The notes: generated from the letters alone by a model not told the origin. A DNA stretch of 39,193 nucleotides from Burkholderiaceae bacterium (GCA_947482555.1 CANKKB010000003.1:1-39193); one strand, 5' to 3'; counted from the stretch's first letter, positions 1-39,193 are shown. A program made the numbers and translations.

Positions 1-561
1 ATGCATTTTTTCCATGATGCGGGCCTTATGCACTTTTATCGTTGCGTCAACAAGATTAAATTGCTTAGCAATTTCTTTATTTTTAAAACCCTTTACCAGC
101 AAATGACATACTTCTTTTTCACGCGGTGTGAGCAAAGAAAAATTCTTTCTTACATTACCTTCTTGGGCTGATTTTTGCATTTGTGCCTGGTCTTTGGTGA
201 GGCCAGTATCAATCGCAGCAAATAATTCCGTTAAATTAAATGGCTTAAATAAAAAATCAATGGCGCCATTTTTTAAGCCTTGGACAATTTGTTTTTTATG
301 GCTTTGGCCACTAATAAAAATGATTGGTGTTTTTAAACCTAGTTCCGTTAATTGCTCCTGTAAATCTAAACCGATTAGGTCAGGCATTTGCATATCAAGC
401 AAAATAACAGCCGGCGATACAGGCATTAAATTTTCCATAAAATCTTTAGCGCGCGCAAAATCTTGCACCGCATAACCTGCATCAACTAATGTACGTGTAA
501 GCGATGACCTTATCGAAATATCATCATCGATTAAGTAAACATGGCCTTTTGAATTTGTCAT
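1..561 (-). CDS. Response regulator, FixJ/NarL-type (receiver + LuxR-type HTH), C-terminus cut by window edge
   Basis: Open minus-strand frame from ATG at 561 to the window edge, absent from the ORF track: MTNSKGHVYLIDDDISIRSSLTRTL...VILLDMQMPDLIGLDL...FLFKPFNLTEL...LLTPREKEVCHLLVKGFKNKEIAKQFNLVDATIKVHKARIMEKMH. Receiver Asp motif and LuxR HTH are recognisable. Confidence 0.9.
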   Translation of the reverse strand, partial: MTNSKGHVYLIDDDISIRSSLTRTLVDAGYAVQDFARAKDFMENLMPVSPAVILLDMQMPDLIGLDLQEQLTELGLKTPIIFISGQSHKKQIVQGLKNGAIDFLFKPFNLTELFAAIDTGLTKDQAQMQKSAQEGNVRKNFSLLTPREKEVCHLLVKGFKNKEIAKQFNLVDATIKVHKARIMEKMH

Positions 562-594
562 GATTGAAAAAGACTTTATGCGGACGAATAAGAC

Positions 595-813
595 TTAGTG
601 TGAAACCCTACTATATGCCGAAAAGTTGCGGCTACCGCTTGCTTCAATTTGCGTGTCTTTACCACTGGGATCTTTATAAGAAGCAGCCTCTGAGGCAGGA
701 TAAATTAGTTTGACACGGGCTAAGGCTTGCTCGAGCGAATCGGCATGCAAGCGAATCGTTTGCTCCCAAAGCTCACTTTGCTTCTTGCGTCGCAGTTTAA
801 TTATCCAAAACAT
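595..813 (-). CDS. Small hypothetical protein (72 aa) between kinase and regulator genes
   Basis: ORF in the same orientation with short spacing between histidine kinase and response regulator; no recognised domain. Confidence 0.55.
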   Translation of the reverse strand: MFWIIKLRRKKQSELWEQTIRLHADSLEQALARVKLIYPASEAASYKDPSGKDTQIEASGSRNFSAYSRVSH

Positions 814-897
814 AAATGTTCCACTTTTTAGTAATGGTTCTTTTATATCAATGATTTAGCAAGATGGCTATTCGCCCTAGGGCCAATACAAGCTTGC

Positions 898-2349
898 TTA
901 AACATCTTTCGGCAGGATAATAATGAACCTTGCGCCCTGAGTGGGCATATTTTCATGCCAAATTTTACCGTTATGGCGTATAATGATGTGCCTACAAAGC
1001 CATAAGCCCAAACCCATTCCAGAGTTAGTCACGCCGGCAAATAAGTTAAATAGTTGACCTTTTTTTTCTTGGGAAATACCTGGGCCATTATCAGAAATAG
1101 CAATCCTTATCTCTTGATCGGTAGATGAAGAATGAATTGTCACCAATCCACCCTCTGCGATTTTTTGACTAGCAATGGCATTAATTGAGTTATTTAGTAT
1201 ATTAATAAGCACCTGCTGAATCTCCCCAGAATTAATTGGTGCACTTACTTCTGGTGCCAACTTTAAATTTACCTTAATCTGATGGATGCTTAATTCTGGT
1301 TTCGCAAAACTTAATACATTTTTAATTAAAGTGTTTATGTCATGTTGACCTGCAATGGTGGCATCCCCAGCAAAGGCCTCTCGTAAAGACTTAATAATGT
1401 TGCTAGCGCGCAGATTATCGCTAGCGAGCTGCCCTAAAATTTCTTGGGCAGACTCTGGGCTTAATTTGTTCTGCGCTAATTTCTGCTGCAAAAATTCAAT
1501 ATTGATACTTGAAGCACCTAGAGGCTGGTTTAATTCATGTGCAATAGAGGCAGATAGAGCACTAATTTCAACCGTCTTATTTACTTTTAGTAAGGAACTG
1601 ATTAAAAGTTCTTTTTCTTGTAATAGCCTTGATATTTCCAGATTTTCATCCTCTGCAAGGTTTATTTTCCCCTGCAATTCCTGCTTTTTATCAACTTGTT
1701 GTTGTAGATAATAAATACCAAGCACGATGTAGACTAATAACACACAGGTAAATCCAATCCACCGAATTCCGAAGGCTATGGGATCTTCAGAGTAAAGAAA
1801 AATATTGAGCTGCCCTTCTGCAGTGAGAGTTCGATACGTTCTCGCTACACTCGCAAAGAAATTAAGTGCAGTTAGCCCTAAAATTAACTGGATAACCCTA
1901 TCGCGCCCATTTTTAAAAAATTTAAATAAGAGAATCATCTGCCATAACAGTAATATTTCCTGAGAGATAGTTACTAGGGCAACTCGTTGAGAAAAACTAT
2001 TAACCGTGGTACGCAATGGCTCGTATAAGCAGGCGATAATAAGTGGGATGCACCAGAATGCGAATATGACTTGCCATGTTAGCTTTTCCTGATTCCATTT
2101 TTTATAAAGAATTACCAGTGCTATATTGGCGGCAACATAACAAGTATTGGCAATAGTTAATAAAAAATTATTAACCCAGGGGGCTAAACCAAAGGACAAA
2201 CAACAAAGTCCATAAAGTCCAATGCTAATAAGTAAGTTGTAGTTAGCGCTATCAGCCTTACTAAATTTAAAGTTCCATAAAAAACTAAGAAAAAAAGTAA
2301 AAGATAGTAGGGCAAAAACCAGAAAGAAGGTTTGATTAGCGATTTCCAT
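898..2349 (-). CDS. Sensor histidine kinase with multi-TM N-terminal sensor region
   Basis: About 7 hydrophobic segments, then H-box ASIAHELNQPLGA, N-box-like LINILNNSINAIA, G-box DNGPGIS and GMGLGLWLCRHII. Confidence 0.9.
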   Translation of the reverse strand: MEIANQTFFLVFALLSFTFFLSFLWNFKFSKADSANYNLLISIGLYGLCCLSFGLAPWVNNFLLTIANTCYVAANIALVILYKKWNQEKLTWQVIFAFWCIPLIIACLYEPLRTTVNSFSQRVALVTISQEILLLWQMILLFKFFKNGRDRVIQLILGLTALNFFASVARTYRTLTAEGQLNIFLYSEDPIAFGIRWIGFTCVLLVYIVLGIYYLQQQVDKKQELQGKINLAEDENLEISRLLQEKELLISSLLKVNKTVEISALSASIAHELNQPLGASSINIEFLQQKLAQNKLSPESAQEILGQLASDNLRASNIIKSLREAFAGDATIAGQHDINTLIKNVLSFAKPELSIHQIKVNLKLAPEVSAPINSGEIQQVLINILNNSINAIASQKIAEGGLVTIHSSSTDQEIRIAISDNGPGISQEKKGQLFNLFAGVTNSGMGLGLWLCRHIIIRHNGKIWHENMPTQGARFIIILPKDV

Positions 2350-2452
2350 TATTTAATTATAGTTTTTGGCTCATTTGCAGGTGGTAATAGAGTTTAAATA
2401 TAGCGCATACTAATGCCTGATCCTTTTTAACTACCTTTCTGAGTGCCATGTC

Positions 2453-3445
2453 ATGATCCATTTATCTAAATACCTACTACCCTTGGGCTTACTAAACCGA
2501 TTTTCAATTTTTGCCAGCGCCTTATTGATGGTCTGCGCTGCCTATGCCCAAAGCGACAAACCTTTAGTTTTAGTGGTGCCATTTCCCCCTGGTGGCAGTA
2601 CCGACATTACCGCACGGACGATTCAAACCAAATTATCCGAGCGCATTGGTAGACCTGTCGTAATTGAAAACCGTGCGGGAGCTGCCAGCCAAATAGCAAC
2701 CCAACATGTGGCTCGTTCGCCCGCTGATGGTAATACGCTCTTAGTTAGTTTTGATAATCATGCGATTAATCCCATTGTTAAGCCCAAATTACCTTACGAC
2801 ACTTTCAAGGATTTTGTGGGGGTGAGTCTCTTGGTACGCTTTCCATTGGTCATAGCAGCCAACCCATCAGTACCGGCAAATAATTTAGCGGGTTTTATTG
2901 AGGCCGCTAGAAAAAAACCGGGTGCATATAGTTATGCTTCAACTGGAGTTGGCTCATTAAATCAATTGGCCATGGAAGATATCAAACGAAAATTTGGGAT
3001 TTTCGTTTTACACGTTCCCTATGGTGGCGGTGGGCCAGCTATACAAGCGGTAGTGAGTAATACTGCTAGCCTAACTTTACTTAGTTATGCTGCTCTTAAA
3101 GGTCAAATTCAGGCTGACAAGTTAAAACCCTTAGCTGTGACTGGTGCGCGCAGATTACCTGAACTGCCACAAACTCCGACAGTTGCAGAATCGGGTTATC
3201 CCAATTTTGAGGCCTACTCTTGGATTGGTATTTTTGCCCCCGCTGACACTTCACCAGCGATTCTAAAAAAACTGACCGCAGACTTTCAAGCAGTTTTAAA
3301 TGATCCTGAAATTAAGGCCAAGCTGACTCAAGGTGGTTTTGATGTTTTAGCCTCCGATGGCCCAAGTTTAGATCGCTACACCAAAACAGAATTTGAGCGT
3401 TGGAGCCAATTTGTTAAAGCAACCCAGTTAAAACTCGACGACTAA
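2453..3445 (+). CDS. Tripartite tricarboxylate transporter substrate-binding protein (Bug/TctC family)
   Basis: Signal peptide, then LVVPFPPGGSTDITARTIQTKLSERIGRPVVIENRAGAASQIA; typical Bug N-lobe motif and C-terminal pattern. Confidence 0.92.
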   Translation: MIHLSKYLLPLGLLNRFSIFASALLMVCAAYAQSDKPLVLVVPFPPGGSTDITARTIQTKLSERIGRPVVIENRAGAASQIATQHVARSPADGNTLLVSFDNHAINPIVKPKLPYDTFKDFVGVSLLVRFPLVIAANPSVPANNLAGFIEAARKKPGAYSYASTGVGSLNQLAMEDIKRKFGIFVLHVPYGGGGPAIQAVVSNTASLTLLSYAALKGQIQADKLKPLAVTGARRLPELPQTPTVAESGYPNFEAYSWIGIFAPADTSPAILKKLTADFQAVLNDPEIKAKLTQGGFDVLASDGPSLDRYTKTEFERWSQFVKATQLKLDD

Positions 3446-3447
3446 AC

Positions 3448-5145
3448 ATGGCTGATCAATTAACAGGTGCTGAAGCCTTAGTAAGAATGCTTGAGGCCTA
3501 TCAGGTCAAACATATTTTTGGCTTATGTGGTGATACATCATTACCCTTTTACGACGCCTTGCAGCGCCTTGATCATGGGATGGAACATATACTCACGCGC
3601 GATGAACGCAGTGCTGGGTATATGGCTGACGCCTATGCGCGAGTTACGGGCAAAGTTGGGGTCTGTGAAGGGCCCAGCGGTGGCGGAGCAACCTATCTAC
3701 TCCCAGCCTTACTTGAAGCCAATGAGTCCTCAATTCCTATTTTAGGGATTACCTCTGATGTGCCGGTGACGTCGCGCGGCAAATACCCACTGACAGAACT
3801 CAATCAGCAAGCGCTTTATCAACCGCTAACAAAGTGGAATGCCACCATCGACTTAGCTGAGCAAATTCCCTCGGTAGTGCGCAATGCCTTTCGTGCCATG
3901 ACAACAGGTCGACCCGGCGCAGCTCATATCTGTTTACCTCATGATGTACAAAAACATCCGGTTTCTATTAGCGATATATGGGCGCAAACAGAAAATAGTA
4001 TTTATCCAGCACAACGCTTTGTGGCTAATGCGAGCGATATTAAACGGGCTGCTGAACTAATCCTGCATGCTCAATTTCCTGTCATCATTTGTGGCGGCGG
4101 AGTAATTAATTCTGGTGCTGAAGCAATTTTGCAAGCCCTTGTCGAGCTCCTTAATATTCCCCTTTGCACCACGGTCAGTGGTCAAGGTAGCTTGGCGGGT
4201 ACTCATCCCCTCAATGCTGGTGTAGTTGGTGCGAATGGTGGCGTAATGGCGACACGCGATGTAGTCAGCGCTGCTGATTTAGTCTTTTTTATCTCTTGCC
4301 GAGCAGGCTCAACCACCACGGAAAATTGGCGTTTTCCCAACAAAGCTACCCCAATCATTCATCTTGATGTAGATCCTGAAACCATTGGCGCTAACTACCC
4401 TACTGCAGTTGGTTTAGTAGGTGATGCTAAATTAACTCTAGAGCGGCTGTTTGAGTCTATTCAAATAAACCTTATCAGTCGACGTCAAAATTGTGTAGAT
4501 GGCAAAGCCGTTGTCAGTAAAGCTAAAGAAGAGAAAATGCTGCCTTTCTTAAAATTGGCTAACGCTAATGAAACGCCAATTCTTCCTGAGCGGATTGTGC
4601 ATACTTTAAATCGCCTACTACCAAGCGATGCTATCGTGTGCGCAGACCCAGGTACACCATGCCCCTACTTTTCGGCTTATTTTCAAACTGATATGGCAGG
4701 TCGTCATTTCATTACGAACCGCGCGCAAGGAGCGCTTGGGTTTGCCATGTCTGCTGCTATTGGCGCAGCGATTGGTCGACCAAATTCAAAATGTGTTGCC
4801 GTAATGGGCGATGGTAGTTTTGGCTTTACTGTTGGTGAACTAGAAACCATTACTCGCTATAAGCTGCCCTTGCTGATGATTGTCATTTCTAATTCAGTGT
4901 ATGGATGGATTAAAGCAAGTCAAAAATCAGGTTATGATCAGCGCTACTTTTCAGTCGATTTCAATCGCACTGATCACGCTAAAGTTGCTGCGGCCTATGG
5001 CATTAAATCCTGGCGCGTAGAAGATCCGCTCAAATTGGAGGCCATAATGAAAGAGGCGATTGCTAGCGATGAACCAACGCTCATCGATATCATTTCCCAG
5101 CCCTTACAAGACGCACAAGCACCAGTTAGTCAGTGGATGGGTTAA
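3448..5145 (+). CDS. Thiamine pyrophosphate-dependent enzyme (acetolactate synthase-like superfamily)
   Basis: N-terminal catalytic Glu region TRDERSAGYMADAYARVTGKVGVCEGPSGGG; ThDP/Mg motif MGDGSFGFTVGELETITRYKLPLLMIVISNSVYG. Confidence 0.9.
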   Translation: MADQLTGAEALVRMLEAYQVKHIFGLCGDTSLPFYDALQRLDHGMEHILTRDERSAGYMADAYARVTGKVGVCEGPSGGGATYLLPALLEANESSIPILGITSDVPVTSRGKYPLTELNQQALYQPLTKWNATIDLAEQIPSVVRNAFRAMTTGRPGAAHICLPHDVQKHPVSISDIWAQTENSIYPAQRFVANASDIKRAAELILHAQFPVIICGGGVINSGAEAILQALVELLNIPLCTTVSGQGSLAGTHPLNAGVVGANGGVMATRDVVSAADLVFFISCRAGSTTTENWRFPNKATPIIHLDVDPETIGANYPTAVGLVGDAKLTLERLFESIQINLISRRQNCVDGKAVVSKAKEEKMLPFLKLANANETPILPERIVHTLNRLLPSDAIVCADPGTPCPYFSAYFQTDMAGRHFITNRAQGALGFAMSAAIGAAIGRPNSKCVAVMGDGSFGFTVGELETITRYKLPLLMIVISNSVYGWIKASQKSGYDQRYFSVDFNRTDHAKVAAAYGIKSWRVEDPLKLEAIMKEAIASDEPTLIDIISQPLQDAQAPVSQWMG

Positions 5146-6117
5146 TTATTCCATCTTAGCGCCAGATAGTCTGACTACTTCGGCTAATGCTGGCGCTTCA
5201 GCCGTTAAGGCCGCCTGAAACTGGGCTGGTGACTTGGATAAGACTAAATCCATGCCTTGTGAAGCTAACTTTTGTTTAACGCCAGCTTGGGTCATGCCTT
5301 TAGCAACCGCTGCAAACATTTTATTTACGATGATTGCGGGGGTTCCCGCAGGAAAATAAAGTCCATAAGAAAAGGTGGAGTTATATCCCATTAACCCACT
5401 CTCTTCCGCGCTAGGAATTCCGGGGATCGCTGCTGAAGGTTTAGCAGAAGTTAACGCTAGCGCCCTTAAGGTGCCATTTTTGATAAAACCCATCACTGTT
5501 GGCGGCGTGGCAAACATGACCTGAGTATTTCCGGCAATAGTGGATACTGCTGCTGGACTGCCGCCCTTAAATTGAATAGTGGTGAACTTCACTTGAGTAA
5601 CACCTTCAAACAAAGCAGTCGCCAAATGGGGTGTTGAACCATTGCCAGACGAGGCATTAAAAATAACTCCCGGGTTTGCTTTACCAAATTTAATTAAGTC
5701 TTGTAAATTTTTATAAGGCTCATTGGGATTGACGCAAATAATCATTGAGCCACTAGCAAGGTTGCCAACAGGAATGAAATCGGTTTGTTGATCCAAGGCC
5801 ATTTTGGGGAAAAGCGCTTTAATTTGTGCGTGTGGCCCCGACATCGAAATCGTGTAGCCATCGGGCGCTGCTTTAGCGACTAAATCAGCGGCTATAGCAC
5901 CACCTACTCCCGGTCTATTCTCAACATTCACAGGCACACCAATTTCTTTAGAAATTTGCTCGGCACTGATTCTGGCAACAAAATCAGCTGCTCCACCTGG
6001 GGGATATCCAATGACTAATTTAATTGGCCGTTCAGGATAAACACTTTGTGCCATGACCGCAGTATTGTGCACAAGAAAACCAATAATCAAGGCATAACTT
6101 AGCTTTCTTAACATCAA
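5146..6117 (-). CDS. Bug/TctC-family substrate-binding protein
   Basis: Signal peptide, then YPERPIKLVIGYPPGGAADFVARISAEQISKEIGVPVNVENRPGVGGAIAADLVAKAAPDGYTI. Confidence 0.92.
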   Translation of the reverse strand: MMLRKLSYALIIGFLVHNTAVMAQSVYPERPIKLVIGYPPGGAADFVARISAEQISKEIGVPVNVENRPGVGGAIAADLVAKAAPDGYTISMSGPHAQIKALFPKMALDQQTDFIPVGNLASGSMIICVNPNEPYKNLQDLIKFGKANPGVIFNASSGNGSTPHLATALFEGVTQVKFTTIQFKGGSPAAVSTIAGNTQVMFATPPTVMGFIKNGTLRALALTSAKPSAAIPGIPSAEESGLMGYNSTFSYGLYFPAGTPAIIVNKMFAAVAKGMTQAGVKQKLASQGMDLVLSKSPAQFQAALTAEAPALAEVVRLSGAKME

Positions 6118-6900
6118 TTATTTACCTTTAAAAATAGGGGTCCGCTTTTCTGCAAAGGCTTTTCGCCCTTCCTTGTAATCCTCACTGGCAAAACAGGCAT
6201 CGACCATTGCCATCGCCCGGGCATGATCTTGTTGGTTGTGCTCAGCTAAGGCTTGCTGGATCGCAAATTTACTTGCCGCAATCGTTAACGGTGCATTTTC
6301 TGCGATCCCTTCAGCGTAGGCCAAAACTGCTGCATCTAAGGTATTAACACTATGAACCTTGGATACAAACCCCATTTGTAGTGCGTCTGCAGAATTAAAA
6401 CGGCGTGCACTAAAGAATATATCGGCAGTGTTAGCCGGCCCCATAATGCTAATAAAACGCGCTATTCCTTTGGGGCTATAAGCAAGACCTAAACGTGCAG
6501 CAGGCATCCTAAACTGCGCGTCTTCTGCACACAGTCGAATATCGCAAGAGGAAGCAAACCCCAATCCACCGCCAAAGCAATAGCCCCGAATACTAGCAAC
6601 CACGGGTTTCGAACAGGCTATAGGTGCAGCATAGGCTGCTAAGACCGCATTGTTATATTGTTCCTGAGCCTCAGCAGTGCCTCTTAATTTATCAAATTGA
6701 GAAATATCTGCCCCAGAAATAAATGCTTTCTCCCCATCCCCTGCAACCACAATGACGCGCACAGTTGGATCGGCATCAAAGGCCTGCATTGCAGAGGGTA
6801 AATTCGCCCACATCTCGAAAGTCATAGCATTCATTTTTTCTTGGTTAGAAAAAATAATAAAGCCTACTGCACCAGTTTTACGAATAATGAGCTCAGCCAT
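6118..6900 (-). CDS. Enoyl-CoA hydratase/isomerase (crotonase) family protein
   Basis: Crotonase pattern AGDGEKAFISGADISQF and oxyanion-hole region CFGGGLGFASSCDIRLCAEDAQFRMPAARLGL. Confidence 0.92.
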   Translation of the reverse strand: MAELIIRKTGAVGFIIFSNQEKMNAMTFEMWANLPSAMQAFDADPTVRVIVVAGDGEKAFISGADISQFDKLRGTAEAQEQYNNAVLAAYAAPIACSKPVVASIRGYCFGGGLGFASSCDIRLCAEDAQFRMPAARLGLAYSPKGIARFISIMGPANTADIFFSARRFNSADALQMGFVSKVHSVNTLDAAVLAYAEGIAENAPLTIAASKFAIQQALAEHNQQDHARAMAMVDACFASEDYKEGRKAFAEKRTPIFKGK

Positions 6901-6915
6901 AAGTATTTTATTTGC

Positions 6916-8103
6916 CTAAATAATTGCGTTTTTTGTAAAAGATTCAATCATTGCACTGTCATAGCCTAACTCAGTCAATATCTCAGCAGTATGCTGACCA
7001 CGCAAGGGTGAACTGGCGATAATCTGAGATGGCGTTCTAGTTAATTTAATCGACTGGTTTAACAATGAAAGCTCGCCTAGCGTGGGATGGGTGACCCTCC
7101 CAATGGCCCCTAAGTGCTGTACCTGTGGGTCGCTAAAGACTTGATCCATCGCATAAATAGGGCCACAGGGAATACCTTTTTCTAATAGTAACTCCACCCA
7201 TTTAGCGCTAGTTTTATTCATTAAGGCTTTGCTTAACTCAGCATTAAGTCTTGCTCTTCCGGCGGAGCGGCCTTTAGCAGATTTAAATTGCTCATCAAGG
7301 AGCAAATCATCACGCTCAATCGCGCTGGCAAATTTTTCCCAAACTCCCAAACCAGTAGCGGCAATATTAATATAGCCATCCTGTGTTTTATACGCGGATG
7401 TTGGCATGAAGGTAGGATGATCATTACCAACTTGCTGGGCTACCTCGCCACTCATCGTGTAGCGGGCTGCTTGAAAATCCAATAAGGTTAAGCCTGCTTG
7501 CAAGAGATTGGCTTGAACCCATTGCCCTTCCCCGCTTTCATCCCGCTCCAGTAAGGCAGTCATTACCCCCATTGCTGCCAATAGGCCAGCAGTTACATCC
7601 GTTACAGCACCGCCTACCCGCATGGGGCCTTCCCCTGGGGTACCAGTAACTGACATCAAGCCAGATAAACCTTGGGTAATTTGATCAAAACCAGGACGAT
7701 TTTTATAGGGGCCATCTTCACCATAACCTGAAATACTTACTAAGATAATTTTGGGATTGATTTTTTTTAATGATTCGTAATCAATCCCTAAGCGAAATTT
7801 CACATCAGGTCGATAATTCTCAACGACGACATCAGCCGTTTTTGTCAATTGCTCAAAAATGGCTTTCCCTTCTGGCGTCTTCAGATTTAAAGTGATCGAA
7901 CGCTTATTGCGGTGCAGATTTTGAAAATCAGCAGCATCACGTGGTCCAGCATATTCTTCGGGACCGGGATTTTCAATCTTGACCACATCAGCACCAAAAT
8001 CAGCTAAGTGGCGCACACAAACTGGCCCAGCGCGAACGCGCGTTAAATCAAGCACACGAAAACGGGATAAGGCTTTGGAAGCGACTATTTTTGGCATACT
8101 CAA
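6916..8103 (-). CDS. CaiB/BaiF (class III) CoA transferase
   Basis: RVLDLTRVRAGPVCVRHLADFGADVVKIENPGPEEYAG...NKRSITLNLKTPEGKAIF...ADVVVENYRPDVKFRLGIDYESL; typical family III signature. Confidence 0.93.
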   Translation of the reverse strand: MSMPKIVASKALSRFRVLDLTRVRAGPVCVRHLADFGADVVKIENPGPEEYAGPRDAADFQNLHRNKRSITLNLKTPEGKAIFEQLTKTADVVVENYRPDVKFRLGIDYESLKKINPKIILVSISGYGEDGPYKNRPGFDQITQGLSGLMSVTGTPGEGPMRVGGAVTDVTAGLLAAMGVMTALLERDESGEGQWVQANLLQAGLTLLDFQAARYTMSGEVAQQVGNDHPTFMPTSAYKTQDGYINIAATGLGVWEKFASAIERDDLLLDEQFKSAKGRSAGRARLNAELSKALMNKTSAKWVELLLEKGIPCGPIYAMDQVFSDPQVQHLGAIGRVTHPTLGELSLLNQSIKLTRTPSQIIASSPLRGQHTAEILTELGYDSAMIESFTKNAII

Positions 8104-9374
8104 TTCATCATTTCAAGTGCAGGCTTTTTTCTCATTAGATAAAGGCCGATACAAAACCCCAACACGCCTAAGGCGGCAACGTAGTATGCGGGTGCCATTG
8201 CATTCAAGGGAATTAACAGACTGATAAAAATTGGGGTAAGCCCACCAAAAATTGCATAAGCGACATTGTAGGAAAAGGATAGCCCTGAGAACCTTACAGC
8301 CGCAGGAAAGGCCATTACCCCAACTGCAGGAATAATGGCAATAACGCCAACAAAAAATCCATTGAGGCCATAGAGAAGAAAAAGATGCTCAGCTGAAATT
8401 GCCAACTGTTGGTAAAAAATAATTGAAGTGGCTGCAAGTCCAATTGAGCCAATCAGCATGACTCGTCCTGCATTGAATTTTCCTGCTAAAGCACCAAATA
8501 CTAAACACCCGGCTGTTAAGCATAGGGTTGCAAAAATATTAGCCTCAAGTGCCAGTCTAGCGGGCACTTTAAATAAAGTTTGTAGTAAGGTGGGAGTCAT
8601 TAATATCATCGTCACAATTGCTGCAGATAACATCCAGGTCATTAATGCAGTTAAAACGACAGCCGGCCGATGTGCGCGTAAAACTACCTTTAAAGGCAGT
8701 TCTTGGCGACTCAATTGCTGCTGCATAGCTTTGAAAACTGGTGTTTCATGTAACCACTGCCGCAGAAATACTGCAATGATTCCAAAAACGCCACCTAATA
8801 TAAAAGGGGCACGCCATCCACCGCCTAAAATTTGCTCTGGTGTGTAAAAGGTATTAACTAAAACGGCGACGATGGCGCCGAGAAAAATTCCACCCGTTAA
8901 TCCTGCAGTTAAAACAGCACAAGCAAAACTGACGTAACGCGGAGCAACATGTTCTGCAACAAAAACCCATGCCCCCGGAACTTCACCACCAATAGCTGCA
9001 CCTTGCATCATCCGAAAAAATAATAAAATAATCGGTGCATAAATACCGATATCAGCATACGTGGGCATGAGCCCAATAGCCAGAGTGGGAATTGCCATTA
9101 AAAATATACTGAGCGTAAACATTTTTTTGCGCCCACGGGTATCACCAAAGTGCGCCATCACAATACCCCCAATGGGACGCACTAAATATCCTGCCGCAAA
9201 AATACCAAAGGTTTGTAATTGACGCAGCCAGTCGGGCATATTGGCAGGGAAAAATAATGCGCCAATGGAGGTGGCAAAATAAACAAAGATAATAAAGTCG
9301 TAAAATTCGAGTACGCCACCGAGCGCTGATAGGCTCAAAATTTTTAATTCAGAACGACTAAGTGAGCTCATCAA
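8100..9374 (-). CDS. MFS transporter (metabolite:H+ symporter-like)
   Basis: Multi-TM protein with GGVLEFYDFIIFVYFATSIGALFFP and RPIGGIVMAHFGDTRGRKKMF motifs; starts within the 3' end boundary of the CoA transferase gene order (4-bp overlap). Confidence 0.88.
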   Translation of the reverse strand: MMSSLSRSELKILSLSALGGVLEFYDFIIFVYFATSIGALFFPANMPDWLRQLQTFGIFAAGYLVRPIGGIVMAHFGDTRGRKKMFTLSIFLMAIPTLAIGLMPTYADIGIYAPIILLFFRMMQGAAIGGEVPGAWVFVAEHVAPRYVSFACAVLTAGLTGGIFLGAIVAVLVNTFYTPEQILGGGWRAPFILGGVFGIIAVFLRQWLHETPVFKAMQQQLSRQELPLKVVLRAHRPAVVLTALMTWMLSAAIVTMILMTPTLLQTLFKVPARLALEANIFATLCLTAGCLVFGALAGKFNAGRVMLIGSIGLAATSIIFYQQLAISAEHLFLLYGLNGFFVGVIAIIPAVGVMAFPAAVRFSGLSFSYNVAYAIFGGLTPIFISLLIPLNAMAPAYYVAALGVLGFCIGLYLMRKKPALEMMN

Positions 9375-9419
9375 TAAGATCTTTTAAATGATTAGCCAAT
9401 TGGCTAGCGAAGCTTGTTA

Positions 9420-9782
9420 TTACTTTTTGTAATTGCTAGGTTTACATTGATATTCAGTAATTTTGTTGCTGTCAGCAAGATCTTGCACTTTCATCGTGCC
9501 AGCTTTTGGGTTAATGACCGTAATTGAGTTGCCAGTACTGCTTTTATAATTAATGTTGTAAATACCATTCAGTTTGGATATCTGCGCCACCCCACCCAAA
9601 GCATCAGTTTTGCCATCCTTCATTACTAACTCATCAATTTGATAGACCCATTGGCCTTTTTGGTGGTGCACTTGAATCAATAAGTTAGTTGATGAGTTAG
9701 CCTCAGCGCAGACTAGCCGAACCCCTTTAGCGTGGGCGCTAAAGGAAAAAAGAATGCCCAATATTAGTATAAATAGCTTCAT
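9420..9782 (-). CDS. Small exported hypothetical protein
   Basis: 120 aa with N-terminal signal peptide MKLFILILGILFSFSAHAKG. Confidence 0.65.
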   Translation of the reverse strand: MKLFILILGILFSFSAHAKGVRLVCAEANSSTNLLIQVHHQKGQWVYQIDELVMKDGKTDALGGVAQISKLNGIYNINYKSSTGNSITVINPKAGTMKVQDLADSNKITEYQCKPSNYKK

Positions 9783-9913
9783 TTCTAACCCTTTAAAAAC
9801 ATCTCTTAATTATCACCTAATTAGACGCGGCAATGCTGGCTATCCTAATAATCATAGGAGAGCCGCTAATTCCTGTTATAAATATAGCTATATTGGTCTT
9901 TGGAGGGTGCAGT

Positions 9914-11020
9914 ATGCGTTTTAGAGGTATCCGCGGATTTGTTTATGGCTTGAGCTGCATACTTTGGTGTGTTTCATTTAACACTTTTGCCCATCGCGCC
10001 AATGAGCCCGAGCATCAGATATATCCCGAAGGGAATTTGCCCCTTGAAAACGGTGCATTTATACGCGTGTTCTCTTTAAGCTATACCACGCAAGGTACCT
10101 TAAATAAAGATAAAAGTAATGCTATTTTGGTGGTTACAGCCATAGGTGGCAACCATCATCGCCTCGATTATTTAATTGGTCCAGGTAAAGCGCTGGATCC
10201 TGAAAAATATTTCATTATTTCTACCGATGCCATTGGCAATGGTCTCACCACTTCTCCATCAAATAGTAAATTACAACCCAATACAAGTTTCCCTGAATTT
10301 AATATTCGCGATATGGTGAGCTCGCAATATCGTCTTGTTAGCGATTATTTTGGCATTACTAAATTGGTAGCCGTCATCGGCGCTTCAATGGGTGGTATGC
10401 AAGCCTTGCAATGGGGCGTTTCCTACCCTTATGCCATGCAAGCCATTATTCCAATTGTGCCCCTTGCAAAAACACCGCCATGGACCACGGGCGTCTTAGA
10501 AATGCTGCGCCAAAGCATTATGTCTGACCCAAATTACCGTGATGGTCAATACGATAAACCGCTGGAAGCAGGAATGCGGCTGTGGTCCGGCTGGCTTAGT
10601 GGGGTTATTGTGCGCACCCCCGCCTACCAAAATCAATTGATTGACTCGCCTGCAGCTGAAATTGAAGCGCTACGTAAAATTCAAGATGCAGGATGGAAGA
10701 GGATGGATGCGAATGATTGGATTTGGCAATCGCGTGCATACGACCGCCACGATGTCGGTCAAACTGCTGGCTTTAATGGTGATACTTCTGCAGCACTGCG
10801 TTCGATTAAAGCGAAAACCCTCATTCTTGCCGGCACTGGCGACTTGCTTAATCCAGAAGCAGACGCTCTGAAAACTGCCAAGCTTATTCCTAATGCGAAA
10901 TATATTGCAATTAATGATCGCTTACCGATGGGACACTACTCTGGCGCGGGTGCCACCAAAGAAGAAAACGATTTGCAAAACCAAGTCATTAAAAGCTTCT
11001 TGGCAACTCTAAAACCTTAA
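9914..11020 (+). CDS. Exported alpha/beta hydrolase of the homoserine acetyltransferase-like (MetX-like) family
   Basis: Start moved from 9833 to ATG 9914 (GGAGG upstream; signal peptide MRFRGIRGFVYGLSCILWCVSFNTFAH). Nucleophile elbow VIGASMGGMQALQWGVSYP; C-terminal Asp/His region AGTGDLLNPE...MGHYSGAGA. Confidence 0.8.
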   Translation: MRFRGIRGFVYGLSCILWCVSFNTFAHRANEPEHQIYPEGNLPLENGAFIRVFSLSYTTQGTLNKDKSNAILVVTAIGGNHHRLDYLIGPGKALDPEKYFIISTDAIGNGLTTSPSNSKLQPNTSFPEFNIRDMVSSQYRLVSDYFGITKLVAVIGASMGGMQALQWGVSYPYAMQAIIPIVPLAKTPPWTTGVLEMLRQSIMSDPNYRDGQYDKPLEAGMRLWSGWLSGVIVRTPAYQNQLIDSPAAEIEALRKIQDAGWKRMDANDWIWQSRAYDRHDVGQTAGFNGDTSAALRSIKAKTLILAGTGDLLNPEADALKTAKLIPNAKYIAINDRLPMGHYSGAGATKEENDLQNQVIKSFLATLKP

Positions 11021-11143
11021 GGATAGAGTCTTCGCTACAAGCCGGCAGCGCTTACTGAGTGGGCACTCAACAGATATTGTCCTCGGTTGACCTAAAAATT
11101 AGTTTATATTAGCGCTCAATATTATTACAAAAATAAGGGGAAT

Positions 11144-12346
11144 ATGGAAAATCTGAAGCCAGCTATCGATGCGCTTTTTATTATGTTGGGCGCAGTCATG
11201 GTTTTAGCCATGCATGCCGGCTTTGCTTTTTTAGAGCTTGGCACGGTCCGGGAAAAAAATCAAGTCAATGCTTTGGTCAAAATTTTGATTGATTTTGCTG
11301 TCTCGACAATTGCCTATTTTTTTATTGGCTATGGGCTCGCATATGGCATTGGCTTTTGGGATTCGGCCACTGTGTTGTCACAAAAAAGTGGCTTTGAACT
11401 AGTCAAATTCTTCTTTTTACTCACCTTTGCTGCTGCAATACCCGCGATTGTATCTGGCGGTATTGCCGAGCGCGCTAAATTTAATCCACAATTAATTGCC
11501 ACATTTATTTTGGTTGGCTTTCTTTATCCTTTTTTTGAAGGCATTGTTTGGAATCAAAACTATGGTATTCAAGCTTGGATCAAAAGCCTCACCGGGGAAG
11601 AATTTCATGACTTTGCTGGCTCAATCGTCGTGCATGCTGTCGGCGGCTGGATTGCTTTGCCAGCAATTATTTTATTAGGCTCACGTTATGGTCGATACAA
11701 CAAGGATGGCAAAGTCTCAGCGCATCCGCCCTCGAGCATTCCGTTTCTCGCCTTAGGCGCATGGATTCTGACCGTAGGTTGGTTTGGCTTTAATGTGATG
11801 AGCGCACAAACAATCGACAAGATGAGTGGCCTAGTGGCAATGAACTCCCTGATGGCTATGGTTGGTGGCACTCTGGCTGCATGGATGGTCGGTAAGAATG
11901 ATCCTGGCTTCGCCTATAACGGACCACTAGCTGGTTTAGTTGCCGTTTGTGCTGGCTCAGATTTAATGCATCCAGTAGGCGCCCTAGTGGTTGGGCTCGT
12001 TGCTGGCGCCCTCTTTGTCAAAGTCTTCACCTTAGAACAAAATCGCTGGCGCATTGATGATGTACTGGGAGTGTGGCCCTTACATGGCTTATGCGGGCTT
12101 TGGGGCGGACTAGCAGCTGGCATCTTTGGCCAAAAATTTTTGGGTGGAATAGGTGGTATATCTTTTTCAGCACAGTTAATTGGCTCAGCCCTTGGGGTAA
12201 CAATCGCACTTGTTGGTGGTTTTATTGTGTATGGCGTTCTGAAACGTATGATGGGACTAAAACTAAGCCCCGAAGAAGAACATGCTGGCGCTGATTTAAG
12301 TATTCATCAAATTACCTCAACTCCAGGCAAAGAGTCGGTATGGTAG
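11144..12346 (+). CDS. amt: Ammonium transporter
   Basis: Amt motifs: GFAFLELGTVREKNQVNALVKI, DFAGSIVVHAVGGWIAL, GWFGFNVMSAQ, GVWPLHGLCGLWGGLAAGIFG; good SD (AAGGGGAAT). Confidence 0.92.
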   Translation: MENLKPAIDALFIMLGAVMVLAMHAGFAFLELGTVREKNQVNALVKILIDFAVSTIAYFFIGYGLAYGIGFWDSATVLSQKSGFELVKFFFLLTFAAAIPAIVSGGIAERAKFNPQLIATFILVGFLYPFFEGIVWNQNYGIQAWIKSLTGEEFHDFAGSIVVHAVGGWIALPAIILLGSRYGRYNKDGKVSAHPPSSIPFLALGAWILTVGWFGFNVMSAQTIDKMSGLVAMNSLMAMVGGTLAAWMVGKNDPGFAYNGPLAGLVAVCAGSDLMHPVGALVVGLVAGALFVKVFTLEQNRWRIDDVLGVWPLHGLCGLWGGLAAGIFGQKFLGGIGGISFSAQLIGSALGVTIALVGGFIVYGVLKRMMGLKLSPEEEHAGADLSIHQITSTPGKESVW

Positions 12347-12415
12347 AAACTAATGCATACTGCTTGCTGAACTAATACTTATTTCCCACTAACTTATATT
12401 GATTGAAAGCGAAAA

Positions 12416-12898
12416 ATGATCCCTTTATTCAAAAAATATCTTTCATTAGACCGTCTTATAGCAATTGCCCTATTTACTGCAAGCGCTAATGTGCTGGCCG
12501 TCTCACACGTAGGCGGAGAAGTGCCCTATGAAAACATCGAAGCCACGGTCATTCCTTTAGTGGATGGACCTAAAACCATTTTGGGGCAATCATTTAAATA
12601 TCCGAGTGGCACACCACTAATTAATGCTTTCAACATTAATATACCTGTAGGTAAGAAAACTTCACTGCATAAACATGCGGTTCCACTATTTGTATATGTT
12701 GTTTCCGGCGAAATGATAGTTGACTATGGCAGCAAAGGTAAGCGTACTTTTAAAGCTGGGGCTGCATACATAGAAGCAATTGAATGGTGCCATATTGCTC
12801 AAGCAGTTGGAAATCAACCGACAAAAATTATTGGGGTTTATCTGGGTCAAGAAAAACCCGATCAAATTAAGCCAGAGACGTGCAGCAAACCCAATTAA
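12416..12898 (+). CDS. Exported cupin-domain protein
   Basis: Signal peptide; cupin pattern KKTSLHKHAVPLFVYVVSGEMIVDYGSKGKRTFKAGAAYIEAIEWCH. Confidence 0.75.
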   Translation: MIPLFKKYLSLDRLIAIALFTASANVLAVSHVGGEVPYENIEATVIPLVDGPKTILGQSFKYPSGTPLINAFNINIPVGKKTSLHKHAVPLFVYVVSGEMIVDYGSKGKRTFKAGAAYIEAIEWCHIAQAVGNQPTKIIGVYLGQEKPDQIKPETCSKPN

Positions 12899-13266
12899 AG
12901 TGCTCTTAAATTGGCGATACTAATCATCTGCCAAGTACCTTGATTTTGCTTCCAAACACTTAGACGAGCAAAAGACTTAGCTGGAAGTCTTTTGCCGTCA
13001 ATAGTTTCTTCAACGGCCAGCATATTTGTGACGACTAGGCAATCATCTGCCTGCGTCACCTTAAAATCGCTTACTGTACATTTACCAATCTTTTCATTTT
13101 TAATCATTTGAATCTCGGTAGCCCTATCACGGGCACCATCAGAATGAACTGATTGAAATCCGGGAGCAAACATGGCTTCTACGGCCGGCCAGTTACAGTC
13201 ACTAATCTCGGACAATAACTTTCGATAAAGGCGTTCACCTTCTGCTGCAATATTTATTTCCATCAT
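12895..13266 (-). CDS. NTF2-like/DUF4440-type protein
   Basis: 123 aa with LLSEISDCNWPAVEAMFAPGFQSVHSDGARDRATEIQMI...VWKQNQGTWQMISIANL, the SnoaL/DUF4440 pattern. Confidence 0.65.
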   Translation of the reverse strand: MMEINIAAEGERLYRKLLSEISDCNWPAVEAMFAPGFQSVHSDGARDRATEIQMIKNEKIGKCTVSDFKVTQADDCLVVTNMLAVEETIDGKRLPAKSFARLSVWKQNQGTWQMISIANLRAL

Positions 13267-13361
13267 CTCATTACCTCAAGGTTAACCATTAATCTTTATT
13301 AAAAATAATTGTAAACTGAAATGTAGAATATTATTTATGCAGCATGATTTCTTAAGCAAGG

Positions 13362-13949
13362 TTAACTCAGTATTGAGACAAACTCTGTAGGTAGCATTCG
13401 CGGTTTTTGTGGCGTCGACCGATCTGGTGTGCCAATATTGATAAAGCATAAAGGATCTTCATCCACACTAAGGCTAAATAAATCTCGAATGGGCTGCATA
13501 TACATCGACTTACCACTCGTTGGACTAGCCCCAAAGCCCATGGCATGTGCCATAAGAAAGATATTTTGAATAGCACACCCAGCAGAAATAATGCGTTCAC
13601 TTAATGGCACTGAATGATCGGAACCCCTTGCATTAACGACCAGCAGCATCACAAATGGTGCCCGATGTGCCTTAACCATCGCATCTTGAACTTGTTGGTC
13701 GGTGGCTGAAGAGTCTCGATCTAATAGCGATTTAGCAAATGCTTGGGCTAACTCCCCCCTTTTTTCGAGCGGGCATATCACAAAACGCCACGGACGGATT
13801 AACCCATGATCTGGTGCAGTTGCTGCCATTGAAAATAGGATATCTAACTGCCCCTGAGTTGGGCCAGGCTGAAATAAACGTTTTGGCAAAAAGGATTGGC
13901 GAGTTGAAATTAGAGTTTGGATTATTTCGCACAATTGACTATTGACCAT
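13362..13949 (-). CDS. Nitroreductase-family protein, likely last gene of the nar unit
   Basis: Short nitroreductase pattern APDHGLIRPWRFVICPLEKRGELAQAF...AGCAIQNIFLMAHAMGFGASPTSGKSM; same strand, about 35 bp after narI. Confidence 0.8.
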   Translation of the reverse strand: MVNSQLCEIIQTLISTRQSFLPKRLFQPGPTQGQLDILFSMAATAPDHGLIRPWRFVICPLEKRGELAQAFAKSLLDRDSSATDQQVQDAMVKAHRAPFVMLLVVNARGSDHSVPLSERIISAGCAIQNIFLMAHAMGFGASPTSGKSMYMQPIRDLFSLSVDEDPLCFINIGTPDRSTPQKPRMLPTEFVSILS

Positions 13950-13984
13950 TTTTTTATTTCCCGTGATTCATTACTAAGTATTGA

Positions 13985-14686
13985 CTATTTTCTACCAATA
14001 CCAAGACGTCTGCTGCGCACAATTTGATATGGGCGAAATAAATAGGTGATAGAGGCAAAGCCGCTCCAAATATGCACCAGCCGGGTAAAGGGAAAAATTA
14101 GAAACAGTGTCATCCCCAAAAACATATGTAGGCGAAATACCCAATTAACTCCACTTAATAACTCAACTGCACCGCCCTGAAATGCCATAATATGTTGCGC
14201 CCAACCAGCCAGCTTCAGCATCATCGAGCCATCTAAGTGAGATGCCGATAATGGAATTGTCGCTAACCCAAGTACCAGTTGTATCCATAAAATAAGTAAA
14301 AGTAAAATATCGCTAGGCTTACTAGTAAGCCGAATACGATCATCCATTAAACGCCGATACAATAAAATACTTAAACCAACCAATCCAAAGATGCCTGCAA
14401 TGCCGCCCGTTATCATAGCAACAAGTTGCTTATCACCGGCAGCAATAAAGGACTCATAAAAGAAATGGGGAGTGAGCATCCCAAAGAAGTGTCCAAAGAA
14501 CAAAAATAACACGCCAATATGAAATAACATACTACCTAAGCGTAGTTGTTTTTTACGCAATAGCTGGCTTGAATCACTTTTCCAAGTGTATTGATCGCGA
14601 TCAAATCGAATTAAACTGCCTAAAAAAAATATCGTTAGACATATGTAGGGATAAATTCCAAAAATAAATACCTCTAAATAGTTCAT
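13985..14686 (-). CDS. narI: Respiratory nitrate reductase gamma subunit (cytochrome b)
   Basis: FGIYPYICLTIFFLGSLIRFDRDQYTWKSDSSQLL...LGSMLFHIGVLFLFFGHFFGMLTPHFFYE; follows narJ with 4-bp overlap. Confidence 0.97.
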   Translation of the reverse strand: MNYLEVFIFGIYPYICLTIFFLGSLIRFDRDQYTWKSDSSQLLRKKQLRLGSMLFHIGVLFLFFGHFFGMLTPHFFYESFIAAGDKQLVAMITGGIAGIFGLVGLSILLYRRLMDDRIRLTSKPSDILLLLILWIQLVLGLATIPLSASHLDGSMMLKLAGWAQHIMAFQGGAVELLSGVNWVFRLHMFLGMTLFLIFPFTRLVHIWSGFASITYLFRPYQIVRSRRLGIGRK

Positions 14687-15366
14687 GCTTGAACTCCTTG
14701 TTTATCTTTAGCACGTTGAATAAAATGAAGTGGCTGTTCATCTCCCGGCTTGCCTTGGCCTTGAGTAGTGCATCCCCCAAATGCAGGAGGTTCTGCCCAA
14801 GTCTCGTCAATTGATTCGTCTTTAATCTTGAGGTCAAGGATTTTTACTTTCTCTCCAGAATATTCAATTGCAGCAGCGATTACCCATGCATACCTACTTT
14901 GGCGGGCTACTAATGCGCTATAAATTGAATTTAAAATATGTTCCATTTCTGCGATAAATTGCCTCGACTGAGCTAGCTCTAAAGTGGAAGCAAACTCCAG
15001 CACAATTGATAATTGATCTGGTAATTCATTGGTTGCAAGTATCAAGCCACCTGCCTTATAGGTCTGCAATAAATCAACCATCGCTTGTCCACGTTCACGT
15101 GAGTCGCCATGCACGTGCTCAAATAAATGCAAGGAGGTAGCCCTTCCCCGATCAAAATACTCTACATATTCCTCCTGCAGTACATAAAGATCTGTTGTTT
15201 TTAAATATTGTATTAACTCATTTAATCCAATTTCTACGGACTTGCTTATTTTCGGCAAGGCAATAACTATAGGCTTCATTTCTAATAAATTTTCACGAAG
15301 CTCGGCATCGGGATATTGAAGTAATCTAGATAAAGCACGTAGCGATAATAAATCTTTCATCTGCAT
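14683..15366 (-). CDS. narJ: Nitrate reductase assembly chaperone
   Basis: RALSRLLQYPDAELRENL, YVEYFDRGRATSLHLFEHVHGDSRERGQAMVDLLQTY; between narH and narI. Confidence 0.96.
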   Translation of the reverse strand: MQMKDLLSLRALSRLLQYPDAELRENLLEMKPIVIALPKISKSVEIGLNELIQYLKTTDLYVLQEEYVEYFDRGRATSLHLFEHVHGDSRERGQAMVDLLQTYKAGGLILATNELPDQLSIVLEFASTLELAQSRQFIAEMEHILNSIYSALVARQSRYAWVIAAAIEYSGEKVKILDLKIKDESIDETWAEPPAFGGCTTQGQGKPGDEQPLHFIQRAKDKQGVQA

Positions 15367-15370
15367 CCCC

Positions 15371-16894
15371 TTAAGCGCTTAGGTTAATTGGAATCGTGCG
15401 GCGCTTAGTTCCACCAAAGAGGCTAGCTTCTGAATCCCCATCTGAACAGCCATTGCCGAATGTAAAACCGCAACTTCCCTTCATCTCAAATGTGTTTTCT
15501 GCATATTCACGATGCGTAGTGGGTATCACGAAACGATCTTCGTAGTTTGCAATTGCCATAATTTGATACATATCTTCAACTTGACTCGCAGAAATTCCGG
15601 CTTGATTTAAAGCGGCATGATTTTCAGTGCCATTGACATGTTTATCACGTTGCCAAGCTCGCATTGCAAGCATTTTTTCTAATGCAGCAACTACTGGAGC
15701 CTCATCTCCCGCCGTTAACATATTTGCCAAATATTGAATTGGAATGCGCAATTGCCTAACATCAGGAATATGGCCATTCACACCAACATATCCCGCCTCA
15801 ACTGCGCCAGTAATCGGAGAAAGTGGTGGCACATACCAAACCATGGGTAGGGTTCTATATTCAGGGTGCAGCGGCAAGGCAATTTTCCAGTCCATTGCCA
15901 TTTTGTAGACTGGACTTTTCTTAGCGGCATCTAACCAATTTTGCGGCACGCCGTCTTGTAAAGCTTGCTTTTGCACTACTGGATCATGTGGATCCAGAAA
16001 AATCTTTAATTGGGCTTCATATAAATTATTTTCTCCCTCAACGCTGGCAGCGTGTTCAATTTGATCAGCATCGTATAGCATGACACCCAAATATCGAATT
16101 CGACCTACACAAGTTTCTGAACAAACGGTAGGCTGTCCAGACTCGATGCGTGGGTAGCAAAAAATACACTTCTCAGCCTTACCACTCTTCCAGTTATAGT
16201 AAATCTTTTTATAAGGGCAGGCTGAAACACACATCCGCCAGCCGCGACACTTGTCTTGATCAATTAAGACAATGCCGTCTTCTTCGCGCTTATAAATTGA
16301 CCCCGACGGACATGAAGCTACACAGGCAGGGTTCAAGCAATGCTCACATAATCTTGGCATATACATCATGAAGGTATTTTCAAATTGCCCATAGACATCT
16401 TTTTGCATCTGATCAAAGTTGGTATCTTTACTCCGTTTAGAAAATTCACCACCTAAAATTTCTTCCCAGTTGGGTCCCCACTCAATTTTTTCCATTCGCT
16501 TCCCAGTAATTAAGCTTTTAGGCCGCGCAGTTGGGGTTGCCTTAGACTCTGGAGCATTTTGTAAGTGCTCGTAATCAAAGGTGAAAGGTTCGTAGTAATC
16601 ATCAATTTCAGGTAGATTAGGATTGCCAAATAAATTCATCCAGATTTTTGATCGACCGCCTTGCTTGGGCTCAAGCTTGCCATTACTTTTCCGAGTCCAG
16701 CCACCCTTCCACTTTTCTTGGTTTTCCCAATTTTTAGGATAACCAATACCAGGCTTTGTTTCTACGTTATTAAACCAGGCGTATTCCATGCCGGGACGAT
16801 TAGTCCAGACTTGTTTGCAGGTTACTGAGCAAGTATGGCAACCAATACATTTATCCAAGTTTAATACCATGCCAATTTGTGCGCGAATTTTCAT
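15371..16894 (-). CDS. narH: Respiratory nitrate reductase beta subunit (Fe-S)
   Basis: MKIRAQIGMVLNLDKCIGCHTCSVTCKQVWTNRPGMEYAWFNNVETKPGIGYPKNWENQ; CRGWRMCVSACPYKKIYYNWKSGKAEKCIFC. Confidence 0.98.
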   Translation of the reverse strand: MKIRAQIGMVLNLDKCIGCHTCSVTCKQVWTNRPGMEYAWFNNVETKPGIGYPKNWENQEKWKGGWTRKSNGKLEPKQGGRSKIWMNLFGNPNLPEIDDYYEPFTFDYEHLQNAPESKATPTARPKSLITGKRMEKIEWGPNWEEILGGEFSKRSKDTNFDQMQKDVYGQFENTFMMYMPRLCEHCLNPACVASCPSGSIYKREEDGIVLIDQDKCRGWRMCVSACPYKKIYYNWKSGKAEKCIFCYPRIESGQPTVCSETCVGRIRYLGVMLYDADQIEHAASVEGENNLYEAQLKIFLDPHDPVVQKQALQDGVPQNWLDAAKKSPVYKMAMDWKIALPLHPEYRTLPMVWYVPPLSPITGAVEAGYVGVNGHIPDVRQLRIPIQYLANMLTAGDEAPVVAALEKMLAMRAWQRDKHVNGTENHAALNQAGISASQVEDMYQIMAIANYEDRFVIPTTHREYAENTFEMKGSCGFTFGNGCSDGDSEASLFGGTKRRTIPINLSA

Positions 16895-16908
16895 TTTTAT
16901 TTTCCTTG

Positions 16909-19900
16909 TTACGCTTGTATAGCGTTCCTATTTTCACTATCTAGCCAATCAATCTTGCGCATTTTTCGAATGGTGACAAATTCATCGCGATTAGTGCCTA
17001 TAGTGCCGTAATAATTAAAGCCGTAACTGTATTGCGCATAACCACCAATCATATGGGTTGGCTTTAATACAATACGGGTTACCGAGTTATGAATACCACC
17101 ACGCATACCCGTAATTTCTGAGCCAGGAGTATTAATAATTTTTTCTTGGGCGTGGTACATCATGACCATCCCAGGATTAACGCGTTGACTAACTACTGCG
17201 CGTGCAGCAATAGCGCCATTAGCGTTATAAAGTTCCACCCAATCGTTATCTACAATTCCTGCATCACCCGCATCATCTTCACTGAGCCATACCACTGGGC
17301 CCCCGCGGTTTAAGGTCAACATCATCAAGTTATCGCTATATGTAGAATGGATTCCCCATTTTTGATGTGGCGTAATGAAATTCAGGACAATTTCTTTATT
17401 ACCATTAGGTTTAATCCCTTTAATACCATTAATTGTTTTTAAATCAACTGGTGGTCTATACGACACTAAACCCTCCCCAAATGCCCGCATCCATTTGTGA
17501 TCTTGATAAAACTGTTGCCGGCCAGTTAAGGTTCGCCATGGAATATATTCATGCACGTTGGTATATCCAGCGTTGTAAGAAACCTTTTCGCTTTCCAAGC
17601 CAGACCATGTTGGTGAACTAATAATTTTTCTAGGTTGCGCTTGAATATCTCTAAAGCGAATTTTTTCATCTTCACGATGTAAGGCTAAATGCGCATGCTC
17701 AAGACCGGTTATTTTCGATAAGGCATTCCAGGCCTTTACAGCCACATGACCATTAGTTTCTGGGGCAAGCATTAAAACCACTTCTGCTGCGTCAATATCT
17801 GTATTAATGTTAGCCATCCCCTTCATGGCTCCTTCTTTGACGCGCCCATTTAAATCACGTAGCTGCTCAACCTCATCTTTGGTGTCCCATGCAATACCTT
17901 TACCCCCATTGCCAACTTTCTCCATTAGTGGACCTAAGGCTGTAAACCGCTGATAAGTATTAGGGTAATCCCGTTCGACTACAGTAATTTGAGGTGCCGT
18001 TTTTCCAGGGATCAGCTCGCATTCGCCTTTTTTCCAATCATGCACATCAAACGCCTGAGCAAGCTCAGCAGGCGTATCGTGCATTAATGGTGTTAAAACA
18101 ATATCCTTTTCTACACCCAAATGACCAACGCAAACTTCGGAAAATTTCTTGGCAAACCCTTTGTAAATATCCCAATCACTGCGAGCTTCCCATGCTGGAT
18201 CTACTGCGGTCGATAAAGGGTGAATAAAAGGGTGCATATCGCTGGTATTTAAATCATTCTTTTCATACCAAGTTGCAGTAGGCAAAACAATGTCAGAATA
18301 TAAGCAGGTTGTACTCATGCGGAAATCTAACGTAACTAATAAATCTAATTTTCCTTCGGGTGCATGCTCATGCCAAGCTACCTCAGATGGCCTAGCCTCA
18401 TCGTTACCCAAATCCTTACCCTGCACTCCATGAGAAGTACCCAGTAAGTGCTTGAGAAAATATTCATGGCCTTTACCAGAAGATCCCAATAAGTTTGAGC
18501 GCCAGACAAACATATTTCGCGGCCAATTATTGGGATGATCAGGATCCTCACAGCTCATTTTTAATGAGCCCTCCTGCAAATTCTTTACCACATATTCTTT
18601 GGGATCGATTCCTGCAGCGATAGCATCTTTAGCCACATCTAATGGATTCGTTTTTAACTGTGGGGCTGAAGGTAACCAACCCATTCGCTCTGCACGAACG
18701 TTGTAATCAATCATACTACCTTGATAGTCAACCTTATTGGCTAAGGGTGAAAGAATTTCTTCCATCCCTAGCTTTTCATAGCGCCATTGATCTGTATGTG
18801 CATAGAAAAAACTGGTTGAATTTTGTTGACGCGGTGGGCGAATCCAATCTAAGGCAAAAGCCAAAGGAGTCCATCCTGTTTGCGGACGTAACTTTTCTTG
18901 ACCTACATAATGCGCCCATCCTCCGCCGCTTTGCCCTATACAGCCGCACATCATTAACATATTGATAATACCGCGATAATTCATATCGCAGTGATACCAG
19001 TGATTCATGGCGGCGCCAATAATCACCATTGACTTACCTTGCGTTTTTTCAGCATTGTCAGCAAACTGGCGAGCTACAGCAATTACTTGCTCCTGTTTGA
19101 CTCCAGTAATTAATTCTTGCCATGCGGGTGTATAAGGCACATTGTCATCATATGATTTTGCACTTTCGCCGCCTAAGCCTCTATTAATGCCATAATTTCC
19201 GGCTAATAAATCAAAGACTGTGGCAACATAAACTTCTTTTTTATTATCTTCTTCACCTAGGCTAATTTTTTTTGCAGGTACATTGCGAACTAATACATCG
19301 GTTTGTTTATTGCCATCAAAATGAGGTGTGGCAATTCCACCAAAATAGGGAAATCCAACTGGCACAATCTCATGCAATAACTGATCTTCCATGAGGGACA
19401 ATTTTAATTTTGTTTCTCGGTCATATTGCGCTTCTTTTGCTTCTAAATTCCACTTGCCTAAATCTTTGCGCCCATCCGGACCCCATCTAAAGCCAATCGA
19501 TCCATTGGGTACTACTGGTTTACCGCCAATATCAAATGCTACCGTTTTCCAATCAGCGCCATTGGTTTGCCCCAACTTACCCTCAAAATCACTCGTACGA
19601 ACATAACGGCCAGGGACAAGAATCGTCCTGCCATCCTCAATGACTTTTTCTTCTAGTATGACTAACATTGGCATATCGGTATAACGACGTACGTAATCGT
19701 CAAAATACGCAGTACGTTTATCAAAATAAAACTCTTTAAGAATGACGTGCCCCATTGCCATAGCGATAGCAGCATCGGTGCCTTGCTTTGGATGCATCCA
19801 AATATCAGCTAACTTTGAAACTTCTGCGTAGTCTGGAGTGATGGCTACGGTTTTAGCACCTTTGTATCGGACTTCGGTAAAAAAATGCGCGTCAGGTGTG

Positions 19901-20682
19901 CGTGTTTGTGGAACGTTTGAACCCCAGGCGATAATGAAGGTTGAGTTATACCAATCAGCTGACTCAGGGACATCAGTTTGTTCTCCCCATACCTGAGGGC
20001 TGGCAGGCGGTAAATCACAATACCAATCATAGAAGCTCATACAAACACCACCAATTAGACTCAGGTATCGCGAGCCTGCGGCGTAACTTACCATTGACAT
20101 TGCAGGGATGGGTGAAAAGCCAATAATACGATCAGGTCCATGTTGCTTAATGGTGTAAATATTTGCGGCGACAATTATTTCATTTACCTCATCCCATGAG
20201 GCCCTTACAAATCCACCCATTCCACGTTGTGCCTGCCACTCTTTACGTTTTTCTTGGTTTTCTACTAAATTGGCCCACGCATCAACAGGGCTTTTGGCAA
20301 TCGATTTTGCTTCACGCCATTGTTTAAGCAAGCGTCCTCGTATCATCGGGTACTTCACTCGATTCGCACTATACATGTACCAGCTATAACTTGCCCCCCG
20401 TGCGCAGCCTCGCGGCTCATGATTAGGTAAATCAGATCGAGTTCTTGGGTAATCTGTCTGCTGGGTTTCCCAAGTAACTATTCCACCCTTTACATAAATC
20501 TTCCATGAACAAGATCCAGTGCAATTAGTGCCATGCGTCGAACGCACAATCTTATCGTGCTGCCAGCGAGAACGATAGGCATCTTCCCAGGTGCGGTCTT
20601 CTGCAACTGTTTTACCGTGACCATTTGAAAATTTCTCAGAATCAACAGTTAAAAATTTCAGGCGGTCTAAAAAGTGACTCAT
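16909..20682 (-). CDS. narG: Respiratory nitrate reductase alpha subunit (Mo-bisMGD)
   Basis: 1257 aa; [106 protein letters not shown]. Confidence 0.98.
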   Translation of the reverse strand: [1257 protein letters not shown]

Positions 20683-20702
20683 ATTTATCCTTTAATGAAT
20701 TC

Positions 20703-22085
20703 TTAGCAAGGCATTAGGGCATTTTTACGGCTGTAATACCACCAAGTGATCACTGTGCACGTAACATAAAAAACAATAAATGCATATAAAGCGGCCTCTG
20801 GACCGCCCGTTGCGGCGATTGATGAGCCATAACTTTTAGGTATAAAGAAACCACCATAAGCACCGACTGCGGAACTAAAACCCAGCACAGCTGCAGCCTC
20901 CTTATTGGCATCACGTATTGCCTGATCCTGTCCTGACTGTGTTTGACTCGCGACACGTTGACGTTCAGTGAGAAAAATAACAGGAATCATGCGAAAGGTA
21001 GAGCCATTACCAATACCGGAGGTAGCAAATAAAGCCATAAAAGCAATTAAAAAACCGAAGAAATTTCCGCCTGTTCCATGGCTGGGTAAATAATTTAAAA
21101 CAGCAAATACACCCACACTCATGGCAATAAAATTCCAAAAAGTGACTCTGGCTCCCCCTAACTTGTCAGATAACCATCCTCCAATAGGTCTAGCTAGGGC
21201 CCCAACTAAGGGGCCTAACCAGGCATAGCTCAAGGCATTTACTCCCGGAAATTGACTTTTAATTAGTAAGGGAAAGCCGGCAGAATAGCCAATAAAAGAT
21301 CCGAATGTACCTAGATAAAGCCAGCACATTAGCCAGTTATGTTTACGTTTAAAAATTACCGCCTGATCTGCGAAAGTTGCCTTTGCTTCAGCTAAATCAT
21401 TCATGCCAAACCAAGCAGCAATAGATGCTGTAGCAATAAAAGGTAACCAAATAAATCCCGCATTTTGCAACCAAAGCAAAGAAGTATTGCCTGCTTTAAT
21501 TACTATTTGAGGTTCGCCACCAAAAACACCAAATATTCCCGTTGTAATGACCAGCGGTACAACTAATTGCACAATCGATACTCCCAAATTACCTAATCCA
21601 GCGTTTAATCCTAAAGCTGTCCCTTTTTGTGCCTTCGGATAAAAAAAACTAATGTTTGCCATGGATGATGCAAAATTACCACCTCCAAATCCACACAACA
21701 ATGCGAGCAAGATAAATATTTCATATGGCGTAGCAGGATTTTGGACGGCCAAACCAATCCCAGCAGCTGGAATTAATAATGAAGCTGTTGAAATTGCAGT
21801 CCAACGACGGCCGCCAAAAATAGGTACTGCAAAAGAATAAAAAATACGCAGAGTTGCACCACAAAGTGCAGGTAGAGAGGCGAGCCAAAATAATTGATTA
21901 GTGGAGAATTTAAAGCCCACATTTGGTAAATTTACTACTACTACAGACCAAACCATCCAAACTGAAAACGCTAAGGTTAACGCCGGAATTGAAATTAATA
22001 AATTTCGTTTTGCTATAGCCTTACCGATTCCATCCCAAAATTGTTTATTTTCAGGATCCCAGCGTGTGATAACAGTAGAAGACAT
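20703..22085 (-). CDS. narK2: Nitrate/nitrite transporter, type 2 NarK-like MFS
   Basis: WDPENKQFWDGIGKAIAKRNLLISIPALTLAFSVWMVWSVVVVNLPNVGFKF; nitrate signatures GFGGGNFASSMANISFFYPKAQKGTALGLNAGLGNLGVS. Confidence 0.93.
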   Translation of the reverse strand: MSSTVITRWDPENKQFWDGIGKAIAKRNLLISIPALTLAFSVWMVWSVVVVNLPNVGFKFSTNQLFWLASLPALCGATLRIFYSFAVPIFGGRRWTAISTASLLIPAAGIGLAVQNPATPYEIFILLALLCGFGGGNFASSMANISFFYPKAQKGTALGLNAGLGNLGVSIVQLVVPLVITTGIFGVFGGEPQIVIKAGNTSLLWLQNAGFIWLPFIATASIAAWFGMNDLAEAKATFADQAVIFKRKHNWLMCWLYLGTFGSFIGYSAGFPLLIKSQFPGVNALSYAWLGPLVGALARPIGGWLSDKLGGARVTFWNFIAMSVGVFAVLNYLPSHGTGGNFFGFLIAFMALFATSGIGNGSTFRMIPVIFLTERQRVASQTQSGQDQAIRDANKEAAAVLGFSSAVGAYGGFFIPKSYGSSIAATGGPEAALYAFIVFYVTCTVITWWYYSRKNALMPC

Positions 22086-22111
22086 ATAAATCGCCCTTCC
22101 TTAATAGTAAA

Positions 22112-23377
22112 TTATTGAATTGCAGATGGAATGGCCTTGCCGCCCATTAGTTCAGAACGACGTACTTCAGTGAAATACATCCAAATGAGTGATACCCATA
22201 CCACTCCATACATCAACATAAATGCACTCGACCGAATACCCGTGATATCTAACAATGCACCAAATAAGATCGGCAATACAAAACCACCTAGCCCCCCTGC
22301 TAAGCCAACAATCCCTGAAATGGTGCCAATATTATTTGGATAGTCGTCGCCAATATATTTAAAGACACTTGCTTTTCCAAATGCCCAAGCAACTCCTAAA
22401 ATAAACATCAGCGCGGTAAATAAATAAATATTTAAACCAATATGAAAGGTTTCTGGTCCATTAATCGTTTGAATGATGAATTCAGTTGGAGGATAGGAAA
22501 GTAAAAAAAGGCATATCCAACTTACCCACATTACCCACCAAGTTACTTGGTGGGCGCCATACTTATCAGCAAACCAACCACCAATTGCGCGTAAAACCCC
22601 ACCTGGCAATGAAAAACATGCAGCCAATAATGCTGCAGTACGTATTTCTAGGCCAAACTCGCCTACGTAGTACTGAACCATCCATAAACTAAGGCCTACA
22701 TAGCCGCCAAATACAATGCTGTAATACTGGCAATAACGCAATACTTTGGGGTCTTTTAATGCCTTGAGTTGCTCTTTAAATGAGGTATTAGTCGTCACTA
22801 GATGCGTGGAATCGCTATAACTAAAAAACCAAAATAAAATAGCCGCACCAAGCATGACAGCCGCATAAACTTGTGGCACAACTGTCCAACCAAAAGCAAC
22901 TACTAATGCAGGCGCAATAAATTTATTTACTGCCGCGCCAGAATTTCCAGCACCAAAAACACCCATGGCAAAGCCTTGGCGACTATTTGGGAACCATCTC
23001 GCCACATAGGGAGTACCTACTGAGAAGGATCCGCCAGCCAAACCAACAAATAAACCGATTACTAAAAAATGCCAATATTGTGTTGCATATGACATCAGCC
23101 AGATTGGAATTACGCAAGCTAACATTAATGAAAGCATGACGATTCTTCCGCCATAGCAATCAGTCCATATTCCTAAAGGTACTCGAACTAAAGAACCCGT
23201 TAAGATTGGCATTGCAGTAAGAAAACCAAATTGTGTAGCGCTTAAATTAAGCGTTTTCTTAATAGGAATGCCAATCACGCCAAACATCATCCAGACCATG
23301 AAGCACACAGTAAAAGCAAGGGTACTTATAATTAGAACCGTATATGCTTTAGAATTTGTTTGAGTAATGGAACTCAT
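22112..23377 (-). CDS. narK1: Nitrate/nitrite transporter, type 1 NarK-like MFS
   Basis: FTVCFMVWMMFGVIGIPIKKTLNLSATQFGFLTAMPILTGSLVRVPLGIWTDCYGGRIVM; GLAGGSFSVGTPYVARWFPNSRQGFAMGVFGAGNSG. Start revised to MSSITQ (23377), which has a strong SD (AAGGGAG); the ORF track uses upstream ATG 23395. Confidence 0.92.
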   Translation of the reverse strand: MSSITQTNSKAYTVLIISTLAFTVCFMVWMMFGVIGIPIKKTLNLSATQFGFLTAMPILTGSLVRVPLGIWTDCYGGRIVMLSLMLACVIPIWLMSYATQYWHFLVIGLFVGLAGGSFSVGTPYVARWFPNSRQGFAMGVFGAGNSGAAVNKFIAPALVVAFGWTVVPQVYAAVMLGAAILFWFFSYSDSTHLVTTNTSFKEQLKALKDPKVLRYCQYYSIVFGGYVGLSLWMVQYYVGEFGLEIRTAALLAACFSLPGGVLRAIGGWFADKYGAHQVTWWVMWVSWICLFLLSYPPTEFIIQTINGPETFHIGLNIYLFTALMFILGVAWAFGKASVFKYIGDDYPNNIGTISGIVGLAGGLGGFVLPILFGALLDITGIRSSAFMLMYGVVWVSLIWMYFTEVRRSELMGGKAIPSAIQ

Positions 23378-23502
23378 GAAAATCTCCCTTTTCATGAATC
23401 ATTATCAAAACTAAATTGACCTAGGAATATCCCCCAAAAAGAATATTTTAGAAATGCAAAGGAACTAGAATTTTCACCTTTACTAGTCCTTTAGGACTAC
23501 TT

Positions 23503-24165
23503 CTAAGGACAGAGCCTCTCTACGTTTGCAAATACGGCTACCTGTACTCGCGAGGAAAGATTTAATTTACGCAAAACATGCTGCACATGAATCTTGACCG
23601 TAGTATCAGCAATGCCAAGTTCACGAGCAATTACTTTATTACTCGAGCCCTTAGCAATTTGACAAACGATTTGCAACTCTCGAGGTGAGAGACTGGCAGC
23701 TAAAGAGTCACTAGTATTATTATCTAAATTATCTTTTTTACTAAATTTAAATGCAGTAACTAATTTATGAGTCATTTCCTGACTAATAACAGACTCGCCA
23801 TTAAATGCTTTTCGTATTCCAATAAGTAAATCGTCCTTTTCGCTAGTCTTTAGCAAATAGCCTTGAGCACCATTTTGTAAGGCTTGAATTAAATCAGCCT
23901 CATCTTCGCTCACTGTAAGCATAATGACTGTTACATCAGGAGCAGCGCGAAAAATATCTGGCAAAGATTGAATGCCGCTGGCACCAGGCAAGTGATTATC
24001 AAGCAAAACCACATCGGGATGCAAAGCCTCGCAAATTCGTAAAGCTCCAACCGCATCACCTGCCTCACCAATTACATCAAAATCAGGGGCTTGAGAGAGT
24101 AAAGAAATTAACCCCCTTCTAAAAAGAGTATGGTCATCAACTACAAGTATGCTAATTTTTTCCAA
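23503..24165 (-). CDS. narL: Nitrate-responsive response regulator
   Basis: MEKISILVVDDHTLFRRGLISLLSQAPDFDVIGEAGD...LSPRELQIVCQIAKGSSNKVIARELGIADTTVKIHVQHVLRKLNLSSRVQVAV; follows narX. Confidence 0.93.
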   Translation of the reverse strand: MEKISILVVDDHTLFRRGLISLLSQAPDFDVIGEAGDAVGALRICEALHPDVVLLDNHLPGASGIQSLPDIFRAAPDVTVIMLTVSEDEADLIQALQNGAQGYLLKTSEKDDLLIGIRKAFNGESVISQEMTHKLVTAFKFSKKDNLDNNTSDSLAASLSPRELQIVCQIAKGSSNKVIARELGIADTTVKIHVQHVLRKLNLSSRVQVAVFANVERLCP

Positions 24166-24180
24166 TTAATTATTATTTAA

Positions 24181-26046
24181 TTAGGCACTCATCGAGGCTA
24201 AGTTAGGTAGACATAAATAAACTCTCGAGCCGCCATTTGGGGGGGAAGAAATAGTTACTTCGGCATTAATTTTACTAGCACGTTCTCTCATGATACTCAC
24301 CCCTACATGGGTACTATCCAATTTGTCTAAATCAATTAAAAAACCAATACCATCATCTACAACCTCAAAAGACCAAATCGGATTTTGCTGTACGGTTAGG
24401 GTAACAGTTTTCGCTTTAGCATGCTTTCTAATATTGGATAAAGCCTCTTGAATAATATGCAGTACTTGAATTTGCACATCAGGCGCCAAGGGTAATCCCT
24501 GACCATGCATTTTAAGGTTTACTTTAATGCCAAATTGGTGCTCAAATTTTTGCAACGTAGTCTTAATTGCCGATTCAATATCTTCATCATTTGTTCTAGT
24601 TCTATAGTGCAATAAAAGTTCACGCACATCACTATAACTCTCCCTCAAACCCTCATCAAGTTCATTTAAAATTGCTTTGACATTTGGCATTTGCAATGTA
24701 GATATTTCATCGCGTAATAAACTAGCTTGAATTTTTAAGAATGCCAAAGATTGTGCAATCGAGTCATGAAGCTCTCTAGCTAAGAGACTACGCTCATCAG
24801 AGATAGCAGCCTCCTTCTCTAAAGCCTTGATTCGCAATGCTTCCATCGCCCCCGCCAAATGATTGGCCAGGGTTTCAAGTAAAGCATGTTGCTCTTGATC
24901 AATAATGAATGATTCAACATAAAATAAATCAATTTCACCCAATAACTTCTGCTGAAAAAGTATAGGCACAGTAATAAGAGATTGAAAACCCGCTTTAACG
25001 CAAAATCGATCCTTCTCCTCGTTCAGGTTAAATTTAATTACCTTAATATCTTGTATACCTGTAGCGTTTCCACAATGGCATTCACCTGCATTCATACACT
25101 GCTCACCAGTCAAGATTGAATCTGGTAAATTTGTTCCGGATAATAAAAAATAACGCTTATTGGCTTCATCAGTCCACCGAATAGCAATTGCTGCGGCATG
25201 GCTAATCAATGAAACTCTATCAGCAAAACCTTTAGCCAGATTCTCTAAATTATTTTCACTCGAAACAAAAGAACTTAAATCATATAATGCAGCTAATCGC
25301 TCTTGGCGCTCTTGCAAGTGTATAGTTTTCTCGCGTACTTTTGCTTCTAGGCTCTCATATAAATCATTTAAATTTTCAGTCATAGCATTAAAACCTTGAG
25401 CCAAATCGCCAAATTCATCCTGGGCATCAATTTGTACATGGGTTTTTAATTTGCCTGACTTAACTTCATCAAATCCAATTCTTAACTTGGCAACGGGATC
25501 TAAAATAACAGAATAGCCAACATACATAATGACTAAAGTTGCCACCAAAGAAATAGCTAACATCGCAAATTGAAATAAATGCAATAGCCCAGTCCAGTAA
25601 TCAACCTCTTCCTCTATCAGCCCTACAAAGCGATCAATGCTAGAGATAAACTGATCGATATTCTGTACGGAAAGTACATTGGCCTGCTGTAAAGCAAGGC
25701 CATGTTTAATATCTTTCCATTGCGCTTGAATACTTAAAAAAACTTTAGTATTTGCCTGATTCCAAGGAACAAATAAAGGCCTAGATGGATCTCCCAGCCT
25801 CAACACTTGCATGCTTTCGTCAAATTTTTTCTCTAGTTGCGCAGCTAACTTTGACTTATTTTCGTTAATTAAAAGAGTAAGCTGATAGGTTTGCATTCGC
25901 ATTCTACCTGCCTCATTTATTGCTGCTGCACCACCTTCAAGCTTCCAAGTTACCCATAAGGTAAAGCTAATAGATATCATGGCTAGCACCAAGAGTGCTG
26001 TACCAATAATGACTAATTTATGTTTGAGGGTAAATTCGTTTCGCAT
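24181..26046 (-). CDS. narX: Nitrate/nitrite sensor histidine kinase
   Basis: P-box-like INEAGRMRMQTYQLTLLI; HAMP; GAF-like region with GEQCMNAGECHCGNATG; HisKA_3 SLLARELHDSIAQSLAFLKIQASLL; HATPase. Start MRNEFTLKHK at 26046 preferred over the 26109 ORF start inside nrdJ. Confidence 0.93.
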   Translation of the reverse strand: MRNEFTLKHKLVIIGTALLVLAMISISFTLWVTWKLEGGAAAINEAGRMRMQTYQLTLLINENKSKLAAQLEKKFDESMQVLRLGDPSRPLFVPWNQANTKVFLSIQAQWKDIKHGLALQQANVLSVQNIDQFISSIDRFVGLIEEEVDYWTGLLHLFQFAMLAISLVATLVIMYVGYSVILDPVAKLRIGFDEVKSGKLKTHVQIDAQDEFGDLAQGFNAMTENLNDLYESLEAKVREKTIHLQERQERLAALYDLSSFVSSENNLENLAKGFADRVSLISHAAAIAIRWTDEANKRYFLLSGTNLPDSILTGEQCMNAGECHCGNATGIQDIKVIKFNLNEEKDRFCVKAGFQSLITVPILFQQKLLGEIDLFYVESFIIDQEQHALLETLANHLAGAMEALRIKALEKEAAISDERSLLARELHDSIAQSLAFLKIQASLLRDEISTLQMPNVKAILNELDEGLRESYSDVRELLLHYRTRTNDEDIESAIKTTLQKFEHQFGIKVNLKMHGQGLPLAPDVQIQVLHIIQEALSNIRKHAKAKTVTLTVQQNPIWSFEVVDDGIGFLIDLDKLDSTHVGVSIMRERASKINAEVTISSPPNGGSRVYLCLPNLASMSA

Positions 26047-26059
26047 TTTCTTAATTAAG

Positions 26060-28471
26060 CTATCCACAGGTCCCGATAAATCCACAATTAGTGCAATATT
26101 CACAGCCATCTTTTTTAATTAATGCATGCGCACCACATTCTGGGCATTTCTTGCCCCTCATAATTCCTGGAGTATTTAATACTGCTGTCTTATTGCTGCT
26201 CTGAATATCTGTATGCGCATTAAATTCAGCGACACCACGCCTTATCAAAATGTTTTCAATGGCAAATGCAACTGCTGATACTTCAGAGTCATGCCACATT
26301 GGTACCTCGATACCGTCATCTTTTTTCCTAGTTCCCAGGCGAACTGGGCCGCGATCCCATGCAACTTTACGCATATCTCCTAGCGCTCTTACTAGAAATC
26401 CACCGCGTGCAGCCAATGAAAGGAGTCGCATACTTGAAGTAATCCATTGCTGCGATTCTCCACTTTGGCCTACTGGCATGAAAAATTCAATGGCTCGCTC
26501 AGATTGAACCTCTTCTCCATTAATAAACCCATGTACGTTTAAAAATGAAATAATTAAATATAGAGTTTTTTGCCCATCTTGAGTCCAGTAATTAATTTTT
26601 TCAGCTACAGCTGGTAACTCACCATTGGGTCGGCGATCTACTACTTTTTTAGATGGATTACCTCCCAGATTGGATGTATTTTTGGTTATTATTGGCAACT
26701 CTTCGGGCTGAGCTTCAATCACATGCAAAACTGAACCTAAAATTGAATTCGGTCGATAGGTTGTCAGGCCTTTTAAATTTGATTGCCAAGCCTTAAAATA
26801 TAAATTTACAAAACTTGCAAACGGATAATCGGCAGGGACATTAACTGTTTTTGATATGGCTGTATCAATATAGGGCTGCACTACCTCCATCATGGCAATA
26901 TGATCTTCCGCAGACATTGCTAAGGCGGTAATAAAATAGTCTGGTAAAGCATTTATATCTCCTCCCATTTCTTTAAATACTCGCCAAGCATGATCTTCTA
27001 CCGAGTACTCCCTGGTTGATCCATCAGTCTCTCTTTTTTTGCGCTGATAAGTCCAAGAAAATGGTGGCTCAATTCCATTGGAAGCATTATCAGCAAATGC
27101 CAGACTTACTGTTCCAGTTGGGGCAATTGAAAGTAAGTGACTATTCCGAATACCAAATTTACGAATCTCCGTTTTTAAATTGCTATCTAAACGACTAGCG
27201 AAATTTGTTCCGCCTAAATACCGCTCAATATCTAAAGCAGGAAAAGCACCCTTTTCTTTTGCTAAATCAACTGAAGCTTGATAAGCAGCATCTCGTAAAT
27301 GTTTTGCGATATTTTCTGCCTCAGATCTCCCTGCGCTGCTGTTATAAGCTAATTTAAGCATTATCAATGCATCACCAAGACCCGTAAAACCAACACCAAT
27401 ACGACGTTTCGATTGGGCCTCAATAGCTTGTTCTTTTAGAGGCCAATAGGTTACGTCTAGAACGTTATCCAGCATTCTCACTTGAATTTTTACTGCCTCA
27501 ATAAATCCAGGGTAATCAAACGATGCAGTTCCAGCAAATCCAAATGGATTAATAACGAATCGAGGCAAAATTATTGGACCTAAATCACAACATCCATATG
27601 GGGGTAAGGGCTGTTCGCCACATGGATTGGTAGCTTCAATAGATTCACAATAACTTAAATTATTATCACTATTAATATTATCTAAAAATAAAATCCCAGG
27701 TTCGGCAAAATCATATGCAGATTCCATCACTAGGAGCCAAATTTCTTTTGCCTTGATTGTTTGGTAAACCCAAAGTCCATCTGCACGTTGATGAACTTCT
27801 TGGGTAATATTTTTATTGCTTGGCTTGGCTTTATGAACTAAATCCCATAAGCCGTCTCTTTCAACTGCGCGCATAAATTTATCAGAAACGCCCACAGAAA
27901 TATTAAAATTATTCCAGCGCCCAGGGGTTCGCTTAGCATTAATAAAATCAAAAATATCGGGATGATCTATTTTTAGAACTCCCATTTGTGCGCCCCGCCG
28001 CGAGCCTGCACTTTCAACAGTAGAACAAGATTGATCAAATACATTGATATAACTACAAGGCCCAGAAGCAAATGATGCAGTTCCTTTTACCTCGGCACCT
28101 TTTGGCCGAATACGCGAAAAATCATAGCCAACTCCACCACCACGCCGCATAGTTTCTGCAGCTTGTTTTAAGGCCTCATATATTCCCGGAAAACCATCTT
28201 CATCAAAATCCTGAATGCAATCGCCAACTGGCTGCACAAAACAATTAATTAAGGTTGCTTGAATACCGGTTCCGCCAGTACTCATAATTCGACCAGCGCC
28301 AATTGCTCCTGCTAGCATATTTTTTAAAAATAAGGCTTCTATTTTTTTTTGTAAAGCTGGTAATTCAACAGCGGCCAAACCCATAGCTACTCTTTTAAAA
28401 ATAGCCTCAGCATCCTCTTCGCCAGGCTTAAGGTATTTTTCCTTTAAAACATCAATGCTAATTTGTTGCAT
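26060..28471 (-). CDS. nrdJ: Adenosylcobalamin-dependent (class II) ribonucleoside-diphosphate reductase
   Basis: MSTGGTGIQATLINCFVQPVGDCIQ, RRGGGVGYDFSRIRPKGAEV, SAGSRRGAQMGVLKIDHPDI, ATNPCGEQPLPPYGCCDLGPI, RRIGVGFTGLGDALIML, C-terminal zinc-ribbon CPECGAHALIKKDGCEYCTNCG. Confidence 0.93.
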   Translation of the reverse strand: MQQISIDVLKEKYLKPGEEDAEAIFKRVAMGLAAVELPALQKKIEALFLKNMLAGAIGAGRIMSTGGTGIQATLINCFVQPVGDCIQDFDEDGFPGIYEALKQAAETMRRGGGVGYDFSRIRPKGAEVKGTASFASGPCSYINVFDQSCSTVESAGSRRGAQMGVLKIDHPDIFDFINAKRTPGRWNNFNISVGVSDKFMRAVERDGLWDLVHKAKPSNKNITQEVHQRADGLWVYQTIKAKEIWLLVMESAYDFAEPGILFLDNINSDNNLSYCESIEATNPCGEQPLPPYGCCDLGPIILPRFVINPFGFAGTASFDYPGFIEAVKIQVRMLDNVLDVTYWPLKEQAIEAQSKRRIGVGFTGLGDALIMLKLAYNSSAGRSEAENIAKHLRDAAYQASVDLAKEKGAFPALDIERYLGGTNFASRLDSNLKTEIRKFGIRNSHLLSIAPTGTVSLAFADNASNGIEPPFSWTYQRKKRETDGSTREYSVEDHAWRVFKEMGGDINALPDYFITALAMSAEDHIAMMEVVQPYIDTAISKTVNVPADYPFASFVNLYFKAWQSNLKGLTTYRPNSILGSVLHVIEAQPEELPIITKNTSNLGGNPSKKVVDRRPNGELPAVAEKINYWTQDGQKTLYLIISFLNVHGFINGEEVQSERAIEFFMPVGQSGESQQWITSSMRLLSLAARGGFLVRALGDMRKVAWDRGPVRLGTRKKDDGIEVPMWHDSEVSAVAFAIENILIRRGVAEFNAHTDIQSSNKTAVLNTPGIMRGKKCPECGAHALIKKDGCEYCTNCGFIGTCG

Positions 28472-29678
28472 AATTATTTATCTTAGTTCCTGTTTCTGAT
28501 AACAGCCAATTAATTAAATCAGCCACTGAACGAATTTGATCGCCGAAGGGTAATGTTCCAGCCCCTCTAAAAAATAAACCTTTTTGGGTATCTCCTGTAA
28601 ATGCGCTCCCGAGAACTTTGTCTATACAAAATTGCCCCCAAGCAGCATTACCATCCCTTAAACCACAATCATGTAAGCAATCAAATACCATTGTGCATCT
28701 TGGCTTTTTACGTGCCTTATTTTTTAACTTGGCCTCGGCTTTCATATAATTTTTTAACCAAGGCGTCATTACTGCTCTTGCAGGTAAGCCTGCAACGCTT
28801 AAAAACTCAACCAGCTCTTCAGGCCTGGAGCCAGCTAGTACTTTTTTAAATGCCTCGTCTGCATCTCCCTCTAACGTTACCGCAAAGGCTGTGCCCAACT
28901 GAACCCCTGACACTCCCATGGACTGTAGTTTTTGAATGTCCTGTAAATTACTAATTCCACCAGCGGCAATTAAAGGAATTTGCCCCTCTATTCCCATCCT
29001 TTTAAAAAAATCCATTACCTGAGGAATAACATTTTCAAAATCGAATTTAGGATTATTAATGTCAGCTACTGAAGAAGCCCCCAGATGTCCTCCAGCTAAT
29101 TTAGGGTTTTCAATCACAATTGCATCTGGCAAGCGTCCTTTTTTCTCCCATTTTTTTACCAATATTTGCACACCCCTTGCCTCCGATAAGATGGGAATTA
29201 ATGCTGTGGCTGGATAACCAGCAGCTAAATCTGGCAGGTCAAGCGGCAACCCTGCGCCAACCACAATTGCATCAACACCGCTCTCTAAAGCACAAGCAAC
29301 ATAAGCCTCATATTCATTAACAGCACGCATAACATTAACTGCGATAAGTCCGAAACTACTCGAACCCTCTTGAGCCATCTTAATTTCTCTTTTCAAGGCC
29401 TCAAGGTTTGCTTGATTTATAGCCTTCTTACTTTCTACTGAAGGGGGAAGGTGTTGGGTCAGATCCATTAAATCTGGATGTAAGCGGCGTAAATCAATTG
29501 AAGAAATAGTCCCCATACCACCAATTTTTGCAACAGCGCCAGCTAAGCGATGGGCTGAAACCCCGACGCCCATGCCACCCTGTACTATCGGTAGAATAGT
29601 TTTACCTTTAATTGTCAAGCTTTTAAGTCCGCTTGAATCAAGCAGTTGATTAAATAATTGCGGTATTAAAGGATTCAT
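28458..29678 (-). CDS. Nitronate monooxygenase-like (2-nitropropane dioxygenase family) FMN enzyme
   Basis: LPIVQGGMGVGVSAHRLAGAVAKIGGMGTISS, IPLIAAGGISNLQDIQKLQSMGVSGVQLGTAFAVTLEGDAD. Confidence 0.85.
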   Translation of the reverse strand: MNPLIPQLFNQLLDSSGLKSLTIKGKTILPIVQGGMGVGVSAHRLAGAVAKIGGMGTISSIDLRRLHPDLMDLTQHLPPSVESKKAINQANLEALKREIKMAQEGSSSFGLIAVNVMRAVNEYEAYVACALESGVDAIVVGAGLPLDLPDLAAGYPATALIPILSEARGVQILVKKWEKKGRLPDAIVIENPKLAGGHLGASSVADINNPKFDFENVIPQVMDFFKRMGIEGQIPLIAAGGISNLQDIQKLQSMGVSGVQLGTAFAVTLEGDADEAFKKVLAGSRPEELVEFLSVAGLPARAVMTPWLKNYMKAEAKLKNKARKKPRCTMVFDCLHDCGLRDGNAAWGQFCIDKVLGSAFTGDTQKGLFFRGAGTLPFGDQIRSVADLINWLLSETGTKINNYATN

Positions 29679-30847
29679 TTTGTAGCTTTAATGAAGTCTG
29701 CAGAAAACATCATTGGAGTGTATTTATACAAATACAGAAAATAAGCTAGGCACCAACAAGCACCTGAAATAATCAGCAAGGAATTAAATAAATTACTTGG
29801 TGCCAGATGCGCTATTAACCAAAAAGCGGCTGCACAAGGCACTAATAAGTAACATGCATGCTCGATCTTTCCAGCAACCAATGGTCTGCCAGTATGGCCA
29901 AGTGCGGTACGCGTAATCATTCCAATAATTAAACCCCCAGTAGCCCCAATTCCAAAAGCATGCAAGGCAGGATAGATCGAAACTAATTTAAGCGAGTAAA
30001 TGCCTAATAAAAAAAAGCCAAACACAAGCCAAGCATATGAGATATGTAATATCCATAAAATTGGTTTATTTTTAGTTGCAAGTGGTCGCCAGCCCCACAG
30101 CAAAATGGCATGTAACGTGGCAGTTATAAAACATAAGACAGCTGAAATAATATTGGGTGTAAAAAATGCTAGGGTTAAAAATGATATCGCGGTAAATATT
30201 AATGTTGCTTTGGCTATAGTAGGATGACGAAATTGCTGAATTCCAGGAATCGCATTTGCAGTAAAACTTGGTATAACTCTGCCGCCAATCATGACTTCAA
30301 TCATGGTGATTAAATACAAAGCAATAAAAAGTAAAGGATTTGGATCGATTGCTATGTAACCTAAAGCTGCTAAATAAAAAATTCCATTCAAAAAACCTAA
30401 TCCCAAAAGAATCATCGGGAGAAAAAGATTTCTAAGCATTCGACGTCGATAAATTAACCGCCCAATCACAATTGCAATTACCGGAAGAAATGCGACGTCA
30501 AAAATAGCAAAAAATGGATTTAGAAAAGGGCCAATGCGTCCTGAAAGCCACAAAAGAACTAGCAAAGCCAAAGAGAGGCCTTTGGGGGTTTCTAAACCGG
30601 TCCAGGCTCGAACGGCTGTTAAAGAAAATCCCGCAATGACAGTGGCAGCAAAGCCAAACAGCATTTCATGAGCATGCCATTGCATGCCCACTATCAATTG
30701 CTGCCTCCGTAAGCTATATCCATTTAACTCTAAAAGCCACTCAAATAAGGCTAGCGCAGACCACAAAGCGGCACATAAATAGAATGGTCTAAACCCTAAG
30801 GAAAAAATTGGGGGAGTTCTGCTTCTCACCTTATATACTCCAATCAA
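29675..30847 (-). CDS. nnrS: NnrS family membrane protein (nitric-oxide stress associated)
   Basis: PPIFSLGFRPFYLCAALWSALA...VGMQWHAHEMLFGFAATVIAGFSLTAVRAWTG; GRVIPSFTANA; multi-TM. Confidence 0.9.
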   Translation of the reverse strand: MIGVYKVRSRTPPIFSLGFRPFYLCAALWSALALFEWLLELNGYSLRRQQLIVGMQWHAHEMLFGFAATVIAGFSLTAVRAWTGLETPKGLSLALLVLLWLSGRIGPFLNPFFAIFDVAFLPVIAIVIGRLIYRRRMLRNLFLPMILLGLGFLNGIFYLAALGYIAIDPNPLLFIALYLITMIEVMIGGRVIPSFTANAIPGIQQFRHPTIAKATLIFTAISFLTLAFFTPNIISAVLCFITATLHAILLWGWRPLATKNKPILWILHISYAWLVFGFFLLGIYSLKLVSIYPALHAFGIGATGGLIIGMITRTALGHTGRPLVAGKIEHACYLLVPCAAAFWLIAHLAPSNLFNSLLIISGACWCLAYFLYLYKYTPMMFSADFIKATK

Positions 30848-30982
30848 TTTTATAAATAAGCTTACCGCGCCACGGCATTACTGGCAATGCCAGCATTCTC
30901 AACCTATTAATGGAGAAATGAAATAGCTCTATAGAACTACCCTTGAGTATAGGGTCTACACCCTCTAAAAAACATGGTTCCT

Positions 30983-30996
30983 TTGCGCTAGATCAA
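30983..30996. promoter_or_regulatory. FNR/ANR/Dnr-like site (TTGCG-CTAG-ATCAA)
   Basis: Matches TTGAT-N4-ATCAA perfectly in one half-site and 3/5 in the other; 136 bp upstream of the nnrS start in an intergenic region. Confidence 0.6.
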
Positions 30997-31082
30997 ATAA
31001 TTAACTAGATTTATTACTTTTTAGTAATGGGTAAGCTAAAAACACTAAAGTAATTGCAATCCTTGTGCCAACCAAGTTGAAC

Positions 31083-31615
31083 TTATTCTTTCTTCAGGTT
31101 TTCTGCCTGAATAACAGGGCGCAAGCTCACTAACTCTTTAGCAATAAATGCTGTCGCTTTTACCCGGTAGCACTATTAATTGGCTGAATTGAAATAGTGG
31201 CCAATTTTTCTATCAAGGCCGGATCGGAAAGCGTCTCCAACCACAGCAATTTCAGTAAAATCTTTAATTAAATCATATTGGGGCTTAGGATTTATTAGGC
31301 TATAAAACACAAGCGTTGAGGCAGTACCAAATAATAATGTATACCCATCGGGATTGCTGTTTTTTATTTCAAGCGATCCAATTGCACCGCTAAAACTGCT
31401 TTTTTTATTAACTACTACCGTAACTCCAAGTTGGGCCCCAAGCGATTGTGCATATAACCTTGCAAACTGGTCAGTTGGGTCGCTAGCTGGAAATGGCACA
31501 ACTAAACAAATTGGTTTGACGGGATACGTATTTTGTGATTTCGAGGTGTCGAATAAAAAAATTCACTCAACATAAGTAAACTGAGTATTAAAATAAAAAC
31601 TTTACTTAAGTTCAT
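31083..31615 (-). pseudogene. Decayed Bug/TctC-family binding-protein gene
   Basis: Fragments in different frames: signal peptide MNLSKVFILILSLLMLSEFF (ATG 31615); then YPVKPICLVVPFPASDPTDQFARLYAQSLG...FTEIAVVGDA; then C-terminal LSDPALIEKLATISIQPINSATG / KATAFIAKELVSLRPVIQAENLKKE*. The middle of the protein is missing. Confidence 0.85.
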
Positions 31616-31627
31616 ATTGATTCTCAA

Positions 31628-32042
31628 TTAGAGTTGACTACTATTCCACTCAGTTGATGGCTCGGATGGTTCAGCGAGCAACGCAGATAATTTAATCTCT
31701 TCAATTGCGCAATACTCATCTTTGTCCCAGGTATCGCCACTAATGCCGACAACTCCTATATCCACTCTCTGCTGATTTAAGATTAGTTCGCCTCCAGGTG
31801 CTGTAATGAAGCGCCCATCAGATGCAATTGCTAAAGTATTTTGAAAAACAGGACGTATCGAAGCGCAAAACACCATAGCCATTTTCACGTTTAAATGCTA
31901 CAAGTTGCCCGCCAGCATCGAGTGCCGCAATCGCCAGTGGCAAAATACCCTTATCTGCGTATATTTTAATTGCTGAATTAATAATGCTATCTGCTATAGC
32001 CAAATCTAAACTTGAATGAATTGGAATCAGTTTTTCTTCCAT
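31628..32042 (-). pseudogene. Decayed GlcG/HbpS-like (DUF336) gene
   Basis: Two overlapping frames: ALDAGGQLVAFKRENGYGVLRFDT and RPVFQNTLAIASDGRFITAPGGELI...IGVVGISGDTWDKDEYCAIEEIK. The family's central segment between them is missing and the frame changes. Confidence 0.85.
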
Positions 32043-32064
32043 AACTCTTCTTTTTTAAAGATTA

Positions 32065-32796
32065 TTAAGCTGCGTTACTCAAGCCAACGGTAATACCACC
32101 GCAAACATAGAGTACTTGGCCGGTAATAAAGCCGGCGCGGTCATCTAAAAATAAGGCAACGGCGTGAGCTACATCTTCTGGCTCGCCCATTCGCTGTACC
32201 GGGATATTAGCAATAATTTTTTTTGTCTTAGGATGATCAGGATGATTTCCTGAGGTAAATAATTCGGTGGCTATTGGCCCTGGTCCGATCGCATTCACAG
32301 TAATACCAAAAGATGCCATTTCAAGTGCCCAGGTACGCGTCATCCCCAGTAACCCAGCCTTGCTAGCAGCATAAGCCGTGCGTTCTTCCTTACCTAGTGC
32401 TGCCCTACTAGCAATATTAATAATGCGCCCAAATTTGGCAGAACGCATCCCCGGCATAAGACTTTGCGCCAATAACATCGGTGCCCTGAGGTTTAAATTC
32501 ATGACGGCATCAAAGTCATCGAGACTTACCGCCTCCAGAGCGCCAGGACGAATAATTCCCGCATTATTTACCAATCGCAATATGCTGGTAGTTCTGAGTA
32601 GCTCTTCGATGAGCCCCTGAGTCGCTTGAGCATCAGTTAAATCGATCGGATGAAATATTTCGCCAGCCAACATGGTTTTTGGAGGTACTTGATCTAAATT
32701 AATAACGTGATAGCCATCCTCAATTACTCTTCGTGCAATAGCTCTGCCTATGCCACCAGTTCCACCCGAGATGAGGATATTTTTAGTCTTGCTCAT
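32065..32796 (-). CDS. SDR family oxidoreductase (3-oxoacyl-ACP reductase-like)
   Basis: ISGGTGGIGRAIARRV, NNAGI, YAASKAG, GPIATEL motifs. Confidence 0.9.
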   Translation of the reverse strand: MSKTKNILISGGTGGIGRAIARRVIEDGYHVINLDQVPPKTMLAGEIFHPIDLTDAQATQGLIEELLRTTSILRLVNNAGIIRPGALEAVSLDDFDAVMNLNLRAPMLLAQSLMPGMRSAKFGRIINIASRAALGKEERTAYAASKAGLLGMTRTWALEMASFGITVNAIGPGPIATELFTSGNHPDHPKTKKIIANIPVQRMGEPEDVAHAVALFLDDRAGFITGQVLYVCGGITVGLSNAA

Positions 32797-32991
32797 TGAA
32801 TATAGAATAAGTCATATTTAAAAATAATTTGCTGAGACTAAAAGCATATAGCAGACTACGCTAAATTGATATTCGGTAGATACCACTAGAATGAATTGAA
32901 TCTAAAATACGCTTCAATTTCAACAGATTACACCTTAATTAGCGCAAATTTACCACCTGCAAGCTAAAAACAATATACTTTCACTACCTTA

Positions 32992-33008
32992 GAAGATAAG
33001 GTATCTTC
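32992..33008. promoter_or_regulatory. Perfect 7-bp inverted repeat GAAGATA-AGG-TATCTTC, candidate operator
   Basis: Seen directly; 26 bp upstream of the TTG start at 33035. Confidence 0.45.
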
Positions 33009-33034
33009 CGCAGCATAATGATGGGGCGACATCC

Positions 33035-33790
33035 TTGAAATTCATTTACTTCAGTATCACCGCAATTCTAATCAGTACATCTTCTATGGCACAACTGCAA
33101 GTAATTATTTCTGGTGGATTTAGTGCGCCCTACCAGCAAATGCTGCCCCAATTTGAAAAAAATACGGGCATCTCAGTAAAAACATTATCCGGAGCATCTC
33201 AAGGCACGGGACCTAAAACAATTAAGGCGCAATTAGAGGCAGGCGCCTCTGTTGATGTAGTGATCCTCTCCCGCGAAGGACTAGCAGAATTAGTTTCGTT
33301 GGGGAGAATTATGCCCGGCACAGCTGTTGACTTGGCGATTGCACCCTTGGGCGCAGCGATTCCCTTGGGATCTTCTAGGCCTGATATCACTACTGTAGCT
33401 ACTTTCACAGAAGCCTTATTAAAGGCTAACTCGATTGTTGTCCCTGGTAGTACGAGCGGTATTTACCTCACCTCAGAACTTTTTCCAAAGTTGGGAGTTG
33501 CTAAAAAAATCTCGGTAAAAATAACCGAACGCGGTAGCCAAGCAACCTCACTATTAGCAGCAAAAGAAGCAGCAATGGCTATTCAACCAAGTAGTGAACT
33601 TGTCAACGTCGCAGGTATCGATTTTATTGGGCGCCTGCCAAATGAAATTCAGCTTTTACAGATATTTGCAATTGCTATTACGAAAGACTCTTCGCAGGTT
33701 GAGTCCGCTAAAAAATTAATTCAATTTTTGACTTCTCCTGCGGCAGCTGTTCCTATTCAAAATAGCGGTATGGATTTAATTAAACGGTAA
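33035..33790 (+). CDS. ModA-like extracellular solute-binding protein (orphan)
   Basis: Signal peptide; VIISGGFSAPYQQMLPQFEKNTGISVKTLSGASQGTGPKTIKAQLEAGASVDVVILSREGLAELVSLGRI...VPGSTSGIYLTSELFPKLGV. TTG start inferred. Confidence 0.82.
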   Translation: MKFIYFSITAILISTSSMAQLQVIISGGFSAPYQQMLPQFEKNTGISVKTLSGASQGTGPKTIKAQLEAGASVDVVILSREGLAELVSLGRIMPGTAVDLAIAPLGAAIPLGSSRPDITTVATFTEALLKANSIVVPGSTSGIYLTSELFPKLGVAKKISVKITERGSQATSLLAAKEAAMAIQPSSELVNVAGIDFIGRLPNEIQLLQIFAIAITKDSSQVESAKKLIQFLTSPAAAVPIQNSGMDLIKR

Positions 33791-33817
33791 TGATGAATTG
33801 AATAAAAAGGAATATAC

Positions 33818-34159
33818 ATGATTGTTGAAGAGCGAATCTACACACTACATCACGGCAAAGTTGCCGAGTACCTAAAGCTCTATGAAGAAGAAGGTCGTGC
33901 AATTCAGTTAAAAATTCTAGGGTGTAATGTTGGCTATTACACTGTAGATACTGGACCACAAAATACCGTGATTCACTTGTGGGCTTACTTAGATGCTGCA
34001 GAGCGAGAAAAAAGACGCAGTGTTTTAACCACCGACCCCCATTGGCAAGCCTATCTACCTAAAATTCGCCCCCTGATGTTAGTTCAAGAAACGCGTATCT
34101 TAAAACCGGCGCCCTTTTTTGCAAATTGGCTTCAACAACAGTTAGAAACTGCAAAATGA
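33818..34159 (+). CDS. NIPSNAP family protein
   Basis: MIVEERIYTLHHGKVAEYLKLYEEEGRAIQLKILG...VIHLWAYLDAAEREKRRSVLTTDPHWQAYLPKIRPLMLVQETRIL. Confidence 0.88.
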   Translation: MIVEERIYTLHHGKVAEYLKLYEEEGRAIQLKILGCNVGYYTVDTGPQNTVIHLWAYLDAAEREKRRSVLTTDPHWQAYLPKIRPLMLVQETRILKPAPFFANWLQQQLETAK

Positions 34160-34818
34160 ATTACGAATTACGACTTTATCTTGACCAGCTAACTGCAAAG
34201 TCAGCTCCAATTGAGTTGAAAGAAACCTATGCTCGGGCTATCTATATAGCTGAGGGTAGTTTAGCCATTAAAAATGGTGTCGCTACGATACTCACCCTCT
34301 CTCAAAATAGCGCCATATCTATTCCTGAATTATTTACCTTAAGTGGCGGAAGCGTTGATGCAACCCTATTGCGCTGGGAGCTGGTTGATGAAGCCGATAG
34401 AACTAATGAAATTCAATCTAAACAAAGTATCTTACTTTTAGCGGCCAAAATAGCGTTAGGCGATTTATCTCAATATATTATTCGCTGTGATAGAGTTGAT
34501 TTTCCGCCCTATGGAGAGGCGCTGACCCACAAACATGAGGGTGGCGGTATTCGTTGTTTACTGTTTGGCTCTATACAAATTCATACGATGGGTAGTATCC
34601 ATGCATATCAACCCCAGGGTGCCTGGTTTGAGGCTGGGCCTGACCTAGTTTATGCCGAAACCGATAAAGTATTAGCGTCAGCATTTGCAAGAGTCATGAT
34701 TTTGCCCAAAGCACTTATTGGCGGAAAATCATCGATTGAATATGTTAATGCAGACGATATTAATAAACCCAAGACTCAGCGTTATCAAATTTTTATCGAT
34801 GAGTTAATAAAAAAATAA
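34156..34818 (+). CDS. Cupin-like protein of unknown function
   Basis: ATGA overlap with NIPSNAP stop sets start at 34156 (MNYELRLYLDQ). Cupin-like GEALTHKHEGGGIRCLLFGSIQIHTMG...GAWFEAGPDLVYAE. Confidence 0.7.
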   Translation: MNYELRLYLDQLTAKSAPIELKETYARAIYIAEGSLAIKNGVATILTLSQNSAISIPELFTLSGGSVDATLLRWELVDEADRTNEIQSKQSILLLAAKIALGDLSQYIIRCDRVDFPPYGEALTHKHEGGGIRCLLFGSIQIHTMGSIHAYQPQGAWFEAGPDLVYAETDKVLASAFARVMILPKALIGGKSSIEYVNADDINKPKTQRYQIFIDELIKK

Positions 34819-34837
34819 TCTATTAAAGGAAATCAAT

Positions 34838-34978
34838 ATGCGTCAAATAATTCTTGCCTTAATTTTTGCCTTCCTGCTAGTGGGATGCGCGACCAACTTT
34901 AGTAAAGAAGGCGGCATGGATGATGACTTCAGAAATCAGATCCCGAACGCGGGTAGTAGTTCTCTTAGCTCGTATTAA
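34838..34978 (+). CDS. Small lipoprotein (46 aa), absent from the ORF track
   Basis: MRQIILALIFAFLLVGCATNFSKEGGMDDDFRNQIPNAGSSSLSSY*; lipobox LVGC; AAAGGA SD upstream. Confidence 0.65.
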   Translation: MRQIILALIFAFLLVGCATNFSKEGGMDDDFRNQIPNAGSSSLSSY

Positions 34979-36066
34979 GCTGAGGTATTCGCAAAGTCTT
35001 GATAGGTCTGTGGCCCGAAGAACTCTTGCCATCTTGGCGGCAAAGATACTCCCCTAAGCGAACTCTCTTTTGCGGCATTTAGTGCAAGCTGTAGTGCAAT
35101 CCTTGCTTTAGGAGGAGATAAGGCTCCCGCAGCCATACACCCTTCAGGATCTTTGTCGGGAACATTGGGCCGTACATTCCCCGCCCCAGTTCTGGTGGCA
35201 CGAACCACAGCAATGCCCGCTGCAATTGCTTGATCGACCGACTCTTGCCATGCACTATTAAATCCACCCTGACCTGTTCCTGCAATGACTAAACCGCTTA
35301 CCCCTGCGTTGATAGACTGCTGAATAAGTTCGGTGCGAGCGCCTGCATGACTCGTAAAAATCTCCACCCAAGGCCAAGCATCAGCTTGAGGAATTGGTAA
35401 GTCTTCTAGTAAAGCGGCTTGCACTGCTTTTACAAGAGATAGCCATGAGGGATTAATTAAGGATACGGAACTAGAAGGTGAATCCATTAATGGCGCACTT
35501 ATATTACTGCTATGACGCTTTGCTAAATCGCGCGCCATGCAGACTTTGCCTGCAAAAACTGCAAATATGCCCCCTGGACAATTATCAATAGCAGTGCTTG
35601 CCCATTGAATCGAATTGAGCAGATTTTTAGGGCCATCTGCACCAATCGCATTCGCTGGCAACATCGCCCCAGTTAGTACCACTCGCTTTCCTAGCTTCTC
35701 AGCATACTTGCCACACGTGGCTTGTAAAAATAAACCCGTCTCTTCGATAGTATCGGTGCCATGAGTAATGACGATCCCGATTAGTGCGGAACTTGCAAGG
35801 GCATTTTTGACCTGCTGCCCTAGCTCCGTTAGCAAAGGTTCGCTTAAATTACTGCTGTTGATATTTGCTACCTGCCTAGAAATAATATTGAGGCCATCAG
35901 GCAGCATTTGCTCAATCTTCGTTAATAGCTCGTCAACTCCAACTTGCCCCGCTTTATAGGCCAATGGATTTAGTTCGGGACTTGGCGCTAACCCTGCAAT
36001 CGTTCCCCCCATACCTAAAACTAAAATATGCGGAGATAGCTCGTCATTAACAGAAGATGAATTCAT
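34975..36066 (-). CDS. L-asparaginase (type I/II family)
   Basis: ILVLGMGGTIAGLAP, VITHGTDTIEETGLFL, VLTGAMLPANAIGADGPKNLLNSI. Confidence 0.92.
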   Translation of the reverse strand: MNSSSVNDELSPHILVLGMGGTIAGLAPSPELNPLAYKAGQVGVDELLTKIEQMLPDGLNIISRQVANINSSNLSEPLLTELGQQVKNALASSALIGIVITHGTDTIEETGLFLQATCGKYAEKLGKRVVLTGAMLPANAIGADGPKNLLNSIQWASTAIDNCPGGIFAVFAGKVCMARDLAKRHSSNISAPLMDSPSSSVSLINPSWLSLVKAVQAALLEDLPIPQADAWPWVEIFTSHAGARTELIQQSINAGVSGLVIAGTGQGGFNSAWQESVDQAIAAGIAVVRATRTGAGNVRPNVPDKDPEGCMAAGALSPPKARIALQLALNAAKESSLRGVSLPPRWQEFFGPQTYQDFANTSA

Positions 36067-36101
36067 ATGTCATTATAAAAATAAATCTTGTTCATAAAAA
36101 A

Positions 36102-36138
36102 ACCCCCTTAGTTGGATGCAATGTCCAACAAAGGGGGT
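36102..36138 (-). terminator. Rho-independent terminator
   Basis: ACCCCCTT-a-GTTGGA TGCAATG TCCAAC-a-AAGGGGGT stem-loop, with A-run on plus (T-run on minus) immediately adjacent; downstream of the 36180-36578 gene. Confidence 0.85.
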
Positions 36139-36179
36139 CAGTTTAAGCGGATACTTTTTTTAATTTATTACTAACCACC

Positions 36180-36578
36180 TTAAGGGGCTACTACACGCCA
36201 AACATTATTTACTCCGTCTCCGGTTTTATCTCCAGGATTTTTATCTTTAGCGAAGAAATATAAAGGCTTCCCTTTATAGGCAAGTTGCTTCTGCCCATCA
36301 TTACGAGTAATAACTGAAAAATCTCCTGAAACTTTAATGCCAGACTCGACATACACAGGTGGCCAGTTATCAGCACAAGTAGCTATACATTCAGATTTAC
36401 CAGAACCTACCTGATCTTTATCAAAAGTATAGACAGTTTTGCCATAACTACTAGTCAAGATGCCATTATTGATTTTAATAAAATTGGCAGACGGCGTTTT
36501 AACATCCGGCATTCCTGAGCAAGCAGCTAAAAGAAAACTTGTAACTACAGCAGCCAACATCTTAAATTGATAATTCAT
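36180..36578 (-). CDS. COG4315-type lipoprotein (YxFxxD repeats)
   Basis: Lipobox LLAACSG; ILTSSYGKTVYTFDKDQVGSGKSECIATCADNWPPVYV...YKGKPLYFFAKDKNPGDKTGDGVNNVWRVV. Confidence 0.85.
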   Translation of the reverse strand: MNYQFKMLAAVVTSFLLAACSGMPDVKTPSANFIKINNGILTSSYGKTVYTFDKDQVGSGKSECIATCADNWPPVYVESGIKVSGDFSVITRNDGQKQLAYKGKPLYFFAKDKNPGDKTGDGVNNVWRVVAP

Positions 36579-36607
36579 TTTTAATCCTTAATTGAAAAAG
36601 CTGGAGA

Positions 36608-37147
36608 TTAGGTACCTGGGCCAACCAAGATAACTTCGATACGGCGATTTTGAGCGCGGCCATCAGCGCTATCATTTGCTGCAACTGGGCTAGATTCACC
36701 CATACCTTGCGCAGAAATTAGACTGGGACTCACGCCTTTTTTAATAAGGTAATCAACTACATTGTCGGCACGCCTAGAAGAGAGGTCAAGATTAGTTTCT
36801 ATACCTTCTTTTTTGAGTCCGGCTCCAATTGGTACATTATCAGTGTATCCCCGTACTACAACTTTGGTATTTTTAAAGCCTGATAAGGTTGGTGCCATCT
36901 TAGCCAACATTGTATCGGCCTTACTATTCAACTTAAATCCGCCCTCTGGAAAGAGAATTTTATCTTTAATGGTAATCCGTAATTCACCTTGTAGCTTACG
37001 AATTTCTACCTCATCACCTTGATATGCTTGTTGCAATTGACTATAGGCACCATCAAGCTGGTTATAGCTTTGTTGAGTTACACATCCAGCTACCAAACCA
37101 AAGGTAGCTAGGCAGATTAAAAATAAGTACTTGCGCAGTAAATTCAT
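36608..37147 (-). CDS. OmpA-family lipoprotein
   Basis: Lipobox LVAGCV; OmpA C-terminal NLDLSSRRADNVVDYLIKKGVSPSLISAQGMGESSPVAANDSADGRAQNRRIEVIL. Confidence 0.92.
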   Translation of the reverse strand: MNLLRKYLFLICLATFGLVAGCVTQQSYNQLDGAYSQLQQAYQGDEVEIRKLQGELRITIKDKILFPEGGFKLNSKADTMLAKMAPTLSGFKNTKVVVRGYTDNVPIGAGLKKEGIETNLDLSSRRADNVVDYLIKKGVSPSLISAQGMGESSPVAANDSADGRAQNRRIEVILVGPGT

Positions 37148-37280
37148 TCCATTCTTTCTTTGTTGATTTCTTAAATAAAAATTAAATTGATTCTTATAAT
37201 CTTCTCTTTGAGTATAGCAAATACATATTCAATTTAAAGCATCATGAAGTGATGAAAGAAGCTACGGCAGCAGAAACACC

Positions 37281-38078
37281 TTAAATGATCTTCACTACCA
37301 AATCAGGTAATTTATCAATCGAGCAACGAATCACGTCACCCTTGACTACTGGACCAACATTCTCCGGAGTGCCAGAATAAATAATATCCCCGGGAAATAA
37401 CTCATTTGCTTCAGAAAGCTTAGCAATTTGCTCGGCAACTGACCAAATCATTTGACTTAAATCTGCTTTTTGCTTCACAACGCCATTCACCGAAAGTTCA
37501 ATATTCCCTTTGGTGAAGTGACCTATTTTGCCGACAGTAAAGATTGGGCCAATTGGTGCGGAATAATCAAACGATTTGCCAATTTCCCAAGGCTTCTTTT
37601 GATCGCCCATAAAGCGCTGTAAATCTCTGCGCGTCATATCCAGTCCAAGCGCATAGCCAAATACATGCTCCAAAGCCTTATCAACCGGAATACTCTTGCC
37701 ACCTTTATTTAAAGCTGCAACCAACTCAACTTCGTAGTGGTAATTTTTTGTCAGTGTTGGGTAGGGGTGATTTCCAACTTGATTAGGCGCCACAAATTGA
37801 ATCGCATCTGTGGGTTTTTGAAAGAAGAATGGCGGTTCACGGGTTGGATCCGAGCCCATTTCTCTTGCATGGGCGGCATAGTTTCTGCCAATACAATAAA
37901 TTCTACGCACCGGGAATTGTTGGCTACTGCCAGCAATAGGAATATATATCTGGTCAACATTAAAAGGCGTTTTTGCAACTTTATCTTGGGCCTGGGTAAC
38001 CCCAGATGAGCCAAGAACCGCTGTACCAACACCCAGTTTTAATGCATTGCGACGTGTGATCATTTTTTCTTGCGCCAT
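37281..38078 (-). CDS. Fumarylacetoacetate hydrolase-family protein with Tat-like leader
   Basis: Leader MITRRNALKLGVGTAVLGSSGVTQAQ; FAH core RIYCIGRNYAAHAREMG...PFFFQKPTDAI...YHYEVELVAALNKGG...GYALGLDMTRRDLQ...GDIIYSGTPENVGPV. Confidence 0.9.
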   Translation of the reverse strand: MAQEKMITRRNALKLGVGTAVLGSSGVTQAQDKVAKTPFNVDQIYIPIAGSSQQFPVRRIYCIGRNYAAHAREMGSDPTREPPFFFQKPTDAIQFVAPNQVGNHPYPTLTKNYHYEVELVAALNKGGKSIPVDKALEHVFGYALGLDMTRRDLQRFMGDQKKPWEIGKSFDYSAPIGPIFTVGKIGHFTKGNIELSVNGVVKQKADLSQMIWSVAEQIAKLSEANELFPGDIIYSGTPENVGPVVKGDVIRCSIDKLPDLVVKII

Positions 38079-38175
38079 GAGCTCTCTCCCCTTATGCTAC
38101 TGTAACTGATTTAGTCATCTACCGCAATTTTACAGATCTAGCTTGGCAATACATTAATAGCTTCCAAAAAACTTT

Positions 38176-38871
38176 ATGGGATTACTTCCAAAACCCTTTC
38201 GTGCTTTAGTAATTGGCTCATCTGGCACAATCGGTTCTGCCTTTGTAAAGCTACTTGAAAAGAATCCTTCATGCTCTTTAGTCATCGGCATCAGTCGGCA
38301 CTCCGATCACCCGATTGACTACAGCCTTCCAGAGACCATTGAATCGTCCGCTAAAAGTCTTACTGCAATAGGACCCTTTCAGCTCATTATTAATACAATT
38401 GGCTTATTGCATACAGAAAAATACATGCCTGAAAAGAAATTGGCAGACTTAAATCATGCTCAATTAAGTGAGTTGATGAACGTCAATGCTATTGGCCCTG
38501 CTTTAACCATCAAATGCTTTACTAATCTGCTAGATTCTCATAATAGCGTGATGGTATTCCTCTCAGCTAAAGTGGGTAGCATTGAAGATAATCGTCTTGG
38601 TGGATGGTATAGCTATCGCGCCTCTAAAGCAGCATTAAATATGTTTATCAAGACTGCGGCCATTGAATTAAGAAGAACAAAACCTAATGTTGCATTAATC
38701 GCCATACATCCTGGCACTGTTAATTCCAATCTATCGAAACCATTTCGTGGCCAAGAAATTGGCAGGAATGCAGATGATACCGCCAAGGATATATTTCATA
38801 TCCTAGAAAATGCTACTAAAGAAGACTCTGGCAGCTTTCTTTCTTATTCAGGAGAAAGGCTGCCTTGGTAA
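38176..38871 (+). CDS. SDR family protein (C-factor-like)
   Basis: VIGSSGTIGSAFVKLLEKN...YSYRASKAALNMFIKTAAIEL...IHPGTVNSNLSKPF. Confidence 0.87.
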   Translation: MGLLPKPFRALVIGSSGTIGSAFVKLLEKNPSCSLVIGISRHSDHPIDYSLPETIESSAKSLTAIGPFQLIINTIGLLHTEKYMPEKKLADLNHAQLSELMNVNAIGPALTIKCFTNLLDSHNSVMVFLSAKVGSIEDNRLGGWYSYRASKAALNMFIKTAAIELRRTKPNVALIAIHPGTVNSNLSKPFRGQEIGRNADDTAKDIFHILENATKEDSGSFLSYSGERLPW

Positions 38872-38916
38872 ATAACAAAGCAAGATGGATATTCAAGACT
38901 GCTAAATCTTTTTTTA

Positions 38917-39193
38917 CTACTGTGCTTTATTGGCTTTAAAGGCAACCGCTGCGCCTGGTGCAAGGATAATATAGGCACGCTTCCATGGTGCAGTGCCGAT
39001 TAATTTCCAAGAATGCCCAGTGCCAGTTGAATCTTCGGCCAACAAGATATCACCTGGATTGATAGTGAAGTGCTCATTATTGCGCGTGACAAAATCTAAA
39101 GTGCCGGTTAAGGTAATGACAATCTGCCTTACAGGGTCATTATGCCAATCATATTTACCCCCCTCGCTTGTTTCTTGAAATGAAATCGTTTGA
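38917..39193 (-). CDS. Cupin-domain protein, N-terminus cut by window edge
   Basis: Minus frame open to window edge: QTISFQETSEGGKYDWHNDPVRQIVITLTGTLDFVTRNNEHFTINPGDILLAEDSTGTGHSWKLIGTAPWKRAYIILAPG...*. Confidence 0.75.
   Translation of the reverse strand, partial: QTISFQETSEGGKYDWHNDPVRQIVITLTGTLDFVTRNNEHFTINPGDILLAEDSTGTGHSWKLIGTAPWKRAYIILAPGAAVAFKANKAQ

Follow-up and report, generated by a model that had tools for sequence, protein, structure and literature searches.

Class II ribonucleotide reductases (RNRs) serve anaerobic growth, and NrdAB requires O2. In Pseudomonas aeruginosa, the class II gene nrdJ is induced via Anr/Dnr, while narL is without effect (PMC4860495), and Anr/Dnr is also the control that the literature searched describes for class II RNRs in nitrate growth. 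Growth of C. eutrophus H16 on nitrate uses the class III enzyme NrdDG, for which NrdJ together with B12 is a likely substitute (PMC2864759). For NarL of Escherichia coli, the recognised heptamer is TACYYMT (PMC4886647). A further relevant enzyme is FabX of Helicobacter pylori, which uses O2 as electron acceptor (PMC8626469).

The Polynucleobacter locus analysed here can be set beside each of these systems. With P. aeruginosa nrdJab (PMC4860495) it shares a class II RNR, induced there for anaerobic nitrate growth, and an FNR-type box in the promoter, which is degenerate in the nar-linked Polynucleobacter loci. In contrast to that system, in which narL has no effect, the Polynucleobacter gene lies inside a nar locus with a NarL-like site, and class III RNR is absent. 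With Cupriavidus nrdDG (PMC2864759) the locus has in common a dedicated oxygen-independent RNR for nitrate respiration, which belongs to class III there, but to class II and linked to narXL in Polynucleobacter. The NarXL-narK-narGHJI regulons of E. coli and Burkholderia likewise comprise NarX/NarL, narK, narGHJI and sites of the 7-2-7 type; the Polynucleobacter regulon, however, would add an RNR and a FabX-like gene, and its candidate sites read TAGYYCT instead of TACYYMT. Searches of the open-licence literature brought up no previous description of nrdJ as part of a nar unit marked by a NarL-type site. As outlined below, nitrate respiration and oxygen-free DNA-precursor synthesis are probably turned on together in the few Polynucleobacter lake bacteria with this arrangement.

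Results

The window, i.e. the whole stretch of DNA analysed (39,193 nucleotides), is contig C3 of a Polynucleobacter metagenome-assembled genome that is 77.65% complete (1.95 Mb, 205 contigs). Between its NrdJ and that of Polynucleobacter sp. IMCC 30228, identity amounts to 96%. The genes of the array are as follows.

29675-30847, minus strand: nnrS, NnrS-family membrane protein (PF05940, 1.8e-93)
28458-29678, minus strand: nmo, FabX-like flavoprotein of the NMO/FabK/FabX superfamily with a predicted [4Fe-4S] site (PF03060, 1.8e-33)
26060-28471, minus strand: nrdJ, class II adenosylcobalamin-dependent ribonucleotide reductase (TIGR02504)
24181-26046, minus strand: narX, nitrate/nitrite sensor kinase with PilJ, HAMP, GAF, HisKA_3 and HATPase domains (Pfam/NCBIfam)
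23503-24165, minus strand: narL, response regulator (Pfam/NCBIfam; best solved structure E. coli NarL 1a04)
22112-23395, minus strand: narK1
20703-22085, minus strand: narK2 (TIGR00886, above cut-off)
16909-20682, minus strand: narG (85-98% identity with the NarG proteins found in 19 congeners)
13985-16894, minus strand: narH, narJ and narI (ORFs, tblastn neighbourhoods)
13362-13949, minus strand: nitroreductase-family gene downstream of narI (PF00881)

A sequence-only reading of this DNA had described five overlapping or nearly abutting genes on one strand, and the coordinates confirm overlaps of 4 bp (ATGA) between nnrS and nmo and of 14 bp between nmo and nrdJ, followed by gaps of 13-15 bp. 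Two start codons allow a choice: nnrS may start at TTG 30847 or at GTG 30829, which has GGAG ahead of it, and narX at ATG 26109 (50-bp overlap with nrdJ) or, probably, at ATG 26046 (13-bp gap), in agreement with the N-termini of homologues. The narX stop at 24181 leaves 15 bp to narL. In the window's clade, the array thus described lies on one strand with overlaps or very short gaps, and no terminator was found at its junctions; scans for sigma-70 promoters and terminators came out about or below the shuffled level and were uninformative. The kinase and regulator were identified as NarX-like and NarL-like by Pfam/NCBIfam, both scoring lower than the equivalog cut-offs that NCBIfam sets for their E. 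coli counterparts. Pairwise dN/dS among the window-clade genomes was 0.04-0.16 for the genes compared, indicating that these are under purifying selection. The window contains no Rfam element, B12 riboswitches included, and NrdR boxes, with 17 matches compared to 26 expected, are not above chance.

The array had also been said to lead into narK1K2GHJI. Although narK1 is indeed the next gene, 107 bp containing a conserved 16-bp palindrome lie between narL and narK1, so that two separate promoters are likely. Homologues of the nitroreductase gene downstream of narI adjoin nnrS in the nmo-nrdJ-nnrS clusters of other Burkholderiales and lie near narI in another Polynucleobacter genome (G009).

The assignment of NrdJ is based on a TIGR02504 score of 561 bits (cut-off 400), on its alignment with Thermotoga NrdJ (1xje/1xjk) and on the presence of the NPCGE active-site motif and the redox cysteines, those at the C-terminus reading CPEC...CTNC. 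A search for a separate nrdAB found class Ia NrdA (991 aa) and NrdB together on contig C172; nrdB is not beside nrdJ. Since class III RNR (NRDD) was found in none of 186 congeners, NrdJ is the only oxygen-independent RNR seen in the genus. The supply of adenosylcobalamin looks available, judging from btuR, a PduO-type adenosyltransferase and a B12 riboswitch in the window's genome; within the genus, PduO-type adenosyltransferases occur in 43 of 44 genomes examined and cobalamin riboswitches in 173/186.

In our survey of 186 Polynucleobacter genomes, narG was present in 20, nrdJ in 31 and both in 19. Expressed differently, nrdJ occurs in 19/20 narG-positive, but only 12/166 narG-negative genomes (Fisher p = 6e-17, relatedness ignored), and it adjoins narXL-narK1K2GHJI in 17 of the 20 narG-positive congeners. 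The succession nnrS-nmo-nrdJ followed by narXL is found in 16 genomes of the genus besides the window's and is thus not a product of chance; in 14 of them, an antisense gene is inserted. Three arrangements can be distinguished. Type A (the window, G152 and G072) is the uninterrupted order nnrS-nmo-nrdJ-narX-narL-narK1K2-narGHJI. Type B (14 genomes) starts with a PAS gene ahead of nnrS-nmo-nrdJ and has a SLAC1/TehA-type gene (PF03595) on the opposite strand before narX-narL-narK1K2-narGHJI, with junctions of 2-21 bp and 12-27 bp on its two flanks. Type C loci are devoid of nar and in most cases consist of ccm genes followed by nmo-nrdJ; nmo is kept beside nrdJ even where nnrS and nar are absent. 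Two genomes (G022 and G170) combine nar with a type C-like nrdJ on a separate contig, and the nar locus of G170 still carries an nmo. In G009 (84% complete), tehA-narXL-nar is present and nrdJ was not found.

In the NrdJ tree, types A and B form one clade separate from type C; when the tree is built from NarG, G009 falls outside A and B. As 14 of the 17 linked genomes have the intervening antisense gene, the contiguous nrdJ-narXL junction is derived and confined to the window's clade, which comprises 3 genomes. Loss of the tehA-type gene in the type A lineage would be the simpler history, because this gene adjoins narX both in G009 and in type B.

Among 399 genomes of the order, five outside the genus (G479, G311, G233, G222 and G300) have nrdJ and narG no more than about 13 kb apart, as judged by eye from the listed coordinates. 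G479 and G233 share the order narGHJI-(carbonic anhydrase)-nmo-nrdJ-nnrS-nitroreductase, the genes nmo-nnrS-nrdJ of G222 lie downstream of narGHJI, and in G300 narK1 and nrdJ are divergent. The association of nar and nrdJ hence recurs in other gene orders and families, though rarely, and the idea of an operon conserved across Betaproteobacteria had to be abandoned.

But could the adjacency simply stem from nar and nmo-nrdJ having been acquired jointly, or having landed together, without any regulatory meaning? The linked Polynucleobacter loci do go back to few events, as the common clade of type A and B NrdJ illustrates, and across the order, most narG-positive genomes do not have nrdJ in the vicinity of narG. 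This neutral co-transfer is nevertheless very improbable in our view: nar stands with nmo, nrdJ and nnrS in other orders in other families, nrdJ is retained in nearly every nar-positive congener, and the same palindrome occurs at both promoters and tracks the presence of nar across genomes. We therefore prefer a regulatory coupling, for which the window contains the following candidate elements.

30983-30996, minus strand: FNR/FixK-type half-palindrome TTGATCTAGCGCAA upstream of nnrS (8/10 match to TTGATNNNNATCAA)
30924-30939, minus strand: TAGTTCT-AT-AGAGCTA, candidate NarL box ahead of nnrS-nmo-nrdJ(-narXL), a 7-2-7 inverted repeat
30895-30900, minus strand: GAGAAT, putative -10-like hexamer (GRRAAT), 23 bp from the palindrome
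23484-23499, minus strand: TAGTCCT-AA-AGGACTA, candidate NarL box ahead of narK1K2GHJI, a perfect palindrome

The palindromes follow a 16-bp consensus, TAGYYCT-NN-AGRRCTA. Allowing up to one mismatch, the window has 2 matches to TAGYYCTNNAGRRCTA compared to 0.06 expected from shuffles, and both promoter copies are exact. The nnrS-side copy is conserved in types A and B, some type B loci having one mismatch in one copy, and in the type A and B loci examined, the GRRAAT hexamer follows it at a constant 23 bp. Each of the 17 listed regions between narL and narK1 contains the narK1-side copy, which in G182 departs from the pattern at one position. Genome-wide, the exact sites number 29 in 18 nar-positive genomes, where 28 lie at the nar locus, and 3 altogether in 18 nar-negative genomes. 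None was seen at 11 nrdJ loci away from nar, and 10 nar loci of other genera likewise lack the exact TAGYYCT palindrome.

The geometry of the palindrome is that of NarL sites, and we strongly infer from these sequences that NarL would bind it at both promoters. At position 3, the heptamer TAGYYCT has G where E. coli TACYYMT has C, and the recognition helix of the window's NarL reads TTVKIHVQH compared to STVKVHVKH in E. coli NarL (1a04). NarL of some other Burkholderiales loci has this Q as well, so that the exchange does not by itself account for the changed heptamer. In G300, a 7-2-7 palindrome, TACTCCC-AA-AGGAGTA, lies between the divergent narK1 and nrdJ genes; one of its heptamers (TACTCCT) fits TACYYMT.

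The FNR-type element TTTGATCTAGCGCAAA is identical across the three type A genomes and has a similarly placed counterpart in all type B loci aligned. In these nar-linked loci it is degenerate (8-9 of 10 to TTGATNNNNATCAA) and located 57-60 bp before the 7-2-7 palindrome. A perfect TTGATNNNNATCAA box, one per locus, precedes nmo/nrdJ in 6/7 nar-less (type C) loci, with 0.65 expected in the 128 kb of pooled type C loci. We infer that an FNR-type protein may act at the site upstream of nnrS.

Following this line, control might be exerted by an FNR/Anr/Dnr-type protein only, the palindrome being the site of another regulator or an RNA or operator element that has nothing to do with NarL. The perfect boxes at nar-less nmo-nrdJ loci, the P. 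aeruginosa precedent, in which narL is without effect (PMC4860495), and the deviating heptamer position 3 fit such a scheme. Against it stand the 7-2-7 geometry, the occurrence of the palindrome with narXL and nar only, and the similar site with heptamers TACTCCC/TACTCCT between narK1 and nrdJ in G300. We thus consider control by FNR-type proteins only unlikely and favour a joint action of NarL and an FNR-type regulator.

The gene between nnrS and nrdJ had been read as a nitronate monooxygenase. Its product matches a group of solved structures named '2-nitropropane dioxygenase' (7e1q/9k7h/9lt5) over the full length with E ~4e-53; the best entry named nitronate monooxygenase reaches E 6e-9. We take 7e1q to be H. 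pylori FabX. This identification fits because the published residue numbers (H182, E175, K152, R160, R164 and T130; PMC8626469) fall on the expected letters of the 7e1q chain. His198, Glu190 and Gly196 of the window's protein (FabX His182, Glu175 and Gly180) are conserved in every homologue covering them, and Cys328, Cys334, Cys338 and Cys351 are invariant in the homologues compared. The protein thereby resembles FabX (PMC8626469) in being a flavoprotein of the NMO fold that has the catalytic His and Glu and, at its C-terminus, a predicted cluster domain with four cysteines. It differs in its cysteine spacing, the last three aligning with FabX C304, C308 and C320 and the first being shifted by two residues relative to C300, and in its partly conserved ACP contacts: T130, K152, R160 and R164 correspond to Leu, Arg, Lys and Lys, so that charge is kept at three positions and T130 is lost. 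An AlphaFold model built on 7 sequences had a mean pLDDT of 54.9 and a poor C-terminal part.

Sequence comparison hence places the predicted protein closest to FabX and not to characterised nitronate monooxygenases. A genuine nitronate monooxygenase or detoxifier of nitro compounds, forming a reactive-nitrogen defence pair with NnrS and having nrdJ as a mere neighbour, would agree with the Pfam NMO match and with NnrS and nitroreductase genes nearby. We doubt this explanation in view of the gulf between the two E values, the four conserved C-terminal cysteines and the fact that nmo accompanies nrdJ even at loci lacking nnrS and nar. If the FabX-like assignment is retained, only part of the suggested link to NO-stress functions stands, namely NnrS.

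What could a FabX-like enzyme do in Polynucleobacter? Exactly one gene of the FabA/FabZ family was found in 40 of 44 genus genomes examined, two had extra weaker members and in two none was found. In G002, this gene (149 aa) is flanked by lpxD- and lpxA-like genes, a position typical of FabZ. FabA was not seen, a single FabZ-type gene being present in nearly all of the 44 genomes. An O2-dependent fatty acid desaturase is encoded in G002 (~1.37 Mb covered). Because H. pylori FabX needs O2 as acceptor, an anaerobic fatty-acid role of the Polynucleobacter enzyme appears doubtful unless it uses another acceptor.

Discussion

The suggestion that the locus is a growth module for nitrate respiration is well supported by the distribution of nrdJ among narG-positive and narG-negative genomes, by its linkage to nar in 17/20 genomes and by a NarL-like palindrome at both promoters. 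The operon-level linkage of nrdJ to narXL, also part of the sequence-only reading, is matched by a same-strand near-overlap in the window's clade, but not in the other 14 genomes. As the antisense gene splits nrdJ from narX there, the comparison shows that a single nrdJ-narXL operon is not required, and the evidence is stronger for shared regulation than for a single conserved operon.

We propose, with a probability of roughly 0.72, a single unit controlled by NarL and an FNR-type regulator, which would couple nitrate respiration to oxygen-independent biosynthesis. In the window's clade, nnrS-nmo-nrdJ-narX-narL would be co-transcribed. NarX-NarL would sense nitrate/nitrite, and NarL would bind the variant 7-2-7 sites (TAGYYCT-NN-AGRRCTA) ahead of nnrS-nmo-nrdJ and of narK1K2GHJI, while an FNR-type regulator would add the low-oxygen signal at the nnrS-nmo-nrdJ promoter. 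At low oxygen and in presence of nitrate, nitrate transporters and reductase would be made together with NrdJ, NnrS would act on NO stress and the FabX-like enzyme could stand in for the O2-dependent desaturase in unsaturated fatty acid synthesis. A more far-reaching version, tentative and in our estimation rather unlikely as a whole, envisages a NarL regulon with the altered heptamer TAGYYCT and essentially two promoters, one for nitrate respiration and one for an 'anoxic biosynthesis' pair of FabX-like enzyme and class II RNR. In most species, transcription would in addition read from nrdJ into narXL across the opposite SLAC1/TehA gene, constituting a noncontiguous operon.

With the cis-element being nearly confined to two promoters per genome, a direct control of dNTP synthesis by NarL is cleanly testable. 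If the FabX-like assignment is true, nmo-nrdJ would be a matched pair, the annotation 'nitronate monooxygenase' beside nrdJ would be corrected, and bacteria whose genomes combine a single FabZ with an O2-dependent desaturase and lack FabA might have a route to unsaturated lipids at low oxygen. The proposed coupling predicts which of these mostly aerobic lake bacteria can divide, beyond respiring, on nitrate.

Gene neighbourhoods and leader regions in relatives

In nar-less genomes, the class II ribonucleotide reductase gene nrdJ was found behind the cytochrome c maturation genes ccmEFGHI (loci L160, L164, L168, L169 and L170, and the Limnohabitans/Comamonadaceae loci L033-L038). The FabX-like flavoprotein gene nmo accompanies nrdJ at this position in most of the Polynucleobacter loci and is missing from the Limnohabitans-type loci. 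Genome G170 (L155, L156) harbours two nmo copies. The one at its nar locus has no nrdJ beside it, and the other is paired with nrdJ on another contig, a split that may stem from loss or from a binning error.

Many relatives carry an in-frame insertion at the position of the catalytic Cys284 of NrdJ, which is absent from the window's NrdJ.

L168:9178-12687 (genome G034): NrdJ with ~1-kb insertion; likewise in G166, G167, G172, G173, G176, G182 and loci L044, L045

The G034 insertion matched a LAGLIDADG model; intein-splicing models were matched below the cut-off.

In the 18 nar-positive genomes, just one exact copy of the palindrome lies away from the nar locus, at G152:C10:361194-361209. The narK1 leader (window 23396-23502 and counterparts) contains additional conserved half-sites, TAGTTC... 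and AGTAGTCTTTTGG, and GATAAT immediately 5' of the start codon. Upstream of nnrS, an HbpS-like gene is broken across two frames, and a TctC-receptor fragment is also present.

Window 31176-32042, minus strand: degenerated stretch separating nnrS from the SDR gene, holding both remnants
L028:12437-13402, minus strand: antisense SLAC1/TehA-type gene between nrdJ and narX; counterparts in other loci

The latter gene leaves hardly any intergenic space for a narX promoter.
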